IMG/VR virus record: IMGVR_UViG_3300025652_000001 | Span: 1-64,000 of that record | Reading direction: 5' to 3' (one strand) | From: a virus | DNA length: 64,000 bases | Part shown: positions 1 to 64,000 of the stretch, in pieces | How positions within the stretch are numbered: the first letter of the stretch is position 1 | How the letters are laid out: the number at the start of each line of letters is the position of its first letter | The notes under the pieces: generated by a model | Database searches by the model: none | The model's input: the letters and a program-made list of their open reading frames with translations, nothing else | Told to the model about the DNA's origin: nothing | Made by a program: the position numbers and the translations under genes

Positions 1-1047
1 ATAGACTTAGAGGGTAATAGAGTATTACTTGAAGGTATCAATGCCCTGATAGGCTTCAGCTCTGAAACAAGCTCAATAACGTCTACTGGATTACCCAACG
101 GGCAAGTTATGATCTCTGGTACAGACACTACCCCTATCCAAAACCTATCCATAACCAGTCCTGCCGGAACTCAGGCGGTAGAGTTTATAGGTGCCACTGG
201 GCAAGAGGCTATAGATTGGGTGGCCGTGAACTTTGTCAATTGTGAGACGGTGGGGTTAATCTCAAACTATTCAAACTTTGTCATGCAAGACAGTGCTTTC
301 TTATTTAGTGCTGGTGTCACATTTGATGGGACTATGGGGACAATAGCATTAGAGTCTACATTCTTTAATCAACCTACAGGAACTTTAATTAATTTACCTG
401 CAACCTTGAACATATCAAGAAGGTTCAGAATAATATACTCTAGTTTCGTAGTCACAAGTGGTAACGTCGGTATAGCATCCTCTACAAGTGCGGGTATTCC
501 TGTCGAGGGTTATATCCTAGATACTGTAAACTTTTCAGGAGGAGGTTCCTATCTTACTGGGGTGCAACCTAACGATAATAAATCTTTGTTTTCTAATTGT
601 AAAGGGGTGAACAACTCTAATACTATTGCTGATGTTAGGATGGAAGGTAACGCGATCACAACAGTGGTCACAACAGCAGGTGTTGCTTATAAGTTAGCAG
701 GTAATTTCCTACTAAACTCAGTCTCTCAAAGGTTTGAGTTAGTAGACAATAAACTTTACTATAGAGGAGCTGTGCCAAAGACTTTCTCAGTCAGTGCTAT
801 TGTTACATTGTCAAGTGGGAATAATAACGAGGTAGGTTTATATATAGGGTTGAATGGGGTTGCTGTTGCACAAAGTGAATTCTACACTACAATGAGTGGG
901 ACTGGTCGAGCAGAGAATGTCGCCTGTCGAGTGATCCTGACACTACAACCTGACGATTATGTAGACATTTATACTGAGAATAGTGGGACTACTGTAGATA
1001 TTCTAGGAGAGTACGCATCTCTTTGGGTTACTCCGGCTACAAACTAA
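1..1047 (+). CDS. tail fibre or tailspike protein, C-terminal part
   Basis: The frame is open from base 1, so the gene begins upstream of the window and the ATG at 109 is internal. The visible 348 residues have no signal peptide or membrane segment. They are rich in Gly, Ser, Thr, Asn and short hydrophobic strands, which is the texture of a beta-helical phage tailspike or fibre. The last 100 or so residues (from about position 745) change to longer alternating strands and look like a separate jelly-roll, C1q/TNF-like receptor-binding knob. The gene is the only recognisable structural gene here and converges on the leftward early genes. The family is inferred from composition and pattern, not from a specific motif. 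Confidence 0.7.
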   Translation: MDLEGNRVLLEGINALIGFSSETSSITSTGLPNGQVMISGTDTTPIQNLSITSPAGTQAVEFIGATGQEAIDWVAVNFVNCETVGLISNYSNFVMQDSAFLFSAGVTFDGTMGTIALESTFFNQPTGTLINLPATLNISRRFRIIYSSFVVTSGNVGIASSTSAGIPVEGYILDTVNFSGGGSYLTGVQPNDNKSLFSNCKGVNNSNTIADVRMEGNAITTVVTTAGVAYKLAGNFLLNSVSQRFELVDNKLYYRGAVPKTFSVSAIVTLSSGNNNEVGLYIGLNGVAVAQSEFYTTMSGTGRAENVACRVILTLQPDDYVDIYTENSGTTVDILGEYASLWVTPATN

Positions 1048-1093
1048 TAACCTATGACAATAAATAATAATTACATAAAATAAGAATAGCTTT

Positions 1094-1128
1094 AAGCCCC
1101 TCACTGTAATAGGTGTTGGGGCTTTTTT
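1094..1128 (+). terminator. terminator between converging genes
   Basis: A 7-bp stem (AAGCCCC at 1094-1100, GGGGCTT at 1118-1124) is followed by a T run on the plus strand. It lies 47 bases after the tail gene and 3 bases before the stop of the last leftward gene, so it probably separates the two converging transcripts. Confidence 0.85.
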
Positions 1129-1130
1129 GT

Positions 1131-1361
1131 TTATGGGTATATAACTATATCCTTAGTGCAGACAAGCTTACCTGTTAAATGTAAATTATCACACACTTCC
1201 TTGGCTTGCCACAAACTACTCCAACATCTAGTAATATCTAATCTCTCAGAACCATATAAATCATTCCAATATGTCTTTAACCAACCACCACAGTAAGTTT
1301 TACGGTATTGTGGGTAGTACAGTCCATTAAGAGACTTCTTAATTCTGGTTTCAAATTTCAT
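1131..1361 (-). CDS. hypothetical protein (last leftward gene)
   Basis: A 76-residue basic protein rich in Trp and Tyr, with two Cys in the middle and no membrane segment. I do not recognise it. The ATG at 1361 is preceded by GAGGGG; a TTG codon directly before it is an alternative start. It is the final gene of the leftward block and ends just before the shared terminator. Confidence 0.6.
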   Translation of the reverse strand: MKFETRIKKSLNGLYYPQYRKTYCGGWLKTYWNDLYGSERLDITRCWSSLWQAKEVCDNLHLTGKLVCTKDIVIYP

Positions 1362-1368
1362 CAACCCC

Positions 1369-2202
1369 TCACTTACTGTTTAGAAAATTATTAATCAGTT
1401 TCTTAACTTGACGACTGACTGAGTGTTGTGAGAGACTATAAAGGGCAGTTTGTAAAGCTGTACCAGTTGTAATGTCAGGTTTATAACTATAGAGGGTAGA
1501 GTTATTAGCAACCTCAACACCTGTACGTTTACAGAACATATCCTCTTTAGAGCAGATGGAGTATTTATACTGTACAACATTATCAACTACACGATAAAGA
1601 ATAGTCAGAGCTACATCCTTACCACGAGTGTATGTAGGAGATTTAAGGTGTTTAATCTTCCAAGGAGTTTCTTTAGTAGAAGCTTTAACAGGCACTAGAG
1701 ATCTATAATCACCTCCGTACTTATCTGAGTAAGAGACAATACTACAATCTCCGTTGAATGTATAATTAAAACCTTCAAAATTGCCAATTGAAGCATCTTC
1801 CCATAACCTTGAGTGATCATATTGTGGAGCCATCGTTGCCAATGTTTCTCCAGTCCATACACAAGCATAGTTTTCACCAACATTCTTAAACTTAACAAAA
1901 GTACCTACAGGTAAATCTTGTAAACATTTGTATTCCATTTGCTTCTCCTGTTCATGTTGAGGAAGATCATCTTGTTTAAGGATGTAGCGGTCTGTCCCCC
2001 AATCCGTGTTATCGCTTCTACCCTCATCATAGATGTTACCACTAGAGAGCAACCTGTCCCATCTACTATGCCCTTTTGAGTCCATATAGCAGAATATTGT
2101 AGAGTTCTGATAGCCCCCAATATACTCAGAATCCACAGCAATATATTTACTTGGGATATTTGCCCAATCCACACCTGACTTAACGCCAATCATATTACTC
2201 AT
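1369..2202 (-). CDS. hypothetical protein, 277 aa
   Basis: A soluble protein without signal or membrane segment. The start has an excellent ribosome binding site (GGAGG, 6 bases before ATG). The middle part (residues about 90-180) is rich in aromatics and Gly with several W and Y. The C-terminal 30 residues form a basic amphipathic helix. Its size and strong start signal show that it is real, but I recognise no family. It lies 2 bases from the next upstream gene and is probably translated from the same mRNA. Confidence 0.7.
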   Translation of the reverse strand: MSNMIGVKSGVDWANIPSKYIAVDSEYIGGYQNSTIFCYMDSKGHSRWDRLLSSGNIYDEGRSDNTDWGTDRYILKQDDLPQHEQEKQMEYKCLQDLPVGTFVKFKNVGENYACVWTGETLATMAPQYDHSRLWEDASIGNFEGFNYTFNGDCSIVSYSDKYGGDYRSLVPVKASTKETPWKIKHLKSPTYTRGKDVALTILYRVVDNVVQYKYSICSKEDMFCKRTGVEVANNSTLYSYKPDITTGTALQTALYSLSQHSVSRQVKKLINNFLNSK

Positions 2203-2204
2203 AA

Positions 2205-2405
2205 TTATCCTCCAAAAGTTCTAATAAAATTAACACCACCAACACAGTCATACAATGTATACCCATCTAATTGCCCATTATTAGTAATCCTAATAAACAA
2301 CTGACTATTAATCCACTGGTATCCTATCATTCTTTCTCCCTTATCTTCAAGAGCTTCTTGTAATTTAGTTAAGAATTCTTGACCCTTCTCTCGTAGTTTA
2401 CTCAT
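2205..2405 (-). CDS. hypothetical protein, 66 aa
   Basis: The frame can be extended upstream to a TTG at 2474. The ATG at 2405 overlaps the stop of a 28-codon membrane peptide gene as ATGA, which fits translational coupling and decides this start. Residues 1-25 form a charged amphipathic helix (KLREKGQEFLTKLQEALED), followed by a beta-rich C-terminal half. The function is unknown. Confidence 0.6.
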   Translation of the reverse strand: MSKLREKGQEFLTKLQEALEDKGERMIGYQWINSQLFIRITNNGQLDGYTLYDCVGGVNFIRTFGG

Positions 2406-2488
2406 ACCGGCACCACTAATAGAAACACACTTATAATAAAAGAAGCCGCCAGCAAAACAAGAATACAATCCCAAAGCTTATTCACCAT
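2402..2488 (-). CDS. 28-residue single-span membrane peptide
   Basis: A short frame starting MVNKLWD and then an uninterrupted hydrophobic stretch (residues about 8-28), so essentially one membrane helix. GGAGG lies 9 bases before the ATG. The stop overlaps the start of the following gene as ATGA. The start signal, the hydrophobicity and the coupling are seen directly; the function is unknown. Confidence 0.5.
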   Translation of the reverse strand: MVNKLWDCILVLLAASFIISVFLLVVPV

Positions 2489-2750
2489 TTAAATAATCCT
2501 CCAACCATTCTTTAGTTAACACATTCCAGAAAGGATCTTCTGGGTAATCAAGGTAATATTCTTTATAGGAGTATAGCATAATATCTCCATAGCTATTAAC
2601 ACCGCAAAATCCCCACAACCCAAAGAACTCACTCTTATCATATACAGAAGGCCAATGATAACCTTCTCCTATCAACTTTGTCAACAACCATTGGTAAGTT
2701 TCTTGGGTTAGGTGTTTAGTTTCAATGCAATGTTCTAGTGGGAAGTTCAT
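2478..2750 (-). CDS. hypothetical protein, 90 aa
   Basis: An acidic, aromatic-rich protein (many W, Y and F) without a membrane segment. A YYLDYPEDPFW segment lies near the C terminus. It starts 2 bases after the stop of the coiled-coil membrane protein upstream and overlaps the 28-residue membrane peptide by 11 bases. No family recognised. Confidence 0.6.
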   Translation of the reverse strand: MNFPLEHCIETKHLTQETYQWLLTKLIGEGYHWPSVYDKSEFFGLWGFCGVNSYGDIMLYSYKEYYLDYPEDPFWNVLTKEWLEDYLNGE

Positions 2751-2751
2751 A

Positions 2752-2928
2752 TTAATCCTTGCTTACTAGGTGCCAGACTACCATTATTAAAGCTATAGGC
2801 CAGAACACAATTAACCAGAATATGAACCAACCTATACTAAACTGTCTCTTCTCTTTAGGTGGTACAACTATACCGTGTTTGATCTTCTCTATCTCAAGTT
2901 CTAACTCTTTAATCTTTAGATCACTCAT
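2752..2928 (-). CDS. small coiled-coil membrane protein, 58 aa
   Basis: Residues 1-18 are a charged heptad-like helix (SDLKIKELELEIEKIKHG). Residues about 31-52 are one hydrophobic membrane segment rich in W, F and I. A perfect GGAGGAATTAAT leader precedes the ATG, and the start overlaps the upstream stop as ATGA. The layout suggests a membrane-anchored oligomer; the role is unknown. Confidence 0.6.
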   Translation of the reverse strand: MSDLKIKELELEIEKIKHGIVVPPKEKRQFSIGWFIFWLIVFWPIALIMVVWHLVSKD

Positions 2929-3083
2929 ATTAATTCCTCCTCAATATTAATTCGATACTTACCACCCTGTGTGTCTAAGAACTCTTCTACAATAGCTTCA
3001 AAACAACACATCCACACATCACCGTCATTGAACTCATTAAAGTCAAGAATAATCTGTCTAATAACATCTTTATTCACTTTCAT
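2925..3083 (-). CDS. hypothetical acidic protein, 52 aa
   Basis: A small soluble acidic protein containing a WMCC motif at residues 24-27. It is preceded by GAGGAGAAATAAT before the ATG and joined to the next gene by an ATGA overlap. The function is unknown. Confidence 0.55.
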   Translation of the reverse strand: MKVNKDVIRQIILDFNEFNDGDVWMCCFEAIVEEFLDTQGGKYRINIEEELI

Positions 3084-3084
3084 A

Positions 3085-3330
3085 TTATTTCTCCTCAATA
3101 TCTTTAGGTACGGCTATAATAACACACTCTTGATTCCTTGGTAAAGTTTCTTCGCAAGAAGATTTAATACTTGTCTCATAAACTTCCGCACCAAGAATGA
3201 GGCTAGCTCCTAGTAAGAGTAATCCAAAGATAAAGGCCACACCACCACAGCTGTCACTAGCCCCTGCTGAAGTTACAGTAACCCAAAATATAAACACTAC
3301 TAAGATAAGCACTAATATTTCTACTGTCAT
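3085..3330 (-). CDS. small membrane protein with two predicted spans
   Basis: An 81-residue protein with a membrane segment at residues about 3-20 and a second, Gly/Leu-rich one at 29-48. A Cys-containing tail follows (residues 59 and 68). It is the first gene after the promoter/terminator pair at 3354-3423. The function is unknown. Confidence 0.55.
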   Translation of the reverse strand: MTVEILVLILVVFIFWVTVTSAGASDSCGGVAFIFGLLLLGASLILGAEVYETSIKSSCEETLPRNQECVIIAVPKDIEEK

Positions 3331-3353
3331 AATTAATTTCCTCTAGTTAAATA

Positions 3354-3393
3354 AACAAAAACCCCGCAAAGACTATCTCTAGTCCATGCAGGG
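3354..3393 (-). terminator. rho-independent terminator
   Basis: Minus-strand hairpin CCCTGCA...TGCGGGG with an inner GACTA/TAGTC stem, followed by TTTTTGTTT. It lies downstream of the SPFH lipoprotein gene. It is also immediately downstream of a consensus promoter, so the new transcript would begin inside it. Confidence 0.8.
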
Positions 3394-3394
3394 T

Positions 3395-3423
3395 ATATTA
3401 GGTTAGTTATTTAGGGTTGTCAA
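3395..3423 (-). promoter_or_regulatory. sigma70-like promoter
   Basis: TTGACA (3418-3423) and TAATAT (3395-3400) with a 17-bp spacer on the minus strand. The predicted start near 3388 coincides with the first base of the terminator hairpin. It would serve the small genes at 3330 and below. Confidence 0.6.
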
Positions 3424-3426
3424 CAT

Positions 3427-4323
3427 TTATTTCTTATTCACTTCGAGAAAGGGTACCGTGCTGTTAGGTAGCATTGTCGTTGGTAGAACACCATTCCATT
3501 TTTCTGCTTTGACTAGGTCAACTAGGTTCTCATTCTTAGCAAGAGCATTAGCTCGTGCTTGAATAGCTGCAGCTTCAGCATCACCAATCAGTCGAATAGC
3601 TTCTGCATCTGCTTTAGCTTGAGCAAGCTTAGAATCAGCTTCACCCTGAGCCTTAGTTACCGCAATAGCTGCATCGGCCTCCGCTGTCTTAATTTCATTT
3701 TCCCGTTGGATGGAGATTTGAGTAGCCTGAATCTTAGAGTTGATAGCTCCTGTCACTTGAGGGGGTAGACGTAAATCACCGACCCAGTAGACTCGCTCTA
3801 CATTAATACCGATATCTTTAACTTGCTTACGGACAGTATCTTCCACTTCAGCAATTAAGTCTGTCTTACCCATACCGTAGACAGATTCGATAGAGCGTGT
3901 AGAGGCTGCCTTGACGATAGCATCCCGCACCATGTTACGAAGATACAAGTCAGTAATCTCATCTACACCCTTACGATACTTCTGGAACACCACAGACACT
4001 TTATCAGGTAGGATGTTGTAAGTGATACCAATATCTGCACTTACTGACAAACCCTCTTTAGTACCAAAGCTAATAGACTCATCATTCTCACTCCCTTCGT
4101 CATTACCTAATGTCCAAACATAGTTTTGTGAAAATGTGGGGAATAGGAATAAGTCTTCATTCATGCCAATCCAGTAACGACCAGTGCCAAGAACTTCGCT
4201 GTCCACCCCCTTAGCCCCACCTAACAAGTAAACCTTAACACCAACATTACCCGCTGGTACTTTAGAACAACCTGCAAATACTGATGTGAGTGCAATAATG
4301 CCAATTGTAAGTAATTTCTTCAT
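3427..4323 (-). CDS. SPFH/band 7 (prohibitin-like) lipoprotein
   Basis: A 298-residue protein. The N terminus is a lipoprotein signal peptide with lipobox VFAG-C (Cys19), so it should be membrane-anchored. The SPFH core starts right after it (VPAGNVGVKVYLLGG, residues about 22-36). It ends in a long Ala/Glu/Lys/Gln-rich helix (about 195-265) typical of prohibitin and stomatin proteins, which assemble ring-like scaffolds. SPFH proteins occur in several large phages and are thought to act at the host membrane; the precise role here is unknown. The gene lies upstream of a strong terminator and downstream of a small membrane protein gene. Confidence 0.85.
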   Translation of the reverse strand: MKKLLTIGIIALTSVFAGCSKVPAGNVGVKVYLLGGAKGVDSEVLGTGRYWIGMNEDLFLFPTFSQNYVWTLGNDEGSENDESISFGTKEGLSVSADIGITYNILPDKVSVVFQKYRKGVDEITDLYLRNMVRDAIVKAASTRSIESVYGMGKTDLIAEVEDTVRKQVKDIGINVERVYWVGDLRLPPQVTGAINSKIQATQISIQRENEIKTAEADAAIAVTKAQGEADSKLAQAKADAEAIRLIGDAEAAAIQARANALAKNENLVDLVKAEKWNGVLPTTMLPNSTVPFLEVNKK

Positions 4324-4325
4324 AA

Positions 4326-4508
4326 TTATTTTGCTCCTTTAAAGAATGATTTAATAAAGTAATAGACTGCTGGGAAAGATAATATAACGTCAGCAAAACC
4401 CAGCATAACTAATTCTGTACTTGCTGCTGAGAACAAGTAGGGTAGCACTATACCAATGTTTACAAATAAAAACAATGTCATGGCTACCAATTTAAAATAT
4501 GTAATCAT
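4326..4508 (-). CDS. small membrane protein, 60 aa
   Basis: Two hydrophobic spans (residues about 6-26 and 33-55) and a basic end (KSFFKGAK). It lies 2 bases upstream of the SPFH lipoprotein gene and has AGGAGATTT before its ATG, so the two are likely co-translated and may work together at the membrane. Confidence 0.6.
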   Translation of the reverse strand: MITYFKLVAMTLFLFVNIGIVLPYLFSAASTELVMLGFADVILSFPAVYYFIKSFFKGAK

Positions 4509-4521
4509 AAATCTCCTATTT

Positions 4522-4554
4522 AATTAAATTAAAGCCTCCTGTGGAAGCAAGGCT
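4522..4554 (-). terminator. weak terminator after nrdA
   Basis: Minus-strand AGCCT...AGGCT 5-bp stem followed by TTTAATTTAATT, 40 bases after the nrdA stop. The stem is short, so it may be partial or leaky. Confidence 0.45.
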
Positions 4555-4594
4555 ATTGAAACACTAAGTTGATGTTGTGTCGACTATATTTTAC

Positions 4595-6337
4595 TTAAGA
4601 AGCACATGCCTCACAAGCAACATTTTGGCTGGCTTGTACTCCACTCTCAGAACGACAATAATACGCCCCTTTTATGTTAGGGTCAAGAAGTATCTTCTGA
4701 TGTACCCTAGCAATAACTTTAGGGTCTTCTTCCGCCGAAAAGAAGGTGTTCAACGACTGCCCTTGGTCTACGTGAGGTTGTCTTGCACTTGCCAGATCAA
4801 CTAGTCTGTCTTGTGGGATTTCAAAAGCAGTTGCATAAACAAGAACCTCTTCTTCTGTGAAACCCTTTATCCCCTTCAGACTACCTTTGTTAGCAATAAG
4901 GTGTCTCACTACCTTTTTAACATCCATTCCCTTTTTCATCATCAATGACAAGAGTTGTGGGTTAATCCTAGTCATACTGCCACTAGCGGTATCTTGCATG
5001 AAAGCATTAGCCAACCAAGGCTCAATACCTTGCGACTTCTGCCCTGCCAGAACACTACTAGACAGATTTGGAGCAACAGCATTTAAGTGCGAGTGTGCTT
5101 GCCCCCAACCTTGCATCTTCTTACCACAAACCCCGAAATCGTAAATATATTGACTAGCAAGGGTGGACTCTTTCTTCAGGTGACTGAATACTTCAGTGTT
5201 AATGAAGTTAGCCTCCAATGATGTCCAAGGAACCATCTCTTCTTGCAATAGGGATGCAAAACCCAAAACCCCTAAACCAAGACTCTTCCAATTTTCCGTG
5301 TACCTTACAGCTTTCTCCAGTCCAATAACACCCTTCTGTTTTTCGATGAACTCATTAGCCATTGCATCTAATAGCATTATAGCTAAGAAAACACTAGCTT
5401 GGTCTTTGTACTCTCGGAAGAGTGTCGCCACCATTGAAGAAATAATACAGGTGTAAGTTTCATCCAATGTCGCGTAAAGAGTGATTTCTGTACAAAGGTT
5501 TGATGCCACATGTAATTTCGGGTACCACTCTGGTTGTAGGGCATTAACAACGTCTGGTTTCCAGATATACCCCTTACCACGGTTCATACGAGTAGCTAAG
5601 ACCTTGTTGTGTCTACGCCGTAGTTCAGCATCTTTCCCTAAGTTGGCAATTACCTCATTAGAATAATTCCAACCAATATTCTGACCCTCTGGATTAGCAC
5701 GTAGACTATCACACCATTCCTCAAAATCTCCATGATCAATAGGGAGATAGCTGGCAACTGCCCCTCTTCTTGTATTGCCTTGACTAATCCATTTAGCGGT
5801 TGACTGAAGTATCTCTTTAGGTAAAGAAGAGCCTGTAGCCTTACCTCCAGCACTTATCTTTTGCCCTCTTGGTCTTACATCCCCAATATAAGCACTGGTT
5901 CCAAACCCATTCTTACTGAGTAACGCAATTTCTTTAGCTGCATCATAAAACCCCCCAACACTGTCGTGTACATAAGTCCCACTACAACTAATAGAACACC
6001 CACGATCTGTCCCAGTGTTAGCCAAGGCTGGGGTTGATAGCTGGAAATGGTTCTTCCACATAATGGAGAAGAATGCATCTTTAACAGTACTCCCATGATA
6101 CTGTCTAATCCGCTTCCCTATCTCACCATATTTGGGGTGACCTACGTCAGGTAGCTTGGTGGAATATTTAGCTAAATATTCACTGATTCTTTGTAGCTGC
6201 TCTTTCAAACCGTCTGCTTGATACTCGTAGGAGTATTTAAACATTTGGTAACTTCCGGTAGTGTACCAATCTGGGTACTTCCCTTCTGCTTGCCCTTGCT
6301 TACGGGCGTCACTTAATTCTGTGTATATGTCAGTCAC
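4595..6337 (-). CDS. nrdA: ribonucleoside-diphosphate reductase, alpha subunit
   Basis: Catalytic subunit of class I ribonucleotide reductase, making deoxyribonucleotides for phage DNA synthesis. It has the barrel motifs STPALANTG, an N-x-C-x-E active site (NLCTEITL), the partner cysteines in GCSISC and DETYTC, the paired radical-transfer tyrosines in GAYYC, and a redox tail ending CEACAS. The N-terminal ATP-cone is missing, which explains the short 580 residues and suggests loss of the usual dATP shut-off. The GTG at 6337 is chosen because GGGAGG lies 4 bases before it and it overlaps the nrdB stop as GTGA; an ATG at 6349 lacks a good site. Order: glutaredoxin-nrdB-nrdA. Confidence 0.95.
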   Translation of the reverse strand: MTDIYTELSDARKQGQAEGKYPDWYTTGSYQMFKYSYEYQADGLKEQLQRISEYLAKYSTKLPDVGHPKYGEIGKRIRQYHGSTVKDAFFSIMWKNHFQLSTPALANTGTDRGCSISCSGTYVHDSVGGFYDAAKEIALLSKNGFGTSAYIGDVRPRGQKISAGGKATGSSLPKEILQSTAKWISQGNTRRGAVASYLPIDHGDFEEWCDSLRANPEGQNIGWNYSNEVIANLGKDAELRRRHNKVLATRMNRGKGYIWKPDVVNALQPEWYPKLHVASNLCTEITLYATLDETYTCIISSMVATLFREYKDQASVFLAIMLLDAMANEFIEKQKGVIGLEKAVRYTENWKSLGLGVLGFASLLQEEMVPWTSLEANFINTEVFSHLKKESTLASQYIYDFGVCGKKMQGWGQAHSHLNAVAPNLSSSVLAGQKSQGIEPWLANAFMQDTASGSMTRINPQLLSLMMKKGMDVKKVVRHLIANKGSLKGIKGFTEEEVLVYATAFEIPQDRLVDLASARQPHVDQGQSLNTFFSAEEDPKVIARVHQKILLDPNIKGAYYCRSESGVQASQNVACEACAS

Positions 6338-7356
6338 TTGACCTCCCATCCATCTTCCAACTCAAAAGATTCAGCAACCCAATTACTTGAGTAACTTCCA
6401 TCTGATTGAGCAAAGAAGTCGTGTAATCGTAATGAGTTAATGTCATCATAAAACCACTCAGCTACAGGGTTATACTTAGGCTTAAATAAAGGCTTAAACC
6501 CTGCATTAATTAGACAAACATCCACACGGTGTTCTGCGAAATGGTTGGCCTGTGTGAGCGTATATGTAGAAAGTTCCCCATCACTAAAAGTTACCCTATT
6601 AATTTCCTTCTCATGCTCTGCAAGTTTAGTTGCCAACTCATAAGCAAGTTCTTGGTAACTGTCCACTGGACGTTCGTTGTATTGTGCTTCCAAGTTAAAC
6701 AACAAGGCACCACCAAGACTATGCAAATTCTCCTCACGAACAGAAGAATTAATTCCGCTTGCAACATTACGAAGCTTATTACCTCCCTTCACATTGTAAT
6801 GTTTCAAGAATGCGAATGTAGAGTAAAGAGCAGCACCTTCAATCATACTAAAAGCTAGAGTAGACGCAGCTAAATCTTTAGATCCAATAATACCATCAAT
6901 GAAGTCCATTCTACCTTTTAATACAGGATTTTGTTTGTAACTCTCATAGAATTCTATTGTGTCCAAGTTCAGGTGTGTATTCAAAGCATTATAAAAAGGA
7001 GCGTGAGAATTAAGCTCAGCGTTTGCATTAGCAACAGCCATTCTTTTAATACACTGCGGTGCAAAGCTTTTTAGTATCTTACCACCCCAATATTCATTAC
7101 CCGCTTTAAGTTCATAGAGGGTAAACAAGTTCAGAGACTTAATTACAGCCTGTCTTTCTTTACTACTAAACTCTGTCTTAACTTGATGAATGTCATCCTC
7201 AACAGGAAACTCACTCCAAGGCCACTGTATACTGAACTGGGTATCAGCAAGACTTGATGCTGGTTCAAACACCTCAAGGTATGCGTCATATTGCTTGTGT
7301 AAGTATTGTAGTGTATCTTTTGAATACACAGGAAATTCTAATTCACCCTTGCTCAT
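6334..7356 (-). CDS. nrdB: ribonucleoside-diphosphate reductase, beta subunit
   Basis: Radical-generating subunit of class I RNR, 340 residues. Iron-ligand motifs appear in order: Glu in YELKAGNEYWGG, the AELNSHAPFY helix (Glu, His and a candidate radical Tyr), Glu in SMIEGAALY, and REENLH (Glu and His). The first Glu-His spacing (E-L-N-S-H) is one residue longer than the E-x-x-H of the E. coli protein, which may reflect a divergent subtype or a different ligand. The stop overlaps the nrdA start and the start overlaps the glutaredoxin stop (ATGA), so the three are translationally coupled. Confidence 0.93.
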   Translation of the reverse strand: MSKGELEFPVYSKDTLQYLHKQYDAYLEVFEPASSLADTQFSIQWPWSEFPVEDDIHQVKTEFSSKERQAVIKSLNLFTLYELKAGNEYWGGKILKSFAPQCIKRMAVANANAELNSHAPFYNALNTHLNLDTIEFYESYKQNPVLKGRMDFIDGIIGSKDLAASTLAFSMIEGAALYSTFAFLKHYNVKGGNKLRNVASGINSSVREENLHSLGGALLFNLEAQYNERPVDSYQELAYELATKLAEHEKEINRVTFSDGELSTYTLTQANHFAEHRVDVCLINAGFKPLFKPKYNPVAEWFYDDINSLRLHDFFAQSDGSYSSNWVAESFELEDGWEVK

Positions 7357-7586
7357 TCAATCTCCTTAAGAATAGCTTTAAATACTTCTGGACTACTACC
7401 AATAAACTTCTCACTATTAATTACGGTAACTGGGATATTACGGATACCCAACTCTTTAGCTTTTAACATACCTTCTTCTGTATCAATATCAACTTCAGTG
7501 AAAGTGATACCTTTCTCAGTTAACCCTTTCTTAATTGAGGCACAACCAACACACCATTTTGCCGAGTAAACAATTACTTCTTTCAT
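7353..7586 (-). CDS. glutaredoxin/NrdH-like redoxin
   Basis: A 77-residue thioredoxin-fold protein with active site CVGC near the N terminus, a cis-Pro loop (NIPVTVI) and the following Gly/Ser turn. It should reduce the C-terminal cysteines of the adjacent RNR alpha subunit. The ATG at 7586 overlaps the upstream stop as TGATG; a TTG three codons earlier is too close to its binding site. Whether it takes electrons from glutathione or thioredoxin reductase cannot be told from the sequence. Confidence 0.9.
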   Translation of the reverse strand: MKEVIVYSAKWCVGCASIKKGLTEKGITFTEVDIDTEEGMLKAKELGIRNIPVTVINSEKFIGSSPEVFKAILKEIE

Positions 7587-7957
7587 CAAATACAATCCCC
7601 CTCATCATAAACAAACTCACCAACTAATTCACGTTTCATCTTATTAGGATCTAAACCTTTTAATGTCTCTCGTAAGTAAGGGTCATTAGTATGGATCTTA
7701 GCTTCATAGCTTGAGTATCCAGAGTTAAGCCATTCTTTATCAAGTCTTTCTTCCCCTATCACCATCAACCCTTCCCACGGTTCATTGCTTAACCTTGTAC
7801 GGTGGTTGCAATGGATAATCTCATAAGGTTGTGAAGTATCAATACCCACTTCATAGAAGCATTTCTCCATCAGAGTTTTATCATCCTGTTTAGCAGACAT
7901 TTTAAACACTGGATTTAAAAGTAAATCTTTAAAACTATAACTAATCGGTACACTCAT
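7586..7957 (-). CDS. hypothetical protein between thyX and the RNR genes
   Basis: A 123-residue soluble protein with an IIHCNHRTR segment and a conserved-looking WEGLMVIGEERLD stretch, but no motif I can assign. It is stop-start coupled on both sides (thyX upstream, glutaredoxin downstream), so it is probably part of the nucleotide-metabolism operon. Confidence 0.65.
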   Translation of the reverse strand: MSVPISYSFKDLLLNPVFKMSAKQDDKTLMEKCFYEVGIDTSQPYEIIHCNHRTRLSNEPWEGLMVIGEERLDKEWLNSGYSSYEAKIHTNDPYLRETLKGLDPNKMKRELVGEFVYDEGDCI

Positions 7958-8976
7958 TATTTGTTTCCTTCTCGTAATTTAAAATTATTACAGACTTCAT
8001 TAGGAATTAATTTTCTATTCTGTATCCAATGTTTGAAGTTACCACTCCAGAAGTTTAAATCCTTATCTACATGGCTAACCCCTTCCTCAAAACCGTTAAT
8101 AAACTGTAGTGCACTGTGCAACTCGAAAGATTTAATAGGAGTAGCTTGATGCTCTACACAACTTGCATGTGGGGTCTCATCGTCAACTAAACGACTATAC
8201 ACACGATCCACTGTTTCCTCACTTAAGTCAAGTTTACGGAAACTTACTTGAGCTGTACCTGCTGCTGATATTTGTTTAGCACGTTCAACGTCAACCTCAA
8301 GACCGTTATGGTGATATTCTAAGAACGCATCACCATCACTTGCCCTGAAGTGTTCAACATAAGGGGTATGCCACTCCCCTTCCCGCAACACTTCAGCTTC
8401 GGCTAATTCATAAGCTTCCCACATGCAACGAGCTAACTCTTGAATGAAAGGATCTGCTGCTGGGTGTACTCGTAAATGAAAGAAGTTATCAATTTCAGTA
8501 GCTGTAATAACACCACGTACAAATGTGAAGGCTTCACCAATACGATTAACAATTTGTTTATGGTAGCCAGCATTATCGAAAGCCTTCATAGCATCAGCAC
8601 TTAAACAAGCAGCATGATACCAAGCATCCTCTCTATTTAGTGAATAGCTTCTAGCATCCCTCCCATCCCACACCTTAACATGTTCTTCAATTTCCTCTCC
8701 AGCAACCATTCCTGCTTGATTACTTCCCCAATGAACTGGAGTAACAGGGTTATTACGAATCTGATCAATTACCTTACTTACTGGAACAGCACGACTACTC
8801 TGAGCATTACGTGAGAACATTCTGTGTGTGTTCAACTCAGCAAGAATACACTTAGGGGCTTCATATTCCCAAGTTGTAATAATTGTACCAGAATAAGCTG
8901 AAACACTCTTTGCAACTACACGAGCACTAATCCCACCTTTACCAATAACTTCTGACTTGTATTTAATCTCTGTCAA
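7957..8976 (-). CDS. thyX: FAD-dependent thymidylate synthase ThyX
   Basis: Makes dTMP from dUMP using methylenetetrahydrofolate, FAD and NADPH. The ThyX signature is clear: THRMFSRNAQSSR (family motif RHRxxSxNxxSxR). Flanking helices match the family: LAELNTHR before it, and FFHLRVHPAADPFIQELA with the HPAAD segment about 100 residues later. At 339 residues it is longer than bacterial ThyX (about 220-250) but usual for phage versions. It fits with the neighbouring RNR genes in making dNTPs. Confidence 0.95.
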   Translation of the reverse strand: MTEIKYKSEVIGKGGISARVVAKSVSAYSGTIITTWEYEAPKCILAELNTHRMFSRNAQSSRAVPVSKVIDQIRNNPVTPVHWGSNQAGMVAGEEIEEHVKVWDGRDARSYSLNREDAWYHAACLSADAMKAFDNAGYHKQIVNRIGEAFTFVRGVITATEIDNFFHLRVHPAADPFIQELARCMWEAYELAEAEVLREGEWHTPYVEHFRASDGDAFLEYHHNGLEVDVERAKQISAAGTAQVSFRKLDLSEETVDRVYSRLVDDETPHASCVEHQATPIKSFELHSALQFINGFEEGVSHVDKDLNFWSGNFKHWIQNRKLIPNEVCNNFKLREGNK

Positions 8977-8986
8977 TATCTTCTCC

Positions 8987-9460
8987 TCAATACAAATATT
9001 CTGGAATGTGTTGTTTTAGATCTGGACTTGGGAAGTTATTATACTTCTTCACCTTATGAGTATCTAAATCTTTAACACAATAATAAGTAACACCATCTTC
9101 TGCCACATTCTCATCTACATAACGATTAGGAGTCCCATCTAACCAACCCTCAGCTAACTCATAACTTGTTGTATATTTGAGTTGGTTATTTAAACACACT
9201 TCATTACAACATTCAACTATATTAACTCCAGCAAGTTCAAGTTTAATTACTGCTTGTTGTAGGAAGTACATTAAATCCACTACAGCATCAACTGTCTCTA
9301 CTACATCCCTTTGATTAACAGCCTCTTGAAACTCATCTAATTCCTCTTGTAGCAATGGGACTAAATCTTCTAAATCACAACAGAGAGTTGTTTTGTCTGT
9401 ATAATCCAAAGCACCTAGTATTCCCGTACTACTCATAAACTCTCTAATCTGTTGTTTCAC
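8987..9460 (-). CDS. MazG-like NTP pyrophosphohydrolase domain protein
   Basis: A 157-residue protein. Residues about 35-85 carry the all-alpha NTP-PPase pattern: LLQEELDEFQEA, then ETVDAVVDLMYFLQQA, matching the ExxE...ExxD metal-binding layout of MazG and phosphoribosyl-ATP pyrophosphohydrolase-like proteins. The C-terminal half is not assigned. The start is the GTG at 9460, because GGAGG stands 6 bases before it; the frame upstream is only open by chance. It probably hydrolyses a nucleoside triphosphate; the substrate is unknown. Confidence 0.7.
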   Translation of the reverse strand: MKQQIREFMSSTGILGALDYTDKTTLCCDLEDLVPLLQEELDEFQEAVNQRDVVETVDAVVDLMYFLQQAVIKLELAGVNIVECCNEVCLNNQLKYTTSYELAEGWLDGTPNRYVDENVAEDGVTYYCVKDLDTHKVKKYNNFPSPDLKQHIPEYLY

Positions 9461-9617
9461 TTTCTTCCTCCACATCAATGGTAAAACCGTAATCCTCTGT
9501 TGTACTAATTCTATTATAGTGTTTACCGAAACACTTACCTGAGACAATTTCCTCACCATCTAGTTTAACAGATATTAGGTCATCGACTACTTGGACTGTA
9601 AGTTCTTTAGTTATCAT
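9444..9617 (-). CDS. hypothetical protein, 57 aa
   Basis: A small acidic beta-rich protein ending in an EEESETTD tail. The ATG at 9617 is favoured by AAGGA 8 bases before it and overlaps the upstream stop; an ATG at 9626 is possible. It overlaps the MazG-like gene by 17 bases. The function is unknown. Confidence 0.55.
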   Translation of the reverse strand: MITKELTVQVVDDLISVKLDGEEIVSGKCFGKHYNRISTTEDYGFTIDVEEESETTD

Positions 9618-9846
9618 CAGTAACATCCTTTAATGTAAAAGTACCAATACCTTCCCCATCTTCCCAGAATTCCATAGTGAACTTCTTCTTCAACACTTCA
9701 GGTTTAATACTTTCACAGATGGTTAACTCTTTTAAACCAAGAGCCACCATAGTAGTGAACACAGGGGAGAGTTCTTCATACTTGTCTGCATCTTCTGGGT
9801 TGCTTAGGTCAATATTCAATATTTGTTTTTCTGGCATATTATTCAT
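9607..9846 (-). CDS. hypothetical acidic protein, 79 aa
   Basis: Soluble and acidic, with no signal or membrane segment. It overlaps both neighbours by a few bases, as is usual in this operon. No family recognised. Confidence 0.6.
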   Translation of the reverse strand: MNNMPEKQILNIDLSNPEDADKYEELSPVFTTMVALGLKELTICESIKPEVLKKKFTMEFWEDGEGIGTFTLKDVTDDN

Positions 9847-10111
9847 AAATTACATCCCCTGTTAGTAGTGAAATCTTCGGTCGGTCATCACGATAAAATA
9901 CAAAAGCCTCAAACACATTACCAACACTCACTCCCCCACTTGCCACTACGTCTTTAAGATCTATCGGATCAATATCCAGACAGTCCGCGAGTGTTCTGAA
10001 GAACCAAGGGCGATACTCAGTCATTTGTATTAAATCTTCATATGATAAATAACCCTTTTCAATGATACTTTGCTCTACTGCGTTTATATTTAAGTATTCC
10101 TCAACATTCAT
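9839..10111 (-). CDS. hypothetical protein, 90 aa
   Basis: Mostly helical by pattern, with an EYRPWFFRTLADCLDID segment in the middle. AAGGAGAAGTT precedes the ATG. It overlaps the HAD-family gene by 4 bases (ATGA). The function is unknown. Confidence 0.6.
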   Translation of the reverse strand: MNVEEYLNINAVEQSIIEKGYLSYEDLIQMTEYRPWFFRTLADCLDIDPIDLKDVVASGGVSVGNVFEAFVFYRDDRPKISLLTGDVIYE

Positions 10112-10686
10112 AACTTCTCCTTCAATATGTCATAAATAGTGTACCAATTGTAAACAACCTTAAAGTTTTTAATTGGTTCTTCTGGTTCTTTGTAATCAAG
10201 CCTAAACTTATAACAATCAACCTCTGGGTTATTATGGTACATGTTGTTCAGATTAGCAACACTATCATCAATAAACATATCACATTTAACTAAGTGTTTA
10301 TCTTTAGTTAATACAATACCGTCATTGTTAGGAAACCATTTGTTTAAGAACTTCTCCTTAGACATTCCGTGATTACCAATAACCCTACTACAGAAGACAA
10401 TCTCATAACCTAAATCTTTAAGTTTGGGTATGATCTCTGAAGCATCCTCTCTTGGTGTGATATTGTCGTACAGTTGAAAGTTATTCCAATACTCAAACCC
10501 ATCTCCTAAATACCTTTCATTATCTTCATCTGCAAATAGGAATAACTCAGTTAGGTTATAGGGTAGTGGAGTAGGTAAACAACTAAAGAATCCTTTCTTC
10601 AATTGGTAGTGATTCATTAGATAACGTAGCCACAGTTTTCCAGAGTCAATAAGCACACCATCACAATCAATCAGTATTCTTTTCAT
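10108..10686 (-). CDS. HAD-superfamily 5'(3')-deoxyribonucleotidase-like phosphatase
   Basis: A 192-residue protein with the HAD motifs: DCDGVLIDS at residues 8-16 (nucleophile Asp and acid Asp), a Ser in FCSRV (motif II), a Lys in the KEKF region (motif III) and acidic FIDDSVAN (motif IV). The size and cap layout resemble 5'(3')-deoxyribonucleotidases, which dephosphorylate dNMPs. It sits next to the dNMP kinase-like gene and overlaps it by 20 bases, so a nucleotide-pool role is likely. A nucleic-acid 3'-phosphatase role is an alternative. Confidence 0.75.
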   Translation of the reverse strand: MKRILIDCDGVLIDSGKLWLRYLMNHYQLKKGFFSCLPTPLPYNLTELFLFADEDNERYLGDGFEYWNNFQLYDNITPREDASEIIPKLKDLGYEIVFCSRVIGNHGMSKEKFLNKWFPNNDGIVLTKDKHLVKCDMFIDDSVANLNNMYHNNPEVDCYKFRLDYKEPEEPIKNFKVVYNWYTIYDILKEKL

Positions 10687-11389
10687 CCAAGAACCTCTTA
10701 ACTACTTCCTCAACCTCATCAAGATATTCTTGTTCTGTTGAGTTGTTATTAATATCCACAGTGTTGGTAATTACACCATCTGGAATATAGTTACGGCTAT
10801 CCCCCTCGAATGTAAACCCTTCACGGTGAAGACGAATAAGAAGGATATTCTCTTGTCCTAAGTAGTTGATCAAGGGTGTCAATTCATCAACAAATGCACA
10901 GCTATCATCGCAGAATAGTACAGGTGTTTCCTTACCAGTATCCAAGCATATATAAACGCCTCCCACCTTATCCATTTTACGAACACGTTCCTTACCAAAC
11001 CAGTCTTCCCCCCAACGAGGTTTCACCACAACTTCTGATACGTAGATCATCGCTTCACGTATTGACAGTCTTTTTGTCAACCCCATTGGAAATCTCTCCG
11101 TGACTCCAAATAAGTCTAATATAGACCCAATAACCTCACAAAAATCAACCTGCTCCTCAAAAGTGTTGAATGTTATTGTAAATTCAGATAAAGGAACTTC
11201 CTTCAATTCCCGAGTATTATAAATCTCCCAATAACGCTCAGGGCTAATCCCGAATAAAGTCATGGTTAGGTCGTGCAAAGGGTTCTTACATTCAGCAGAG
11301 GTCAACTGAAAGCCTCTACCTCTTAAGTATTTAATAGCCTCGGATTTCCCTGTAGACTTAGGTGCATTAAATAAGATTATTTTACTCAT
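10667..11389 (-). CDS. deoxynucleoside monophosphate kinase-like protein
   Basis: A 240-residue P-loop kinase. The Walker A is near the N terminus (NAPKSTGKS, residues 8-16), followed by the short basic helix typical of nucleoside monophosphate kinases, with a late charged lid-like region. The overall length matches phage dNMP kinases such as that of T5. It would phosphorylate dNMPs on the way to dNTPs. It is joined to its neighbours by ATGA-type overlaps. The exact substrate range cannot be read from the sequence. Confidence 0.75.
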   Translation of the reverse strand: MSKIILFNAPKSTGKSEAIKYLRGRGFQLTSAECKNPLHDLTMTLFGISPERYWEIYNTRELKEVPLSEFTITFNTFEEQVDFCEVIGSILDLFGVTERFPMGLTKRLSIREAMIYVSEVVVKPRWGEDWFGKERVRKMDKVGGVYICLDTGKETPVLFCDDSCAFVDELTPLINYLGQENILLIRLHREGFTFEGDSRNYIPDGVITNTVDINNNSTEQEYLDEVEEVVKRFLDEKNTD

Positions 11390-12000
11390 TTATTCATACT
11401 CACACTGATATAATCACTTAGTAATGTCTCTTCTGCGAACTTACTAACCAATGAGTCCATGTTTGCACAAAGCCACTCAATAAAATCCTTTTCGAATTCA
11501 TCTGAATCAAAAGATACACTGGCTGCGAGCTTTTCTAACTTAATGGGTTCAGGCGCACCGGAAGTATTTACGTCAAAATGTTCTTCTTCAGGTAAAGATT
11601 CACAACGACCAACAGAAACCCATTGGTTTTTATACATCTTTTCGAGATCTTCTTTGGTTCTTATAACAATACCATCCTCTGTTTCAATAACATCTCCTAC
11701 AGTATACTCATCTCCAAATTTAGCCCAAAGACCCTTATCATTTGAACAAACTACCTTAAACTTGGAACCAATTGGAAACAAATTTTGATAATAGTGGAGG
11801 TCTTTTACTTCTATAACTTCAGGCTCCTCGATAACTTTAAATCTTGAATCTCTCCAACTAGTTTCGTTTTCAAATTCAGTTTGAAAGTATGTACGACCAC
11901 TGGTTGTATCTACAGCATGAATCGTAACTACCTGTCCAGCCGAAAACCTATCAAACGCCTCAACAACCTTCGCCTTAAAAGGACATTCTGGATAATTCAT
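11386..12000 (-). CDS. hypothetical protein with two SH3-like small beta-barrel segments
   Basis: A 204-residue protein. Residues about 6-60 and 72-128 both show the pattern hydrophobic-Lys-Val...G..YTV...W, suggesting two small SH3-like barrels (the second begins PIGSKFKVVC and contains KFGDEYTVGDV). The C-terminal 60 residues are acidic and helical. Similar segments recur in other proteins of this window. The fold is inferred from pattern only; the function is unknown. Confidence 0.6.
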   Translation of the reverse strand: MNYPECPFKAKVVEAFDRFSAGQVVTIHAVDTTSGRTYFQTEFENETSWRDSRFKVIEEPEVIEVKDLHYYQNLFPIGSKFKVVCSNDKGLWAKFGDEYTVGDVIETEDGIVIRTKEDLEKMYKNQWVSVGRCESLPEEEHFDVNTSGAPEPIKLEKLAASVSFDSDEFEKDFIEWLCANMDSLVSKFAEETLLSDYISVSMNK

Positions 12001-12908
12001 ACAATCTTCTCCTCAAATATAACCTTCAAGTCTCGATAAACTTTAAAAGCATTATCACGAGCAGTTTTAATACTAAGTTCACCTAGGTTGATAGTTACTT
12101 CAATATTCACAGATGCTCCTGCTTCTACATCTGGTGAGGTTGCTGGCGAGTTAAGCTTCTTGAAGTTGAATCCCCAGTTTAGACTTGGAATATCACCATT
12201 TCCTGATTCAGGTGCAAGATTACCTGTTGAATAGCCGCCTCTACGCTTTACAGTATAAGTTTTACCTACTTCATATTCCCAGTGATCTTGGTTTTTATCA
12301 CTAAACCCACAAAATACTATCTTATCACCTTCCTCCCAATTACCCCACTCAAGGTATTCCTTTTCTTCTAAACTCAATCCAGAGCTAACTGAGGAAGTTA
12401 TAGAGGGCTTCCAAGATTTAATCTGCCAATTCAAATCGCCCTTACTAAAATTATAAGCTGCTGAGGGAACGTTACCATTGCCCACGCCACGCCGACAATC
12501 ATCTGTAACACCTTTGATCATTTCACCATCATTAAACATAACATCAATAGAACCACCATCAAGAAGGTATTCAGGTTCTTCTCCTGTGTTTTCAATCCAA
12601 CCATCTGAGTTAGTTTGTTCAGGTTTCTCAAGTTCTTCTACAAATGACATAATTTCATCATAAGTATAGACAGTTACGTTATCAGCATCGTCATCTGAAT
12701 CAAAACATCCTACACTGTCATATACCTGAGTCTCATTACTGTAAGCTACACCATAGTAGAGCCAGTGGGCCACCGTCCTATCGCCATTACTAAACTGATC
12801 GTAAAGTTCTACACCAAGCTTAGCAAAAGCCTCTTCCAGTCTGATCCCATCTTCCTGTGTCAACCCTTCAAGTCCTACAGCACAAGGATATTTAAATTGT
12901 TTAGTCAT
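11997..12908 (-). CDS. hypothetical multi-module protein
   Basis: A 303-residue protein built of recognisable blocks: (1) residues 1-95, starting with KQFKYPCAVGLEGLT and ending in VYTYDEIMSF, which resembles residues about 80-170 of the protein at 36659; (2) about 102-160, a GWI...DGGSIDVMFNDG segment; (3) about 190-255, a small barrel-like block (EGDKIVFCGF...YEVGKTYTV); (4) a C-terminal mixed block. It is the first gene after a promoter at 12940-12968. The module assignments are visual; the function is unknown. Confidence 0.65.
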   Translation of the reverse strand: MTKQFKYPCAVGLEGLTQEDGIRLEEAFAKLGVELYDQFSNGDRTVAHWLYYGVAYSNETQVYDSVGCFDSDDDADNVTVYTYDEIMSFVEELEKPEQTNSDGWIENTGEEPEYLLDGGSIDVMFNDGEMIKGVTDDCRRGVGNGNVPSAAYNFSKGDLNWQIKSWKPSITSSVSSGLSLEEKEYLEWGNWEEGDKIVFCGFSDKNQDHWEYEVGKTYTVKRRGGYSTGNLAPESGNGDIPSLNWGFNFKKLNSPATSPDVEAGASVNIEVTINLGELSIKTARDNAFKVYRDLKVIFEEKIV

Positions 12909-12939
12909 AATATCTCTCCTCTTTGTTTAAGTTGTAATA

Positions 12940-12968
12940 AGAATACACCCTTCCTTGGAGTGTGTCAA
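12940..12968 (-). promoter_or_regulatory. sigma70-like promoter
   Basis: TTGACA (12963-12968), 17-bp spacer, TATTCT (12940-12945). The first transcribed bases contain ACAACTTAAACA, a sequence shared with leaders at 41.6, 42.1 and 42.7 kb. It overlaps the last codons of the HNH gene and drives the gene at 12908. Confidence 0.6.
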
Positions 12969-13759
12969 ATTATATTTGCTTTAAGTGATATGCGTTTCTC
13001 TTTGGGTAGGAGGTTTATCTTGCCGCGTCCTATTAAATATTTCTGAAACACAGTAAGATCCAGCAAACCTAATTGTATATTAGTACCTCCTATACACCCT
13101 GTCAACTCAATTACTTTTTCATCATACCGACAGGCTAATAATTCTTCATCAGAAGAATATCCTAAATGTAGGCGCTCTCCTTTTAAGGTGAGGTAGCTTT
13201 TGTATTTGTCCTCCGCTTTACTGTAAGATACCCCTTTGTATTTACTACTTGTACCGCTTTTTGGTTTTCTCCTATCTCTACCTTGTTTATGATTAGTAGC
13301 CCACTCGCAGTTTTCTTTAGTGTAGCCGCTGTTTACATCAATCCTGTTTAGAGTTAAACCTTCAGGACACTCTCCCATATCGGCAAAGAAGTTCTCAAAA
13401 GAAGCCCACTCACGGCAATACGTTATACCCCTATCTTTGTAATTTTTAAATGCTTGGTGGTTTGGATCATCGCATCTCGCCTTCATGTTTCTCCACGCGA
13501 TATAAGTTGGGGTTTTACTCATGTTGTGTGTAGTAATAAGATGTTCTACGGCTTTTAATTGTTTTCTGGCATTTTCGGAGTGAAGGCAACCACAACTCTT
13601 AGTACCACCCCGTAGAGTGGTAGATGATTTGATAATCTCCCTTTCTGGACTACAAGAACAGATGCACACATAGGCTGGTCTACCGTTAACCTTTTCATCA
13701 GCAAACCTTAGAATACTAAGCCTCCCTTGGCTCGTCCCCGATAAATCAAACTTCTTCAT
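12965..13759 (-). CDS. AP2/HNH homing-type endonuclease
   Basis: A 264-residue protein with three parts. Residues about 30-60 hold Cys pairs (CICSC...CGCL) that could bind zinc. Residues about 85-160 are the HNH-like core (NYKDRGITYCREW, ECPEGLTLNRIDVNSGYTKENCEWAT). The C terminus has an AP2-type DNA-binding domain (YKGVSYSKAEDKYKSYL). The closest relative in this window is the protein at 33108-33902, of equal length. Free-standing genes of this type are mobile in phages. It overlaps the phosphoesterase start region by 14 bases; I see no gene remnant beside this copy. Confidence 0.85.
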   Translation of the reverse strand: MKKFDLSGTSQGRLSILRFADEKVNGRPAYVCICSCSPEREIIKSSTTLRGGTKSCGCLHSENARKQLKAVEHLITTHNMSKTPTYIAWRNMKARCDDPNHQAFKNYKDRGITYCREWASFENFFADMGECPEGLTLNRIDVNSGYTKENCEWATNHKQGRDRRKPKSGTSSKYKGVSYSKAEDKYKSYLTLKGERLHLGYSSDEELLACRYDEKVIELTGCIGGTNIQLGLLDLTVFQKYLIGRGKINLLPKEKRISLKANII

Positions 13760-14873
13760 AAAACTTTGCTTTCATATAGTCCAGAGAAACAAACATTGGT
13801 GTCCCAAATCCATCTTTAACTTCATGTAGTACGGTAAGACCCCTGAAATGGTTGTTACCTTGAATTCCTTTATAGCTTTCATCAAAAGGGTAACAAGCTC
13901 CATTCACAATACCAATCTGATGCTTCCCATTCAACGTAGGTCGAATAGCTACATCCAGACATTGCTTATGCCCAACTACAAAACTATTACCAACAGTCTT
14001 CAATTGATTCAAAGCACTTCCACCATAAGGTTTACCACTAAAAGGGTTAGCTAAGTAGTGGACAAAGAATATTCCGCCAATATTAACAGGACGTAAGAAA
14101 TCATAAACTTCCCAACCCATCTCCTTTAACGGCAGTAAACCAGTACCTACAAATCCGTCAAGTTCTGGCATGTCATTCGCAAGCCTGTCTATCCGCTGTT
14201 CGTGATTGCCTAAGCAGAATACTAAGCGAGGGTTATAATCTTCGTCAAGCTCTGCTTGAAATAACTCAAGACCTTTTCTTCCCGCTTCTAAGTCTGCTTT
14301 TAACCTACGCCCCTCAAAAGATTTCTTGCCTTTGTCATAACTAGATAAACTTGGGGTGTCAAAATGATCTCCGATGTGCACAACAACATCAGGTTTCTTA
14401 TCATTCACAAACTTACCAATCCAAGACATGTAGTCCAAATCTTCTTCTGGTTTACATTGAGTATCTGCAATTACGATAATCTTTAGGCCAGTATCCACAA
14501 TAACCTTCTGAGGAAGCTCTGGAAAGATGCGGGTATTACTCTCTCCACTATGTACATTCTTCATAAGCCGCTTATAAGTTTCATAAACTTCTTTATCCTC
14601 TTCTGTGGCTAATGGGTGAGAATATTGTGCAGGTATTGTACTCTCTAAGAACTCAGAAGTTCTCTTACCTAAATATTCACCATATTGGGCTAACTCCTTC
14701 TCATAATTACCCCACCATACCTTCTGCCAATTCTTTTCTTTACTGAAGAATTCTTGACAAGTCCTAGGGGCTAATCCCAACTCCCTAGCAGCAGAAGCTA
14801 TACTCATCCCTTTAACTGTGACAAGTTGTATTAGTTTTAACTTTAAATCTTCACTTTGTTTTAAATTATTCAA
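13746..14873 (-). CDS. calcineurin-like metallophosphoesterase with N-terminal HTH
   Basis: A 375-residue protein. Residues about 8-45 form a helix-turn-helix (VKGMSIASAARELGLAPRTC). The phosphoesterase core follows with its metal motifs: IADTQ, GDHFD, GNHEQR and VGHKQ. The enzyme should hydrolyse a phosphodiester or phosphomonoester; the HTH suggests a nucleic-acid substrate. The start is a TTG preceded by GAGGGGAAGGG and overlapping the upstream small gene by 8 bases. Phage relatives exist but a defined substrate is not known to me. Confidence 0.85.
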   Translation of the reverse strand: MNNLKQSEDLKLKLIQLVTVKGMSIASAARELGLAPRTCQEFFSKEKNWQKVWWGNYEKELAQYGEYLGKRTSEFLESTIPAQYSHPLATEEDKEVYETYKRLMKNVHSGESNTRIFPELPQKVIVDTGLKIIVIADTQCKPEEDLDYMSWIGKFVNDKKPDVVVHIGDHFDTPSLSSYDKGKKSFEGRRLKADLEAGRKGLELFQAELDEDYNPRLVFCLGNHEQRIDRLANDMPELDGFVGTGLLPLKEMGWEVYDFLRPVNIGGIFFVHYLANPFSGKPYGGSALNQLKTVGNSFVVGHKQCLDVAIRPTLNGKHQIGIVNGACYPFDESYKGIQGNNHFRGLTVLHEVKDGFGTPMFVSLDYMKAKFYEEV

Positions 14874-15018
14874 TACCCTTCCCCTCTATTGCGAGTTTTC
14901 TTTCAATAGTTTCTTTGATTAACTTGTCAGTGGATCTAAACCACACCCACTTAAGTAGATTCTCCAACTCTTTTATCCGTGTTTCTGAGGGAGACCCTTC
15001 CTGTTTTAATTCACTCAA
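14866..15018 (-). CDS. hypothetical protein, 50 aa
   Basis: Starts at a TTG with AGGAG 7 bases upstream (MSELKQEGSP...). Charged and helical, with a WVWF patch in the middle. It overlaps the phosphoesterase start. The function is unknown; coding status rests on the start signal and the tight overlaps. Confidence 0.45.
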   Translation of the reverse strand: MSELKQEGSPSETRIKELENLLKWVWFRSTDKLIKETIERKLAIEGKGIE

Positions 15019-15020
15019 TA

Positions 15021-15188
15021 TTATTCTCCTGCGAATATACCTGCTTGTATTGCGAGTTTAGTTACATAAGTAACCGCACATACCTTTTCATCTTTAGGTT
15101 TCTGTTCTTCTTGTAGAATCTTTGCATACATTGCTAATTGAACTAACTCTAACTCGGCAGTTGTCTTTACATCTAGTTCATCACTCAT
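15021..15188 (-). CDS. hypothetical protein, 55 aa
   Basis: A small helical protein (MSDELDVKTTAELELVQLAM...). The ATG overlaps the upstream stop by one base (TGATG). It ends 2 bases before the next gene's TTG and its final codons supply that gene's AGGAG. The function is unknown. Confidence 0.5.
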   Translation of the reverse strand: MSDELDVKTTAELELVQLAMYAKILQEEQKPKDEKVCAVTYVTKLAIQAGIFAGE

Positions 15189-15379
15189 CAAATACTCTCA
15201 CCTATAAAATCACCAGAGTGTGTATAATAATACATACACGCTTCACTATTGTAACTCAAGTCTTCTGTCTCAACTAACATCTCAGCACAACGAATGAATA
15301 GTTTCTCGTAGTATTCAGCCTTAGCTTTGTACAAGTCTTGTAATGTTGCATAATGACTCATGGGAAAAGATTTACTCAT
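15188..15379 (-). CDS. hypothetical protein, 63 aa
   Basis: A helical, Tyr-rich protein with no membrane segment or motif. It is coupled to its neighbours by overlaps of 1 and 4 bases. The function is unknown. Confidence 0.55.
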   Translation of the reverse strand: MSKSFPMSHYATLQDLYKAKAEYYEKLFIRCAEMLVETEDLSYNSEACMYYYTHSGDFIGESI

Positions 15380-15576
15380 AAATACCCCTTAACTTTATAC
15401 AAGATATATTTATCATAAGCTTGTTGTAGAGTGTACTCGCCAGTCTTCAATTTAACTAGGAGAGGTATAATGGAATCTACACCGTCTGTAAGTATTTCCA
15501 CACCACAATCAAACATCTCTATGTAATCACCTTTGGAGATTTCTTTCTTCTTCGGGTCGTACAATATATTGCTCAT
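15376..15576 (-). CDS. hypothetical protein, 66 aa
   Basis: A small mixed alpha/beta protein, lysine-rich at the N terminus (YDPKKKEISKGDYIEM). It is directly adjacent to the upstream gene and overlaps the downstream one by 4 bases. The function is unknown. Confidence 0.55.
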   Translation of the reverse strand: MSNILYDPKKKEISKGDYIEMFDCGVEILTDGVDSIIPLLVKLKTGEYTLQQAYDKYILYKVKGYL

Positions 15577-15747
15577 TCACATCACCTCATCAATAGTTTT
15601 CATTACTTTATCAGACATATACTCAGCGCTATCATAGCCATACTGACTCATTGCTAGGAATAAAACATAATGCAGACTATGGTGTTTCAATAGCTCTTTC
15701 ATCACTTGTTCTGTTGACAGTTCATCACCATCTTCATTTAGGATCAT
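15577..15747 (-). CDS. hypothetical acidic helical protein, 56 aa
   Basis: The frame extends upstream to 15801, but that part lies inside the membrane protein gene. The ATG at 15747 (MILNEDG) has GAGGAG 10 bases upstream and overlaps the neighbour's end by 14 bases, so it is preferred. The function is unknown. Confidence 0.5.
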   Translation of the reverse strand: MILNEDGDELSTEQVMKELLKHHSLHYVLFLAMSQYGYDSAEYMSDKVMKTIDEVM

Positions 15748-15988
15748 AGTTAAGTAACTCCTCTTTTTTCCATATCCAATTACCAAGTCTTCCAATACCA
15801 AGCCACTTACCTAATGTGTAGTTTAAATCCAACCACAAGAGAGAATGCAACTTGATACATACCTCACCAACAAACCAAACCACTCCAGAGATAACATAGA
15901 AAACAAGTATTAAGGGAATTATTGAAAGAAGGTATGGAAGGCATACCCACCATTTCCAGTTTAAATAAAATTTATCTTTTCTCTTCAT
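15734..15988 (-). CDS. membrane protein, 84 aa
   Basis: The N terminus is basic (MKRKDKFYLNWKW), followed by a long hydrophobic region (residues about 14-45) that is one or two spans, then a Trp-rich amphipathic tail. The ATG at 15988 is chosen because GGGAG stands 10 bases upstream; the longer frame to 16057 is inside the HNH gene. The function is unknown. Confidence 0.55.
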   Translation of the reverse strand: MKRKDKFYLNWKWWVCLPYLLSIIPLILVFYVISGVVWFVGEVCIKLHSLLWLDLNYTLGKWLGIGRLGNWIWKKEELLNYDPK

Positions 15989-16526
15989 TAAACAATAACT
16001 CCCGTATTTGTTGTTTTCTCTTAGTTTCATTTGAAGCAGGTTCAACACCTTTATCAAGGAGCCACTGAGAAGATTGTTTAGCTTTTGATATAGCTATAAC
16101 TTCTTTCTCAATCCTAGCTTCTTCAAATGTCCCACCCGTCCTCTGTTGATGGGAACGAATTTTATGACAAGGTTTACATGCCAACCTGAAGTCTTTTCCA
16201 ATAAGGCCACCACAGTGCCACAGGAAGGATTCAGCAGTTTTCTTAGAGGTACAACCATCAGATTCGATTAAGTGGTCACACTCTAATTTACTTCCTGCCA
16301 TCCATTCCTTACAGAAACTACACTGACCAACGTTCTTAGTTGAAGGGTGGTAAACCTTATCTAAACGTTCCTGTGCGGTCACTGGACGAAGTTGAGACTG
16401 CTTCCATACCTTACGTAAGGGGTAGTCGCTCCAAAGCCTTCTGAGGGCCGACCTTAACCAGCTCCAGTAGTCGGCCTCCCTTTTCCAGACTACCCTCCCT
16501 TCATCAGTATCCCAAGGATTAGTCAT
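15972..16526 (-). CDS. HNH endonuclease
   Basis: A 184-residue protein. The HNH/zinc-finger core is CSFCKEW...LECDHLIESDG...LACKPCHKIRSHQQ, giving four Cys for structural zinc and the Asp-His plus late His of the catalytic site. The N-terminal third is Trp/Arg-rich. The start at ATG 16526 is set by AGGAGAG 5 bases upstream and overlaps the DNA ligase stop. It lacks the AP2 domain of the other four-member set. It may be a homing enzyme or a recombination/packaging nuclease. Confidence 0.8.
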   Translation of the reverse strand: MTNPWDTDEGRVVWKREADYWSWLRSALRRLWSDYPLRKVWKQSQLRPVTAQERLDKVYHPSTKNVGQCSFCKEWMAGSKLECDHLIESDGCTSKKTAESFLWHCGGLIGKDFRLACKPCHKIRSHQQRTGGTFEEARIEKEVIAISKAKQSSQWLLDKGVEPASNETKRKQQIRELLFNEEKR

Positions 16527-17391
16527 ACTCTCTCCTGAACCATTTGAATGTCCCAAACCTAGGCACTCCTAGTGCAGATAACTCTTGGTAACGGAAGGTG
16601 ATTAGTTTACCTAGGTATTCCTCTTTATTATCCCATATCTCTTTTCTTTGAGCATCGTTGAATCCGCTGCCCACATTAAAGAGAATACCCTTCCACTCTA
16701 CAATCAAGCTACCAAGTGTGTTGGCTCCAACCATTCCTTCTTTCTTACTGGAACGTTTAGCATAGCCTCTTTCATCACGTTCTTTTTCATTTGTATTATG
16801 TAGGCGTTCCTCAAACCCAACCACTACAGCCTCATCATCTAAGAATTTCTTCAACTTAAGTAGGTAGCCCTCTTTAAATGTTGATCTCCCTTGTTTGTAT
16901 GGACTATTAAAAGAACGCAACATTGCTCCCTCATAGCCAGCTTTAATGTAGTGTTCAAGTTGAATCTCTGCTTGTCCTGCATTCTCAACCACACCACTAT
17001 CAATTGCTGCAATGTAAGGGGAGTTTAATAGACTCACGGCACTTACTACACACTTAAAACGTTCTTCGTAGTTCTGTTCCAAATTCCACCAATCATAAAC
17101 AACATAATAGAAATCAGGTTCACCATCCTCACTCATAACAGCGGATTGGACTTTGTTGAAATCCCCATGAACCATTAACTCTCCATCAAATCCATGTAAC
17201 CCTAACTCGGCGAATACTTTCTGTATAAACTTATTAGGGATTAGTTTCATTTTACGACTGTAGGCTTTTCCGTTAATAGCCACACATCTAATTCCATCAA
17301 CTTTACACTGTATGAGGCATGGGTATTTCACCTGTGTCTCTAAGCATGGAATATCCGAACAAGCCAGCATGGGCTGTTTCATAAGTAACAT
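16519..17391 (-). CDS. ATP-dependent DNA ligase
   Basis: A 290-residue minimal ligase of the T7/bacterial LigD-core type that seals nicks in replicating DNA. Motif I is CKVDGIR (Lys is the adenylated residue, at about 30). Further motifs are FDGEL (III), GYEGAMLR (IV), LLKLKKF (V), and an OB domain with GSLIVEW and FRYQELS. Its first 30 codons are matched, in diverged form, by a separate fragment 600 bp upstream at 18006-18098, beyond an inserted HNH gene. Confidence 0.93.
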   Translation of the reverse strand: MLLMKQPMLACSDIPCLETQVKYPCLIQCKVDGIRCVAINGKAYSRKMKLIPNKFIQKVFAELGLHGFDGELMVHGDFNKVQSAVMSEDGEPDFYYVVYDWWNLEQNYEERFKCVVSAVSLLNSPYIAAIDSGVVENAGQAEIQLEHYIKAGYEGAMLRSFNSPYKQGRSTFKEGYLLKLKKFLDDEAVVVGFEERLHNTNEKERDERGYAKRSSKKEGMVGANTLGSLIVEWKGILFNVGSGFNDAQRKEIWDNKEEYLGKLITFRYQELSALGVPRFGTFKWFRREYD

Positions 17392-18009
17392 TTAAATAGT
17401 CTCCTCATACATATGAATTAATCTCTTGGCAACCCTTTCATCTTCTTGAAGTGCTGACAAGATTATTGCTAATTGCTTTTTACGCTCTCTCCAAGCAGAA
17501 TTGGCACCTTCTTCAGAGGGGTAGTAACCTAAGTGTTCTGTGGTATTAGTAAAAGGATTACTACATCTCGCCCTAAATCTCCCAGATGGTTTGTATAAAT
17601 CCACCCCTATTTTATAAGAACCTCTCCTACTACCGCAATCCAACATGAAACAATTCGTAAGTCTATCTACAAACACACATGTTTCTGGTGAGTAGGAACT
17701 ACCGTCCCCAAGTAAGTCTTTATCTAACTCCCTACCTTCCCAGTTTTGAGTTTCCATCCATGACTTGAATCGTGAAAATGTCAACCATTCCTCACAAACA
17801 GTGGTGTCAGTGTACGTTGGGTAGCTGGATAAAGTTTTTGTATTATAACACCTCTTTACCATATTAGACCACGTTGTGAAGTAAGGGCACCTTAGCCTCT
17901 TTTCACCCCTAATATCAACTTGATAATCTGCATCATTTAAACCTACCCCATATATTAAAGATATTTTACCCTTTCTTCTAGGAATCTTAGGAAACTCAGA
18001 CAATCTCAA
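17392..18009 (-). CDS. AP2/HNH homing-type endonuclease inserted at the ligase gene
   Basis: A 205-residue protein. The HNH-like region is WSNMVKRCYN, then VCEEWLTFSRFKSWM, then GRELDKDLLGDGSSYSPETCVFV. An AP2-type DNA-binding segment follows (YKIGVDLYKPSGRFRARC...EHLGYYPSEEGA). It resembles the protein at 42830-43399 more than the other two. The start is a TTG at 18009 (AGGAG close upstream); a second TTG two codons later is better spaced. The gene separates an N-terminal ligase remnant from the intact ligase gene. Confidence 0.8.
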   Translation of the reverse strand: MRLSEFPKIPRRKGKISLIYGVGLNDADYQVDIRGEKRLRCPYFTTWSNMVKRCYNTKTLSSYPTYTDTTVCEEWLTFSRFKSWMETQNWEGRELDKDLLGDGSSYSPETCVFVDRLTNCFMLDCGSRRGSYKIGVDLYKPSGRFRARCSNPFTNTTEHLGYYPSEEGANSAWRERKKQLAIILSALQEDERVAKRLIHMYEETI

Positions 18010-18098
18010 TACTCCTGAATTATTTTAGGCCAAGTAACTTGTGTATAAATGTCAGGAATCTCACTACTTGCCAGTTGGGGTTTAGTTAAAGTAATCAT
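18006..18098 (-). pseudogene. DNA ligase 5' remnant, 30 codons
   Basis: A frame with a strong start (AGGAGG before ATG) encodes 30 residues ending at TGA. It aligns with residues 1-30 of the intact ligase at 16519-17391: LASSEIPDIYTQV against LACSDIPCLETQV, and later P...IQ in both. It stops just before the codons for the catalytic Lys motif. DNA and protein differ clearly from the intact gene, so it is not a recent tandem copy but the leftover 5' end of another ligase allele, cut off by the HNH gene. The peptide may still be translated. Confidence 0.75.
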
Positions 18099-18107
18099 AT
18101 GAACCTC

Positions 18108-18365
18108 CTATCGAAAGTTCTTACTAATACGAAACATAAACTCACCAAACAAAGAACGTTCTTCAAGAGTTTTAATATCAGCTTTCAAATTCAATATCTC
18201 AGTATTCTTTTTGATTAACTCATTCTCAAGATTTAGCACTGTAGTTTCCCAAACTTTAATCTCATTAGTGAGTTCTGCAATGGTTGGTTTCTTTACGGCT
18301 GGTTTAGGTGTAGCTTTCTTAGCTACGTTTGTATTAGTTTTTGCTACAGTTTTATTAGTTGTCAT
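18108..18365 (-). CDS. coiled-coil protein, 85 aa
   Basis: The N-terminal 28 residues are Lys/Thr/Ala/Pro-rich and probably disordered. Residues about 29-70 form a clear heptad coiled coil (LENELIKKNTEILNLKADI), followed by a basic end. The function is unknown; it lies between the exonuclease and ligase genes. Confidence 0.6.
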   Translation of the reverse strand: MTTNKTVAKTNTNVAKKATPKPAVKKPTIAELTNEIKVWETTVLNLENELIKKNTEILNLKADIKTLEERSLFGEFMFRISKNFR

Positions 18366-18390
18366 TGTTTATTTCCTCTTGTCGTTTAAT

Positions 18391-19407
18391 TTAGTAGTTA
18401 ATATTCAATCTGTCCATAACATCTTTCAACATAACTTCAGGTTCCCCTTTAATCTTCCTCATCCTAGCCATAGTAAAACATTCCTGCATGACATACAGCC
18501 AGTCAATTTCAATCTCGTCTCCCCTCCAGCTAATTACTTTTTTAGGTTCTGGGTAAAGAAGTTGAAACCCGTCCTTCATTTTAGTGATTGCTTCTTTATC
18601 ATCCACAGCACCAACTAACTGTTTGTATGCAGATTTACTTCCCCAAGTTACATCTGAAAAACAATGTGCTTTGTAGTTATCTGCAGCATCCTCGCTGAGA
18701 GTTTGATAGTACAACCACATCCGACCTATACCACGAACTTCAGACTCAACCTTACCATTAGTTTTAGTTTTTTCTTGTAGCCAAAGAGATCCAAAACAAT
18801 CCCCGCTCACAATACCTTCTTCTGGTTTGTTTATGTTAAAGAATCTGTTCGGTTGCCCATAGTAGTCCTTATCTTCCCCGATTGCCACACAGTTGGTCTT
18901 CCTGTAGCATTCTTGAGTAACCCTTTCATCAGTTTCCTCAACAGTTACAACCTCACATTTCAAGACAGTTTCTAAATATTCAGTAACTGCATCTATATGG
19001 AAAGGTTTAGGAGCAGGGCGATCTTTGTACTTTTTTAAAGTGCTACGCTCAAGACGAAAACTATCACCTTTACCAATAAAACCTTTATGTCTCTTCGCAT
19101 TTATACAAGTGTGCATGTTGTTATACATAGACTTTGCTGAATGTAGGACATTCTGAATAGGCTCTGGTTTAACTACATCCTCTATCGTAAACTCTGAAGG
19201 TAGTAGGGGGCTATCTCTACCTTCGTTATATTTGGATAACCACCCACCTGCTTTCTTGTGGTAATTCCCATAAAAATCTGTACGAGTGCCAAAGGTTTCA
19301 TTAATGTTGAGAGTGGGGTGTGTTACCACAATAGAAGTCTTCTGACCAGCAAAAGATGCTCCATACTTAATTACGTCAGCATCAATAATTGCTGTTAGGT
19401 TACTCAT
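18391..19407 (-). CDS. 5'-3' exonuclease, T7 gp6/FEN-like
   Basis: A 338-residue nuclease of the FEN/PIN-like family that removes primers and degrades DNA 5' to 3'. Visible motifs are IIDADVIKYG near the N terminus, a basic arch region (RLERSTLKKYKDRP), acidic clusters AIGEDKDYYG, and SEDAADNYKA with the typical late Asp cluster. The ATG at 19407 is chosen by GGAGA 6 bases upstream and the ATGAGTAA overlap. It sits between ligase and SSB/polymerase genes, as expected for lagging-strand processing. Confidence 0.85.
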   Translation of the reverse strand: MSNLTAIIDADVIKYGASFAGQKTSIVVTHPTLNINETFGTRTDFYGNYHKKAGGWLSKYNEGRDSPLLPSEFTIEDVVKPEPIQNVLHSAKSMYNNMHTCINAKRHKGFIGKGDSFRLERSTLKKYKDRPAPKPFHIDAVTEYLETVLKCEVVTVEETDERVTQECYRKTNCVAIGEDKDYYGQPNRFFNINKPEEGIVSGDCFGSLWLQEKTKTNGKVESEVRGIGRMWLYYQTLSEDAADNYKAHCFSDVTWGSKSAYKQLVGAVDDKEAITKMKDGFQLLYPEPKKVISWRGDEIEIDWLYVMQECFTMARMRKIKGEPEVMLKDVMDRLNINY

Positions 19408-19708
19408 CAAACATCTCCTCCAAATCCCCATAATCAACTTCTAAATTCTCAAGGAAAACTCTGGTTATAGTTTGTCCACATCCATTATCCAAGTTTACAA
19501 AGTAACAGCCATCTTGAATATGAGTACCCTCAATAAGTTCTCCTGAATAAGTTGATCCATTACCATCGTAAAGTTCTTCAAGATTAGAGTCTGTGTTCCA
19601 GTAAATCTCATCTTCAGTTTGATACCAAGCACACTCATAAGGTTCAAATGAAACTGCATATTGAATTTCTTCAGTCAGTTCTTTAATCTTGTTAAATAAA
19701 TTACTCAT
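19400..19708 (-). CDS. hypothetical acidic protein, 102 aa
   Basis: Starts MSNLFNKIKE at ATG 19708, overlapping the upstream stop as ATGAGTAA. Highly acidic, with a beta-rich middle and an EEMFDE end whose codons provide the exonuclease ribosome binding site. The function is unknown. Confidence 0.55.
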   Translation of the reverse strand: MSNLFNKIKELTEEIQYAVSFEPYECAWYQTEDEIYWNTDSNLEELYDGNGSTYSGELIEGTHIQDGCYFVNLDNGCGQTITRVFLENLEVDYGDLEEMFDE

Positions 19709-19868
19709 GGAGAATACCAAGGCCAACGGCCACCTCTTCACCAACAACATAGAACTTGGTAGACCAAAGCTGCCATCCTTGTTCTTGCATCCGTTCTTCT
19801 ATTTGTTTGAAGGTTCCAATAAAGGCACCTTCAAACTCATTGTTAGCGACATAAAGTTTGTTACTCAT
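19701..19868 (-). CDS. hypothetical protein, 55 aa
   Basis: A short protein (MSNKLYVANNEFEGAFIGTF...) ending GLGILHE. GAGGTG lies 6 bases before the ATG, and both ends overlap neighbouring genes. The function is unknown. Confidence 0.5.
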   Translation of the reverse strand: MSNKLYVANNEFEGAFIGTFKQIEERMQEQGWQLWSTKFYVVGEEVAVGLGILHE

Positions 19869-20083
19869 AAGCACCTCACTAATTTTACTTTAATAATTTC
19901 ATACTCATCTTGATCATCAAATTTGATTGTCTTGTAGCCTCTAGCTTCACGGTCATAATACTTCTTAGCATGAAACCAAGAGGTCTTACATCCTGTAGGA
20001 GAAGAGTATGTGTCATCCCCCCAAGCTTCTCCAGTAGTTTTATTTACAATTGCGTAGAGAACTTTATCTTCAAGTTTACTCAT
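19865..20083 (-). CDS. hypothetical protein, 72 aa
   Basis: A small soluble beta-rich basic protein with no motif I recognise. It overlaps the next gene by 4 bases. The function is unknown. Confidence 0.55.
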   Translation of the reverse strand: MSKLEDKVLYAIVNKTTGEAWGDDTYSSPTGCKTSWFHAKKYYDREARGYKTIKFDDQDEYEIIKVKLVRCL

Positions 20084-20288
20084 TCCACAGCACCTTTATC
20101 CTGTCCAAATGCTCATCTACAGAAGTGTACTTGTTAGAATCATTCCAGTTATACAAGAAAACCTCCTTAAAGAAAGATAAATCCATAATCCTACTTGCAA
20201 TAAGAGCTTCCATAGTACAAGAAATAACTCTTGCAGTTAAAGCTACAAGGAAGATTAGAGAGTAGATAATAGCGTAAAGTTTATTCAT
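20076..20288 (-). CDS. membrane-anchored small protein, 70 aa
   Basis: One N-terminal membrane helix (residues about 4-25) followed by a soluble charged tail. Overlaps neighbours by 4-8 bases. The function is unknown. Confidence 0.55.
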   Translation of the reverse strand: MNKLYAIIYSLIFLVALTARVISCTMEALIASRIMDLSFFKEVFLYNWNDSNKYTSVDEHLDRIKVLWNE

Positions 20289-20500
20289 TTATTTACTCTA
20301 CCATTAAATCGAAACTCTGCTGCACGATAACCTTTCAAATACCCATAAAGCTCATCAACATTAGTGAAACTATCTTTAGCTTCAAATAATTCATCACCTA
20401 TATTTTTGGCTATGGTCACTCTTGATGTGTGCAGTTCAAAAGTAAAACCTAAAGTTCCCATTAGATCTACACAACGAACCCAAGTGTTAATATCTTTCAT
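20285..20500 (-). CDS. hypothetical protein, 71 aa
   Basis: A soluble mixed alpha/beta protein ending EFRFNGRVNK. Coupled to both neighbours by 4-base overlaps. The function is unknown. Confidence 0.55.
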   Translation of the reverse strand: MKDINTWVRCVDLMGTLGFTFELHTSRVTIAKNIGDELFEAKDSFTNVDELYGYLKGYRAAEFRFNGRVNK

Positions 20501-20718
20501 TCTTCCTCCAGTAATTCAGGATTACCTAGTATCGTACCAATAACAGGATCATCATAATAATTAGACTCACATTGGTTATCCCAATCTTGATCTTCTAAGA
20601 CAACTAAGAGATCCCTAAGAAGTCTGCAATACTCCCTTGGTAAACCATCTCCATCTGTAATACCATAAAGACTACCAACTACGTCATCAAAGATTTCTGT
20701 TCCTCCAGACCAACCCAT
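20497..20718 (-). CDS. small phage protein with MGWSGGT start
   Basis: A 73-residue acidic protein starting MGWSGGTEIFDDVV. Small phage proteins beginning MGWSxGT and containing a late D-W-D segment (here LEDQDWDNQCES) are familiar from many phages, but their function is not known. Confidence 0.65.
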   Translation of the reverse strand: MGWSGGTEIFDDVVGSLYGITDGDGLPREYCRLLRDLLVVLEDQDWDNQCESNYYDDPVIGTILGNPELLEEE

Positions 20719-20720
20719 AA

Positions 20721-21017
20721 CTACTCTCCCTTCAATATTTTAAAATCATCCAAAGCTTCTTGTTGTTCTTTAGTGACTTGTTGTAACTTCACAGTGTCAT
20801 AAGCAGCCTTAATCAATCGACCAGCATACTTAGGGCAAAGATTTAACTTACCATCTTTATCTGTAAGTGTTTCTTTAGCTCCAGTGATATATTGCTTTTG
20901 ATTATCTCCTACAATCATGTAACCAACAATCTCATCTAAAATAGAGTTGAGAAGTTTACGTTCTGCTGGGTTGTTTGGAAGTTCTGTGTTCTTTGGTGCT
21001 TTAGGTGTACGTGCCAT
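20721..21017 (-). CDS. hypothetical protein downstream of the SSB gene
   Basis: A 98-residue protein: a Pro/Lys-rich N terminus and then a helical acidic/basic body. GAGGAATAAATT precedes the ATG. It lies 90 bases after the SSB gene in the direction of transcription. The function is unknown. Confidence 0.55.
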   Translation of the reverse strand: MARTPKAPKNTELPNNPAERKLLNSILDEIVGYMIVGDNQKQYITGAKETLTDKDGKLNLCPKYAGRLIKAAYDTVKLQQVTKEQQEALDDFKILKGE

Positions 21018-21059
21018 AATTTATTCCTCTTAATTAATTTTAATAATCTGTTCATTAAA

Positions 21060-21090
21060 CGTGAACACCCACAAAGAGTGAACACGTTGT
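21060..21090 (-). promoter_or_regulatory. hairpin after the SSB gene
   Basis: Minus-strand AACGTG...CACGTT stem around a 9-base loop, containing GTTCAC/GTGTTCAC repeats. There is no T run, so it is not a typical terminator; it may be a processing site or attenuator. Confidence 0.35.
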
Positions 21091-21108
21091 TTGGTTAAGT
21101 TTTAAAGA

Positions 21109-22059
21109 TTAGAAAGGAGGATCTTCGGAACCGACTTCCTCAGCAACAGCTGGTTCATAGCCACTAGAGGGATCTGGCACTTCACCTTCACCACTACGAT
21201 CTTCTTCCTGCTTCTCAGATTTAGCTTCTACAACCTCTTGCATCTTACTACCTTCGTAGTTATTAGCAGCTTTAATCTTCTTAATCAAATCACCACGTAA
21301 CCACTTCTTCTGTTCCAAAGTAACATCATCAAAAGTGATAGCTAGTGCTGGAGATACTAAAGGTTTAACTGTCATCATCACTTCTTCTGAATCTGGATCA
21401 GATGGATCAGAAGGGATCATAGGAACCTCTGAGCAACCTTTATAGTTAAGGTATACCTTACCATCAGTTGTTTCTGTTTTATCAACAGTGACCATTAGAG
21501 GCTGTCCTAGGAGCTGTGACACATCCATGTTGTCTTTACCACTGCCAGATACAATCTGAGTCTGCTTAGTTGCCTTAGCAAGTTTAGTAAGGATACTGTT
21601 TGAGTGGAAGGTGAAACCTTTATCTTTAAGGATCTGACCATTCTTATCAAAACTATAGCAACCTGCAAAACCAATACCTGCTAAATCACCCATAAAGGAT
21701 TTATTCAACAATAGACGATAAGGTTGTTTACCAATCTCACCACCGTAATCAACAATATCACTTGTCAAGTCAACAAACACAGCGATTTGTGGTTGGGGCT
21801 TCTGAGGAATGTTGATAAAGGTCTTATCAGCCTCCGTTGTCAGTTTGGCATCTTGCTCTTTAAGAGCCTTGATGTGTTTAGTGTCAGTCTCGTTGTACTC
21901 TTCTTTAAAGTCTTCACGCTCTTGTGTACCCAAGTCTACAATTAGACTAACTCGTGCTGGACGGCTGCCACCCTTAACTTGTTTATTGATTTCATTCCAA
22001 TCCACCTTAATGTAGTTTTCATCTTGTGGTTGTGTACTACCTGCTGGTTTAAAAGCCAT
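21109..22059 (-). CDS. single-stranded DNA-binding protein
   Basis: A 316-residue protein in the replication cluster. The core (residues about 15-255) is beta-rich and contains QPQIAVFVDLTSDIVDYGG. The C-terminal 50 residues are Glu/Ser/Pro-rich and end in EDPPF, which matches the acidic, Phe-terminated tail of SSB proteins used to recruit replication partners. I assign it as the phage SSB from size, tail and position between the exonuclease and polymerase genes. No SSB core motif is diagnostic by eye. Confidence 0.7.
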   Translation of the reverse strand: MAFKPAGSTQPQDENYIKVDWNEINKQVKGGSRPARVSLIVDLGTQEREDFKEEYNETDTKHIKALKEQDAKLTTEADKTFINIPQKPQPQIAVFVDLTSDIVDYGGEIGKQPYRLLLNKSFMGDLAGIGFAGCYSFDKNGQILKDKGFTFHSNSILTKLAKATKQTQIVSGSGKDNMDVSQLLGQPLMVTVDKTETTDGKVYLNYKGCSEVPMIPSDPSDPDSEEVMMTVKPLVSPALAITFDDVTLEQKKWLRGDLIKKIKAANNYEGSKMQEVVEAKSEKQEEDRSGEGEVPDPSSGYEPAVAEEVGSEDPPF

Positions 22060-22071
22060 ATTTTAAATCTC

Positions 22072-22245
22072 CTATCGAATTGTTTTAGTATTGGTTAATT
22101 GAACTTTACTTGCTTGTATTACTACATCCAAACCTTGTTGTTTAAGACGTTGCTTATGAACTCTGGCAACATCTCGATTAAAAGTAGGATATGGTGTTAA
22201 TGGTTGTTCCGTAGTACGGTCTACCACTTGGTACATTTTATTCAT
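22072..22245 (-). CDS. hypothetical basic protein, 57 aa
   Basis: Starts MNKMYQVVDRTTEQP at ATG 22245, because AAGGAG stands 6 bases before it; an ATG at 22260 lies within the neighbour's tail. Basic, with a Gln/Arg-rich helix. It lies 12 bases before the SSB gene. The function is unknown. Confidence 0.5.
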   Translation of the reverse strand: MNKMYQVVDRTTEQPLTPYPTFNRDVARVHKQRLKQQGLDVVIQASKVQLTNTKTIR

Positions 22246-22399
22246 TTGTTTCTCCTTCATTTTTAACCACTTGTAGATTGACTACATTAGTGACGCTCTT
22301 TGGGGTTACTAGCCCAAAAAGTTCGATTATCTCCTGAAGACCTTTCAGAGTCTTGGCAGACAAGATCATATCCCCTACGGTTATAGAATAATCATTCAT
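22238..22399 (-). CDS. hypothetical protein, 53 aa
   Basis: AGGAGG lies 4 bases before the ATG. The protein (MNDYSITVGDMILSAKTL...) is helical with a hydrophobic middle. It overlaps the next gene by 8 bases and carries that gene's AAGGAG. The function is unknown. Confidence 0.5.
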   Translation of the reverse strand: MNDYSITVGDMILSAKTLKGLQEIIELFGLVTPKSVTNVVNLQVVKNEGETNE

Positions 22400-22407
22400 A
22401 AAACCTC

Positions 22408-22752
22408 CTATAAATTATCTTTTGTTACATAAGTTGTTGTTAAAACTTGTTTAGGGAATACCTGAACAATCTCACTAACATCTGGTGCTGACCAACCACA
22501 ATCACGGCGACTATTATCCCCATCTACAGACATGTAAGTATCTTCAAAGAAATAGTCCTTACCTCCAACAGTTAGCTTACGAATAACATCATAATAAGTG
22601 AACCAACGGTGATGATCTGGTTCACCTGTCCAAACTGTTTTAGAACTATACTCAAAGGTTTCATACAAACCTTCATTATCTTCTGGGTCAAAATCATAAC
22701 CTTTCTCAACACAGTATTGTTGTAGAAGGTCTTTCAAGTTTACTTCTTCCAT
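22408..22752 (-). CDS. hypothetical acidic protein, 114 aa
   Basis: A soluble acidic protein with several Trp, a DGDNSRRDCGWSAPDV segment and no signal or membrane segment. It lies between the polymerase and SSB genes. The function is unknown. Confidence 0.6.
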   Translation of the reverse strand: MEEVNLKDLLQQYCVEKGYDFDPEDNEGLYETFEYSSKTVWTGEPDHHRWFTYYDVIRKLTVGGKDYFFEDTYMSVDGDNSRRDCGWSAPDVSEIVQVFPKQVLTTTYVTKDNL

Positions 22753-22770
22753 TTGTTTCTCCTTTGTTAA

Positions 22771-25242
22771 TTAATGCACATCATAATAGTTTTTACCCAC
22801 TTTGTAACCACCATTCAAGTCAATTGAAAACAATGGTGGTCTTTTATTAGCAAACGTTTTAGGGTTTTTAACATGGTAATTAAAAATCTGCTCCGCTGCC
22901 CAAGTGTAGCACTCTCCTGCTAATTTTCCAACTTGATCTTCATAACCAACCTCCACTTCTAATAGTTTTTCATCATGTACATCAAGTACCATCATAGCTT
23001 TCTGGTCTAAACCTAATCGCTTAAGTTCTTTCGATAAGCGAACTGTCATAAGTTTCTGAGCTAGTGCTTCAAATCCTTGTACGATAGTATTTACACTCTT
23101 GTGGCTACTATTGTTCCACAACCAATAACCAAATGCAAGGGGTAACATGAAACCATTTTTAAACTTATACGCATTTTCAAATACTTTAAGAGTTTCAATA
23201 GTTGTATCCAAACCCATTTGTTGTAAGAACTGGGTTTTACGGGCATTCCCTTCACTCTCAGGGATACCAATAGTTTTTCCCACTTTCTTCCCACTAGCCC
23301 CGAAGATTACCGCAAAACTACCTCCTTTACTAGCCTTTCTTTTAAGGGTGATATGATGTATCAAATCTTTATCTTGTTGATCTACTGCCAGTAACCAATC
23401 CTTTTCACTCACCATACCAAACATTCTAGTATTTACACAGTGAGCTGATTGCCCTACATATTTACCATCTTCATCAAGTTCTTGTCCACAAGCTACAGAG
23501 TTGTAATACTCATAGTTATTGGCGTAGTACGCTGCAATTGATAATTGTGCGGATTTCATATCTACCCCTACTAAAACTTTACCTTCTTCTGCAATGATAC
23601 ACTGACGTATTTCTTCTCCATACAAAGCACTGTCAGAAGGGGCATTTACCCAAATACGTTGTGCCCCTCTCCCGCTACGAGTGGCGAAGTTGTTAACACC
23701 TGCTGGAATTCTACCATCACTTCTTACATAACTTAATAACCCCTTATTCTCTGGATCTTTAGGGTTTTCCAAGAAGCGTCTACGATGTTGGTAGGTATTG
23801 TACTCCGCAATCTTACGTCCAATACCTTCAGGTAATTGGTCATAATCTTCTTCACTTAGTTTAGGACTACTTACTAGGTATTCTCCTTTCTTTAGTATCT
23901 TAACCATTTGATTTTCTGGAGCTGCCCTAACTGGCCACCTTACTTCTGTGGTCTGCTCTACCTTAATGTAGTTATCATCAAAATCAGTTTTAAGGTTCCA
24001 GTCTTCTGCATCCTTCCACCCTAATTTGATAAGAAAAGCTTTAACTTCATCAGATTGCGTAAGAGTAGCAGGCTCAATAGTAACCTTTGTATAAGCACCA
24101 CTGATTAAATGAGTGTCTGTAGGTTCTACTCCAAAGTACTCACAAGTGTGGCTATTTAGAACTTCATAAATTTCTTCTTTCTTTTCAATATCCCAATCCT
24201 TCGGTTTAGTTTCAGGGTAACTTGCTTTTATCCAATCTGTTAATTCCTTTTTCTTAGTAAAAGTAGGACTAGCTCCGTAAGATAAATTAAATCCATAATA
24301 AGAAGTTACCTTATCTTTCTTAGTAAAATTCATACTAGGCTTAAAATAAGGTTTCTCAACTACATCTTCTACAACACCATTTCGCTTACGCTGCACTATA
24401 TTATCTTTAATATTAGCTGAACTATAACCAAAGAGTTCTGCCATTTCAGAGCGACTAATTTTAGTACCTTTACCTTTAACTACAGGGGGGAGATTAGGTT
24501 CAATCTCAGCCCTAAGTATTTCTAGTTTAGTGTCTAAATCTAGTAAACATTCTTTAACATGTGGTACATCTATCTTAACCCCACGTTGCTCTTGTAAGAA
24601 ACATTCAGCGGCGTACATAGCCTCTATCTTAAGGGCTGCTGTGAAGTCGATACCATAACTTTCTTTTAATTCCTTACGTTCTTTTTCCAGCATTAAATAA
24701 GTCTTGGCTTGAATCTTACAGTCTTCAATAACACGATGTAGCTTAAAAGCATCCATTGTAGACCAATCAGAAATCTCTGGTTTGTTAACCCCACACTTAA
24801 TACCCCAAGCCTTCAAACCATGGGGAGACTTAGCCCCTCTTGGACAAGGACGTTCAAACCATTGAAGTTTTGATTGTATAAACGTGTCATGATAAGCTTC
24901 ATTTGGTATTGAGTTATCAGGCCAAATCTTATTTATAACAGGTTTATCATAGTGTTCTAGGTTGTGTATTATGAGTAAGCTACCGACTTCCGCAGACTTT
25001 CTCCAAAACATAATACCGTCTTCTAACGAACCATTTTTCTTAGGTATGATATAAACTTGTTTGTCGTAGGGATCAGTAACAGATACGTTGTCAAAACCTT
25101 CATAGTCATGGAATAAAAATACCTCGTTAGTAGTAATATCAATGGAGCACAAACAGTGTATATCTTTTTTAGTATGAACTACATCATAAAACCCTACAGC
25201 TTCAATATCACTTGCTAGAAGTCTTTTCTTAATATCTGTCAC
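22771..25242 (-). CDS. DNA polymerase, family A (T7-like)
   Basis: An 823-residue replicative polymerase. The N-terminal proofreading exonuclease carries ASDIEAVGFYD (Asp-x-Glu), IIHNLEHYDKP and a later MDAFKLHRVIEDC segment. The polymerase motifs are VLVGVDMKSAQLS (motif A, Asp), KRKASKGGSFAVIFG (motif B, O helix) and MVLDVHDEKLLE (motif C, HDE). In motif B, Lys is present, Phe occupies the ddNTP-discrimination position (as in E. coli Pol I, unlike the Tyr of T7), and the usual YG Tyr is Phe. It is followed by small genes and SSB and preceded by the primase-helicase. Confidence 0.95.
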   Translation of the reverse strand: MTDIKKRLLASDIEAVGFYDVVHTKKDIHCLCSIDITTNEVFLFHDYEGFDNVSVTDPYDKQVYIIPKKNGSLEDGIMFWRKSAEVGSLLIIHNLEHYDKPVINKIWPDNSIPNEAYHDTFIQSKLQWFERPCPRGAKSPHGLKAWGIKCGVNKPEISDWSTMDAFKLHRVIEDCKIQAKTYLMLEKERKELKESYGIDFTAALKIEAMYAAECFLQEQRGVKIDVPHVKECLLDLDTKLEILRAEIEPNLPPVVKGKGTKISRSEMAELFGYSSANIKDNIVQRKRNGVVEDVVEKPYFKPSMNFTKKDKVTSYYGFNLSYGASPTFTKKKELTDWIKASYPETKPKDWDIEKKEEIYEVLNSHTCEYFGVEPTDTHLISGAYTKVTIEPATLTQSDEVKAFLIKLGWKDAEDWNLKTDFDDNYIKVEQTTEVRWPVRAAPENQMVKILKKGEYLVSSPKLSEEDYDQLPEGIGRKIAEYNTYQHRRRFLENPKDPENKGLLSYVRSDGRIPAGVNNFATRSGRGAQRIWVNAPSDSALYGEEIRQCIIAEEGKVLVGVDMKSAQLSIAAYYANNYEYYNSVACGQELDEDGKYVGQSAHCVNTRMFGMVSEKDWLLAVDQQDKDLIHHITLKRKASKGGSFAVIFGASGKKVGKTIGIPESEGNARKTQFLQQMGLDTTIETLKVFENAYKFKNGFMLPLAFGYWLWNNSSHKSVNTIVQGFEALAQKLMTVRLSKELKRLGLDQKAMMVLDVHDEKLLEVEVGYEDQVGKLAGECYTWAAEQIFNYHVKNPKTFANKRPPLFSIDLNGGYKVGKNYYDVH

Positions 25243-25252
25243 TTTTACCTCA

Positions 25253-27124
25253 CTATAAAATATCGTTTATATCTATCTCTTGTTCTTCGTAAGAAGAATA
25301 CTCTAAAGGAATACCTTCAGACTCTTTTAAGAAGTATGTATCAAAGTCATACATGGTGTGTGTTTTATTATCATAAAACCAAGAACCTGCATTACCTGTT
25401 ATACCTGTCCACCTACACTTACCCATTGTAACTTTAGTAGTGTTTTGTTCTATAACATCTTCTGCATACTTATCTCGATTCAAGAAAATATTAGCTCCCG
25501 CACTCTTAGTGATAAGAGACAGACCGCTAACATCATCTTCGGTTAATTCCCGTACGATACGTTTACCATTCTTATCTGTACTATTGTTGGATTTTCTTAC
25601 ATGGCACACACAAGAGAACGTAACCCCTGTTTTAACAATAGCTTTCATCCACTTAATAAAGGCTGCTTGTTCTTCGTAACCAACACCATCAAATAGATCA
25701 TTAATAGGATCAATAACAATTAACTGGCACCCATGCTTCTTGATCAGCTTCTCAATCTGCTTCTTAGTGTGTTCTAAACTACCTTCACGGTCATCTAAGA
25801 TAACGAAACGTTCTTCCCCAAATTCATTTTCTCTTAAGTGAGTACGTGCTATTTGTACCTCAGGTTGTTGCACAAAAGAAACTGCTTCTTGTGGATTCTC
25901 GATAAGATTAATCTTAGCCCCTACTTCACGACTCAACATAGAAATCATGTACTGTGCATCTGTAAGCTCTAAGGAAAGAATACCTACCTTATAAGGGCTG
26001 TGATACACCCACTCCCTAATCGCCTCATTAACTGTTGTAGACTTACCCACACCTGTCATTGCAATCCAATTAACCCAATATCCAAGGGGAATGCCTCCTG
26101 CCATCTTGTTCTGCAATACCCTCATAAACTCTGGGAGTTTAATCTTAGGTCGTGCTAGTTCTTCTTCAATACTTTCATCAGCTTCTACAGAAGTAATAAC
26201 ACCATCTGCTAGGTAAGGTTTTGCATTATAGAAATCCCGAACAAATTGATCTTGCTTTCCATCTTGGTACATTTTATTAGGGTCTTTACCAGACCATGTA
26301 GCTATCTTAACTTTCTCAGCAGGGAGAACTTTCACTATTTCCGCAGTAGCTTCGTGTCCTTTAGAATCATTATCCATTGCAACAATTATGTTATCAAACC
26401 CATTACAGAAATCATATTGAGCTGCTATCTGTTTCGCTGCACTCCCTTCTCCTGTAGTTGGACTAACAACCGCGATAGGTTCAAACTCTTGTTGACCTCG
26501 CTTCTTCTGAGATTCACGAAGCATCCCAAAAGCAGCAGCTTTATCTTCTTCCCCACCTACAATTAATAGGTATTTCCCTCCAGATTTAAACTTAACTTGA
26601 CCTGACAGTTGTGATTTAATTCCTGTACGCCCTTGATTAAGCTTACCGAAGGTTTTAGGATGTATACGAGATTTGTATCCAACCACTTTATCATCTTCTG
26701 TTTCAGGATAGAACCTAGCTAATACCTTACCTTGATTATCTATTTTAGTTAAGTGCCCGAAAAACTGACTGTACTCATCAGGGATGCCCCTATAGTTACC
26801 AGACTGATACCCTACTGACTTTATAAAAGCAATAACTTGCTCTGTTGTCATAGCTTCTTTTTTAGGCTTAATAGAGACTTTCTTAGAATCTGTGACAACT
26901 CCGTTTTCTATCCCTAATTCCCTTGAGATGTTACTTTTATGTACTTCCTCTGAATTAAAGAATTGATTGCATGACCAACAGAATCCATCGTAATGTATAT
27001 CTTGATCATCTTTATGTTGGTATATCGCCAACCCATCACTACTACTACAGGATTTCTTATTAGGTATCTCATCAGCAATACATGAGAAATGTCCTACAAA
27101 ATCTCCATTATCTTTTTCACTCAT
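25253..27124 (-). CDS. primase-helicase, T7 gp4-like
   Basis: A 623-residue bifunctional protein. Residues about 15-52 hold Cys residues (SCIAD, SCSS, CWSC) consistent with a primase zinc motif. The TOPRIM domain has VGGEEDKAA (Glu) and VAMDNDSKG (Asp-x-Asp). A RecA-like DnaB-family helicase follows with TGVGKST (Walker A), LIVIDPIND (Walker B) and a late CHVRKS segment. It should unwind the fork and make primers for the polymerase gene that follows 10 bases later. Confidence 0.93.
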   Translation of the reverse strand: MSEKDNGDFVGHFSCIADEIPNKKSCSSSDGLAIYQHKDDQDIHYDGFCWSCNQFFNSEEVHKSNISRELGIENGVVTDSKKVSIKPKKEAMTTEQVIAFIKSVGYQSGNYRGIPDEYSQFFGHLTKIDNQGKVLARFYPETEDDKVVGYKSRIHPKTFGKLNQGRTGIKSQLSGQVKFKSGGKYLLIVGGEEDKAAAFGMLRESQKKRGQQEFEPIAVVSPTTGEGSAAKQIAAQYDFCNGFDNIIVAMDNDSKGHEATAEIVKVLPAEKVKIATWSGKDPNKMYQDGKQDQFVRDFYNAKPYLADGVITSVEADESIEEELARPKIKLPEFMRVLQNKMAGGIPLGYWVNWIAMTGVGKSTTVNEAIREWVYHSPYKVGILSLELTDAQYMISMLSREVGAKINLIENPQEAVSFVQQPEVQIARTHLRENEFGEERFVILDDREGSLEHTKKQIEKLIKKHGCQLIVIDPINDLFDGVGYEEQAAFIKWMKAIVKTGVTFSCVCHVRKSNNSTDKNGKRIVRELTEDDVSGLSLITKSAGANIFLNRDKYAEDVIEQNTTKVTMGKCRWTGITGNAGSWFYDNKTHTMYDFDTYFLKESEGIPLEYSSYEEQEIDINDIL

Positions 27125-27132
27125 AAATCTCC

Positions 27133-28095
27133 TTAAAGATATTCGTTATAAACTTTCAACAACCACTGATCCCAATAATTCCTATCAACTTTTCTTGGCA
27201 GAGAACTTAATTCTGACAGCTTCTCAACCTCATTAATAACATTATCCAACTCTGGTTGCACTTCATTAACAAAATTCAATTGCCCAGTTTTAACTTCTAA
27301 TAGGAACTTGGTCTGGGTTAAAGGGTATTCAAAATCCCCATCTTTCAGTATGCCAAGCATCTGATAGGAAGCTCTTAAAGCATGTGAAACTGCTTTCCAG
27401 TCAATTCCCTGATCTATCTTAGCTAACTTAGCCCTATCCCCGTATTCATCATATATAGATTGACAATGAATTTTAAGTTGTTCTAAGGTCAGACTGTCTT
27501 GAAACTTACGGCCACAAACTTCATAGAAAGTTAAATCACCTTGTTTTGTTTCCATCATCTTAACAATCTTCACATACTCACTTTCAGGTAATTTCTTAAT
27601 TATATCTTTAATCTTAAGTGTGTGGCGTTGTTCCTCGTTATAAGAGAAGGACACAAAGTTAATGACCTTCTCAACAGCCTCCATTCTACTACCCTTGATA
27701 CCATACTTATTAGCTTGCTTACGGGCATACCCAATGTAAGACTTCATATCTTTGGTGTAGAACATCTGCCTTTTCTTTTTTAACTCAAACCAAACATCAC
27801 ATAACTGGGATTCGAACATTTCATCTTTAGCATGTAACATATCCAAAGCAACAGTCTCACCTTTACAAGCCAGTTCAATAAAGTATGGCAGAGCGTAAGT
27901 CTCGCAATCAACATCATCTTTAGTGTTCTTGGTAGTATCATTACCAGTATTCTCAGAATAATGTTTGGCATACTTACCTAATAGAAGTTCATCCTTAGTT
28001 GGTAAGTAAATACCTTTATAATCTTTATCTGAATTAGGCGTATCCAACTGATATAAGTGACTACCGAACAAACATTTCATAATTAAATTACTCAC
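27133..28095 (-). CDS. predicted nucleotidyltransferase (COG3541-like)
   Basis: A 320-residue protein. The N terminus has the polymerase-beta-superfamily signature GSHLYQLDTPNSDKDYKG (GS motif plus Asp-x-Asp), as in the COG3541 family of predicted nucleotidyltransferases. The rest is helical with YIGYARKQANKYG and a late lysine-rich part. The family may modify RNA ends or nucleotides; the substrate is not established. The GTG start at 28095 has AGGAGAGG upstream and overlaps the lipoprotein gene. It lies near the macro domain gene. Confidence 0.8.
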   Translation of the reverse strand: MSNLIMKCLFGSHLYQLDTPNSDKDYKGIYLPTKDELLLGKYAKHYSENTGNDTTKNTKDDVDCETYALPYFIELACKGETVALDMLHAKDEMFESQLCDVWFELKKKRQMFYTKDMKSYIGYARKQANKYGIKGSRMEAVEKVINFVSFSYNEEQRHTLKIKDIIKKLPESEYVKIVKMMETKQGDLTFYEVCGRKFQDSLTLEQLKIHCQSIYDEYGDRAKLAKIDQGIDWKAVSHALRASYQMLGILKDGDFEYPLTQTKFLLEVKTGQLNFVNEVQPELDNVINEVEKLSELSSLPRKVDRNYWDQWLLKVYNEYL

Positions 28096-28255
28096 AAACC
28101 TCTCCTATATCTAATTTACCATCTTCATTAACCCAATATAATTTACCTTCAATACACTCTTCCGTTACAGGGAATGGGTGTGTATACCCTGCTGAGTTAT
28201 TATCAACTGCACAACAACCTGATAGTGCTGTAAGTATAAATAACAAGTATTTCAT
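28088..28255 (-). CDS. small lipoprotein, 55 aa
   Basis: Starts MKYLLFILTALSGC at ATG 28255 (AGGGGGTGG upstream). The lipobox is ALSG-C at residue 14, so it is a membrane-anchored lipoprotein with a mature part of about 42 residues containing one further Cys pair. It overlaps the next gene by 8 bases. The function is unknown. Confidence 0.65.
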   Translation of the reverse strand: MKYLLFILTALSGCCAVDNNSAGYTHPFPVTEECIEGKLYWVNEDGKLDIGEVCE

Positions 28256-28265
28256 AATCCACCCC

Positions 28266-28727
28266 CTAAAGTTTATAAATCTTAACTTGGAAATTTTTAA
28301 AATAAAACTCAATCATCTCAAGAACAATATCCCAATCTCCACCAGCTCTGTCTGATCCCATCTTGAAAGGAAATCCTACCTTTGAGTCAACATCTAAATC
28401 GTCAGCCATTTCCATCAAAGCTTTCCCCATAGCCCCATAGTTTAAGTCCCGAGTAGTACTGCCATACCTATATTGTGCAAACAAGTTCCAAACAGACGAA
28501 CAGTTTGGGAGATAGATATGTTGAGAATAACCTAACATATCTTCTTTGTAAGTCCATTCCCCCACAAAATGTTTGTAGTTTTGGTAAACTATAGGGTACT
28601 TGTCACGGATACTTTTAGCTATACCACTCCCCATTACACCTTGACAGTTAACGACATGCCCAATTACATTCGCCTCCCCTTTATCGAAGGCATCTAATAA
28701 ACAACCTTTCACAAATTCAATTACCAT
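28266..28727 (-). CDS. macro domain protein (ADP-ribose binding)
   Basis: A 153-residue single macro domain. The signature loop 1 is HVVNCQGVMGSGIAKSI, loop 2 is GSDRAGGDWDIVLEMIE, and the N terminus (IEFVKGCLLDA) matches the Poa1p/Appr-1''-p phosphatase type. Such proteins bind or hydrolyse ADP-ribose derivatives, including ADP-ribose-1''-phosphate from RNA repair or ADP-ribose on proteins. In a phage this could counter ADP-ribosylation-based defence or work with the RNA ligase; this is inference. Confidence 0.88.
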   Translation of the reverse strand: MVIEFVKGCLLDAFDKGEANVIGHVVNCQGVMGSGIAKSIRDKYPIVYQNYKHFVGEWTYKEDMLGYSQHIYLPNCSSVWNLFAQYRYGSTTRDLNYGAMGKALMEMADDLDVDSKVGFPFKMGSDRAGGDWDIVLEMIEFYFKNFQVKIYKL

Positions 28728-28938
28728 TCACTTTCTCCTGTAATATTTTAAGTAAACCTTTATAACAGTCTTCTGGTAAGAACACCTCGTGATGTAATTC
28801 CTCATCCCAACTCTGGACTAAATTAATACCTGAGTTAGTAACGACAGCAATTAATTCTGAATCAAATCCATCAAGACGTATTAGGGCAGACTCTCCAAGC
28901 TCTTTCCATATTTCAAAAGCACGATCACTTGCGTTCAT
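28717..28938 (-). CDS. hypothetical protein, 73 aa
   Basis: A soluble acidic protein with no recognised motif. Overlaps the macro domain gene by 11 bases, and its last codons supply the binding site (CAGGAGAAAG). The function is unknown. Confidence 0.6.
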   Translation of the reverse strand: MNASDRAFEIWKELGESALIRLDGFDSELIAVVTNSGINLVQSWDEELHHEVFLPEDCYKGLLKILQEKVNGN

Positions 28939-28948
28939 TTAGTTCCTC

Positions 28949-29248
28949 CTATTTAAAATTGAAGTAAGTTTTTATACTGGGTGGACAGTCTGTATTCCTA
29001 ATTAGATTATGCTTTCTTTCGTGTTGTAGTCGTTCAACATAGTGAATAAACTCTTCACGAGGAATATCATAAAACTGAACATAACCTCTTCCTTTGTAAC
29101 AACCAGTAAGGACTATTGTATTCTGCCCACGATTGTGTAGGTCAAAGTCTATGTCAATCCTATCCATTGCATGGATTTCATTCTGTAGTTTATTAAGTTC
29201 TGTTTCTAGTCTTCTATATTCACCCATGAGAACTTGAAGTTTACCCAT
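28949..29248 (-). CDS. hypothetical protein, 99 aa, with a duplicated start region
   Basis: A coiled-coil-like N terminus (YRRLETELNKLQNEIHAMD), then a beta-rich half. The start codon context ATGGGTAAACTT is duplicated 17 bases upstream, where it follows AGGAG at good spacing but reads a different frame of 19 codons. The ATG used here has no clear binding site of its own, so the start is uncertain. The function is unknown. Confidence 0.55.
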   Translation of the reverse strand: MGKLQVLMGEYRRLETELNKLQNEIHAMDRIDIDFDLHNRGQNTIVLTGCYKGRGYVQFYDIPREEFIHYVERLQHERKHNLIRNTDCPPSIKTYFNFK

Positions 29249-29266
29249 TTAGTAAGTTTACCCATA

Positions 29267-29431
29267 TTAAGAATACTCCTTAATGTAAGAAACATATCCA
29301 TTGATATAATCTCTGCCGTGTTTCAATCCAAGTAGATAACATTCGAGAGAACGGATTGAGGTATCATACCTACACATCCACAGAAAGAAATCTGTTTCTG
29401 CATCTTTTCTACCTACCTCGAAACCAGTCAT
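29267..29431 (-). CDS. hypothetical protein, 54 aa
   Basis: Start at ATG 29431 (MTGFEVGRKD), set by GGAG 5 bases upstream and the ATGA overlap with the gene before it. Aromatic-rich, with no membrane segment. The function is unknown. Confidence 0.55.
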   Translation of the reverse strand: MTGFEVGRKDAETDFFLWMCRYDTSIRSLECYLLGLKHGRDYINGYVSYIKEYS

Positions 29432-29646
29432 ATCTTCTCCATCCACCATTTAGTTATCATTTTCTCATCATCAACAATATTTTGATGGCAAATAGTATAC
29501 TTCATGAAGTCAATATCAGGGTTATCTTTAATGATCTTAGCTAAGAAGAGTTCCTGATTATCATTAACTTCCTTGTTTATTTTAGACATCACTCTTTGTA
29601 AGAGAGCTTCTCTTGTGTCCAGTCTGTAGATATTAGTTGCGTTCAT
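29428..29646 (-). CDS. hypothetical protein, 72 aa
   Basis: A charged helical protein ending KWWMEKI, whose codons provide the next gene's GGAG. Overlaps the upstream gene by 14 bases. The function is unknown. Confidence 0.55.
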   Translation of the reverse strand: MNATNIYRLDTREALLQRVMSKINKEVNDNQELFLAKIIKDNPDIDFMKYTICHQNIVDDEKMITKWWMEKI

Positions 29647-29887
29647 TTAGTTCCCTCACCCACTCTACTATCTGATCCTCCGATATAATACCTAAATCAA
29701 TTAGAGCTTGAAGCATTTCATAACGCCCTTTGTTGCGAAGCCCTTCAGTTAGAAATTCAAAACCTATGGTGCATAAATCTTCATCTGTCAGATGATCTTC
29801 AGATAAAATAATTCCATCAGATTTAATAGTAACTTCAGTACATTCGTGTTTGGTGTGTAAACACCACCGTTTAAATTCAATATTCAC
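29633..29887 (-). CDS. hypothetical acidic protein, 84 aa
   Basis: A soluble acidic protein with an N-terminal beta part and helical C-terminal half (RYEMLQALIDLGIISEDQIVEW is the visible helical region, quoted only in part elsewhere). Coupled by a 4-base overlap. The function is unknown. Confidence 0.55.
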   Translation of the reverse strand: MNIEFKRWCLHTKHECTEVTIKSDGIILSEDHLTDEDLCTIGFEFLTEGLRNKGRYEMLQALIDLGIISEDQIVEWVRELNERN

Positions 29888-30282
29888 CCTATCACCTCAC
29901 TAATCATTTTAGACAGAGAGAAGTTACCCTCTGTAATAATCTCACTCAATTCAACATCATACAGGATTTCACTAGCACCTTCTAGGGCAGCTTGTACAAC
30001 ATTGAAAAGAAACTCTTCATCTTGCTGACTAACTTCATCATTAAGCCAATCTTCTGTTACACAAATCAAACGTTCATATTCAGCTGTATCAGAAGAGTAT
30101 TCATTAAATACCCAGTCATACTCTGTTGAGCAAACCTCTCCTTTTAGAATAAGAATCGAGTATTCCCCAATTGAATCGTACTTTTGAGGTAATGAATCTA
30201 ACCAATGCTGGTTAGCAATATCATCTTTGTATTCCTGTTCCCGCAAGTACCAACTATTTTCACAAGGTTCTGAGTAGTTCAT
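29884..30282 (-). CDS. hypothetical acidic protein, 132 aa
   Basis: A strongly acidic soluble protein (many E, D and Y). It lies just after the terminator at 30300, so it starts a new transcript segment or depends on read-through. The function is unknown. Confidence 0.6.
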   Translation of the reverse strand: MNYSEPCENSWYLREQEYKDDIANQHWLDSLPQKYDSIGEYSILILKGEVCSTEYDWVFNEYSSDTAEYERLICVTEDWLNDEVSQQDEEFLFNVVQAALEGASEILYDVELSEIITEGNFSLSKMISEVIG

Positions 30283-30299
30283 AAATATTCTCCTAAATA

Positions 30300-30328
30300 A
30301 AATAATAAAAGGGCTACAAGAGTAGCCC
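30300..30328 (-). terminator. rho-independent terminator
   Basis: Minus-strand GGGCTAC-TCTT-GTAGCCC followed by TTTTATTATTTT, 16 bases after the stop of the gene at 30345. Perfect 7-bp stem with a T run. Confidence 0.85.
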
Positions 30329-30344
30329 CAGTTAAGCTACTTAA

Positions 30345-31277
30345 TTAAACATATTTGAAGCTAAGATTCTTGACCTTCACTGGCTCGAGTTTGACCTTCT
30401 TACCAGTACGCGACAAAATGTCCTTATTGTCTTGTGCTACACGTTTCTTGTTGTGCAGAGCCAAAGGCTCAACTAACTGACCTGTGTGAAGCAACTCAGT
30501 TAAGGTTACTTCATTAGTGTCTTCTGTGACAACATCTTTGAACACATGAACCAATGACAGTTCCACATCCAAAGCTGGATCTAGGTCAAACACTTGCACG
30601 GTTAAAACTCGACGATTATTTGCATTACTCATAGTTTGTTTCTCCTCAGTTTGTTTAGTTAAATCGTTTGTTTGTCTTACTATACCTACACAAGTACTTA
30701 AAGAATCTAAAAGATGATCCGGTGTACCTCTAGGTTGTTCTATCATGGGGTTAAAAGATGCTTCAGAGTTTACATCAAAACGTGTGTAATTCCAACCACC
30801 AACCCCCCGACCATTTTCATCTTCAAATCTACCAGTATTCCAAGCAGACTTGTTGACAAATTTGTAATATTTACCAATCCTTAAAACTTCATTGGAAGGA
30901 TCAATACACTTATACCAATTACCTACTTTAAACTCTGGTGGATCTTTCACACCACTTTTATTTACAATTTTATATCTTGCCATACCACCTCCTTCTGTTT
31001 CTGATATTTGTTGTGCAAACGATTTATCTTTGTTCTTACCTGACCACTCTTCATAAATAGATTTAAATGGACTCATTTCAGGAAATACTAACTCTGGTTC
31101 CCACACTTCATCAGTTTCTTCCAATGAAATAGGGTGTCCCTCGAATGTACATGTACTGCAAGGAGCACAGCCAGTGTGACAGAAACACCCTCCTCTGTCA
31201 AGCCAATCTGAGTAAAGATTTTCACCTTCTTCGGTAAGGGTGTAACCTTTTCTTTCTGGCCTAGAACTGTATGTCAT
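30345..31277 (-). CDS. hypothetical three-module protein with internal ribosome binding sites
   Basis: One 310-residue frame. Module 1 (residues 1-98) has a Cys-rich segment CFCHTGCAPCSTC that could bind zinc. Module 2 (99-215) starts MARYKIVNK and contains a small barrel-like block (FKVGNWYKC...IGKYYKFV). Module 3 (216-310) starts MSNANNRRV and is beta-rich and basic at the end. The ATGs of modules 2 (30983) and 3 (30632) are each preceded by a strong ribosome binding site (GGAGG and GAGGAG). The frame may therefore also yield shorter products. The gene is followed by a strong terminator. The function is unknown. Confidence 0.65.
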   Translation of the reverse strand: MTYSSRPERKGYTLTEEGENLYSDWLDRGGCFCHTGCAPCSTCTFEGHPISLEETDEVWEPELVFPEMSPFKSIYEEWSGKNKDKSFAQQISETEGGGMARYKIVNKSGVKDPPEFKVGNWYKCIDPSNEVLRIGKYYKFVNKSAWNTGRFEDENGRGVGGWNYTRFDVNSEASFNPMIEQPRGTPDHLLDSLSTCVGIVRQTNDLTKQTEEKQTMSNANNRRVLTVQVFDLDPALDVELSLVHVFKDVVTEDTNEVTLTELLHTGQLVEPLALHNKKRVAQDNKDILSRTGKKVKLEPVKVKNLSFKYV

Positions 31278-31540
31278 AACCCACCCACAATAATCCCATC
31301 TTCTATTAATACATCCCTATGCAAAAATATAAGAATAGATTCTCCTTCTGAGTTCCAAGCACAGCTTGCAAACCAATCCAAGTGCGGTTGATAGTCGAAA
31401 TCAGTTGTGTAGCCTTCTAGTATACCGTATTCCTCTGGGTGTACTATTTCAGACAGTGCCTTATAAGAAACCCTTACACTACCAAAACCACCAGCCTTAG
31501 CCTCGACAATAAATTCATTGGTTATCGGTGTAATCATCAA
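31274..31540 (-). CDS. hypothetical protein, 88 aa
   Basis: A soluble acidic protein with no recognised motif. Overlaps the three-module gene by 4 bases (ATGA). The function is unknown. Confidence 0.6.
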   Translation of the reverse strand: MMITPITNEFIVEAKAGGFGSVRVSYKALSEIVHPEEYGILEGYTTDFDYQPHLDWFASCAWNSEGESILIFLHRDVLIEDGIIVGGL

Positions 31541-31555
31541 TCAACTCTCCATAAT

Positions 31556-32719
31556 TTAGAACTGTATGTCATCAAATTCACCCTTTACAGTTTTATTCTT
31601 TGCAGCATACTTATATTCTAATTCACGTTCACGAAAGATGTCAAGGATCTTTTCAAATGATTCTAAACCACTTGGGGAGTTGTTATAACCCCATTCAGCT
31701 TTCCATTCCTCCAGAAGTTCTAAAGGGGACTTCTCTTCTTCCACTTCAAGAGCATCTTCTTGTTCACTAAATGTAGTTTCATAATCACTAGAACTACGAA
31801 TCAATCTAGCAAAGCTATCATTCACTACAACAGGTTTAACAAACCCTTGTTCCTGTAAGCTTACCATTTCAGAGTAGCTTTCTGCAACTACTGCATCATC
31901 CCCATAAGCTTCTTTAAACACATTATATGCCTCATCAGCTACTTCCGAAGGTATACTACTCACACTCCAACTATACTGCATGTGGTGTACATCTGCAACA
32001 TCTTTCTGTGCTGCTTCTACAATACGTTTAGGTTCTGCTACTTCTTTAAGGAGACTAGCTGTAACTCCTTGTAAGTCCCAACCTGAACATTCTCTCCGAT
32101 CTCTTGTAAGCTTGATCTTACTTGGATGTAGATCATAAGAATACTGGAGATTAGTGGAGCAAACGAACAGACCCCCTACATATAGTAACCCCTCCACATC
32201 AAAGAAAATACGACTCCCACATCCTGCTGTTGCGTAGTTACCAAAAGAATTTTGGTCTTGTAAGTATAAACAGTTGTGTATCACTGTGTCAATAGTATCT
32301 TGGTCTATATCTTTAATAAAGAAGGTTAGATCAGTATTATTTGTCAACTCTGTCTCATTCACGACCAACATATTAGCTTCAAAATCCTGATCCCATTCGA
32401 TAATAGGAACCCAAAGTTTATTACCATTACGAATTTCAATACCAACACCTTCACGAACAAGGATCATCATTGCAAGTTTATACCCTTCACCTTTTCCGCC
32501 CACACTGTCTTTATCCCCACGTTTACTTGTATTACCAAGTAATAAGGTGCTTTGTGGGAGTTGAGTATTTTTACTTGTTAAGGTCATGTAATCTAACCCA
32601 GCGTCCCACTCAAAGGTACTTGGAGCATCAAGACAGTTCTGTAGAATCTCCCGTATTGCGTCAGCAATGCTCCAGTCATTACAATATTCTGGTTGTATCG
32701 TTAGTTTGTACCTTTTCAT
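31556..32719 (-). CDS. GHKL-type ATPase
   Basis: A 387-residue protein with the ATP-binding motifs of the GHKL superfamily (gyrase B, Hsp90, histidine kinases, MutL). The N-box is AIREILQNCLDA (Glu for water activation, Asn for Mg), followed by LLLGNTSKRGDKDSVGGKGEGYKLA, which fits the ATP-lid and G2 loop. A mixed domain follows (about 120-240) and then an acidic helical C terminus. It has no kinase or topoisomerase module, so it resembles MORC/Hsp90-like stand-alone ATPases. Its role in this phage is unknown. Confidence 0.8.
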   Translation of the reverse strand: MKRYKLTIQPEYCNDWSIADAIREILQNCLDAPSTFEWDAGLDYMTLTSKNTQLPQSTLLLGNTSKRGDKDSVGGKGEGYKLAMMILVREGVGIEIRNGNKLWVPIIEWDQDFEANMLVVNETELTNNTDLTFFIKDIDQDTIDTVIHNCLYLQDQNSFGNYATAGCGSRIFFDVEGLLYVGGLFVCSTNLQYSYDLHPSKIKLTRDRRECSGWDLQGVTASLLKEVAEPKRIVEAAQKDVADVHHMQYSWSVSSIPSEVADEAYNVFKEAYGDDAVVAESYSEMVSLQEQGFVKPVVVNDSFARLIRSSSDYETTFSEQEDALEVEEEKSPLELLEEWKAEWGYNNSPSGLESFEKILDIFRERELEYKYAAKNKTVKGEFDDIQF

Positions 32720-32883
32720 ATTTCCTCCTTCAATTGCTCAACAAACCTAACTAAATTATCCCACACCCTATCATCTAAGTAGACAACAGCTGTTGGGTCT
32801 TCATGACTATTAGCTTTTAATGCTAACTGGTACCCATCAAACTGGACGTATAGTCCATCCCCTAAATATTCTTCTGTTTTCAT
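32716..32883 (-). CDS. small conserved-looking phage protein, 55 aa
   Basis: Starts MKTEEYLGDGLYVQFDGYQL and ends with a charged helix after VVYLDDRV. This pattern (a short protein proclaiming DGLY...FDGYQ...VYLD) is common among phage small proteins of unknown function. GGAGGAATT precedes the ATG, and the stop overlaps the GHKL start as ATGA. Confidence 0.6.
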   Translation of the reverse strand: MKTEEYLGDGLYVQFDGYQLALKANSHEDPTAVVYLDDRVWDNLVRFVEQLKEEI

Positions 32884-32911
32884 AATTCCTCCAGTTATTA
32901 ATTGACCAGTA

Positions 32912-33145
32912 TCACCTACTAGCTACTTGAAAATAACAATGCTTACCAACAGCACCTTTGAAGGTCAACGTATCAAAGAACTTACTTTCAACATCACATC
33001 TTTTACAGAAAGTAGTCTTTGTAAAGCTTTTAAACTTACCTCCCAAAGCCTGTGTAGCTATTCTATACACTTTCTCATAAGCTTGCAAGTCTTTTATCTC
33101 TAAATTCTTATTGTTCCAGTAGGAGAATTGACAGACTTTGAACAT
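32912..33145 (-). pseudogene. SleB hydrolase 3' remnant, 77 codons
   Basis: Residues about 5-72 align with the last 68 residues of the intact hydrolase at 33919-34476: CQFSYW against CSFSWF, IATQALGG against VATKALQG, CKRCD against YKRCD, FFDTL against FFNTL, and KHCYF against NHCYY. The N-terminal two thirds, including the signal peptide and the catalytic Glu, are absent. The AP2/HNH gene lies directly upstream and its last codons overlap the fragment. It is the leftover 3' end of another hydrolase allele. Whether it is translated is unknown. Confidence 0.78.
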
Positions 33146-33902
33146 AGCCTTGTATATACTTATAAAAGTCTTCCTCAGTATTAAAAACTGGCTGTTTTAT
33201 TACGCCATAGTGTAGTAATTCCCCTCCAATCCTAGCTAAATATGCCTCATAGCGGGTTTTGTAAGAACCTAGATGTATAATTTTCTTGTTAATTCTTATG
33301 GAAGCAACCCAAGTATTGTACCTAGGTTCCAACCTAACCCCAGTAACCCCTGAAGTGTTATCTTTCCTCTTTCGTTGATTATAATTCTGTTCTGTTTTAG
33401 TTGCCCACCTACAGTTATCAGGTGCATAATTTCCGTTAACGTCAATCCTGTCTAAGCTTAACCCCTCAGGAATCTCCCCCATGTCCTCTAGGAAGTTATA
33501 GAACCCTTGTACCTTCATACGCCACCTATCGCAGACACGGATACCTCTACCACCGTAGTTATCATACGCATCGTGTTTAGGGTTATAGCACCTATTTAAC
33601 ATCCCATGATAGTTCCTGTAGACCTTATCATTACTTCTGTTATGGGTTTTACTAGAAGACTCCCTAGAACAACCACAACCTTTGATGGAGTTGTACCGCA
33701 GCATCGTGTGATTGGTGTAGAATGGTGCCCCGCAAAAACATTCTATCTTATACCAGTGTTTCCTTCTTTTTGTTACGTCCCACGCCCATCCACAATACTC
33801 AATAATAATACACCCATTGTACTGTTTACTGATTAAATCAGTGGGGTCTGTCCACAGTCCGTGTAAGTCTTTACTAAGTTCTAAACTCTTAATGTCCTTC
33901 AT
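33108..33902 (-). CDS. AP2/HNH homing-type endonuclease inserted at the hydrolase gene
   Basis: A 264-residue protein. A Cys motif (CFCGAP...GCGC) is followed by the HNH-like core (YDNYGGRGIRVCDRW, EIPEGLSLDRIDVNGNYAPDNCRWAT) and an AP2-type DNA-binding domain (GVTGVRLEPRYNTWVASI...IHLGSYKTRYEA). It is closely related to the protein at 12965-13759. The ATG at 33902 is chosen because GGGAGGG lies upstream; the frame open to 33998 is within the hydrolase gene. It separates the intact hydrolase from a diverged 3' hydrolase fragment. Confidence 0.87.
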   Translation of the reverse strand: MKDIKSLELSKDLHGLWTDPTDLISKQYNGCIIIEYCGWAWDVTKRRKHWYKIECFCGAPFYTNHTMLRYNSIKGCGCSRESSSKTHNRSNDKVYRNYHGMLNRCYNPKHDAYDNYGGRGIRVCDRWRMKVQGFYNFLEDMGEIPEGLSLDRIDVNGNYAPDNCRWATKTEQNYNQRKRKDNTSGVTGVRLEPRYNTWVASIRINKKIIHLGSYKTRYEAYLARIGGELLHYGVIKQPVFNTEEDFYKYIQGYVQSLSILLLEQ

Positions 33903-33918
33903 ATTAAATACCCTCCCC

Positions 33919-34476
33919 TCAACCCTCTGAGTAGTAACAGTGATTCTTATACCTAAATTTATAAACAAGAGTATTGAAGAAGTCACTGGGAGTGTCACAA
34001 CGCTTATAATACTTTACTTTTATTAAGTCCTTGTACTCACCTTGTAAAGCCTTTGTTGCAACTTCTTTTGCTTCTTCAAACCTTGCCAACTCTCTAGGTT
34101 TATCTGACTTACCGTCACAGAACCAACTAAAGCTGCACCCTCTAGTGAGTTTTTGTCTAACTACTTGGCATACAGTATTAGGAAAATACCTCTTATTACT
34201 GTTGACACGGTTTAGGGTGATTTGAGCGGTTAGTGCCATACCCTTAACACCCTCCCCCTTGCTCTCCCAGTAGACATTCCTTGCCAAACACTCATGTTCA
34301 GTCCATGTGTCAGGGTCATCTGTAATCACAGCGACCTTTTGTACCTCAGTAGAAGGCTCTACAAGCTCTTTCTTAACCTCGGTAATAGGATTGCCTAGGT
34401 AACCTGCATAACGTGGCTCTACGGGCTTTATAGGAAGGCTCAACCCTATTAGGATAATGAATAATAAAGGTTTCAT
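33919..34476 (-). CDS. SleB-type cell wall hydrolase (probable endolysin)
   Basis: A 185-residue protein. The N terminus is a short hydrophobic signal (MKPLLFIILIGLSLP), so export or membrane release is likely. The hydrolase_2/SleB domain begins about residue 60: CLARNVYWESKGEGVKGMAL (catalytic Glu), LNRVNSNKRYFPNTVCQVV, CSFSWFCDGKSD and YKRCD...FFNTL. Relatives cleave peptidoglycan between MurNAc and GlcNAc. It is probably the lysis enzyme, although no holin or spanin is obvious beside it. Its C-terminal part is duplicated at 32912-33145. Confidence 0.85.
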   Translation of the reverse strand: MKPLLFIILIGLSLPIKPVEPRYAGYLGNPITEVKKELVEPSTEVQKVAVITDDPDTWTEHECLARNVYWESKGEGVKGMALTAQITLNRVNSNKRYFPNTVCQVVRQKLTRGCSFSWFCDGKSDKPRELARFEEAKEVATKALQGEYKDLIKVKYYKRCDTPSDFFNTLVYKFRYKNHCYYSEG

Positions 34477-34485
34477 GGGTATTCC

Positions 34486-34704
34486 TTAGTCATTACAGTT
34501 TGTGATTACATTCAGTGGTTCCACTACAGTTAGTTCATAGTAGTCTGTTCCCCACCCACTAGTAACATAATCACTAAAATATTCATCATCTTTTAAACTT
34601 TCAATATGAGCGTCTACTACAGTTCTTGCCTGCTGTTCATTCCCAGCACAAACAAAGAAGCTATATTCACCATACCCATTAGGTTTCCATGCGTATAATT
34701 TCAT
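34486..34704 (-). CDS. hypothetical protein, 72 aa
   Basis: Start at ATG 34704 (MKLYAWKPNGYGEYSFFV), because GGGAGGGAG stands before it. A beta-alpha-beta pattern with A-G-N-E-Q-Q-A-R in the helix resembles small phage proteins of unknown function. The longer frame to 34791 lies in the neighbouring gene. Confidence 0.6.
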   Translation of the reverse strand: MKLYAWKPNGYGEYSFFVCAGNEQQARTVVDAHIESLKDDEYFSDYVTSGWGTDYYELTVVEPLNVITNCND

Positions 34705-34705
34705 A

Positions 34706-34900
34706 TCAACTCCCTCCCAACAATTTATCAATTCCAGCTTGTAAAGCTTCCCCTTCATTCTCATACTGATCCAGCTTAATACAAACTTCATAAGGACTTC
34801 TGTAGGAACTTACATTAGGATCATACTTACAAAGGTATATACATTTACCATACCATGAAACATTAATTCGATATAACCCTATAAGTTTTTGAGTGTTCAT
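34706..34900 (-). CDS. hypothetical protein, 64 aa
   Basis: A small Tyr-rich soluble protein; its last codons carry the ribosome binding site of the next gene. The function is unknown. Confidence 0.55.
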   Translation of the reverse strand: MNTQKLIGLYRINVSWYGKCIYLCKYDPNVSSYRSPYEVCIKLDQYENEGEALQAGIDKLLGGS

Positions 34901-34914
34901 ATTAATTCTCCCGA

Positions 34915-35481
34915 TTATTCTACTAAGTCTTCAATAAAATTTCTGAAGTTCTTGTCTTGTTGGAACCTAGATTTAACTAACTCTTTAATCCATTCTAAAC
35001 CCAACTCTTCAGAACTCCTACCTTGTGGGTCACTTGCTGTGTGGAACGAGGTTGGTTCTTTGTACCCAAAAGATAGGCTATCTCCAATCACATTAGGTAA
35101 ACGTTTAAGGTCAAACCACTTTAACATAGTAGATTCAAGTTGTCTACTTATCTTTTTACGAAGAACTCTATGTACTTCATCATAAAGGTCACCATCTCTT
35201 TTCATATCCCTAGGTTGTATGTCAAAATGCTGAGGTTGCCCATTTAAGCAATAACATACACGATAAAACTCTAAACCTTCTTTACAGAGTAGGTGAATAT
35301 TATAGATAAACGTATTGTTCCATACTGTATAATTAGCTAATAAGTTGGTAATAGTCTTTTCTTGCATCTCATTAAGAATTGCAATACTTTGATCAGTAGG
35401 TGCTTTGTGTTCATACACAGTGCTTGTATTAGTATGGTGATGTGAACCACCTCCTGTAGTGACGTAAGTTCTATCAAACAT
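34915..35481 (-). CDS. hypothetical protein, 188 aa
   Basis: N-terminal Gly/His/Thr-rich segment (TTGGGSHHHTNTS), then a long helix-rich body with many charged residues and a C-terminal FRNFIEDLVE. No signal or membrane segment. I recognise no family. Confidence 0.65.
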   Translation of the reverse strand: MFDRTYVTTGGGSHHHTNTSTVYEHKAPTDQSIAILNEMQEKTITNLLANYTVWNNTFIYNIHLLCKEGLEFYRVCYCLNGQPQHFDIQPRDMKRDGDLYDEVHRVLRKKISRQLESTMLKWFDLKRLPNVIGDSLSFGYKEPTSFHTASDPQGRSSEELGLEWIKELVKSRFQQDKNFRNFIEDLVE

Positions 35482-35482
35482 A

Positions 35483-35677
35483 TCAATTCTCCCATTTAAG
35501 TTTATTAGCTACTTCCCAGATTTGTCGGGTTATATTCTCCATAACATACTGGTTATGTATTGATTCTAAGAAACCCTCATCTCGTAGAAACTCATAAATC
35601 CGAATACGACTATCTTCTAATTTAACTAACTCAGTCTTAGGGACAGCCACATGTGTTTCTGGATTGTAAGTGTTCAT
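35483..35677 (-). CDS. hypothetical protein, 64 aa
   Basis: Starts MNTYNPETHVAVPKTELVKL at ATG 35677, with AGAGGATT 5 bases upstream. The frame remains open to 35803, but that part coincides with a tRNA-like element and lacks a start signal. A charged helical protein; the function is unknown. It is the first gene after the two tRNA-like elements. Confidence 0.6.
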   Translation of the reverse strand: MNTYNPETHVAVPKTELVKLEDSRIRIYEFLRDEGFLESIHNQYVMENITRQIWEVANKLKWEN

Positions 35678-35707
35678 AAAGAATCCTCTTGTTTGTGTTG
35701 TTTGGTA

Positions 35708-35789
35708 TCCGGTGGTGGTATCGAACCACTTGACTTCCATCCCACTATTTAATGTCATCACTTTAGAAGAATGATGTGGGTACACCGGA
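35708..35789 (-). ncRNA. tRNA-like element without a D arm
   Basis: Read on the minus strand: a 7-bp acceptor-like stem (TCCGGTG at 35789-35783, CACCGGA at 35714-35708), then TA, then an anticodon-like arm CATCATT-CTTCTAA-AGTGATG whose 7-base loop would expose UCU (Arg), and directly before the 3' acceptor strand a T arm GTGG-TTCGATA-CCAC. TACCA follows the acceptor. The region where a D arm should be is only about 4 bases, and the variable region is about 26 bases, so it is not a canonical tRNA. A promoter lies upstream at 35906-35933. Confidence 0.5.
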
Positions 35790-35800
35790 CTTAATTTATT

Positions 35801-35879
35801 CATTTCTAAAGTCTTCTGAAGGGACTCGAACCCTTAAAGGAGCTACCTTTTACTTCCATGCCAGAAGACTTTAGAAATG
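35801..35879 (-). ncRNA. tRNA-like element without an anticodon arm, 18-bp outer stem
   Basis: Perfect 18-bp inverted repeat (35801-35818 with 35862-35879) around a 43-base loop. On the minus strand the loop contains a D-arm-like part with the GGTAGCTCC hallmark and a perfect T arm (AAGGG-TTCGAGT-CCCTT) directly before the 3' strand of the outer stem. No anticodon arm fits. So it is an elongated acceptor/T/D structure. It shares the sequence ATGGAAGT with the neighbouring element at 35708-35789. Confidence 0.5.
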
Positions 35880-35905
35880 CCCCTGTCACCAAGGGCTTGT
35901 TATTA

Positions 35906-35933
35906 ATACTACACTAATTTATTTATTTGTAAA
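35906..35933 (-). promoter_or_regulatory. sigma70-like promoter upstream of the tRNA-like elements
   Basis: TTTACA (35928-35933), 16-bp spacer, TAGTAT (35906-35911), minus strand. The transcript would start near 35899, continue through a GCCC/GGGC hairpin (35879-35896) and both tRNA-like elements into the gene at 35677. Confidence 0.55.
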
Positions 35934-35941
35934 GGGTTATT

Positions 35942-36310
35942 TTAATATTTCTTACCATTTACCCCCAATCTATTCTCTGGCTTGTGATCTTCACGGACTT
36001 TATTATACTCCAGCTTCTCTATAATAGCCCCTGCTAGGTCTAAGTTAAAACCTCCAGCTATATCAAACAGTCGAATCATTGTATCAGCTAATTCAACTTC
36101 AAACATTGTCCTATGTGGGAGCTTATCATCCATCAAATTCTTTCTGTGACCCTCCATAGCCTCGCTAATCTCACTGTGAACCAGACAAAGTAATTCTCCG
36201 ACATTACGTACTATGGGTTCTCCTGTAGTTAAATCACACCACCATTTATCATTTAACTTACGGATTTCTGAACTAATCTCATTTATAACCATTAACTTAC
36301 TGCTGTCCAT
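35942..36310 (-). CDS. MazG-like nucleotide pyrophosphohydrolase
   Basis: A 122-residue all-alpha protein. The NTP-PPase pattern is ELLCLVHSEISEAMEGHRK (ExxE) and later FEVELADTMIRLFDIAG (ExxD), the metal-binding layout of MazG/dCTP-pyrophosphatase-like proteins. It would hydrolyse a (d)NTP to the monophosphate; the substrate is unknown. It is the second MazG-like protein in the window. Confidence 0.8.
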   Translation of the reverse strand: MDSSKLMVINEISSEIRKLNDKWWCDLTTGEPIVRNVGELLCLVHSEISEAMEGHRKNLMDDKLPHRTMFEVELADTMIRLFDIAGGFNLDLAGAIIEKLEYNKVREDHKPENRLGVNGKKY

Positions 36311-36322
36311 AAATCCTCCTAA

Positions 36323-36580
36323 TTAATAATCATACATACTATTTAAACCAATACGTTGTAACAATACATTCAACACAGAATGTGGATTGTATTGTCTCTT
36401 TTTCTTCCACCCCTTAGTCGCATGGTACACATACTCACCACGTTCTTGTTCAACTCTACGAGTGGCTACAGGAACTTTAGTACCATCTTCAAGTGTACGG
36501 TATTCAAACTCCAGTTTCATTGGTGGCATATCACCTTTAAAACCGTTTAGTGGAATGTGCTTCTTACGTTGCTGTGGCAT
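36323..36580 (-). CDS. basic protein, 85 aa
   Basis: Rich in Lys and Arg (PQQRKKHIPLNGFKG; GWKKKRQYNPH), and it could bind nucleic acid. It is the first gene after the promoter at 36626-36654 and has AAGGAG before its ATG. The function is unknown. Confidence 0.6.
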   Translation of the reverse strand: MPQQRKKHIPLNGFKGDMPPMKLEFEYRTLEDGTKVPVATRRVEQERGEYVYHATKGWKKKRQYNPHSVLNVLLQRIGLNSMYDY

Positions 36581-36625
36581 GTTTATTTCTCCTTCATTAT
36601 TGTGTCATTACGACTTGGTAGGGGT

Positions 36626-36654
36626 ATTATTTCAACTCCTGTGGTTGTTGTCAA
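36626..36654 (-). promoter_or_regulatory. sigma70-like promoter
   Basis: TTGACA (36649-36654), 17-bp spacer, AATAAT (36626-36631), minus strand. It lies directly after the stop of the gene at 36659 and serves the basic protein and MazG-like genes. Confidence 0.7.
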
Positions 36655-36658
36655 GTGT

Positions 36659-37486
36659 TTATTTACTTCCCTTCTTAACTTCCTCAATAGCTTTGCCAAG
36701 AGCTGCATATTGTTCTTCCATCTCTCGGATTTTCTTCTCTTGTTCTGTTTCTGGTTTGGGGAATACCTTATCCATGATTCCTATAATTTCAGACTTATGG
36801 GAATATAAGTCTATGGTCTTCAAAGTGGAAATGGAATTCAGTAAACTCTCGAATTCGGGGATAAACATTTTCTTCAATTTTTCATAAGTGGCGCCACTAA
36901 GGGAACTGTTACTTTGACCTAGCATAAAGGTGAATAGGAACAACTCCTCCCCAGTAAGTTTAATATCATACTCTTTATCACGTTCTAACATTTGATTTTC
37001 CTCCTCCATTATTTGTTCATAAGTGTAAATTGTTGCGTTTGGTTCTAATTCCTTCCGATAACAAGGGCAGAGACTTAGACAATACCACATAACATAGTCG
37101 TAATCCTTAAGGTATTCTTGAAAGGTCTTCTCTCTGTAATAGTCACTACTAGCCCCACTATTGATAAATCTCTTACAAACTTGATGGTATTGTTCTTCTG
37201 TCAACCCTTCAATCTTACAAGCATCACCTTTTCTCAACTTAATTTTATACTGTTTGTTCATAGTTGTTTCCTCCCCTTCCCATAATTCAATTGTGTACTC
37301 AAAACGTCTAACACACCCATGAGATAATACCCTACCACCATGAGGTAACTTTCCATAAATATCGAACCCATAATCTGTTGGTGAATAATAGGTGTGAGTA
37401 CATTTATACTCTGTTCCGTCTACACGAACTTTATCGCCCACTTTCAACTTCTTTGTATCTTCTGGTTTACTAATCTTTACCCACAT
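36659..37486 (-). CDS. hypothetical three-module protein with internal ribosome binding sites
   Basis: A 275-residue frame. Module 1 (residues 1-75) is a small barrel-like block (KKLKVGDKVRVDGTEYKCTH). Module 2 begins MNKQYKIKLRKGDACKIEGL and ends in YTYEQIMEEE; it resembles the N terminus of the protein at 11997. Module 3 starts MLERDKEYDIKL and ends with a charged coiled coil. The ATGs of modules 2 and 3 each follow a strong ribosome binding site (GGGGAGGAAAC and GGAGGAGG), so nested products are possible. The start at ATG 37486 is set by GGAGG. The function is unknown. Confidence 0.65.
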   Translation of the reverse strand: MWVKISKPEDTKKLKVGDKVRVDGTEYKCTHTYYSPTDYGFDIYGKLPHGGRVLSHGCVRRFEYTIELWEGEETTMNKQYKIKLRKGDACKIEGLTEEQYHQVCKRFINSGASSDYYREKTFQEYLKDYDYVMWYCLSLCPCYRKELEPNATIYTYEQIMEEENQMLERDKEYDIKLTGEELFLFTFMLGQSNSSLSGATYEKLKKMFIPEFESLLNSISTLKTIDLYSHKSEIIGIMDKVFPKPETEQEKKIREMEEQYAALGKAIEEVKKGSK

Positions 37487-37487
37487 A

Positions 37488-37805
37488 TTAACCTCCAATT
37501 ATCCAATTTAAAAATGATTTACTCTCTACTTTAACTTCAAGAATATTGTTTAAGCTTACATTAATCCAGCCTTTATTACCACCACCTGTAGCTCTCTTCT
37601 TATCTACATCCTCACACGTTATGTATTGACCTGTATGAACCACTGGGTTTATACCTATCCGAGGGTAATCCGTTATCCCTGATTTACTCCACAACCTCAC
37701 TCTAGCCACTCTCTGTACACCATCATTCTTAATCCAACGTACTTTACAAATCTTACCTTTCTGTAAAGATGTCATTAATGTGTGAGCTAGTTGTAGAGAG
37801 TTCAT
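37488..37805 (-). CDS. hypothetical basic protein, 105 aa
   Basis: Starts MNSLQLAHTLMTSLQKGK at ATG 37805 (AGAGGAATG upstream). Basic and beta-rich, with KICKVRWIKNDGVQRVARVRLW. It could be a nucleic-acid-binding small barrel. The function is unknown. Confidence 0.6.
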   Translation of the reverse strand: MNSLQLAHTLMTSLQKGKICKVRWIKNDGVQRVARVRLWSKSGITDYPRIGINPVVHTGQYITCEDVDKKRATGGGNKGWINVSLNNILEVKVESKSFLNWIIGG

Positions 37806-37806
37806 A

Positions 37807-38175
37807 TCATTCCTCTTGTGATAGTTTCCAAAGTGAATTTTCAACATCATACAATACATCCTGAATATTACCAAGCTTATTTTTAATTAACTCTTCAGCT
37901 TTCTCAAGAACTGCTCTTTCTGATTCAATATAATCCAACTCCTTCTTAACCCGTTCCTCCACCATATCAGACCATTTATCAAGTAAGTGGTTGAAATCAT
38001 CAATCCTTAAAGAGAAGCCATTGATTGTAAGAGATACTTCAAGTTTGGAGGGATCGAACCCCTCGGAACTGGATAATTCTGAAAGGGATTCACCTCTTGG
38101 GGTGCTTAAAAGGTACTTAGTGAACCAACTGTAACCTGCACGATCTCGCTCTTTAAAATTGTATATCTCTGACAT
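37807..38175 (-). CDS. hypothetical protein, 122 aa, C-terminal coiled coil
   Basis: The first 60 residues are mixed; the second half is a long charged helix (VEERVKKELDYIESERAVLE). It is the first gene after the promoter at 38210-38238. The function is unknown. Confidence 0.6.
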   Translation of the reverse strand: MSEIYNFKERDRAGYSWFTKYLLSTPRGESLSELSSSEGFDPSKLEVSLTINGFSLRIDDFNHLLDKWSDMVEERVKKELDYIESERAVLEKAEELIKNKLGNIQDVLYDVENSLWKLSQEE

Positions 38176-38209
38176 GATAATTATTCCCCTGTGTTGTTAA
38201 TGTGTGAGA

Positions 38210-38238
38210 ATTATGAAGGATTGTTATGTGGTTGTCAA
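38210..38238 (-). promoter_or_regulatory. sigma70-like promoter
   Basis: TTGACA (38233-38238), 17-bp spacer, CATAAT (38210-38215), minus strand, preceded by an A/T-rich stretch ending AACCC. It serves the gene starting at 38175. Confidence 0.7.
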
Positions 38239-38252
38239 GGGTTTATTTTAAA

Positions 38253-38627
38253 CTATTCATCATTTTTTATCTCGGTACAGTAACCCTTAAAGTATTTAAT
38301 TACCTCATATCTTTGAGGTAATGTTTCAGAAGTGTATTGCCCCAAAGAACTGGGTTTTCTGTAGTAATAATCTTTGGAGCTTTTACCAACTAAATAGTCA
38401 TCAGTTCTGATAATACTTAAATCTTCCACAGACTTAATACTTGGACTCCTGAAATAATTACTTATTAGCTTAGAGGCTTCTCCCAAAGGAACTTTCGAGT
38501 CGAATTGAATAGCATTAATTATCTCAGACCACCCATCATGACTCCAGTAATACACCAAGTAGTATCTATATTCAGGCTGTGACCAGTTGTACAATGATTT
38601 ACACATTACTTTAATTAAATTATTCAC
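38253..38627 (-). CDS. hypothetical protein, 124 aa
   Basis: A Tyr/Ser/Lys-rich soluble protein with no motif I recognise. It ends 15 bases before a promoter. The function is unknown. Confidence 0.6.
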   Translation of the reverse strand: MNNLIKVMCKSLYNWSQPEYRYYLVYYWSHDGWSEIINAIQFDSKVPLGEASKLISNYFRSPSIKSVEDLSIIRTDDYLVGKSSKDYYYRKPSSLGQYTSETLPQRYEVIKYFKGYCTEIKNDE

Positions 38628-38628
38628 A

Positions 38629-38973
38629 TTAATCCTCCAATAATTTGATTATCTGTTTAAGTTTATCCAAACCTAACTTTTCTAGTTGTGACGAATATGA
38701 ACACTTCTTAGATATAGTGTTTGCTAGTTTTTGCCCCTCATAGAAATCCTCTAAGCCCTGCTCTGTTTCGTAGGTAACATACTCAGAATTACATTCACCC
38801 TTTAAGATATTCCTCTTATAGCGAAACTTACTCTCATGAAAATAACCCTCGAACTTCAAGGTCACAAACACCCTCGCCACTTTAAGTATAACAGCTTTCT
38901 TAATCTTACAACTACCTCTGGCATTATTACCTGTGGGTTGTAGGTATACAGTCTTACCTTCTAGGTGTTTCAT
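38629..38973 (-). CDS. hypothetical basic protein, 114 aa
   Basis: The N-terminal half is beta-rich and basic (GKTVYLQPTGNNARG; ILKVARVFVTLKFEG), resembling a small nucleic-acid-binding barrel; the C-terminal half is helical (QLEKLGLDKLKQIIKLLED). The function is unknown. Confidence 0.6.
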   Translation of the reverse strand: MKHLEGKTVYLQPTGNNARGSCKIKKAVILKVARVFVTLKFEGYFHESKFRYKRNILKGECNSEYVTYETEQGLEDFYEGQKLANTISKKCSYSSQLEKLGLDKLKQIIKLLED

Positions 38974-39167
38974 AGCAATTTCTCCAAATATTCAATATCA
39001 GTTACATACATCTTACCGTTATGTTCTGTCCAAGTAATCTTACAAGAACGGTCATCATAACCTTCTGTAGCCCAATCAACAGCATAATAAGTCTTCCCAT
39101 AGTATTTAGTAAGGAGAGTATCATAGAAGTCTGCAACAAGTATTTTAGATTGATCTATGAGGGTCAT
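38970..39167 (-). CDS. hypothetical protein, 65 aa
   Basis: Start at ATG 39167 (MTLIDQSKILV), because it overlaps the upstream stop as ATGA and has GGAG upstream; a TTG at 39179 is the alternative. The function is unknown. Confidence 0.55.
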   Translation of the reverse strand: MTLIDQSKILVADFYDTLLTKYYGKTYYAVDWATEGYDDRSCKITWTEHNGKMYVTDIEYLEKLL

Positions 39168-39427
39168 TTCTTTCTCCAATTGTTAGCCCAAAAGGGGATT
39201 GAATGTTTCTGTTTAGGTTTCTTTGTTTCTAGTAACACTTCCTGCTCTATTTTAAGGGTAGACCCTTCAATCAAGTAATCCACTTGACCTCTTGATAATT
39301 TCCCAGACCAGAGTGGAGTCACAATCTCATAAACATTACCTGTTGGAACGCCGTGATTAACTTCCATATCAAGCATGACCTCAGCAACATCCTGTAATGT
39401 ACCTGTGGAGTCTATTTCTATAGTCAT
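39164..39427 (-). CDS. hypothetical protein, 87 aa
   Basis: A soluble protein with a basic C terminus (KKPKQKHSIPFWANNWRKK). Coupled to both neighbours by 4-base overlaps. The function is unknown. Confidence 0.55.
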   Translation of the reverse strand: MTIEIDSTGTLQDVAEVMLDMEVNHGVPTGNVYEIVTPLWSGKLSRGQVDYLIEGSTLKIEQEVLLETKKPKQKHSIPFWANNWRKK

Positions 39428-39621
39428 TTATTTTCCCCTCGATACTCTTTAAACTCATCAGGCCAGTAGGACTTAACCAATATCCCACTTCTTGCTTCAT
39501 AGATTTTACTCCAGACAACATCAAAAGAGAATTCAACATCATCTTCCCAATCCTCAATACAGTCAAAGTCTCTTTGGGTATTATCCCCAAGGCTACTGTG
39601 TGTTAGTGATGTGTATTTCAT
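39424..39621 (-). CDS. hypothetical acidic protein, 65 aa
   Basis: Acidic, with a DCIEDWEDDVEF segment; no membrane part. Overlaps neighbours by 4 bases. The function is unknown. Confidence 0.55.
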   Translation of the reverse strand: MKYTSLTHSSLGDNTQRDFDCIEDWEDDVEFSFDVVWSKIYEARSGILVKSYWPDEFKEYRGENK

Positions 39622-39806
39622 AATAGTACCACCATAGACTTGTAATGAGTAAATGATTGTGCCCAGTCACCATAGCTACTATAAATTTCAACTTGGTCTT
39701 CTGTTACAAACCTATAATAACATATCCATTTAAAACCATGTAACTCCACAATACCTTCAGAGAAGTCTGACTGTTCTTGTGATGTTAAATCTTTCCAGTA
39801 CTTCAT
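39618..39806 (-). CDS. hypothetical protein, 62 aa
   Basis: An aromatic-rich small protein (WICYYRF; YSSYGDW). Coupled to the next gene by an ATGA overlap. The function is unknown. Confidence 0.55.
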   Translation of the reverse strand: MKYWKDLTSQEQSDFSEGIVELHGFKWICYYRFVTEDQVEIYSSYGDWAQSFTHYKSMVVLL

Positions 39807-39827
39807 AATTTAAATCTCCTGTAATAA

Positions 39828-40073
39828 TTAACCTATATTCACAATACTGATTGGGTAAGAATTCTCAACATAGGGATGTAAGCATACAGCAGTCATTCCT
39901 GAGAGTTTAGGTGTATCTCCAAAGTGTTTCTGTAGAGCATGAGCTAATGCTGTGTTTGGATGACTGTGATAATGTTCACTCAAGAACTCCACAGCTTCTG
40001 TTGTATACCACTTACCAGAAGACTTGAAGAAGTCTACACGGCACATGTTGGGGTTGTCTGAATAATTTGACAT
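39828..40073 (-). CDS. hypothetical protein, 81 aa
   Basis: Starts MSNYSDNPNMCRVDFFK at ATG 40073, with a perfect GGAGG 8 bases upstream. A helix with HYHSHPNTALAHALQKHFGD follows, and then a beta part. The leader of this gene carries a hairpin element also found at 44174-44214. The function is unknown. Confidence 0.6.
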   Translation of the reverse strand: MSNYSDNPNMCRVDFFKSSGKWYTTEAVEFLSEHYHSHPNTALAHALQKHFGDTPKLSGMTAVCLHPYVENSYPISIVNIG

Positions 40074-40103
40074 AATTATTTCCTCCACATAATTCTATAA
40101 TAC

Positions 40104-40149
40104 CCCTAGAAGGCTCTCAGAAGCTCTAGGAGACGTTTTAACCTTAAAG
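40104..40149 (-). promoter_or_regulatory. leader RNA hairpin element, copy 1
   Basis: Minus strand: GTTAAAACGTC, then hairpin CCTAGA-GCT-loop-AGC-TCTAGG. The same order (GTTAAAACGTC, CCTA..GCT..AGC..TAGG) occurs at 44174-44214 with changed loop and compensating stem bases. Both lie in leaders of small minus-strand genes. Confidence 0.5.
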
Positions 40150-40182
40150 AAATAGTAAGGCTAGGGTTTTGGTTTAAATAGC

Positions 40183-40593
40183 TTACATTGCTTCCAGTGC
40201 AGACTCTACATACTTATAAACAGAGTAGTTAATTATGTAATTCATGTTGGTGTGATCGTAGACAATTGACTTCTGGCTACCTAGATACGTATCTAACTCC
40301 CAACCTTCTTCCTTACAATTACGTGACAACCAAGCTGCAACTAACTCTTTTCCTTGAAACCCTATAGTTTCATCTACTCTAACTGTTCTTGCTTCTACAA
40401 GCTTCTCTTTACCTACAAGATTCATTCCATTGACAACACCCTCAATTTCCACGTGGGATAACCCTGTAATAACTTCTGCGTATTCCTCCAGCGATAAATC
40501 GAGTTTAAGGAAGGTTTGACGTGATGTTTTACATTTAACCGTAATACCTACACGGTTATGACTATTTCTTGATATACTTAGATTGAATTTCAT
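40183..40593 (-). CDS. hypothetical protein, 136 aa
   Basis: A soluble protein: beta-rich basic N terminus (KFNLSISRNSHNRVGITVKC), then helices, then a Tyr-rich end. AGGAGAGACACT precedes the ATG. The function is unknown. Confidence 0.6.
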   Translation of the reverse strand: MKFNLSISRNSHNRVGITVKCKTSRQTFLKLDLSLEEYAEVITGLSHVEIEGVVNGMNLVGKEKLVEARTVRVDETIGFQGKELVAAWLSRNCKEEGWELDTYLGSQKSIVYDHTNMNYIINYSVYKYVESALEAM

Positions 40594-40604
40594 AGTGTCT
40601 CTCC

Positions 40605-40850
40605 TCAGTTGATTTCTTGTAACTTTAACAGAACTTGGTTCATTATGTCAACATATTTCTTAGCTAATTCTATATCACTAGGAAGACAGGTTGATGTGGC
40701 TGTACTCCATTTCCCCATCACTATGTGTACAGAGAATACTTCTGTGTTCCCATACCAACCAGATATTCGTGTAGGGTGAGTGGTAGAGTTAATGATAACC
40801 TGACTCTGTGAACCCTCAGTAAACTTATTTAGCAGCTTACACTCGTGCAT
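40605..40850 (-). CDS. hypothetical protein, 81 aa
   Basis: Starts MHECKLLNKFTEGSQSQVI at ATG 40850, because GGGAGG stands 5 bases upstream. Beta-rich first half, helical end. The function is unknown. Confidence 0.6.
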   Translation of the reverse strand: MHECKLLNKFTEGSQSQVIINSTTHPTRISGWYGNTEVFSVHIVMGKWSTATSTCLPSDIELAKKYVDIMNQVLLKLQEIN

Positions 40851-40851
40851 A

Positions 40852-41043
40852 TTACCTCCCAATCAAGTCAATGAATAAAGCTTTCAAAACTTCCCGTAAA
40901 AACAGTAGTACATACTTTACTAAATATGCGGGCCAAAAGATACAGTAACCTATGTGAGTATAACTGAAATCATCTTCAAAGAAAATTAAGAGCCAAATAC
41001 ATAGTACAACTGCGACCATGAACCAAATTATAAATAATTCCAT
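40852..41043 (-). CDS. small membrane protein, 63 aa
   Basis: Two hydrophobic spans (residues about 3-22 and 32-50) and a short amphipathic end. Its last codons provide the next gene's ribosome binding site. The function is unknown. Confidence 0.6.
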   Translation of the reverse strand: MELFIIWFMVAVVLCIWLLIFFEDDFSYTHIGYCIFWPAYLVKYVLLFLREVLKALFIDLIGR

Positions 41044-41079
41044 TATACTCTCCTAGGTTGAATTTCATATTATTTCTCC

Positions 41080-41409
41080 TTATTTCTTAAACATTAATGG
41101 AACACGCATACTACCAAAACAATCTCTGTGTGACAAGCGAATATGACTAATTAATACTTTCTTAGCACGAGTCCAGTAAGGATCATCTTCAAAGAAGTAA
41201 TCATCTGGACGAAGCTTATCAAACACTTCAGTAAGAGACATAGGGCAGAAACCCTCAACAATCTTGATGAAAATAGAGACCAGATGACGATCATCTATTT
41301 TACCTTTAGAGTAGTAAAACCTACGATACACAGAGTTGACACGTTTATGTGGATCTTTAGACTTACAAGCACGAATGAATAAGGTCTGGATGGTGTCTGG
41401 TGTGTTCAT
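41080..41409 (-). CDS. hypothetical basic protein, 109 aa
   Basis: Starts MNTPDTIQTLFIRACKSKD at ATG 41409, with AGGAG upstream; the frame open to 41541 lies in the neighbour. Basic and helical, with HKRVNSVYRRFYYSKGK. The function is unknown. Confidence 0.6.
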   Translation of the reverse strand: MNTPDTIQTLFIRACKSKDPHKRVNSVYRRFYYSKGKIDDRHLVSIFIKIVEGFCPMSLTEVFDKLRPDDYFFEDDPYWTRAKKVLISHIRLSHRDCFGSMRVPLMFKK

Positions 41410-41410
41410 A

Positions 41411-41596
41411 TTATTTCTCCTGTTCAACATATTCGATGTTGAAGTGGAGCATGGGTATCTTACTACCATCCTGTAATATGACTTGAAAACCATCGTAGTT
41501 GTTTCCTGTGTATTTAAAAACCTTACCCACATATCGCTCATACCCTAGACGGATACCAGATGGTGTACGAACAGCAATTAATTTAACATCTCTCAT
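41411..41596 (-). CDS. hypothetical protein, 61 aa
   Basis: Small beta-rich protein (VGKVFKYTGNNYDGFQVILQ). AGGAGAAGCTACA precedes the ATG. Its leader carries the ACAACTTAAACA sequence shared with other promoters. The function is unknown. Confidence 0.6.
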   Translation of the reverse strand: MRDVKLIAVRTPSGIRLGYERYVGKVFKYTGNNYDGFQVILQDGSKIPMLHFNIEYVEQEK

Positions 41597-41632
41597 TGTA
41601 GCTTCTCCTGTCCTGTTTAAGTTGTTGTTACT

Positions 41633-41842
41633 TTATCCATTAGCGCTCCGTATACTTCTAAGTTTATCTGCTATGTACATGCGTGCGATATTGTCCTGTA
41701 AATCTTTAAGTAAAGCGTGACAATCAGCTTCAGTTGTAATTGTCGATAACAAGTCTTCACATAAAGCGTGATTACAGTCTTCAAGCTCCCTTATTTTGGA
41801 AGTTATAATGTTCATTCTCCCGACTATTTCTTGCTTATCCAT
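41633..41842 (-). CDS. hypothetical helical protein, 69 aa
   Basis: Charged and helical throughout, with four Cys-containing turns (EDCNHALC; ADCHALL). Overlaps the upstream gene by 8 bases. The function is unknown. Confidence 0.55.
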   Translation of the reverse strand: MDKQEIVGRMNIITSKIRELEDCNHALCEDLLSTITTEADCHALLKDLQDNIARMYIADKLRSIRSANG

Positions 41843-42071
41843 AGAACACCCTCTTAATTAGCACCAAGTCTCGTTGAATCTGGTACTTGTACTCATTAGC
41901 GTTTAATAGCTCAGAGTACCAAACCTCCGCCTCGTGTTCAGAATCAAAACCATGGAGGTACAAGCCATTAACACTAACCTCATTGTAATGTGAACCAATA
42001 GGTTTAGGTTCTTTTAATAGACCCTCTTCTGTCAACTCTTTCCAACAGTATTTATATTTAATTAGGCTCAT
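41835..42071 (-). CDS. hypothetical protein, 78 aa
   Basis: A soluble protein with a Y-Y-E-like aromatic pattern, resembling phage proteins with an SPOR-like or DUF-like beta-alpha-beta pattern (GFDSEHEAEVWYSELL in the helix). It is the first gene after the promoter at 42105-42133. The function is unknown. Confidence 0.6.
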   Translation of the reverse strand: MSLIKYKYCWKELTEEGLLKEPKPIGSHYNEVSVNGLYLHGFDSEHEAEVWYSELLNANEYKYQIQRDLVLIKRVFYG

Positions 42072-42104
42072 AGTTAACTCCCCTTGTTTCTTTAAGTTGT
42101 AGCC

Positions 42105-42133
42105 ACTTTAACCTCAAAGAACCCACTTGTCAA
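42105..42133 (-). promoter_or_regulatory. sigma70-like promoter
   Basis: TTGACA (42128-42133), 17-bp spacer, TAAAGT (42105-42110), minus strand. It overlaps the end of the gene at 42130. The leader begins with ACAACTTAAA. Confidence 0.6.
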
Positions 42134-42684
42134 CTTACTACCTTACCATCATACACATCTAGGCACCAGTTGTACATCTCTTCATAGTCAGTGAAGTCTA
42201 GTAGCTCATAAATAGTAAAAGCTAATTGTGCTACTTTCTTAAAGGCATAAGAATTAATCTCGGAATAGAGTTTCCAATCCTGATAAGACTTCTTCTTATT
42301 GAAACCCTTCTTGTCATATATCTTACACCATTCTTGGAATGTGTAGTCATAGTCCACCACATCTGCGTCAGTGGACACTAAATTATGCATGGAAAAACCA
42401 TAACTGGTGGAGTTATCTAATTTAAAACCAATGTCATATGCATCAAACAACATTAGAAAATGGTGGCACATGCTTTGCATAGGCTGTAACCAAGAATACC
42501 CCCAGACCCCTATATACTCACTCGCACCTACTTCAGTGTCCTCTTCCCAGTCTCTATCATACACAACTAAGGAACTAAGGGACTGGTAGGTAAGGGACTT
42601 ATCTACCCGTAACCAAGTGGGTAGAAAATGTAACCTGTTGACATGACTTCCAATGGTGAAACCTACGCTTTTCACTTCTCTCAT
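42130..42684 (-). CDS. hypothetical protein, 184 aa
   Basis: A soluble protein rich in Trp, Tyr and Asp, with a HFLMLFDAYDIGFKLDN stretch in the middle. No signal, membrane segment or recognised motif. It is the first gene after its own promoter at 42716-42743. Confidence 0.65.
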   Translation of the reverse strand: MREVKSVGFTIGSHVNRLHFLPTWLRVDKSLTYQSLSSLVVYDRDWEEDTEVGASEYIGVWGYSWLQPMQSMCHHFLMLFDAYDIGFKLDNSTSYGFSMHNLVSTDADVVDYDYTFQEWCKIYDKKGFNKKKSYQDWKLYSEINSYAFKKVAQLAFTIYELLDFTDYEEMYNWCLDVYDGKVVS

Positions 42685-42715
42685 TGTATTCTCCAGAACT
42701 GTTTAAGTTGTTGTA

Positions 42716-42743
42716 ATACTACCAGAGTTCTACATACTGTCAA
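42716..42743 (-). promoter_or_regulatory. sigma70-like promoter
   Basis: TTGACA (42738-42743), 16-bp spacer, TAGTAT (42716-42721), minus strand. The leader contains ACAACTTAAACA. It lies between the AP2/HNH gene and the gene at 42684. Confidence 0.6.
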
Positions 42744-42829
42744 TCATTATATTAAATATCCCTTATAATTTATTCTTATTAACTATGTTATTAACTGCTA
42801 TATCTAATATAAATAATCAAATGAGTTCT

Positions 42830-43399
42830 TCATCCTTCCCAAGCCATAAGGGCTTCATAAACTCTTTGGTCAATAGCCTCTTTGTAGGACAAAGCAATTT
42901 CTTTTACATGTAGTATCTTGGCAACTATGTAGTGCTTATGTGCATTGATGGGATCAAGGAAATAACCAAGATTGTGTACTTTACCATACTTACTTAAGGA
43001 CACTTGATAGTTGTTTTGGGGCTTGTGGTAACTAACCCCAATAGGGCAGTTACCACGCTTTGCTTGATGATCTAAAAACAGGCAATTAATCTCTTTCGGT
43101 ACAAAACAACAATTGTCTTCAGAATAAACCTTGTTGCCTTTGATTAGTATATCTTTATCCAATTGCCAACCCTCATTCCCAAAACCTACTTGATTATTGC
43201 ACCACTCTGCAAAGAACTGAAAATCCTTAAAGTTATCTGAAACAGTGCAACCTTTGTAAGTTGGCTTTCTGGTTGGTGTGCTCTTGCCGTAACACCTATT
43301 TAACATGCTTTTCCAAAGTCGGTATTCTTTTGTCAGACTACCTTCAGAATAACTTTTGTATTTCCCTTTAGTGTAATTCCCTATTTGTGATTTAATCAT
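42830..43399 (-). CDS. AP2/HNH homing-type endonuclease behind a structured RNA
   Basis: A 189-residue protein. The HNH-like core is YRLWKSMLNRCYG, then FKDFQFFAEWCNNQ, then GWQLDKDILIKGNKVYSEDNC. An AP2-type domain follows (CPIGVSYHKPQNNYQVSL...HNLGYFLDPINAH). It resembles the protein at 17392-18009. The ATG at 43399 is set by AGAGG 5 bases upstream; the frame open to 43483 lies in the RNA element. No target-gene fragment is seen beside it. Confidence 0.8.
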   Translation of the reverse strand: MIKSQIGNYTKGKYKSYSEGSLTKEYRLWKSMLNRCYGKSTPTRKPTYKGCTVSDNFKDFQFFAEWCNNQVGFGNEGWQLDKDILIKGNKVYSEDNCCFVPKEINCLFLDHQAKRGNCPIGVSYHKPQNNYQVSLSKYGKVHNLGYFLDPINAHKHYIVAKILHVKEIALSYKEAIDQRVYEALMAWEG

Positions 43400-43466
43400 T
43401 AAAACCTCTTCTATAATAACTATTTTAAATACTAATATAAACAATTCTTTTGAAATCAGATAATTT

Positions 43467-43864
43467 GGATAAAAGAATCCCATAGCTTGCCATATACTTT
43501 AAACAAAGTACCTAGACAAACCATTGGTTCTTTTATCCGAGACACATTCTCCGTCAACCGAGATGAACCCGCTGCATAAAGCAGAACAGCTATCCTGTAG
43601 CTGCGACAACCTGAATCCTACTGTAATCAATCAGGTTAGGGATTTACGCCTTACAGGGCGTTAAACCAGTGTTATCCCCTCACAACCCCACACTTTGAGC
43701 CTTGGTATCTTCTTGCTCTTTAGGACTGGTACGGTGAGTGCAGCTATTGCTAGACATATCTCTCCAATCCGATCTACTTTACTCTAAGTAGCAAATATCT
43801 CAAGTGTCATTTCTGTTAAATGAGAAGGACAGAGGAATACACTTAATAGAATATTCACCCTGTC
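43467..43864 (-). ncRNA. probable structured non-coding RNA, about 400 nt
   Basis: No good frame exists here, yet many stems are visible on the minus strand: GGACAG/CTGTCC at the 5' end; CTACTT/AAGTAG; ACCAGT/ACTGGT (43725-43730, 43665-43670) crossing CTCAC/GTGAG (43734-43738, 43679-43683), so a pseudoknot is possible; ACGCC/GGCGT; AACCTGA/TCAGGTT (43631-43637, 43608-43614); CAGCTA/TAGCTG (43598-43603, 43587-43592); and an 11-bp closing stem at 43528-43538 with 43467-43477. A sigma70-like promoter ends 6 bases before its 5' end. It leads into an AP2/HNH gene. Confidence 0.5.
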
Positions 43865-43869
43865 CCAAT

Positions 43870-43897
43870 AGTATCATGGTTTTAACCCTCTTGTCAA
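43870..43897 (-). promoter_or_regulatory. sigma70-like promoter of the structured RNA
   Basis: TTGACA (43892-43897), 16-bp spacer, GATACT (43870-43875), minus strand; the predicted start is GGGACAG at about 43864. The -35 lies inside an AACCCT/AGGGTT inverted repeat that follows the gene at 43894. Confidence 0.55.
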
Positions 43898-44127
43898 GGG
43901 TTATTGGTATTTATTTTTACTAAGTCCACCTCTTCATTATAAAAACACCAGCCACCAAGATCACTAAGTCCATCACCCCTGCCAAAGTTATCTGCTAAAC
44001 CTACACTGTCCTCCATTAGTTCAATAACTCTGTAAACATTTCCTACTGTAAACAGATCCTTAGAGTAGTCGCTATTATTAATAACCACCTTATCACCTAA
44101 CTTTATACCTTTTTCGTTAATTACCAT
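43894..44127 (-). CDS. hypothetical protein with small barrel-like fold, 77 aa
   Basis: The pattern KGIKLGDKVVINN...FTVGNVYRVIEL...GGWCFYNEEVDLV matches the SH3-like block seen in other proteins of this window. AGGAGAGATAAT precedes the ATG. Its leader contains copy 2 of the hairpin element. The function is unknown. Confidence 0.6.
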   Translation of the reverse strand: MVINEKGIKLGDKVVINNSDYSKDLFTVGNVYRVIELMEDSVGLADNFGRGDGLSDLGGWCFYNEEVDLVKINTNNP

Positions 44128-44173
44128 ATTATCTCTCCTAATTTATATTCATTAATACCCTTTAGGGTACTAC

Positions 44174-44214
44174 CCTACAAGCTCCTGTAAGCCTCATAGG
44201 GACGTTTTAACACC
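44174..44214 (-). promoter_or_regulatory. leader RNA hairpin element, copy 2
   Basis: Minus strand: GTTAAAACGTC followed by CCTA...GCT-loop-AGC...TAGG, as in copy 1 at 40104-40149. Further downstream lies a tight palindrome AGGGTA-C-TACCCT (44164-44176). It is in the leader of the gene at 44127. Confidence 0.5.
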
Positions 44215-44252
44215 TTTACCTATACAAAGGCATTGGTTTGTGGTTATTGAGC

Positions 44253-44534
44253 TTAGATGTAGGTTTTAAGAAGCTTTGTATAGTTTCCATAAGCCCTAAG
44301 TTCAGGGGAACTAAAAGCACAGTTTACTAGACAATACAACTCACCCTCCCCTAGAACCTCTTTAGCGAACTTTATATCTTCTGGGTATTTGGTAATATCC
44401 TTCCCCACGGAGTTAGCATAATCCCCTATTGCACAGTCGGAAAAGAATCTATTGTGATCAATCTCCCTATCCCTCGGTTGTGCATCACAAAATTCTACGA
44501 ACTTCTGGAACAACTCTTTGTTTTGTGTAGTCAT
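44253..44534 (-). CDS. hypothetical protein, 93 aa
   Basis: A charged soluble protein (ELFQKFVEFCDAQPRDREID at the N terminus) with a Tyr-rich end. It shares one base with the upstream stop. The function is unknown. Confidence 0.6.
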   Translation of the reverse strand: MTTQNKELFQKFVEFCDAQPRDREIDHNRFFSDCAIGDYANSVGKDITKYPEDIKFAKEVLGEGELYCLVNCAFSSPELRAYGNYTKLLKTYI

Positions 44535-45013
44535 TATACATTTTCTCCTTTCTTGAGTAAATACTCTTTAGTTTTAGCAATACAAATATCCAAATAGTCG
44601 ATAGCATCTTGGAATGTAGGGTTATCTGAATTAAGGTGGACAATTGAGTCCAGTTCTTCTTTAGTGAATAGGTTAGTCACTCTTGCCTCGTATTTCCGAC
44701 ACCCATAGTCAGATTGATAAACTGAGAAGGCTAGATATGGACATCCAATTACTTTTATACACACATCATCAAAATCCTTAGATAATACCTCCGCCAGACC
44801 AACAACATCACACTTAAACTTTGTGGGGGATATCTTAACAGCTTGATACCCAAAAATACAACAGATACTATCACAGAAGTGGTGTGTAGGTTCTTCTGTA
44901 ATCCAAGTGTCCATCTCCAAACGACTATTCTCAGCAACCATAACTTCTTGTAAAGTGGATTTAAGTTCTTCCAGTTGTTCGATGAAACTCATACCTTTAA
45001 ATTGTTTAGTCAT
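44534..45013 (-). CDS. hypothetical protein, 159 aa
   Basis: Starts MTKQFKGMSFIEQLEELKS at ATG 45013 (GGGAG upstream). An N-terminal coiled coil is followed by an FCDSICCIFGYQAVKIS segment and a C-terminal helix ending KKGENV. The frame to 45133 lies in the neighbour. The function is unknown. Confidence 0.6.
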   Translation of the reverse strand: MTKQFKGMSFIEQLEELKSTLQEVMVAENSRLEMDTWITEEPTHHFCDSICCIFGYQAVKISPTKFKCDVVGLAEVLSKDFDDVCIKVIGCPYLAFSVYQSDYGCRKYEARVTNLFTKEELDSIVHLNSDNPTFQDAIDYLDICIAKTKEYLLKKGENV

Positions 45014-45188
45014 AATCATTCTCCCAATATTTAGTTCGAATAGTCGATAATTGCTCAATAAGAACAGCAGTTGGTGGCAAGGCATTAAGGACAACAACCC
45101 CAACCCACCATTCCATACTAAAGGACTCAACACCCATATACTTCAATAAAATAGCAACAACTGTGCCTGTAATAACTGAAAACCACAT
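45006..45188 (-). CDS. small membrane protein, 60 aa
   Basis: Two hydrophobic spans (residues about 3-18 and 27-44). First gene after the promoter at 45246-45274, with AGGAGAAATAAATC before the ATG. The function is unknown. Confidence 0.6.
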   Translation of the reverse strand: MWFSVITGTVVAILLKYMGVESFSMEWWVGVVVLNALPPTAVLIEQLSTIRTKYWENDYD

Positions 45189-45245
45189 GATTTATTTCTC
45201 CTAAGTTTAATTTAAATTTCTGAACCAGATTCATGGTACAGGGAC

Positions 45246-45274
45246 ATTCTAACTACATTGTTTAAGGTTGTAAA
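45246..45274 (-). promoter_or_regulatory. sigma70-like promoter
   Basis: TTTACA (45269-45274), 17-bp spacer, TAGAAT (45246-45251), minus strand, directly behind the stop of the gene at 45278. It serves the gene at 45188. Confidence 0.65.
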
Positions 45275-45277
45275 GGG

Positions 45278-45529
45278 TTATTTAATTAATTTAGTTAGCT
45301 CAGTATCTTTATTTAACCACTGAGTCTCCTTAATCCAGACACCCCAAAAAGATTGTTTAATTTTTTGATAACAGTACTTGTATCCGCTATCCTCGCAGTA
45401 CCAAATCCCTCTGTCACATTTTATAGTGTAGGGGGCACCATCAACCTCAATCCAGTAATCTCCTAAACTACAAACATATACATCTTCTGGTAAAGTCCAA
45501 CTACCTATTAATTTTCTAAGTAATTTCAT
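45278..45529 (-). CDS. hypothetical protein, 83 aa
   Basis: A basic N terminus, then a Cys/Tyr/Trp-rich beta part (DRGIWYCEDSGYKYCYQKI) and a charged end. The function is unknown. Confidence 0.6.
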   Translation of the reverse strand: MKLLRKLIGSWTLPEDVYVCSLGDYWIEVDGAPYTIKCDRGIWYCEDSGYKYCYQKIKQSFWGVWIKETQWLNKDTELTKLIK

Positions 45530-45539
45530 AATTATTCTC

Positions 45540-46049
45540 CTAATTTAGTTCCCAGTGTTTGATAACAAGATTATTACATAAACTTCTATCGTTGTCAAAG
45601 AAAGATTTAATGTAACAGATAATTTTAGGTATCTGTTTACGGTTGAAGGTTCTATTCCAGCCACGATTAGCTTTAGAAATAGACTCTATGTGGATAAGGT
45701 CTAGACTACCTGAAAGTATTCCTTCATGCTGGTAAACTCCAGTTGAATCTAAATAGAAAGGTTTGCAGTACTTCAATTTTACTTCTAGAATTATATGGTT
45801 AAAATCTAAACCATTTCTAGTCCAATTATCCACATTTGTAAAGTCTTCTGGTACTGCAAATTCTACACGTTTGCGGAAATTTCCATAATAATCTACAACT
45901 TTAACCTTAACTTGACAGTTTTCAAACTGGTTCAATGTGGAACCTAGAAGAAATGCAAACACACCACAACCACCATGATTCAAATACTCCACACTTTCAT
46001 GTACAGCTTTACAAACCTTTAGAATCTCTTTCTTAGTAATCTTAGCCAT
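45540..46049 (-). CDS. hypothetical protein with possible Cys-His-Asp catalytic triad
   Basis: A 169-residue protein. A helix begins after NHGGCGVFAFLLGSTL, with Cys at the helix start; later FNHIILEVKL presents a His in a strand and KPFYLDSTGVY presents an Asp in the next strand. This C...H...D order and context are those of papain/transglutaminase-fold enzymes, so a cysteine peptidase or amidase is plausible but unproven. It is the last leftward gene before the repeat-rich divergent region. Confidence 0.55.
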   Translation of the reverse strand: MAKITKKEILKVCKAVHESVEYLNHGGCGVFAFLLGSTLNQFENCQVKVKVVDYYGNFRKRVEFAVPEDFTNVDNWTRNGLDFNHIILEVKLKYCKPFYLDSTGVYQHEGILSGSLDLIHIESISKANRGWNRTFNRKQIPKIICYIKSFFDNDRSLCNNLVIKHWELN

Positions 46050-46084
46050 TTTGAAAATCCCCTATGTTTGTTGTCGATGTGGAC

Positions 46085-46244
46085 ATTCTATCTAAATCCA
46101 ACTTAAATGCAAGAAATTCTATTAGATTTTATAATTCTAAGAACCGGATGTATTATTCTAAATTTGTACAGAGAAATTCTATGAAATATTCTAGCAGATT
46201 GTAGAATTTTATACTAAAATTCTATTGATTTCTGATAAATTCTG
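46085..46244. repeat. ATTCTA repeat array, helically phased
   Basis: Eight direct copies of ATTCTA/G (46085, 46116, 46134, 46155, 46176, 46188, 46219, 46239) and one inverted copy (46202). The spacings of 31, 18, 21, 21, 12, 31 and 20 bases are near whole helical turns. The array lies between the diverging genes at 46049 (-) and 46286 (+). Read on the minus strand each unit is TAGAAT, similar to a -10 box; the first copy probably is one. Confidence 0.65.
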
Positions 46245-46253
46245 TGAGATTAT
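46225..46253 (+). promoter_or_regulatory. candidate promoter of the rightward gene
   Basis: Plus strand TTGATT (46225-46230), 17-bp spacer, GATTAT (46248-46253). It overlaps the end of the repeat array, so proteins bound to the array could control it. Confidence 0.4.
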
Positions 46254-46285
46254 AGCATTTCATACAGAAACTAGAGGAAATTGTT

Positions 46286-46501
46286 ATGGTTAAGTGGGAG
46301 TATTTAGAGGTATCTATTGCACAGGGTATTAATGGTGACATTTCACTTATGGGTTGGTCATTAGAGTATTTGAGTCCTGACAACATTACAGTAAACGGTG
46401 TGTTGGATGATATAGGAGCACAAGCTTGGGAACTTGTAGGATTTCAAGGGACTAAGTATTTATTCAAACGTCCTATTGAGGGTTGGATTAAGGACTGGTG
46501 A
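46286..46501 (+). CDS. DUF4177-like protein, the only rightward gene of the region
   Basis: A 71-residue protein. It has the DUF4177 layout: KWEYLEV at the start, then VLDDIGAQAWELVGFQ and a basic end (YLFKRPIEGW). AGAGGAAATTGTT precedes the ATG. It is flanked on both sides by repeat arrays and transcribed against all neighbours. The family has no defined function. Confidence 0.75.
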   Translation: MVKWEYLEVSIAQGINGDISLMGWSLEYLSPDNITVNGVLDDIGAQAWELVGFQGTKYLFKRPIEGWIKDW

Positions 46502-46862
46502 TGTTTCACACACGGATGTAGACACAAAACGAGAGCCGGATGCGACTTCCTCTACAGAAAATTAGATCCAGAGGACTTTCTACAATTTGACAACCAGACG
46601 ATTTTCTACAGATCCAAATTTCCCGAGGTCTAGATGCGGATTTTTCTACACAGAATTTCCTGTACAGATAATAAAATCCAGACAATGGCGAATATAACAG
46701 CCAAAAACTATCAAAATGATAAGTTTAATATACATTTTATGATTACAGGAATGACAGGCACAGCCCTTGTCTTGTAGTCCGCCACCTTATAGTGCGCGCT
46801 TGATACCCCCCTTTCTGGTATGGTTGGTATTGTATAAGACTTCCTTGTCTTGTGTAAAGGGC
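46502..46862. other. gene-free region with TCTACA repeats
   Basis: No supported gene in 361 bases. Four copies of TCTACA (46551, 46579, 46605, 46645) plus TGTACA (46661), and three copies of CGGAT(G) occur in the first 170 bases; CGGATGTA and TTCTA-type words recur in the upstream array. The last part holds an AAGAC/GTCTT hairpin near 46830. It could be a replication origin or regulatory region; this is inference. Confidence 0.5.
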
Positions 46863-47081
46863 CTAACTTAATAATTTTAATCTAATTATTTCTAAGGCCA
46901 GATCATGCCTACCATAAAAACAATTATCACAAAAACACGTCTCACCTTTCCTTGCCTCCAATTCACTTTGCTCCCAATCATCAGTGGGTACGTCAAAATA
47001 GGGGTTCCGACTGTCATAGTAACATAAATAACTAAATACGGTTTGATCTTCCATTGAGAATACCTTTTTGTTTACTGGCAT
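46863..47081 (-). CDS. small zinc-ribbon-like protein, 72 aa
   Basis: Residues about 45-60 have CFCDNCFYGRHD, a Cys-x-Cys-x2-Cys...His pattern that may bind a metal; the rest is acidic and aromatic. It is driven by a promoter at 47097-47125. The function is unknown. Confidence 0.6.
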   Translation of the reverse strand: MPVNKKVFSMEDQTVFSYLCYYDSRNPYFDVPTDDWEQSELEARKGETCFCDNCFYGRHDLALEIIRLKLLS

Positions 47082-47096
47082 TATTGCCTAGTCGCA

Positions 47097-47125
47097 ATAC
47101 TACCAACACACTAGCCAATAGTCAA
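47097..47125 (-). promoter_or_regulatory. sigma70-like promoter
   Basis: TTGACT (47120-47125), 17-bp spacer, TAGTAT (47097-47102), minus strand, just upstream of the gene at 47081. The 200 bases further upstream hold no gene. Confidence 0.65.
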
Positions 47126-47331
47126 CCATTAAAACACGGTGATTTTTACTGAATAATAGCTACAGTATAAACCAATAGCTTTATAAGGCCTTTTAAGGCG
47201 ATTACAGGAAGGCTATAGGATAGGGTTGTTATGGTATTGGTAGAAGGGTTTAAATTGATTGTAGGACGTTATAGAAGGGATGATTTATTGAGTGAAGGGA
47301 GTAGATAGTGGGATTATGAAATTAAAGGCGT

Positions 47332-47356
47332 AAAAAAGCCGCCTCAATGGGCGGCT
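47332..47356 (-). terminator. rho-independent terminator
   Basis: Minus-strand AGCCGCC-CATTGA-GGCGGCT followed by TTTTTA, 20 bases after the gene at 47378. Confidence 0.88.
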
Positions 47357-47377
47357 AGGTTGTTTGGTGTATAAGGT

Positions 47378-47563
47378 TTAAACCTCCTCTAAATATCCGG
47401 CATACCCTCTTACTTTCATATCATTCAAATGTTTTGTGGCAGTAGCCTTACAAAACTCTTGTTTATCTTTATTTAGTAATACTGTCATCTTGTAGTCATC
47501 TTTTAGTTGTACATCTTCTGACCATGGGGATGAGCCGACCATTACACGAAAACGCTTACTCAT
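47378..47563 (-). CDS. hypothetical protein, 61 aa
   Basis: A small basic soluble protein with its own promoter and terminator, so it is a single-gene transcription unit. Contains one Cys. The function is unknown. Confidence 0.6.
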   Translation of the reverse strand: MSKRFRVMVGSSPWSEDVQLKDDYKMTVLLNKDKQEFCKATATKHLNDMKVRGYAGYLEEV

Positions 47564-47618
47564 AATTACACCTATAAGATTATTAAGCTAACCCCCTATG
47601 TGCTAGCCTGTGTTAATG

Positions 47619-47646
47619 ATTATACAGAATAAAGAAGGTAAGACAA
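47619..47646 (-). promoter_or_regulatory. sigma70-like promoter
   Basis: TTGTCT (47641-47646), 16-bp spacer, perfect TATAAT (47619-47624), minus strand, serving the gene at 47563. Confidence 0.7.
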
Positions 47647-47679
47647 GAGGAAAGGAGAAAATAATTGCTTTATTTTAGA

Positions 47680-47707
47680 TAAAAGAAAAGCTGCATAAAG
47701 GCGGCTT
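47680..47707 (-). terminator. rho-independent terminator
   Basis: Minus-strand AAGCCGC/GCAGCTT stem with one mismatch followed by TTTCTTTT, shortly after the 19-residue peptide gene. Confidence 0.65.
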
Positions 47708-47715
47708 ATATGGGT

Positions 47716-47775
47716 TTAATCGAATTTAATAGGCATTTTTAAGAATGCCGCCAGTAGTCCTAAAATAAAACCCAT
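47716..47775 (-). CDS. 19-residue hydrophobic micropeptide
   Basis: MGFILGLLAAFLKMPIKFD. GGAGG lies 7 bases before the ATG and the start overlaps the upstream stop as TAATG. The first 13 residues are membrane-like. A terminator follows 9 bases after the stop. The coupling and binding site support translation; the function is unknown. Confidence 0.45.
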   Translation of the reverse strand: MGFILGLLAAFLKMPIKFD

Positions 47776-48053
47776 TAGAACGCCTCCCATATATCGTCAA
47801 CCTTAGTCATTGTGGGTAATTGCTCTAGGTATTCATTGTAGTCTGCAAGGCTCATGCCAAGGCTAAACCGCCGCCCTGTACCTTTACCACAAATATACCA
47901 AAAATCTTTACTATATAAGTGATTGCTTATATACTCTTGTCGATCTTTCGAGCTATTGAATTTCAAATATGAACCATGGCGACTGTAGCGCCCTGTTTGT
48001 TTGTTGGCTGTGCCAGTTGTTGCATTACCTAAGGCCATGAAAATTAAATGCAT
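47775..48053 (-). CDS. hypothetical protein, 92 aa
   Basis: A basic middle part (KQTGRYSRHGSYLKF; GKGTGRRFSLGMS) and an acidic end. AGGGG precedes the ATG at 48053; a second ATG lies five codons later. The function is unknown. Confidence 0.6.
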   Translation of the reverse strand: MHLIFMALGNATTGTANKQTGRYSRHGSYLKFNSSKDRQEYISNHLYSKDFWYICGKGTGRRFSLGMSLADYNEYLEQLPTMTKVDDIWEAF

Positions 48054-48055
48054 AA

Positions 48056-48199
48056 TTAAACCCCTACCATTTGCGAGAGTTGAGCCAATACGCGGTTAGG
48101 TTTACCATTGCGGCGGGCAATATCTCCCTTTTTAACCTTCTGTTTTTGGAAGTTTGTCCAAACTTCCTGCCCACGTTGTTTTCTAATAGTTTTTAACAT
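48056..48199 (-). CDS. basic small protein, 47 aa
   Basis: Very rich in Lys, Arg and Gln (MLKTIRKQRG...KQKVKKGDIARRNGK), so nucleic-acid binding is plausible. It ends 2 bases before the next gene, whose binding site it contains. The function is unknown. Confidence 0.5.
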   Translation of the reverse strand: MLKTIRKQRGQEVWTNFQKQKVKKGDIARRNGKPNRVLAQLSQMVGV

Positions 48200-48246
48200 G
48201 ATTTAGATACCTTTGGTTAGTTATTGGTTAACGTTTAAATCGTCGC

Positions 48247-48624
48247 TTATGCAGCAAGCTCTTGATTTTCTTCAAAGTCATTGAAAGCACTATCTAACAC
48301 ACCCTGCACATCCGCATATAAAGCCCAAAAAGCTAAAGCCGTATGAAAGTCATTGAGACTACGCTCTTTAATGACTTCGTAAGCAACTAGTCCGTTGTCA
48401 ATACCGTACTCGGTATTATCTGAGTACTCCAACACAGGTAGATTGTAAGCGTAGTAAATCACCCACTGATGACCGTCTATGGTTTCATGCAAGCGACTAT
48501 CATTGATTAATTCTTCCGCATCATCGCGGTCATTGTCGCACTCACTCATACACTCAGAAACTAAAGCTTCAGCGATAGCGTTAACTTCTAACCAATATAC
48601 ACTTTTACTGTTTAAATCATTCAT
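48247..48624 (-). CDS. acidic protein, 125 aa
   Basis: Start at ATG 48624 (MNDLNSKSVYW), set by GGAGG 7 bases upstream. Highly acidic with many E, D, Y and W and a HQWVIYYAYNLP segment; proteins of this charge and shape can mimic DNA, but there is no direct evidence. Promoter at 48679-48707. Confidence 0.6.
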   Translation of the reverse strand: MNDLNSKSVYWLEVNAIAEALVSECMSECDNDRDDAEELINDSRLHETIDGHQWVIYYAYNLPVLEYSDNTEYGIDNGLVAYEVIKERSLNDFHTALAFWALYADVQGVLDSAFNDFEENQELAA

Positions 48625-48678
48625 TCTGTTTGCCTCCAAAGGCTATTTAGTTAAACATTAATTTGTTACTACAAAGCT

Positions 48679-48707
48679 ATTCTAATCTATTAAACTGTAA
48701 CACGCAA
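48679..48707 (-). promoter_or_regulatory. candidate sigma70-like promoter
   Basis: TTGCGT (48702-48707), 17-bp spacer, TAGAAT (48679-48684), minus strand. The -35 is weak and lies in the end of the gene at 48690. Confidence 0.45.
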
Positions 48708-48923
48708 CACTTTATTTATAATTAAATCACTAATATCTTTTTGTGATCTACCACACCAAAACTTAAAAGCGTTAACAGTGTTACGTTTGTAATTGACACG
48801 GAGGAAGGGTTCACCCTTGCGGTTAGTCACATATACAGGTAAGCCAGTTTTAACCGCTTCACGCATAGCCTTGAAAAGCTTAATACCCATAGTAATGTGC
48901 TGCAAGTGAGATATGTTTAACAT
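48690..48923 (-). CDS. hypothetical basic protein, 77 aa
   Basis: A basic beta/helix protein with VYVTNRKGEPFLRVNYKRN, possibly nucleic-acid binding. Its own promoter lies at 48969-48997. The function is unknown. Confidence 0.55.
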   Translation of the reverse strand: MLNISHLQHITMGIKLFKAMREAVKTGLPVYVTNRKGEPFLRVNYKRNTVNAFKFWCGRSQKDISDLIINKVLRVTV

Positions 48924-48968
48924 GGTAATGCTTCCTATTTGATTGATTTGTACTACTTAAGAGACTTT

Positions 48969-48997
48969 ATTCTAAAACACTCAACCTAGAAGATCAA
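48969..48997 (-). promoter_or_regulatory. sigma70-like promoter
   Basis: TTGATC (48992-48997), 17-bp spacer, TAGAAT (48969-48974), minus strand, upstream of the gene at 48923. Confidence 0.55.
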
Positions 48998-49023
48998 GTG
49001 TTTTATGGTAAAGAAACTAAACT

Positions 49024-49251
49024 TTATGCGGTAGCAAGATAAAAAGCTTTATCCTTGTGGTTATGTTCTGTTGTCGTTTGGTACACATCCCCACTAGCTA
49101 CTTGTACAGCACCCCCAGCGTATTCCCGAACGACTGTTAACGTTACAGGTTTAGCTTTTTCCTTTTTACCACCATTCCATTTAAAATCTACATAAATAGC
49201 TTTAATAGTTGGTTGATTGGCTTCAGTTGAACGAATTGATGAAGTAGTCAT
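49024..49251 (-). CDS. hypothetical protein, 75 aa
   Basis: Beta-rich basic protein (IKAIYVDFKWNGGKKEKAKP, then VTLTVVREYAGG). AGAGGAAATAAATT precedes the ATG. The function is unknown. Confidence 0.6.
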   Translation of the reverse strand: MTTSSIRSTEANQPTIKAIYVDFKWNGGKKEKAKPVTLTVVREYAGGAVQVASGDVYQTTTEHNHKDKAFYLATA

Positions 49252-49378
49252 AATTTATTTCCTCTTTGGTTGTTAATAAATCTTTAATTTAAACTAGGCT
49301 TTATTACCTAGCTTGTATAAGGCGCTATTCGCTTGCCTTGGTTGTCATTGTAATACCAGTACCACTATAACGCAAGCC

Positions 49379-49483
49379 TTAATTCAACTTTCTTCCCTGT
49401 AAGCCTAAACAAATAACATACAGGCCACCAACAATACACAAACACCAAGCAATCAATACCAAGTCAATAATCAGATTAATCAT
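49379..49483 (-). CDS. 34-residue membrane peptide
   Basis: MINLIIDLVLIAWCLCIVGG then VICLGLQGRKLN: a single membrane span. Its start overlaps the end of the next upstream small membrane gene. The function is unknown. Confidence 0.45.
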   Translation of the reverse strand: MINLIIDLVLIAWCLCIVGGLYVICLGLQGRKLN

Positions 49484-49625
49484 TACCTTTTTCCCCTTGT
49501 TTACTATCGCTTACAATCCACACAGACACTTTAGCAGTGAGCCACACAGCAAACACAGTAAAAGCCACAACATACAGAAATAAACCTAGTATTAAGAGCG
49601 GCTTAGCTTGAATTAATTCTAGCAT
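49476..49625 (-). CDS. 49-residue membrane protein
   Basis: One hydrophobic span (residues about 9-32) and a charged tail (VSDSKQGEKGND). AGGG stands 7 bases before the ATG. It overlaps the 34-residue membrane peptide gene, so the pair may act together. Confidence 0.5.
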   Translation of the reverse strand: MLELIQAKPLLILGLFLYVVAFTVFAVWLTAKVSVWIVSDSKQGEKGND

Positions 49626-49629
49626 GATA

Positions 49630-49893
49630 TTACCCTAATAATTTGAATTGGTACCAAAAATGCGAGCCTTGCCAAACATTATCCCCGCCTCTAAATTCCT
49701 TAAATGTATCTCCCCAATCAACCCTCTTGAAGTCAAGGTTTGATTTATTGAGTTTATCTTCTATACTAATCCACCATTCTGTTAGATCAACGTTTCGGTA
49801 GTAGTACGCCTTCCCTATAGTGTATATACCTTTGTATACCTTGACAGAACCACCTGTAATTAACTGTATATCACTGGCTTTTAATTTTTTCAT
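49630..49893 (-). CDS. hypothetical small-barrel-like protein, 87 aa
   Basis: The pattern ITGGSVKVYKGIYTIGKAYYYRN...WWISIED...WGDTFKEF again resembles the SH3-like block found in several proteins here. Basic N terminus. The function is unknown. Confidence 0.6.
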   Translation of the reverse strand: MKKLKASDIQLITGGSVKVYKGIYTIGKAYYYRNVDLTEWWISIEDKLNKSNLDFKRVDWGDTFKEFRGGDNVWQGSHFWYQFKLLG

Positions 49894-49904
49894 AAATCAC
49901 CTAT

Positions 49905-50333
49905 TTAATTAGTTTGATTCTTATCAAATGCTATAGCAGCATTCACTAGTGTTAGAATACCCAAGGCGCATAAGGCTAGCCACTGAGTATCTGAGCCTAT
50001 CATAACGCCTTCTAATAGTATTGTAAAGCCCCATGACTTGTATTTGTTACTAGTCCAATTATTTGCCCATGCTGCTAGAGTAGGGGCAGAATACACCAAA
50101 GCCGCCAATACTAACAAAATCTTAATAACTATCAGTAGATCAATACTACTAGCATTTGGCATAATCTCATAATGCATGATCCAATAGCTAGCAATCGGCA
50201 GGAAGCCAGCGGCTATGGTAGCTATAAGCTTGAATAGCATAACAAGCCAAGGCGTACCAATTTTAACTCGTCTAGCTCTTGGTGATGCTTTACGCTTGGT
50301 TGTAGGCTTTGCAGGTTGTTTGATAGCTGTCAT
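49905..50333 (-). CDS. multi-span membrane protein, 142 aa
   Basis: Start at ATG 50333 (MTAIKQPAKPTTKRKASP). A basic N-terminal tail of about 25 residues is followed by four hydrophobic segments (about 28-52, 63-85, 98-115 and 118-135). It could be a holin-like or membrane-modifying protein, but nothing shows this directly. Confidence 0.55.
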   Translation of the reverse strand: MTAIKQPAKPTTKRKASPRARRVKIGTPWLVMLFKLIATIAAGFLPIASYWIMHYEIMPNASSIDLLIVIKILLVLAALVYSAPTLAAWANNWTSNKYKSWGFTILLEGVMIGSDTQWLALCALGILTLVNAAIAFDKNQTN

Positions 50334-50395
50334 TCTGTATCTTCCTGTACGCATTCAAGCGATTCTAATGTTAAAGGTTAGTTGAATTGTAAAGA

Positions 50396-50527
50396 CTATT
50401 CCAGCGTCACCTTGACTATGTTGTTTAAGGTCTCACTAAGCATGATAAGCTGGTTTAAAATATCTTTACTATACGTAAAGCTACCCTCAGAACCGTCAAT
50501 ATAATAAACGTTAATCAAAGTAAACAT
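50396..50527 (-). CDS. hypothetical protein, 43 aa
   Basis: Starts MFTLINVYYIDGSEGSFTY at ATG 50527, set by GAGGTGTATA. The longer frame to 50638 would run through the upstream peptide gene and lacks a start signal. The function is unknown. Confidence 0.5.
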   Translation of the reverse strand: MFTLINVYYIDGSEGSFTYSKDILNQLIMLSETLNNIVKVTLE

Positions 50528-50573
50528 TATACACCTCGGATAAACTTGTTTAGAAGAGGCACTAAGCTTCAGC

Positions 50574-50702
50574 TTAGATACCAGCCTTAAGCATACGCTC
50601 ATTAGTTGAATTGATTGAAGTAGTACCAGCCTGTACAAGAGTGTTACCTACTATTCCATACACTCCACCGATTATAACTAGAAAACAGATTAACTTTTTC
50701 AT
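50574..50702 (-). CDS. small protein with signal peptide, 42 aa
   Basis: MKKLICFLVIIGGVYGIVGN followed by a short Thr/Ser/Asn-rich part: an N-terminal signal or membrane anchor. The ATG follows AAGG at 9 bases and lies 42 bases below a predicted transcription start. The function is unknown. Confidence 0.5.
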   Translation of the reverse strand: MKKLICFLVIIGGVYGIVGNTLVQAGTTSINSTNERMLKAGI

Positions 50703-50751
50703 GATGTTCGCCTTGGTTGTTTAGTTAAGTGTGTTTCGTCTTGATGTGGTC

Positions 50752-50780
50752 ATTATTACTCACTATCACCATAGTGTCAA
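50752..50780 (-). promoter_or_regulatory. sigma70-like promoter
   Basis: TTGACA (50775-50780), 17-bp spacer, AATAAT (50752-50757), minus strand. It opens the series of small genes below 50702. Confidence 0.72.
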
Positions 50781-51623
50781 CACTTTATTTAATCTTTACA
50801 CTCCTTTACAATAACCTTCGGTTATGCCTATTACCTAACGTGTATGTACGAATAACATAATACACCAATAACTGTCAATACCTTTTAAACGCTCTCTAAA
50901 GCTATCCTAGCCACTCTATCTATTACCTATAGCCTAGCATACCCTAGTAGCCTTAAATCGCTTGTTAAGCTTTACATTAAGGTGACACTAACATACCTAT
51001 ATCAATAACTATCAATATAGCTGTAATAGTCTGTTAGTCGCTCAACATACCCTAAGTGAGCTATAGATAGCACTACTAGCAGTTATACCCTTAACAACAC
51101 TTAACACCAGTAATAGCAAGGTGTATAGGCTTATTGGTTATCTGTTTAATTGATTGATTTAAGTGTATTAGGTGGGATTATCATCTAATAATTAGATTGA
51201 TTGATTGTTATGCTTATAGTGTCAATATACTTATGGTGTTGCTCTTATACCCCTATTGGTTAAGCACCTAACATACTCTTATTACTATTGTCAACCATAA
51301 TTATCTAATTTATTATATCATTTTAGCATACCCTCATAAGTATTCTGTTATAAGACATATAGCTATAGTCTATGGTATATGATTAGGTAATAAGTTTAAT
51401 TGGGTAGATATTTGGATATTGTAGGAGTATACTGTAGAGGGGTAAGGGGTTGTGTTAAGCACTGCTCTTGTATATACGGGGATTCTAACTAATTGATTTA
51501 TAAGAATTAAAGGTTATTGGACACTATAGATATTTTCAGGTAGAGATATTTTAGATAGGATATTTAGAGGGTGTTCTTTCTGGAGGGGAATTTGGAAATG
51601 TGAGGAAGTCAAATTTTAGGCAT
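50781..51623. other. long gene-free AT-rich region
   Basis: About 840 bases without any frame that has a credible start. It contains five copies of RCATACCYT at regular distances (listed separately), additional TTGACA words on the minus strand (50873, 51221, 51289) without convincing -10 boxes, and short tandem TTGATTGATTG runs. Origin, packaging or regulatory functions are possible. Confidence 0.6.
50936..51334. repeat. RCATACCYT motifs at 54-55 bp spacing
   Basis: Copies begin at 50936, 50990, 51044, 51270 and 51325. The intervals are 54, 54, 226 and 55 bases; 226 is close to four periods. Sequence between the motifs is not clearly conserved. All copies are in the same orientation. Confidence 0.55.
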
Positions 51624-51657
51624 AAAAAATCCCACCAACCATTACAGTTAGTGGGAT
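51624..51657 (-). terminator. rho-independent terminator
   Basis: Minus-strand ATCCCAC...GTGGGAT 7-bp stem followed by TTTTTTA, about 90 bases after the HTH protein gene. It closes the leftward transcript that carries the helicase. Confidence 0.85.
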
Positions 51658-51744
51658 GTGTTAAGTTTATATATATATATAGCACGGCTACAAAAAAAGG
51701 TGCCAAAAAAGGGACATTTTAAGAGGGTAGTTGAATTTGTACAA

Positions 51745-52473
51745 CTAACACTCTGATGTCCACCGTTTAATGGTACGCTCACTTACTCCCAATACATGGG
51801 CAATGTTCTTGATTTTATGGCCCTTCTGTTTAAGGGCAATAGCTTTATTTTTAGTATGGTCTTTGGGTAGGTCTACAAACTCTAGTAGTCTTTCTACACC
51901 CATCTCAGTATTATCTTGGGATGTACTAACACTGTCCAGTTCGCACCTAAGAGCAATAACATCCTGTTCTAAAGAGGTTAACCTGTCATTGACTGTACGC
52001 TTACAGGTTATGTCAGTTATCAGTTGATTAGGTGTAGAAGCTTTCTTGTGTAGTCGTAATTGCAATATTTTGTTATCCCTCATACTTCGTATGATAGGGT
52101 GGGAAACATTACTATCTACAATATCACTCACCACATGAGAGTAGATGGGATTACTTCTAGCTTCCTCTAGGTATTCGTCAGTTACTGAGTGTACCATCTT
52201 TACTTCTAGGAAACAAGTCTCTACTGTAGGGGAGTCTGCATCTAAAGCATGTTGGTATGCTGTGTTTACTTCCTCTAATTTCATATACTGCTTATCTTTG
52301 TAGGTGCCAGAATCTATATCTTTTAGCATCTTCCTGTTATTTGTTACCTCCCTACCATCCCTTACAATCTTCTCGTAGCTTGTTCTATCTCCAGTTCTTA
52401 CAGCCTCCATGTAAGCTACCCCCATTTCTTTTTCGTATTCATCATACTCATCAAAAGCTTTATCAGAGTCCAT
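51745..52473 (-). CDS. HTH DNA-binding protein, 242 aa
   Basis: A long acidic helical N-terminal part and a coiled-coil region (about 165-195) precede a C-terminal helix-turn-helix: KGHKIKNIAHVLGVSERTIK, of the transposase/sigma-like type. The ATG at 52473 overlaps the helicase stop and has AAGGA upstream; a GTG at 52494 is less likely. It is probably a regulator; it is the last gene before the gene-free region and could act there. Confidence 0.7.
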   Translation of the reverse strand: MDSDKAFDEYDEYEKEMGVAYMEAVRTGDRTSYEKIVRDGREVTNNRKMLKDIDSGTYKDKQYMKLEEVNTAYQHALDADSPTVETCFLEVKMVHSVTDEYLEEARSNPIYSHVVSDIVDSNVSHPIIRSMRDNKILQLRLHKKASTPNQLITDITCKRTVNDRLTSLEQDVIALRCELDSVSTSQDNTEMGVERLLEFVDLPKDHTKNKAIALKQKGHKIKNIAHVLGVSERTIKRWTSEC

Positions 52474-53695
52474 AAAAATCCTTAACCTGTTCACTTACTA
52501 TTAAATTGTCTAGTGCCACTTGTTCTTTGCGGAGGAAAGTTAAGTTGTCTAAATCCTTAACACGACTTACAGCCACGTAGAGTTGTCCAGCAGAGAAGCA
52601 TCCTTTACCTACATGGACAGCCACATGATCTAATGTAACCCCTTGAGCCTTATGTATGCTGATTGCGTAGCCTAATGTTATTGGGTATTGGGTGAAACTA
52701 CCAACCACTTCTTTGACTATCTTATCACTGACCTTGGTATAATTGTAGGTTTCCCATGTAAAACTCTCCACCTCTACTGTAATACCACTGATTAACCTCA
52801 CTTTAATGCTCTGGTTATCCATAGAGATTACTGTGCCACTATCTCCGTTTACATATTGACTCCCTAAGTCGTTAGCACATAGTAACACCTTGCAACCCAC
52901 TTTAAGCTTAAGTATCTGAGGGACAAGGACATCTTTCTCACTAATCTTACCTTGCAGGTGTGCTACGAATACAGCTTCTTGGTTAGTGTTCTTATTATAC
53001 CAATGATTGTTTACTTTATGAGCATCGTCATTGTAGCAACACAAATGTAATAGGTCTTCTGAAAGTTTATATTCTCCTGTACTTGACAATAACTCTGCTA
53101 ATGCTAACTGATCCCCAGAGCGCATCCTGTTCAAGAGGTTATATTGTTCTATCTTTGGGTGACGCTGTGGTTCGGTTAGATGGTAGGTTTCAAAGTCCCA
53201 CACCTTAGAACTAAAGCAGTAAGGGGATGTGTACTTACTGTAGAATAGTTCCCATTCATTTCTACTTACAATAGGTTCCAATTGAAAGAAGTCTCCCTCT
53301 ACAATCATTTGTACTCCCCCAAAGGGTTTCTTGTTACATCTTGCCAACTTCAGTTTACGGTCAATAAGCTCAAGAAGGTCTACACGTAACATCCCCACTT
53401 CACTTATAATGATACGGTCTACTGTGGATAATACATCCCTTTGTTTCCTACCAATAATGTTAAAATCTTTGGCTTCCGGTAATCCCATAGGCAGGCCAAA
53501 AGCCCTATGACATGTAGTACCTTTCACATTCATGGCGGCAATACCTGTAGGGGCACACACAAGGGTGTTTGGGGTGGTTAAAGCTCGTGTTAGGTAGCTC
53601 TTGCCATTGCCGCCACTCCCTGTGATGAATATGTTCTTACCTTTCTGTACAGCATCATAAGCTGCTTTCTGTGAACTGCTAAAAGTATATGTCAT
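52463..53695 (-). CDS. Pif1/Dda-like SF1B DNA helicase
   Basis: A 410-residue helicase. Motifs: GSGGNGKS (Walker A), CAPTGIAA (Ia), IISEVGML (motif II), GDFFQL (III), a central insert, GYAISIHKAQGVTLD (V) and VAVSRVK (VI). In motif II the usual Asp-Glu is Ser-Glu. It should move 5' to 3' on single-stranded DNA and help replication start or repair. It overlaps the HTH gene and lies next to a small HNH gene. Confidence 0.88.
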   Translation of the reverse strand: MTYTFSSSQKAAYDAVQKGKNIFITGSGGNGKSYLTRALTTPNTLVCAPTGIAAMNVKGTTCHRAFGLPMGLPEAKDFNIIGRKQRDVLSTVDRIIISEVGMLRVDLLELIDRKLKLARCNKKPFGGVQMIVEGDFFQLEPIVSRNEWELFYSKYTSPYCFSSKVWDFETYHLTEPQRHPKIEQYNLLNRMRSGDQLALAELLSSTGEYKLSEDLLHLCCYNDDAHKVNNHWYNKNTNQEAVFVAHLQGKISEKDVLVPQILKLKVGCKVLLCANDLGSQYVNGDSGTVISMDNQSIKVRLISGITVEVESFTWETYNYTKVSDKIVKEVVGSFTQYPITLGYAISIHKAQGVTLDHVAVHVGKGCFSAGQLYVAVSRVKDLDNLTFLRKEQVALDNLIVSEQVKDFYGL

Positions 53696-53707
53696 TGTTT
53701 ATCCTAT

Positions 53708-54067
53708 TTAATTATGTTCCATCTTTATCTCAAAGACCTCTCTTTCCGAATGATACTTAGGTTCTATGTAGTCAATCCAACGAACAGGCCAACCCCAGTA
53801 GTCTATTAGTTTCTTTACTTCATATTGCCTTTCCTCACAATATTCTCTTGCAGCAAGGTAAACATCTAGTACGGGTAGTTGATTGCCCTTCAACCCATTA
53901 CATTTCTTACAAGAACCTACCATATTGACTAAGTAACTAATTCCACCCTTGGATACTGGGAATAGGTGGTCTACGTTAGAACAACTGTTAAGTTTACAGT
54001 AGAAACAGGTGTTGTGTACTTGAACTATAGCCCTTCTAACTTGTTGTTCATAACTGTGGTAGAACAA
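53708..54067 (-). CDS. small HNH endonuclease
   Basis: A 119-residue protein. HNH core: CFYCKLNSC, NVDHLFPVSKGG, NMVGSCKKCNGLKGN, giving two Cys pairs and the Asp-His/Asn/His-like catalytic set. The start is a TTG with GGAGG 8 bases upstream. The last 40 residues are aromatic and acidic. It may be a mobile nuclease or one with a role in DNA processing. Confidence 0.8.
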   Translation of the reverse strand: MFYHSYEQQVRRAIVQVHNTCFYCKLNSCSNVDHLFPVSKGGISYLVNMVGSCKKCNGLKGNQLPVLDVYLAAREYCEERQYEVKKLIDYWGWPVRWIDYIEPKYHSEREVFEIKMEHN

Positions 54068-54070
54068 TTA

Positions 54071-54232
54071 TTACTCCTCCTTCTCTTTAAGATATTTAAC
54101 TACTTCTCTGTGTATCTTGTTCACCTCTTTTAGAATGAGACAATCATGATCCACATGGTACTTCATAGCTTGTATGTACTCTTGTACTATATCTTCTTTA
54201 AGCCTCTCTACATCTGTCTGATGGGTGTGCAT
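54071..54232 (-). CDS. hypothetical helical protein, 53 aa
   Basis: Charged and His-containing helix (MHTHQTDVERLKEDIVQEY...). AGGAAGTATA precedes the ATG. It overlaps the upstream gene by 35 bases, which is more than usual here. Its tail carries the HNH gene's GGAGG. The function is unknown. Confidence 0.5.
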   Translation of the reverse strand: MHTHQTDVERLKEDIVQEYIQAMKYHVDHDCLILKEVNKIHREVVKYLKEKEE

Positions 54233-54485
54233 TATACTTCCTATCGAGATTCTTCACCTCTCTCACTAATACCTCAACAACTTGTTCAATGGTCAATTCC
54301 GCATAGTGGTGAGAATAGCAGTCAAACAGGAAATACTGATCACCTTGTTTTTGTAACCACTCACCACTTTGCAGTAAGGTGGCTTCTTTGTATAGGTCTC
54401 TACTTGGTGGGTTGATGATTGTAATCTCACCAGCATTCACCTTACGTCTCCACTCTTTTGCTGAGATTGTAGGTCTTTCAATCAT
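54198..54485 (-). CDS. hypothetical protein, 95 aa
   Basis: A soluble mixed protein with a basic start (ERPTISAKEWRRKVNAGE) and an acidic helix near the end. GGGAG lies 10 bases before the ATG. The function is unknown. Confidence 0.55.
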   Translation of the reverse strand: MIERPTISAKEWRRKVNAGEITIINPPSRDLYKEATLLQSGEWLQKQGDQYFLFDCYSHHYAELTIEQVVEVLVREVKNLDRKYNAHPSDRCREA

Positions 54486-54672
54486 TACGCTGGAACTCCC
54501 TTCTTATTGGCCACAAATTATCCCTAATGTTTAGTGCCATTGCTTCCTCTACCATTTTCACAGCTTCATGAACAGCCTCTTCTTTTGTGTGGCCTTCCCA
54601 ACAATCGTTAGCATTTACAATATTAACCCACTGGCCATCAAAGAGCCTAATCTCATTATCAGTTCCGTTCAT
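54478..54672 (-). CDS. hypothetical acidic protein, 64 aa
   Basis: A short protein with a KEEAVHEAVKMVEEAM helix. This resembles small phage proteins with a beta hairpin plus helix. Overlaps neighbours by 8 and 14 bases. The function is unknown. Confidence 0.55.
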   Translation of the reverse strand: MNGTDNEIRLFDGQWVNIVNANDCWEGHTKEEAVHEAVKMVEEAMALNIRDNLWPIRREFQRND

Positions 54673-54973
54673 CTTGTACCTCCTTAAGTATAAGAGATTC
54701 AGATCTCAAGTAAACCCCATACTCTGGCGTTAGTCTCTCGATACCATACTTAAGTCTATAGTCTCTTGGTAAGAGTTCTCTTTCTATACCTGATCTAAGT
54801 GCTACTATAGTTCGTTCAACGTGTAGATACATCTCTTTCTCAACCTCATCCACTTCTTCCTGAAGTATATCAGCTGTACGTCTTGTAGCTACAATCTTAT
54901 AACCATCACTTGGATCAAGGTTTACTGTAATTACTTGGTCATACTTAAAGTTCTTTGTTCTTCCACTACTCAT
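54659..54973 (-). CDS. hypothetical protein, 104 aa
   Basis: A charged helical middle (ILQEEVDEVEKEMYLHVERT) and basic part. Coupled to the upstream membrane protein by ATGA. The function is unknown. Confidence 0.6.
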   Translation of the reverse strand: MSSGRTKNFKYDQVITVNLDPSDGYKIVATRRTADILQEEVDEVEKEMYLHVERTIVALRSGIERELLPRDYRLKYGIERLTPEYGVYLRSESLILKEVQDERN

Positions 54974-55149
54974 TTAATCCTCCGAGACTTAATCTCTTCA
55001 CTTACTATTAGACAGATACCAGCCACAATAACTAAAGGCCAGAGTATTGCTGTGCCTATTGCGAATATCTCTTCCCCTTTATCTGCCATAGACAAGAAAA
55101 AGTACATCGCCCCAATAACACCCACTATATAAATTGTAAAAGCTAACAT
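54970..55149 (-). CDS. small membrane protein, 59 aa
   Basis: Two hydrophobic spans (residues about 2-20 and 28-50) separated by ADKGEE, and a basic tail. GGGAGATGTAGA precedes the ATG. A hairpin-type membrane protein of unknown function. Confidence 0.55.
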   Translation of the reverse strand: MLAFTIYIVGVIGAMYFFLSMADKGEEIFAIGTAILWPLVIVAGICLIVSEEIKSRRIK

Positions 55150-55439
55150 TCTACATCTCCCAGTATCTTAGTTAAATGATGGTGTACCTCACCAAACACA
55201 GCAGAGAACGCTATAGCCCATTCAGCTAAGTCACTCTCGCTATCCATACCCTCTTCTAGTTGTACTCTAGCCTTCATCCGTAAGCTTTCTTCATAACGCA
55301 TCTTTACCCACTTCTGGAGTGAGGGAATATCAACCACACCACTGTGCATGAATAAAGGATGTGCTAGAGCATTCATAAGTTGTTCTATTGTCAGTAACCC
55401 AGCTTCTTTGAGTTTTATGTCTAGTTCTTTATTGTTCAC
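55143..55439 (-). CDS. hypothetical protein, 98 aa
   Basis: The start is the GTG at 55439, because AGGAGG lies 7 bases before it; the frame open to 55502 lies in the neighbour. A helical soluble protein ending in a His-rich helix (FGEVHHHLTKIL). The function is unknown. Confidence 0.6.
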   Translation of the reverse strand: MNNKELDIKLKEAGLLTIEQLMNALAHPLFMHSGVVDIPSLQKWVKMRYEESLRMKARVQLEEGMDSESDLAEWAIAFSAVFGEVHHHLTKILGDVEC

Positions 55440-55719
55440 CCAACACCTCCTGTATTTCAACAAACTTACTAATGTCTTGATGACATATACAACACCAATC
55501 AAGACTCATGTGTGGTCTATATTGATTCTTCTCTGGAAGTGACCACCAAGCTTCTTGTAGGTAGTTTCCTTTATCCCAACACTGTCTGCGTTCAGTCTCC
55601 CAATAATCATACCCAAAACAAGCTTCCACTTCTAAACAACTAATTACAGATTGCCTTGCTTCCTCCAGACTACCACCTTCATACAGTGTACCTAAGTTAC
55701 TAACTACTTTGTAGTTCAT
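55429..55719 (-). CDS. hypothetical protein, 96 aa
   Basis: Start at ATG 55719 (MNYKVVSNLGTLYEGGSLEE), overlapping the upstream stop as ATGA. Has several Cys (CLEVEACF; DWCCICHQ) that could bind a metal. The function is unknown. Confidence 0.6.
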   Translation of the reverse strand: MNYKVVSNLGTLYEGGSLEEARQSVISCLEVEACFGYDYWETERRQCWDKGNYLQEAWWSLPEKNQYRPHMSLDWCCICHQDISKFVEIQEVLGEQ

Positions 55720-55952
55720 TTCCAACTCTCTCCTAACTCGATAGCATTATTTGCCCAACCTCTGTATTCATAATCACAAGCATTAGTGTCCCTGATTAAG
55801 GTCAGTGTGTCCAGATATATCTGAGATAATTTTCGATAATGTACATGTTCCTTCCTGAGTTGTTCATAAGTAGGGGACACGAAGTACTTATTACAGCTAT
55901 CACCATCTTTGTGAGAATATCTTGTCGGCTCTCCACAGTTACACAAACTCAT
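55716..55952 (-). CDS. hypothetical protein with N-terminal Cys cluster, 78 aa
   Basis: MSLCNCGEPTRYSHKDGDSC holds three Cys and a His that could bind zinc; the rest is helical and Tyr-rich. Overlaps neighbours by 4 bases. The function is unknown. Confidence 0.6.
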   Translation of the reverse strand: MSLCNCGEPTRYSHKDGDSCNKYFVSPTYEQLRKEHVHYRKLSQIYLDTLTLIRDTNACDYEYRGWANNAIELGESWK

Positions 55953-56344
55953 AATTTACTCCCACAATAAACACTAAAATAATCATAACAATTCTCAGTT
56001 ATGTCTTGCCCAAGGTATCTACCAACAACCTCCATCTCACAAGCGTTAGCTAGAAACTTCATTTTCTTACCTACATTGTGTCCAATAGCGAGTTCCTTAA
56101 TCTTAGGAGTGTTTTCAAACTTAATGAATTCATCTTCACTAATTCTAAACCTTGATTCCCCAAATAAGAACCCATCCCTCTCGAACACTAAATCTTCTAT
56201 GTAATACTCGGCTTGGGTGGTGTTACCTACTTTACAGTCTAAAGGAGTTCCATCAAGTTCAATAGTGACAAACAAATCACCTTGATGGTTTATGTACACT
56301 AGGATGTCATAACCTAGATACTCTATTTTATTTCTATGTTCCAT
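55949..56344 (-). CDS. hypothetical protein, 131 aa
   Basis: A soluble beta-rich acidic protein with no recognised motif. Its start shares one base with the stop of a membrane micropeptide gene (TAATG). The function is unknown. Confidence 0.6.
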   Translation of the reverse strand: MEHRNKIEYLGYDILVYINHQGDLFVTIELDGTPLDCKVGNTTQAEYYIEDLVFERDGFLFGESRFRISEDEFIKFENTPKIKELAIGHNVGKKMKFLANACEMEVVGRYLGQDITENCYDYFSVYCGSKL

Positions 56345-56457
56345 TACCTACTCTCCACTGTACTTTCACTAACCATACCAAGCAGGAATCCAACTACCCA
56401 CCACCAAACAGGCATGTCAAAAGATAAACCAGTTATTAAACCTAGTATCCAAATCAT
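56344..56457 (-). CDS. 37-residue membrane peptide
   Basis: MIWILGLITGLSFDMPVWWW then VVGFLLGMVSE: one or two hydrophobic segments. GGAGG stands 7 bases before the ATG, and it overlaps both neighbours. The function is unknown. Confidence 0.5.
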   Translation of the reverse strand: MIWILGLITGLSFDMPVWWWVVGFLLGMVSESTVESR

Positions 56458-56660
56458 AATCCTACCTCCTGTTTAGGGTATACACAACCAACCTCAATAG
56501 ACCATGTACCGAGGGGACTCTCACTATACCCCGTGAAATATTGTCCTCCAGCACTTCTACAAGTCTCTTGTATGTGTTTTACTATTTCACGGTCAGGTGT
56601 GTCGTTACTACAACCCGTAAACAAGAAAACACTCAACATTGTTATAATTAACTTAGTCAT
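56454..56660 (-). CDS. small lipoprotein, 68 aa
   Basis: Signal peptide with lipobox LFTG-C (Cys17 counting from MTKLIITML), so a membrane-anchored lipoprotein; the mature part has two further Cys (ETCRSAGG; VGCVYP) that may form a disulfide. Start at ATG 56660, which overlaps the upstream stop. The function is unknown; it could be a spanin-like or superinfection protein. Confidence 0.65.
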   Translation of the reverse strand: MTKLIITMLSVFLFTGCSNDTPDREIVKHIQETCRSAGGQYFTGYSESPLGTWSIEVGCVYPKQEVGL

Positions 56661-56889
56661 CAGCATACCCACTATGTAAATCTATAAAGAAGAAATACTC
56701 ATTATATGTATTCTCCACATATTTAGCTATGTTAGGGTACATTTCATTATCTTCATTATCCCAACTAAAACTCTCATAAGGCTCCCACCCATCATCTGTA
56801 AGAGTTGTGAGTTCTTTAAGTTCTGCTAATATTTCCTTACTTAAATAAAGTTCTTCATATGGTTTCCACAAGAATACATAATTTGACAT
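56653..56889 (-). CDS. hypothetical acidic protein, 78 aa
   Basis: An acidic aromatic protein without motif; adjacent to the gene upstream with no gap. The function is unknown. Confidence 0.6.
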   Translation of the reverse strand: MSNYVFLWKPYEELYLSKEILAELKELTTLTDDGWEPYESFSWDNEDNEMYPNIAKYVENTYNEYFFFIDLHSGYADD

Positions 56890-57144
56890 CTAAACCTCCA
56901 CAGCTAATATAATACGATCAACACACCCCGTAGGATGTACACCTTTAGGCCAATAATCTTTCTGGTAGATTGTTACACCACCATCTGTCCACACTTCACA
57001 TACAAAAGAGTAACTAGGCTCAAGCTCCTCTAAAGCCTTACAGAGCTTGATACATTGCTTTAAGGATATTCCACCCTTAAACTCCATCTGTTTATGTCCA
57101 TTAAACTCTTGTTTGGAGTTTAAGAGTATCTTTGCTAGATTCAT
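56890..57144 (-). CDS. hypothetical protein, 84 aa
   Basis: A soluble protein with alternating helices and strands and three Cys. Overlaps the upstream gene by 4 bases. The function is unknown. Confidence 0.6.
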   Translation of the reverse strand: MNLAKILLNSKQEFNGHKQMEFKGGISLKQCIKLCKALEELEPSYSFVCEVWTDGGVTIYQKDYWPKGVHPTGCVDRIILAVEV

Positions 57145-57479
57145 TGATTTCCTCCAAATAATTTACTAAACCACTTAGGAACCCAAGTACCAACCCTAAT
57201 CTTTTGATAAATAATCTCTAGTGGTTCAGGTGCAGAAGGTCTGCCACTATAAATCTTCTTCTCGAACATCTCAGGGTTCTCCTTCTTATTTTTATCCAAC
57301 CTCTCAAACAACTCTTTCATAGACCTCTCAGAATACAGGTGATAGGGTTCTGCTGTCTCTTTAGCTAACCACTCGTTGTAAGCCTTCTCAGGGGTTGATG
57401 CGTAGGTTGTATAACCTCCATCACACATCCATAATTCACTCGATCTACACTTAGTCAGTTTTGGTTTACTAAATTTCAT
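57141..57479 (-). CDS. hypothetical basic protein, 112 aa
   Basis: Starts MKFSKPKLTKCRSSELWM. A basic protein containing a short helix STPEKAYNEWLAKE and ending WVPKWFSKLFGGNQ. It starts 2 bases after the upstream stop. The function is unknown. Confidence 0.6.
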   Translation of the reverse strand: MKFSKPKLTKCRSSELWMCDGGYTTYASTPEKAYNEWLAKETAEPYHLYSERSMKELFERLDKNKKENPEMFEKKIYSGRPSAPEPLEIIYQKIRVGTWVPKWFSKLFGGNQ

Positions 57480-57481
57480 AA

Positions 57482-58108
57482 TCACCACACCCCTATTTCA
57501 AGTTTTGCTACGTAACCGCACTTCTTCCAACCCTCACTTTTGAAATCATGTAGCACCCCATAAAAATCTTTAGTCAACTCCCAGTGTAGTTTGAATACAC
57601 CCCACTTGACTGGGAGAAGATTATTATCCATCTTAACCTGTTCAGCAACAGCTTTCAATACATTTACATCATTATGATCAATATCTTTATCGTAGATAGC
57701 TCCTAAAGGTATTGCCCTCTTCCACATAATACCACTACCAACATTACGAACCAATATCCAATACATTGAACATACTGTTGTACCAAAGTATTTATAAACC
57801 CAAGCAGCTTGTTTTTCATACATTCCCGCTGGTAATTTTTCGTCTGGAGTTGAGGCCCATAACAACCAAGAAGGTAAATCATAACGTTCGATAGCTTCTT
57901 GGTTAAAGTGGGCAGGAAACTTACCTATCGGGGACATCAATCCCCTGAATAGTAAAGGGACTACTGGTACTAAAATTAATAGTGCTAGGTTTTCATACAT
58001 TATACCACAAACCAAAAACAATAAGGGAGACATAAATATTAGAGCGGCTGGTATCCTCCACAATGTTTTAAGTATAAGTAGTAGTTTATCTGTTTTACTA
58101 ATTTTCAT
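57482..58108 (-). CDS. membrane protein, 208 aa
   Basis: Start at ATG 58108 (MKISKTDKLLLILK), set by GGGAGAG upstream. Two hydrophobic spans lie at about 15-35 and 40-58 and a weaker one near 115-130; the C-terminal half is soluble, with WILVRNVGSGIMWKRAIPLG. I know phage membrane proteins of this shape but no function. Confidence 0.6.
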   Translation of the reverse strand: MKISKTDKLLLILKTLWRIPAALIFMSPLLFLVCGIMYENLALLILVPVVPLLFRGLMSPIGKFPAHFNQEAIERYDLPSWLLWASTPDEKLPAGMYEKQAAWVYKYFGTTVCSMYWILVRNVGSGIMWKRAIPLGAIYDKDIDHNDVNVLKAVAEQVKMDNNLLPVKWGVFKLHWELTKDFYGVLHDFKSEGWKKCGYVAKLEIGVW

Positions 58109-58337
58109 ATCTAACTCTCCCACGATTGCTGCAAAAAATATTATAAGAAATGAGTAAGTCATTATCTGAACTCTTTCTACTACTCCACTTGTCTATAGCT
58201 TTAGTAAACTCATAGATTGCTTGCAAATCACTAGCAATATCAGATAAAGCTACTTTAACTCTGGGGTTGTCTGTATCTCCCAGCAAAGCCTCTATATCTT
58301 CTTGCAAATAGAGAGGGGAAGCAAATAAATTTATCAA
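58098..58337 (-). CDS. hypothetical protein, 79 aa
   Basis: TTG start with GGAGG 5 bases upstream. A charged helical protein (VALSDIASDLQAIYEFTKAID). Overlaps the membrane protein gene by 11 bases. The function is unknown. Confidence 0.55.
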   Translation of the reverse strand: MINLFASPLYLQEDIEALLGDTDNPRVKVALSDIASDLQAIYEFTKAIDKWSSRKSSDNDLLISYNIFCSNRGRVRYEN

Positions 58338-58453
58338 GGCACCTCCTTAGTGAACATATACCCACATTTAGTTAATTTACTATAATACCCAACAACCCTA
58401 TTCATTGTCTTCTCGAAAGACATGACAAGAATATCCTCATCATTGTCCCTCAT
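58334..58453 (-). CDS. hypothetical protein, 39 aa
   Basis: MRDNDEDILVMSFEKTMNRV... ending TKEVP, whose codons supply the next gene's GGAGG. The start signal is weak but the frame overlaps both neighbours. The function is unknown. Confidence 0.4.
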   Translation of the reverse strand: MRDNDEDILVMSFEKTMNRVVGYYSKLTKCGYMFTKEVP

Positions 58454-58529
58454 CTCTGTTGTTGAATAAATCCCAATGTTGTTTTAAAGCATCTAACCAT
58501 TCTTTTGGTGAGGTTGTGTTAATTCTCAC
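58440..58529 (-). CDS. possible 29-residue peptide
   Basis: GTG start overlapping the RNA ligase stop as GTGA, then RINTTSPKEWLDALKQHW and a charged end. The coupling pattern is the only support. Confidence 0.35.
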   Translation of the reverse strand: MRINTTSPKEWLDALKQHWDLFNNRDEGQ

Positions 58530-59599
58530 TTCTGCTTCTCTAAGTACCTATTTGATATTGCCTTAAATTGACAATCCCCGTCAACCTGTTTCCACACGAT
58601 ACCTTCTCTATACTCAGCATTCAATCCAGTGCCATTAGCCAAAGCTAGAATATCCTTAAGAGGTTCCTGAAGAATCCTTTGTTTCTGATAAACAACTGGA
58701 CAAATTTGTAAGTCAACAGCTTCAGCCATTTGAGTGAAAGTGTTGTAGTCAACAAATTGTTGTTTCTCAATGTCAAAGATATTATAAGCGAATACTTGGT
58801 ACGTGTCAAACTTTTCAAAGTTACTTTGGATACCTGCACCAACTAGTTCACCTTGGATTGCATAGTAACCCCCATACATTTTATGAAGCTCCAAAACCTT
58901 AGTGAATAATTTTGAGTTATAAGCCCCTTGAAAGAACTTACCTTGCTCTTTAAGAGACTCTGGGGTAATTGCACACTCCGGTAGTTTAAGTTCTTGATTT
59001 CTTGAACAGAAGAAGAATCGCTTATCCTCATACTTCTCACCAAGAACAAACCCCACAGTAATCGAACTCCCATCCATCTTAAGTGTACCAACAAACTCAG
59101 TTTCATAGTTAGTCTGTGATAACTTACCATAGAGGTTCTGAATACGTTCCTGATCACTTTTACGAAGGAACCAAGGGAATGTACCTTTCTTATCTCCTTG
59201 ATAGCCCATACCTTCCCCACGCTCTTGTGGAGCTTCCCATTTAACCACACCAATAACTTCAGAGTAATCTGCATCTTCCTGTGGGTCTGCAATCTCAGGG
59301 AATTCAGATACTGGCATGATAACACCCTGACTATATACTCCTTTTAACCGGACAGTTTTAACTCTGTGACCAACCACACCGTCAAATGTACGAGTGCCGA
59401 ATTTCATAAACGATTCAAATCGACTGTCTGATTCTGGTAAGAAGCTGTCTAGTTCAAAATAGACAACAGTGTCACCAATAGAATGAATTCTCTTTTGTGC
59501 AACAACTTCCCAACCATCTACTTGAACTATTTCTATACGATCTGCTCCGACGATAGGTTCGATTCCTGTAATCTTACGAATACTAACTAATTTTCTCAT
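58526..59599 (-). CDS. RNA ligase (Rnl5/DraRnl-like)
   Basis: A 357-residue ligase. An N-terminal OB-like domain (RKITGIEPIVGADRIEIVQV, residues about 8-100) precedes the nucleotidyltransferase domain: motif I is GTLKMDGSS (Lys adenylated), motif Ia/III is CSRNQELK and IQGELVGAG, motif IV is REGIVWK and motif V is FKAISNRYL. This order matches the Deinococcus-type Rnl5 family, which seals nicks in RNA-containing duplexes. The phage may use it to repair tRNA or mRNA cut by host defences. It overlaps the dCMP deaminase gene by 4 bases. Confidence 0.85.
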   Translation of the reverse strand: MRKLVSIRKITGIEPIVGADRIEIVQVDGWEVVAQKRIHSIGDTVVYFELDSFLPESDSRFESFMKFGTRTFDGVVGHRVKTVRLKGVYSQGVIMPVSEFPEIADPQEDADYSEVIGVVKWEAPQERGEGMGYQGDKKGTFPWFLRKSDQERIQNLYGKLSQTNYETEFVGTLKMDGSSITVGFVLGEKYEDKRFFFCSRNQELKLPECAITPESLKEQGKFFQGAYNSKLFTKVLELHKMYGGYYAIQGELVGAGIQSNFEKFDTYQVFAYNIFDIEKQQFVDYNTFTQMAEAVDLQICPVVYQKQRILQEPLKDILALANGTGLNAEYREGIVWKQVDGDCQFKAISNRYLEKQK

Positions 59600-60030
59600 A
59601 TTTCCTCCTCAATTTGTTCAACGATAATATCGCACTCTTTAGCTACTTGTAAAGGTTCATCTACACTCCAACGAGACAAATAATCCTCTGTTGGTTTATA
59701 AGATACCACTTTTGTCAAGCCAGACTGTGCAATTCTGCTCATACATAAACTACAAGGGACTCCAGTAACGTAGATTGTAAACCCTTTAATATCTTGTCTA
59801 GCGTTTAATATGCAATTTTCTTCACTATGAAGTACATGGCGGTACTTGAACTCTCTATTTAACAATCTCTCATCTGAATCATCAAAACCTTTAGCAAATC
59901 CATTGAACCCAACACTTACTATTCTCTTTTCGTCATCAACGATAACACTTCCAAACTTAGATGAAGGGTCTTTACTCCAATTACTGACAAGTCTTGCCAT
60001 TTCCAAAAATCTTATGTCCCAATTACTCAC
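59596..60030 (-). CDS. dCMP deaminase
   Basis: A 144-residue zinc enzyme turning dCMP into dUMP, the substrate of ThyX. It has HSEEN (zinc His and catalytic Glu), GVPCSLCMSRI (two zinc Cys, PCxxC) and an NGFAKGFDDSDERL nucleotide-binding loop. The size matches phage and bacterial dCMP deaminases. It lies in the same leftward block as RNR and thyX but far upstream. Confidence 0.92.
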   Translation of the reverse strand: MSNWDIRFLEMARLVSNWSKDPSSKFGSVIVDDEKRIVSVGFNGFAKGFDDSDERLLNREFKYRHVLHSEENCILNARQDIKGFTIYVTGVPCSLCMSRIAQSGLTKVVSYKPTEDYLSRWSVDEPLQVAKECDIIVEQIEEEI

Positions 60031-60038
60031 TTAACCTC

Positions 60039-60317
60039 CTAATTACTTATTGGTCTGGAGCCTTGCCTACTGCGGCTGTTAATTCTCCCGACAGCAGTAG
60101 CCTCATTACCTGATTTAATCATCTTTGTTGTCTTAATTACATACTTACCTTTGCCATATTCTTCGTCAGCAGCTTCTTGAGCCTCTTTACGACCACGGCA
60201 ATGAAAATAATTTCTATTTCCCATGCAATCTACAATGAAGTAGCTTGCGGGGTCTGAAAACTCGTCCTCTGTGAATACTTCTGGTGTTACAACACTCATT
60301 TTCACTTTCTTAGACAT
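60039..60317 (-). CDS. hypothetical protein, 92 aa
   Basis: Start at ATG 60317 with GGGG upstream. An acidic first part and a basic Arg/Ser-rich tail (GRINSRSRQGSRPISN). The function is unknown. Confidence 0.6.
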   Translation of the reverse strand: MSKKVKMSVVTPEVFTEDEFSDPASYFIVDCMGNRNYFHCRGRKEAQEAADEEYGKGKYVIKTTKMIKSGNEATAVGRINSRSRQGSRPISN

Positions 60318-60327
60318 CAATTTCCCC

Positions 60328-60474
60328 TTAATTCATATTATTTTTAACTGATTCCACTACTTCAGCATCCACATCTGCACGATATTCTGGTAAATGATCC
60401 CAATAGGAGTCCCAGTCTTCATGCCACTCATTACGATCTTCTTTTTCAATGATAAAATTGCCCATACTACTCAT
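60328..60474 (-). CDS. hypothetical acidic protein, 48 aa
   Basis: Start at ATG 60474 (MSSMGNFIIEKEDRNEW), set by AGAGG 7 bases upstream; the longer frame to 60621 lies in the protease gene. Trp- and Asp-rich. A GGGGAG/CTCCCC hairpin lies in its leader (60500-60520). The function is unknown. Confidence 0.55.
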   Translation of the reverse strand: MSSMGNFIIEKEDRNEWHEDWDSYWDHLPEYRADVDAEVVESVKNNMN

Positions 60475-60535
60475 ACTATTTCCTCTGTTGTTGGTATGGG
60501 GAGATAATAAACCTCCCCAAGTTGTCTGTAAAGCT

Positions 60536-61258
60536 TTATTTCTTAGTTGCTGGTGTTTTCTTTGTAGGTTTCTTACTGGCTTCTTCCTTTGCTGCAAGGA
60601 TAGCTTCCACCCTTTGGTCAATTAAGTCATCTAAGGTGATACTTCCACCATCTTCCTCCTCATTATCCATCTGCATTGCTGCCCAGCGTTCCAATACCTG
60701 TTCACCATTGAACCATAAATCCTTCGGATGTTCAAGAATATCAGCTAACTCTTCTGGTGTAAGGAATGTGCCGTAAGTTTCAGTCATAAATTTAACAGAC
60801 TGGTCATGGCTGAACGCTATATCTCTCATTTGGTGGGCAGTGTTGCCATAACTGACTCCAGACGACCAGTTGTGAACCATGAAGGTTGTTGTGGGTGACA
60901 CAATCAAGTCGGAGCAACTCAACGCAATGAATGTACCAGCACTACAGACATTAAAACCTAGTTGTGCAATAACAATCACACCCCGTTCACGAGCTTCATG
61001 TATCGCCGCCACAACCTGCTCTGAGACATCTAATCTGCCACCATTGGTTGATATGAATATACGAATAACATCTGTTGGGGGCACAGACAGGAGTAATTCA
61101 ACCAACTCAGCCACTTGTTCAAAGGATTCAATCTCATAAGTTAGTGGGTAATAGTGTTCTGTTTGTACAATTGAACGGGAGATTCTGGATTTACCACCAA
61201 CACCAATCATTTTCAAGAAATCGTCCTCTTCTTCATAATCTAGTTTTTTTTTATTCAT
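60536..61258 (-). CDS. ClpP-like serine protease
   Basis: A 240-residue ClpP/crotonase-fold protein. NVCSAGTFIAL holds the catalytic Ser in the oxyanion-type loop, and FMVHNWSSG holds the His; STNGGRLDVSEQVVAAI is the substrate-binding turn. The C terminus is a Lys/Thr/Pro-rich tail. In phages such enzymes act as procapsid proteases or as partners of host Clp ATPases; the distance from structural genes favours an early role. This choice is inference. The stop of the PhoH gene overlaps its start. Confidence 0.85.
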   Translation of the reverse strand: MNKKKLDYEEEDDFLKMIGVGGKSRISRSIVQTEHYYPLTYEIESFEQVAELVELLLSVPPTDVIRIFISTNGGRLDVSEQVVAAIHEARERGVIVIAQLGFNVCSAGTFIALSCSDLIVSPTTTFMVHNWSSGVSYGNTAHQMRDIAFSHDQSVKFMTETYGTFLTPEELADILEHPKDLWFNGEQVLERWAAMQMDNEEEDGGSITLDDLIDQRVEAILAAKEEASKKPTKKTPATKK

Positions 61259-62013
61259 TTATTTTCCTCCTCATTAAAAGCGATGATCCAATTCTTTACA
61301 GCATCTGATCTAACAATATCAGATGTCTCATTGAAATCTACAGTTCCTAGTGTTAGGTAGTCGTATTTCTCAGCCATCTCCATTAGCTTCTTAAGGCCAC
61401 TTCTTTCTTTAAGTTCAGATTGACTTACATCCCCGCATAGGATCATCTTACAACCCTTACCTTGTCGTGTGATAACCTTCTTAGCTTCTTCTATAGTGAG
61501 ATCTTCAGCCTCATCCATTATGAACACACAATTGGATGCTGAGAAACCCTTAATAACTTCTAACGGGACAAACTCAATGTCTCCAGCTTTAATCAGAAGC
61601 TCAACATTATTCCTGCCTAAACGTTCATGCAAAACACCTAGAATGGGCATGCACCAGTTTGACATTTTTTCTAAAAGATCTCCACCGAAAGCGCCCAGAG
61701 ACTTTGTATTTGAGATATTAGGACGAGAGAATATTAGTTTATCAATCTTACCTGTCCTAAGCCAATCACAAGCCATTGCTGTTGGTAGATAAGTCTTAGA
61801 CGTTCCCGCATATCCTGTGCTGAGGACTGTCGGGATGTTCCAATCATTTATCATGTCCATATAAAGCTTTTGTTTAGCGTTCAGAGGTCGAATAGGGGAG
61901 GAATTTATCTGATCTTCCCTTTGTTGGACATACTTCTCTTTAACTACTTTTGGGCTACCTGAAGCAACTTTAGAGTTTCTTGTTCTTGGTGTATTATTTG
62001 AACCTTTAGCCAT
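61255..62013 (-). CDS. phoH: PhoH-like ATPase
   Basis: A 252-residue protein. After a basic disordered N terminus (about 40 residues) comes the P-loop NTPase core: STGYAGTSKTY (Walker A), FSRPNISNTKSLGAFGGD (family loop), VFIMDEAED (Walker B) and ILCGDVSQSEL (sensor). This is the PhoH/helicase-like family common in phages of aquatic bacteria; its function is not settled. It lies between an acidic unknown protein and the ClpP-like protease. Confidence 0.88.
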   Translation of the reverse strand: MAKGSNNTPRTRNSKVASGSPKVVKEKYVQQREDQINSSPIRPLNAKQKLYMDMINDWNIPTVLSTGYAGTSKTYLPTAMACDWLRTGKIDKLIFSRPNISNTKSLGAFGGDLLEKMSNWCMPILGVLHERLGRNNVELLIKAGDIEFVPLEVIKGFSASNCVFIMDEAEDLTIEEAKKVITRQGKGCKMILCGDVSQSELKERSGLKKLMEMAEKYDYLTLGTVDFNETSDIVRSDAVKNWIIAFNEEENK

Positions 62014-62035
62014 AGTTACTGCTCCTTACTACGTT

Positions 62036-62058
62036 TAAGAAGGGGTTTGCCAGACCCC
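62036..62058 (-). terminator. weak terminator before the phoH gene
   Basis: Minus-strand GGGGT...ACCCC stem (62042-62058) followed by TTCTT. The T run is short, so it may be partial. Confidence 0.5.
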
Positions 62059-62065
62059 GTTTATA

Positions 62066-62977
62066 TTACTCTTGCTGAGCTTTTAAAATTGAAGCTATCA
62101 AAGGTACTTTAGCTCTGTGACTCACCCCATATCGCTCCCCAAGCCCTTTCAGTGTGTCCATATCGAACGATGTCAACTCTTCCCGAGTATATTTAGCCAA
62201 AGTTCGTACATCTACGTTAAAATTGATTGAAGGTTTAATAGGAACCCTTCCAGTTACATAAACCAAGAATTTACCATTTGTAATCACAGCTTTCTTAGGA
62301 GTCAATACATAACCTTTCTTGCCAACTGAAATAAGCTGTTTGATGAGGGTAACGACATCAAATGCTTTAATCAACACTACTTCACCATCTTCGTGATATT
62401 CTGCCTTTTGAGTCTTATTCTCGTATACGGCCATCATGTCTGTTGGTATCAGCATCTTACACAAGAATGGCACAGCAGTGAATCTTGGATGGAATGTTGG
62501 ATCAAGATCACCACCAAGATATGCTACTTGAAGAATATCTGCAACCATCTCCTGCATATAGACATGTTTCAAGGTTAATTTAGTGGTTGGTACAGGGTTT
62601 CCTTGCCCATTAAACAGGATTTGTTTACTGTTCTCTACGAAGATGCTCTCAGGAGGCTCTGTAACGCTATCTGAGGCGTTTTCTTCAGGATCTGATACTT
62701 CGGTATCCCCTAAAGGTTTTTCTTCCTGTAAGGCTTCTGAGGAGCCTGTATAAGGAGTTACATCCCCCTCTTCAATTTCCTGAGTAGCTTTTAAGGCATC
62801 TTCAATAAATTCTTGACTTAGTTCTGGGTTATCTACAAGAGCCTGCTCTACAACTTCTGCACCAACATCCACTGTAGGGATGATTTCTTGTTCTTTAAAG
62901 AACTCACCAACATCGCTACCAATGTGTTTGTTTGTAGGTGCTTGTGTATCTTCTTTTTTCTTACGTGGTCTTGCCAT
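62066..62977 (-). CDS. hypothetical protein with SAP-like C-terminal domain, 303 aa
   Basis: Residues 1-110 are acidic and probably disordered after a basic start (MARPRKKKEDTQ). Residues about 115-255 are a folded beta/alpha domain. The last 45 residues (YTREELTSFDMDTLKGLGER...AKVPLIASILKAQ) have the helix-extended-loop-helix look of SAP/HeH domains, which bind nucleic acid. The function is unknown; a scaffold- or terminase-associated role cannot be excluded. Confidence 0.65.
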   Translation of the reverse strand: MARPRKKKEDTQAPTNKHIGSDVGEFFKEQEIIPTVDVGAEVVEQALVDNPELSQEFIEDALKATQEIEEGDVTPYTGSSEALQEEKPLGDTEVSDPEENASDSVTEPPESIFVENSKQILFNGQGNPVPTTKLTLKHVYMQEMVADILQVAYLGGDLDPTFHPRFTAVPFLCKMLIPTDMMAVYENKTQKAEYHEDGEVVLIKAFDVVTLIKQLISVGKKGYVLTPKKAVITNGKFLVYVTGRVPIKPSINFNVDVRTLAKYTREELTSFDMDTLKGLGERYGVSHRAKVPLIASILKAQQE

Positions 62978-62980
62978 TAA

Positions 62981-63184
62981 TTAATCTCCTTTCTTAACTG
63001 CCCAACATTTAAATTCTAAGGTTTTACCCTCAATAATATCATTTATATTATGACTAATTGTGTAGTCATTTGGATTCATACCAGCTTCCAACATCTTGTC
63101 TTGCAGCTTAATAAGCTCATTTTGCATTTCAAGAGTATGTTGTCTGGCTAACTCCACTGCTTGTTGTTCTATGTCGTTATTCAA
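62981..63184 (-). CDS. hypothetical protein, 67 aa
   Basis: TTG start at 63184 (NNDIEQQAVELARQHTLEMQ), set by GGGAGG 6 bases upstream and overlapping the upstream stop. A helical first half with a coiled-coil pattern. The function is unknown. Confidence 0.6.
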   Translation of the reverse strand: MNNDIEQQAVELARQHTLEMQNELIKLQDKMLEAGMNPNDYTISHNINDIIEGKTLEFKCWAVKKGD

Positions 63185-63500
63185 TATCTTCCTCCCAAGG
63201 TTTGTTGTAGATACACATGTAATCTTGCAGTTCATGCAACTCTTTTAAGAATCTTAGTACACTCTTATTCTCTAGGTGATCTGGAGGAACTGCTATATCG
63301 AATAGCTTATCCATGTAGGAAGTCACTAGGAGCACACCATATCCTGATAAAGTGTCGGGTACAAAATTACGGGCATGTCTATAAAGAACAATTTTCCACG
63401 TAGTTTGATCCTCCATAGGTATGTCTACTCCAGAATTCTTGAATGACTCCCTTATAATAAATGCGACATATTCTTTCAGGTCATTTACATCCTCACTCAT
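63177..63500 (-). CDS. hypothetical protein, 107 aa
   Basis: A helical acidic soluble protein whose end (PWEEDIE) carries the next gene's GGGAGG. Overlaps the upstream gene by 4 bases. The function is unknown. Confidence 0.6.
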   Translation of the reverse strand: MSEDVNDLKEYVAFIIRESFKNSGVDIPMEDQTTWKIVLYRHARNFVPDTLSGYGVLLVTSYMDKLFDIAVPPDHLENKSVLRFLKELHELQDYMCIYNKPWEEDIE

Positions 63501-63706
63501 AAGTAACTGCTCCCAGCTAAATCTAAAAGCTTCTGGTGGCGCTCTTTAAGTTCTTTGTAGGCAGCTAGGAGTTTATTGTAATCATCGTAACTGACCCAAT
63601 CACCATAATCACACCTTTCCATACACGCCCACCCATCGCCAATTTCCCAACCATTTGCCCTCATCTCTGGATCAGCTCTACAAACACTATCAAAATCTTC
63701 TTCCAT
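63497..63706 (-). CDS. hypothetical protein, 69 aa (first leftward gene)
   Basis: Starts MEEDFDSVCRADPEMRANGW at ATG 63706; GGGGGAAGTG stands before it, and a GTG directly upstream is the alternative. Acidic first half, charged helix at the end. It is the first gene of the leftward block in this window. Confidence 0.6.
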   Translation of the reverse strand: MEEDFDSVCRADPEMRANGWEIGDGWACMERCDYGDWVSYDDYNKLLAAYKELKERHQKLLDLAGSSYL

Positions 63707-64000
63707 CACTTCCCCCTATTAATTAAAGTGCCTACATATAGTATCATGAATTCCTAATAATACACCCCCTCATAGTGTAAAGAAGTGTAAAGATAGAGTA
63801 TATTTGAATTATTTGTTAAATAGGGGTTGACAGAATTGAAAATCCATGAGACTATATACACCTAGACCTTAATCCGATAACAAGGAACACTGTCTAGCTT
63901 TTGACTCTTATGATAAAGAGTATCGTATACACATGGGTAGGCTTCTCCTTAATAACGGGAAGAGAGACATGGGTGTGTATATTAAACCTACACCATCAGC
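63707..64000. other. divergent intergenic region at the right edge
   Basis: No supported gene. On the plus strand TTGACA (63827-63832) is followed by GACTAT at 17 bases or TATATA at 20 bases, a candidate rightward promoter. On the minus strand TGATACTAT near 63745 could be an extended -10 for the leftward genes. An inverted repeat ATACACA/TGTGTAT with two direct ACATGGGT copies lies at about 63930-63980. The strand switch suggests rightward genes begin beyond the window. Confidence 0.45.

Follow-up and report, generated by a model that had tools for sequence, protein, structure and literature searches.

A conserved 5' fragment of a DNA ligase gene beside an AP2/HNH gene: probable allele replacement by a free-standing homing endonuclease in a viral genome

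IPA-HNH homing endonuclease genes and HEG-islands have been described in ICP1-like and other phages (Barth et al. 2023, PMC10448857). Like these, the locus analysed here carries a free-standing gene for a predicted protein with a divergent HNH domain and a C-terminal AP2 domain beside an essential replication gene, and the HNH content is swapped among related loci, with neighbouring genes exchanged along with it. Unlike in HEG-islands, a single HNH gene, and not a flanking pair, defines the unit, and unlike in either described arrangement a 5' fragment of the putatively displaced gene has been left and conserved. The words 'ligase' and 'remnant' are both absent from the main text of that paper. 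For T4 intron homing, one-sided homing with illegitimate joining was demonstrated, according to the passage of PMC2988022 that cites Parker 1999. As with the free-standing homing endonucleases of T4 and intronless homing (PMC2988022), the gene stands beside its putative target and flanking sequence would be co-converted; illegitimate joining where homology is one-sided would be a further likeness, the asymmetry here being read from a natural junction.

The HNH gene is placed in a critical region of a replication gene, as are mobE in nrdA of Aeh1 and mobA in gene 60 of T4 (PMC2988022). Those genes stay split and both parts are used, whereas at this locus an entire gene stands downstream, and as part of a ligase the 5' piece is redundant. 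Mobile ORFs of fungal mitochondria (Allomyces and Glomus; PMC3630166) likewise join an endonuclease ORF to a foreign copy of a gene end, with the divergent native end left behind. In the fungi it is the C-terminal end that is replaced and fused in frame, whereas here nearly the whole gene would have been replaced and the 5' end left.

The 30-codon frame and its ligase type

The window, the whole stretch of DNA analysed (64,000 nucleotides), belongs to a virus record of 96,857 bases (a 96.9-kb genome). All genes of the locus are on the minus strand, and their order in the direction of transcription is an exonuclease gene (exo, 19407-18391), a small lysine-rich gene, 'mid', as the left flank (18365-18108), a 30-codon frame (MITLTKPQLASSEIPDIYTQVTWPKIIQEY, 18098-18006), a free-standing AP2/HNH gene of 205 amino acids (18009-17392), an intact ATP-dependent DNA ligase gene of 290 amino acids (17391-16519) and an endoVII-like nuclease gene (PHROG 1985, 16526-15972), which is the right flank of the putatively replaced segment. 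Adjacent frames touch or overlap throughout from the 30-codon frame to endoVII, the ATG of which overlaps the ligase stop. The ligase was assigned by PF14743, PF01068, PHROG 114 (E 4e-69) and trees. Among the phages of the GenBank-derived collection, no close relative of the locus was found. Bracketing of the ligase by homing endonuclease genes was examined, with the endoVII-like HNH (PHROG 1985) downstream and the AP2/HNH gene upstream; the former is more likely a recombination nuclease of the phage than a homing endonuclease.

The 30-codon frame is a DNA-ligase N terminus. Residues 1-28 of the window ligase were matched to it with no gap (18098-18015) at 46% identity (tblastn, E 0.007 to 1e-5). 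When the whole genome was ranked with a ligase N-terminus profile built without the window ligase, only the ligase itself stood above the frame (E 0.0028) among the 3,635 six-frame stretches, and a clade-specific profile gave E 4e-7. None of 5,000 shuffles of the frame reached the real score against the window ligase, and the same was found against each of the ligases L001 and L021. In a scan of the upstream sequence available (up to 3 kb) at 27 distinct ligase loci, a second N-terminal stretch was present at two, the window (2e-10) and L074 (1e-10), and absent at the other 25; L074 was included in the profile, and a third such locus, L091, was found after the scan. The frame was matched neither in PHROGs and Pfam, for which the query is too short, nor by tblastn against phages. 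A Shine-Dalgarno-like TAGGAGG lies directly 5' of its ATG, and the 3' end of 'mid' together with this ribosome-binding site (CTTTCGATAGGAG) is common to the window and L074.

An earlier note on this DNA, made from the letters, had placed the AP2/HNH gene between the frame and a complete ligase, and the coordinates and reading frames of the fragment, the HNH gene and the ligase, all on the minus strand, were re-derived with the same result. Its alignment of the frame with the first 30 ligase residues was upheld as to ligase identity and shortened in span to the gapless 28. The frame does end just before catalytic motif I, the similarity to ligase N termini that the note left to a profile search proved significant (the E values given above), and most codons are indeed different between the two 5' ends, the fragment sharing 12 of 27 residues and 42 of 81 bases with the adjacent ligase, whose catalytic Lys30 lies in KVDG.

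At the orthologous locus of contig L074, the intact ligase has an N terminus identical to the fragment at 23 of 27 residues. The window ligase shared with the L074 ligase 14 of 28 residues in the N terminus and 154 of 258 in the body, and Fisher tests separated the relation of the fragment to L074 from each of these (p 0.009 and 0.011, respectively). The N terminus and the body of the window ligase thus stand alike to L074, and the same holds for their relation to L001 and L021, so that the window ligase is one coherent allele of another type. Judged from these comparisons, the fragment is the 5' end of an L074-like ligase type, unlike the ligase now present. Residues 96-163 of the window ligase lean towards the L074 type (scan p 0.0025; 12 of the 16 informative sites), whereas the remainder is like the G001/G002 ligases; gene conversion may have produced this patch, or rates may vary here, where the protein is most variable. 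With the moderate tree support reported below, this stretch indicates that the window ligase may be a mosaic.

The AP2/HNH gene and its pairing with ligase genes

The HNH gene matched PHROG 953 'HNH endonuclease' (E 1.8e-75). Its HNH motif is degenerate, and no Pfam HNH match was obtained, as is reported for the IPA-HNH family. The C-terminal half was modelled by AlphaFold as an AP2 fold (pLDDT about 90 there) and resembled the AP2 domains 7wq5 and 1gcc with a Foldseek probability of 1.00, though with E 0.03-0.07. The AP2/HNH label of the earlier note was thus supported by fold for AP2 and by PHROG 953 for HNH, and the gene is predicted to have the divergent HNH and AP2 domains of IPA-HNH homing endonucleases. 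Homologs of this free-standing gene adjoin nrdA/B, DNA polymerase, primase/helicase, terminase and other genes; among the 24 loci of the HNH family that were scanned first, a duplicated host-gene 5' end was found at the window's own locus only.

The nearest ligases to that of the window (62-65% identity) were those of G001 (ligase L001) and G002 (ligase L021), both viral contigs of similar size. In both, an AP2/HNH gene directly precedes the ligase and is itself behind a phosphoesterase gene, and no ligase remnant was found before the HNH-ligase pair. Their exo and endoVII genes are sited elsewhere, touching in G001 and separated by another HNH gene in G002. In most relatives, exo and endoVII stand together with no ligase of the window's family between them. 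The exo-endoVII boundary seems to be a repeated landing place of HNH genes, holding an HNH gene in G002 and an HNH gene and a ligase in the window. The closest relative of the window exo (73%) is in L007 (7010-7920 of the 27.6-kb contig G003), where exo, a small gene and endoVII follow one another; no ligase or HNH gene lies between exo and endoVII, and no relative of the window ligase was found in that contig.

In the trees, the window HNH was sister to the G002 HNH (support 100/99, 70% identity), whereas the G002 ligase was sister to the G001 ligase (98/98 and 100/99, 80% identity). This conflict indicates that the HNH gene has not shared the history of the flanking gene, as is expected of a mobile gene and of a homing endonuclease. 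The grouping of the window ligase with those of G001 and G002 against L074 was moderately supported (86/84). By the AU test, neither the placement of the window, L021 and L001 HNHs together (p 0.22) nor that of the window, L021 and L074 HNHs together (p 0.37) was rejected, and the number of independent HNH arrivals is uncertain. Synonymous sites were saturated for both the HNH and the ligase genes, so neither transfer can be dated.

Proposed replacement and its junctions

The reading that we favour, with somewhat better than even confidence, is that an AP2/HNH gene and the adjacent ligase replaced most of a resident L074-type ligase gene and left its 5' codons behind. A free-standing homing endonuclease would thus have brought about the replacement of an allele, with a conserved 5' fragment of the displaced gene left in place. 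In the pre-insertion state, as reconstructed by comparing loci, the resident L074-type ligase would have stood just before endoVII. The incoming unit would have been an AP2/HNH gene with the ligase allele behind it, a pair of the G001/G002 type, and the replacement would have run from catalytic motif I onward. The HNH enzyme would have caused the replacement by nicking or cutting a ligase gene that lacked the HNH gene, in or close to the motif-I codons, and repair would then have copied the HNH-ligase segment of the donor. On the 3' side, shared ligase homology would have allowed the exchange to be resolved inside the gene or at its end. On the 5' side, a phosphoesterase gene in the donor would have faced 'mid' in the recipient; because these neighbours are unrelated, illegitimate or microhomology joining to the HNH start would have been needed, as in one-sided repair, and codons 1-28 of the recipient ligase would have been left behind. 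The homology of the fragment, its type, the pairing of HNH and ligase genes elsewhere and the positions of the junctions are established.

The left junction (17995..18014, minus strand) is confined to 20 bp between the end of the ligase homology, at CAG (Gln28, 18017-18015), and the start of the HNH homology to L021, at Phe6 (17994). The last codons of the fragment supply AGGAG (18016-18012), which is positioned to serve the HNH start, likely TTG at 18003 (giving 203 amino acids). The TGA of the fragment overlaps this TTG as TTGA in both the window and L091, reached by different sequence. At the HNH-ligase junction (17382..17410, minus strand, from sequence comparison of the loci), GAGGAG within the 3' end of the HNH gene could act as the ligase Shine-Dalgarno sequence; this junction, with GAGGAG in the HNH coding region, is common to the window and L021 (G002) and is arranged differently in L001, L074 and L091.

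The TTGA overlap in the window and L091 suggests that the fragment is a translational leader feeding the HNH gene. Since the fragment still has its ribosome-binding site and initiation codon, and terminates on the start codon of the HNH gene, it would probably couple translation into the HNH gene, then the ligase and then endoVII. Such a role would explain why the frame stays open but not, taken alone, why its residues are conserved. Predicted RNA structure at the leader was no better than that of shuffles.

The recurrent layout and alternative histories

L074 was found by an endoVII protein scan on a 4.9-kb contig and is colinear with the window through the 3' end of 'mid', a ligase remnant, an HNH gene, an intact ligase, endoVII (73% identical to that of the window) and further genes. 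L091 (RXKB01000047.1) was found by a scan with the L074 ligase and has a 5' remnant, an HNH gene, an intact ligase and endoVII, the HNH and ligase being 65% and 76% identical to those of L074, respectively. L091 is phage-like (exo, ligase, endoVII, HNH) yet filed under a Candidatus Dependentiae MAG, and is probably a mis-binned phage contig. The HNHs of L074 and L091 are of a lineage different from that of the window; the layout is thus repeated in at least two other phages with another HNH lineage, so the event is either recurrent or ancestral. The replacement proposed in the earlier note stands as the best reading, with the L074-like fragment and the G001/G002 pairs behind it; the conserved, recurrent layout was not foreseen there. 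That note had also taken conservation of the peptide as an independent gene to speak against replacement, and the frame did prove conserved in L074 and L091, though it is plainly ligase-derived.

The three remnants read ITLTKPQLASSEIPDIYTQVTWPKIIQ followed by EY (window), VDLVRPQLASSDVPDIYTQVSWPKIIQPKL (L074) and IELKKPQLASSEIPDIYTEVSWPKIIQPKLRNQP (L091). In each the break falls at catalytic motif I (PK-L-DG): the window remnant stops immediately ahead of the motif, those of L074 and L091 after Lys-Leu. Pairwise dN was 0.18-0.25 with dS 2 or saturated, the differences being mostly synonymous, and none of 1,500 neutral simulations gave so few residue changes. Old debris should have decayed; instead, the residues of the three remnants are largely conserved. 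This counts against the replacement reading unless each truncation is recent, as do the degenerate HNH motif and the moderate support for the ligase grouping. They are either recent independent cuts from an unseen living ligase with Trp before Pro or a selected ancestral mini-gene; no intact HNH-less ligase of this Trp type was found in the collections searched. A two-step history, with an ancestral remnant and a later cassette swap, may also be considered. If replacement by homing is correct, the junction would be a natural record of how a free-standing homing endonuclease can move an essential neighbour gene to another genomic site and overwrite the resident copy, with the break of the overwritten ligase falling at the catalytic motif. 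With one layout in three phages, both the target site and the direction of exchange become open to test, and the conserved fragment prompts one to ask whether homing debris has been put to use.

An unlikely but still serious alternative is that the fragment arose a single time, in an ancestor common to the window, L074 and L091, and that selection on the 30-residue product has since maintained it, the HNH gene and the ligase being exchanged later. Homing would then have turned the first 30 ligase codons into a selected mini-gene, a leader and perhaps a functional peptide, before interchangeable HNH-ligase cassettes, which we regard as doubtful to a like degree. The low dN and the simulations are in its favour, as are the ribosome-binding site, start and open frame retained in all three remnants and the features common to them, LASS and a Trp before Pro where Tyr or Phe occurs in 26 of 26 intact ligases. 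However, the same pattern is equally expected from recent cuts out of a functional Trp-type ligase, an N-terminal ligase strand has no plausible function, the ends of the remnants differ (IIQ-EY, PKL and PKL-RNQP), and the frame is missing from L001, L021 and the exo-endoVII loci without HNH.

It is improbable that the element consisted of the HNH gene and a replacement ligase 5' end of about 28 codons, the body being the resident's own, although the break lies exactly at motif I, where homology is expected for both arms, and the ligase Shine-Dalgarno sequence lies inside the HNH gene at a junction common with L021. A resident body would be expected near the 85% identity of the fragment to L074, and 60% was found (Fisher p 0.011), so that the fungal pattern, in which the body is kept and the end alone is replaced, does not apply. 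A resident body with a new 5' end is also disfavoured by the likeness of the ligase N terminus and body in their relation to L074, L001 and L021.

Arrival of the remnant, the HNH gene and the ligase as one block, after truncation in another phage, is slightly less probable again. Its appeal is that no ligase occupies this site in L007, which has the nearest relative of the exo (73%), and an intact ligase here is thereby left unproven for the lineage; against it, the 3' end and ribosome-binding site of 'mid' and the endoVII flank are common to L074, where the layout recurs, and the block must therefore be old here.

A spliced gene, with the remnant as ligase exon 1 and the HNH gene within an intron, is very improbable: introns do typically break conserved motifs and HNH-bearing phage introns are common, but the HNH gene overlaps the stop codon of the remnant and adjoins the start of the ligase, which leaves no space for a core, and the downstream ORF has a complete N terminus of its own. 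No intron was detected at the locus by Rfam at gathering or relaxed thresholds, and a mobile group I or II intron was rejected for want of a core and of space between the ORFs. Chance likeness of an unrelated small ORF, for which only the 30-residue length speaks, can practically be dismissed in view of the profile ranking, the shuffles, the multi-locus scan and the remnants of L074 and L091.

Several further HNH genes were observed. In Pseudaeromonas phage KLEP7 (L053, 100-3148), an anaerobic ribonucleotide reductase is annotated as two pieces that directly precede an AP2/HNH gene of the same family, possibly a split gene. A second AP2/HNH-type gene of the window genome (42830-43483, minus strand) is about 30% identical to the HNHs of L001 and L021. 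A PHROG 374 HNH gene follows a calcineurin-like phosphoesterase gene in the window (12965-13759, minus strand) and has a homolog of 39% identity at the equivalent place in L074 (3614-4333), and the HNH gene exactly between exo and endoVII of G002 (L065, 7489-8427, minus strand) is also PHROG 374-like.
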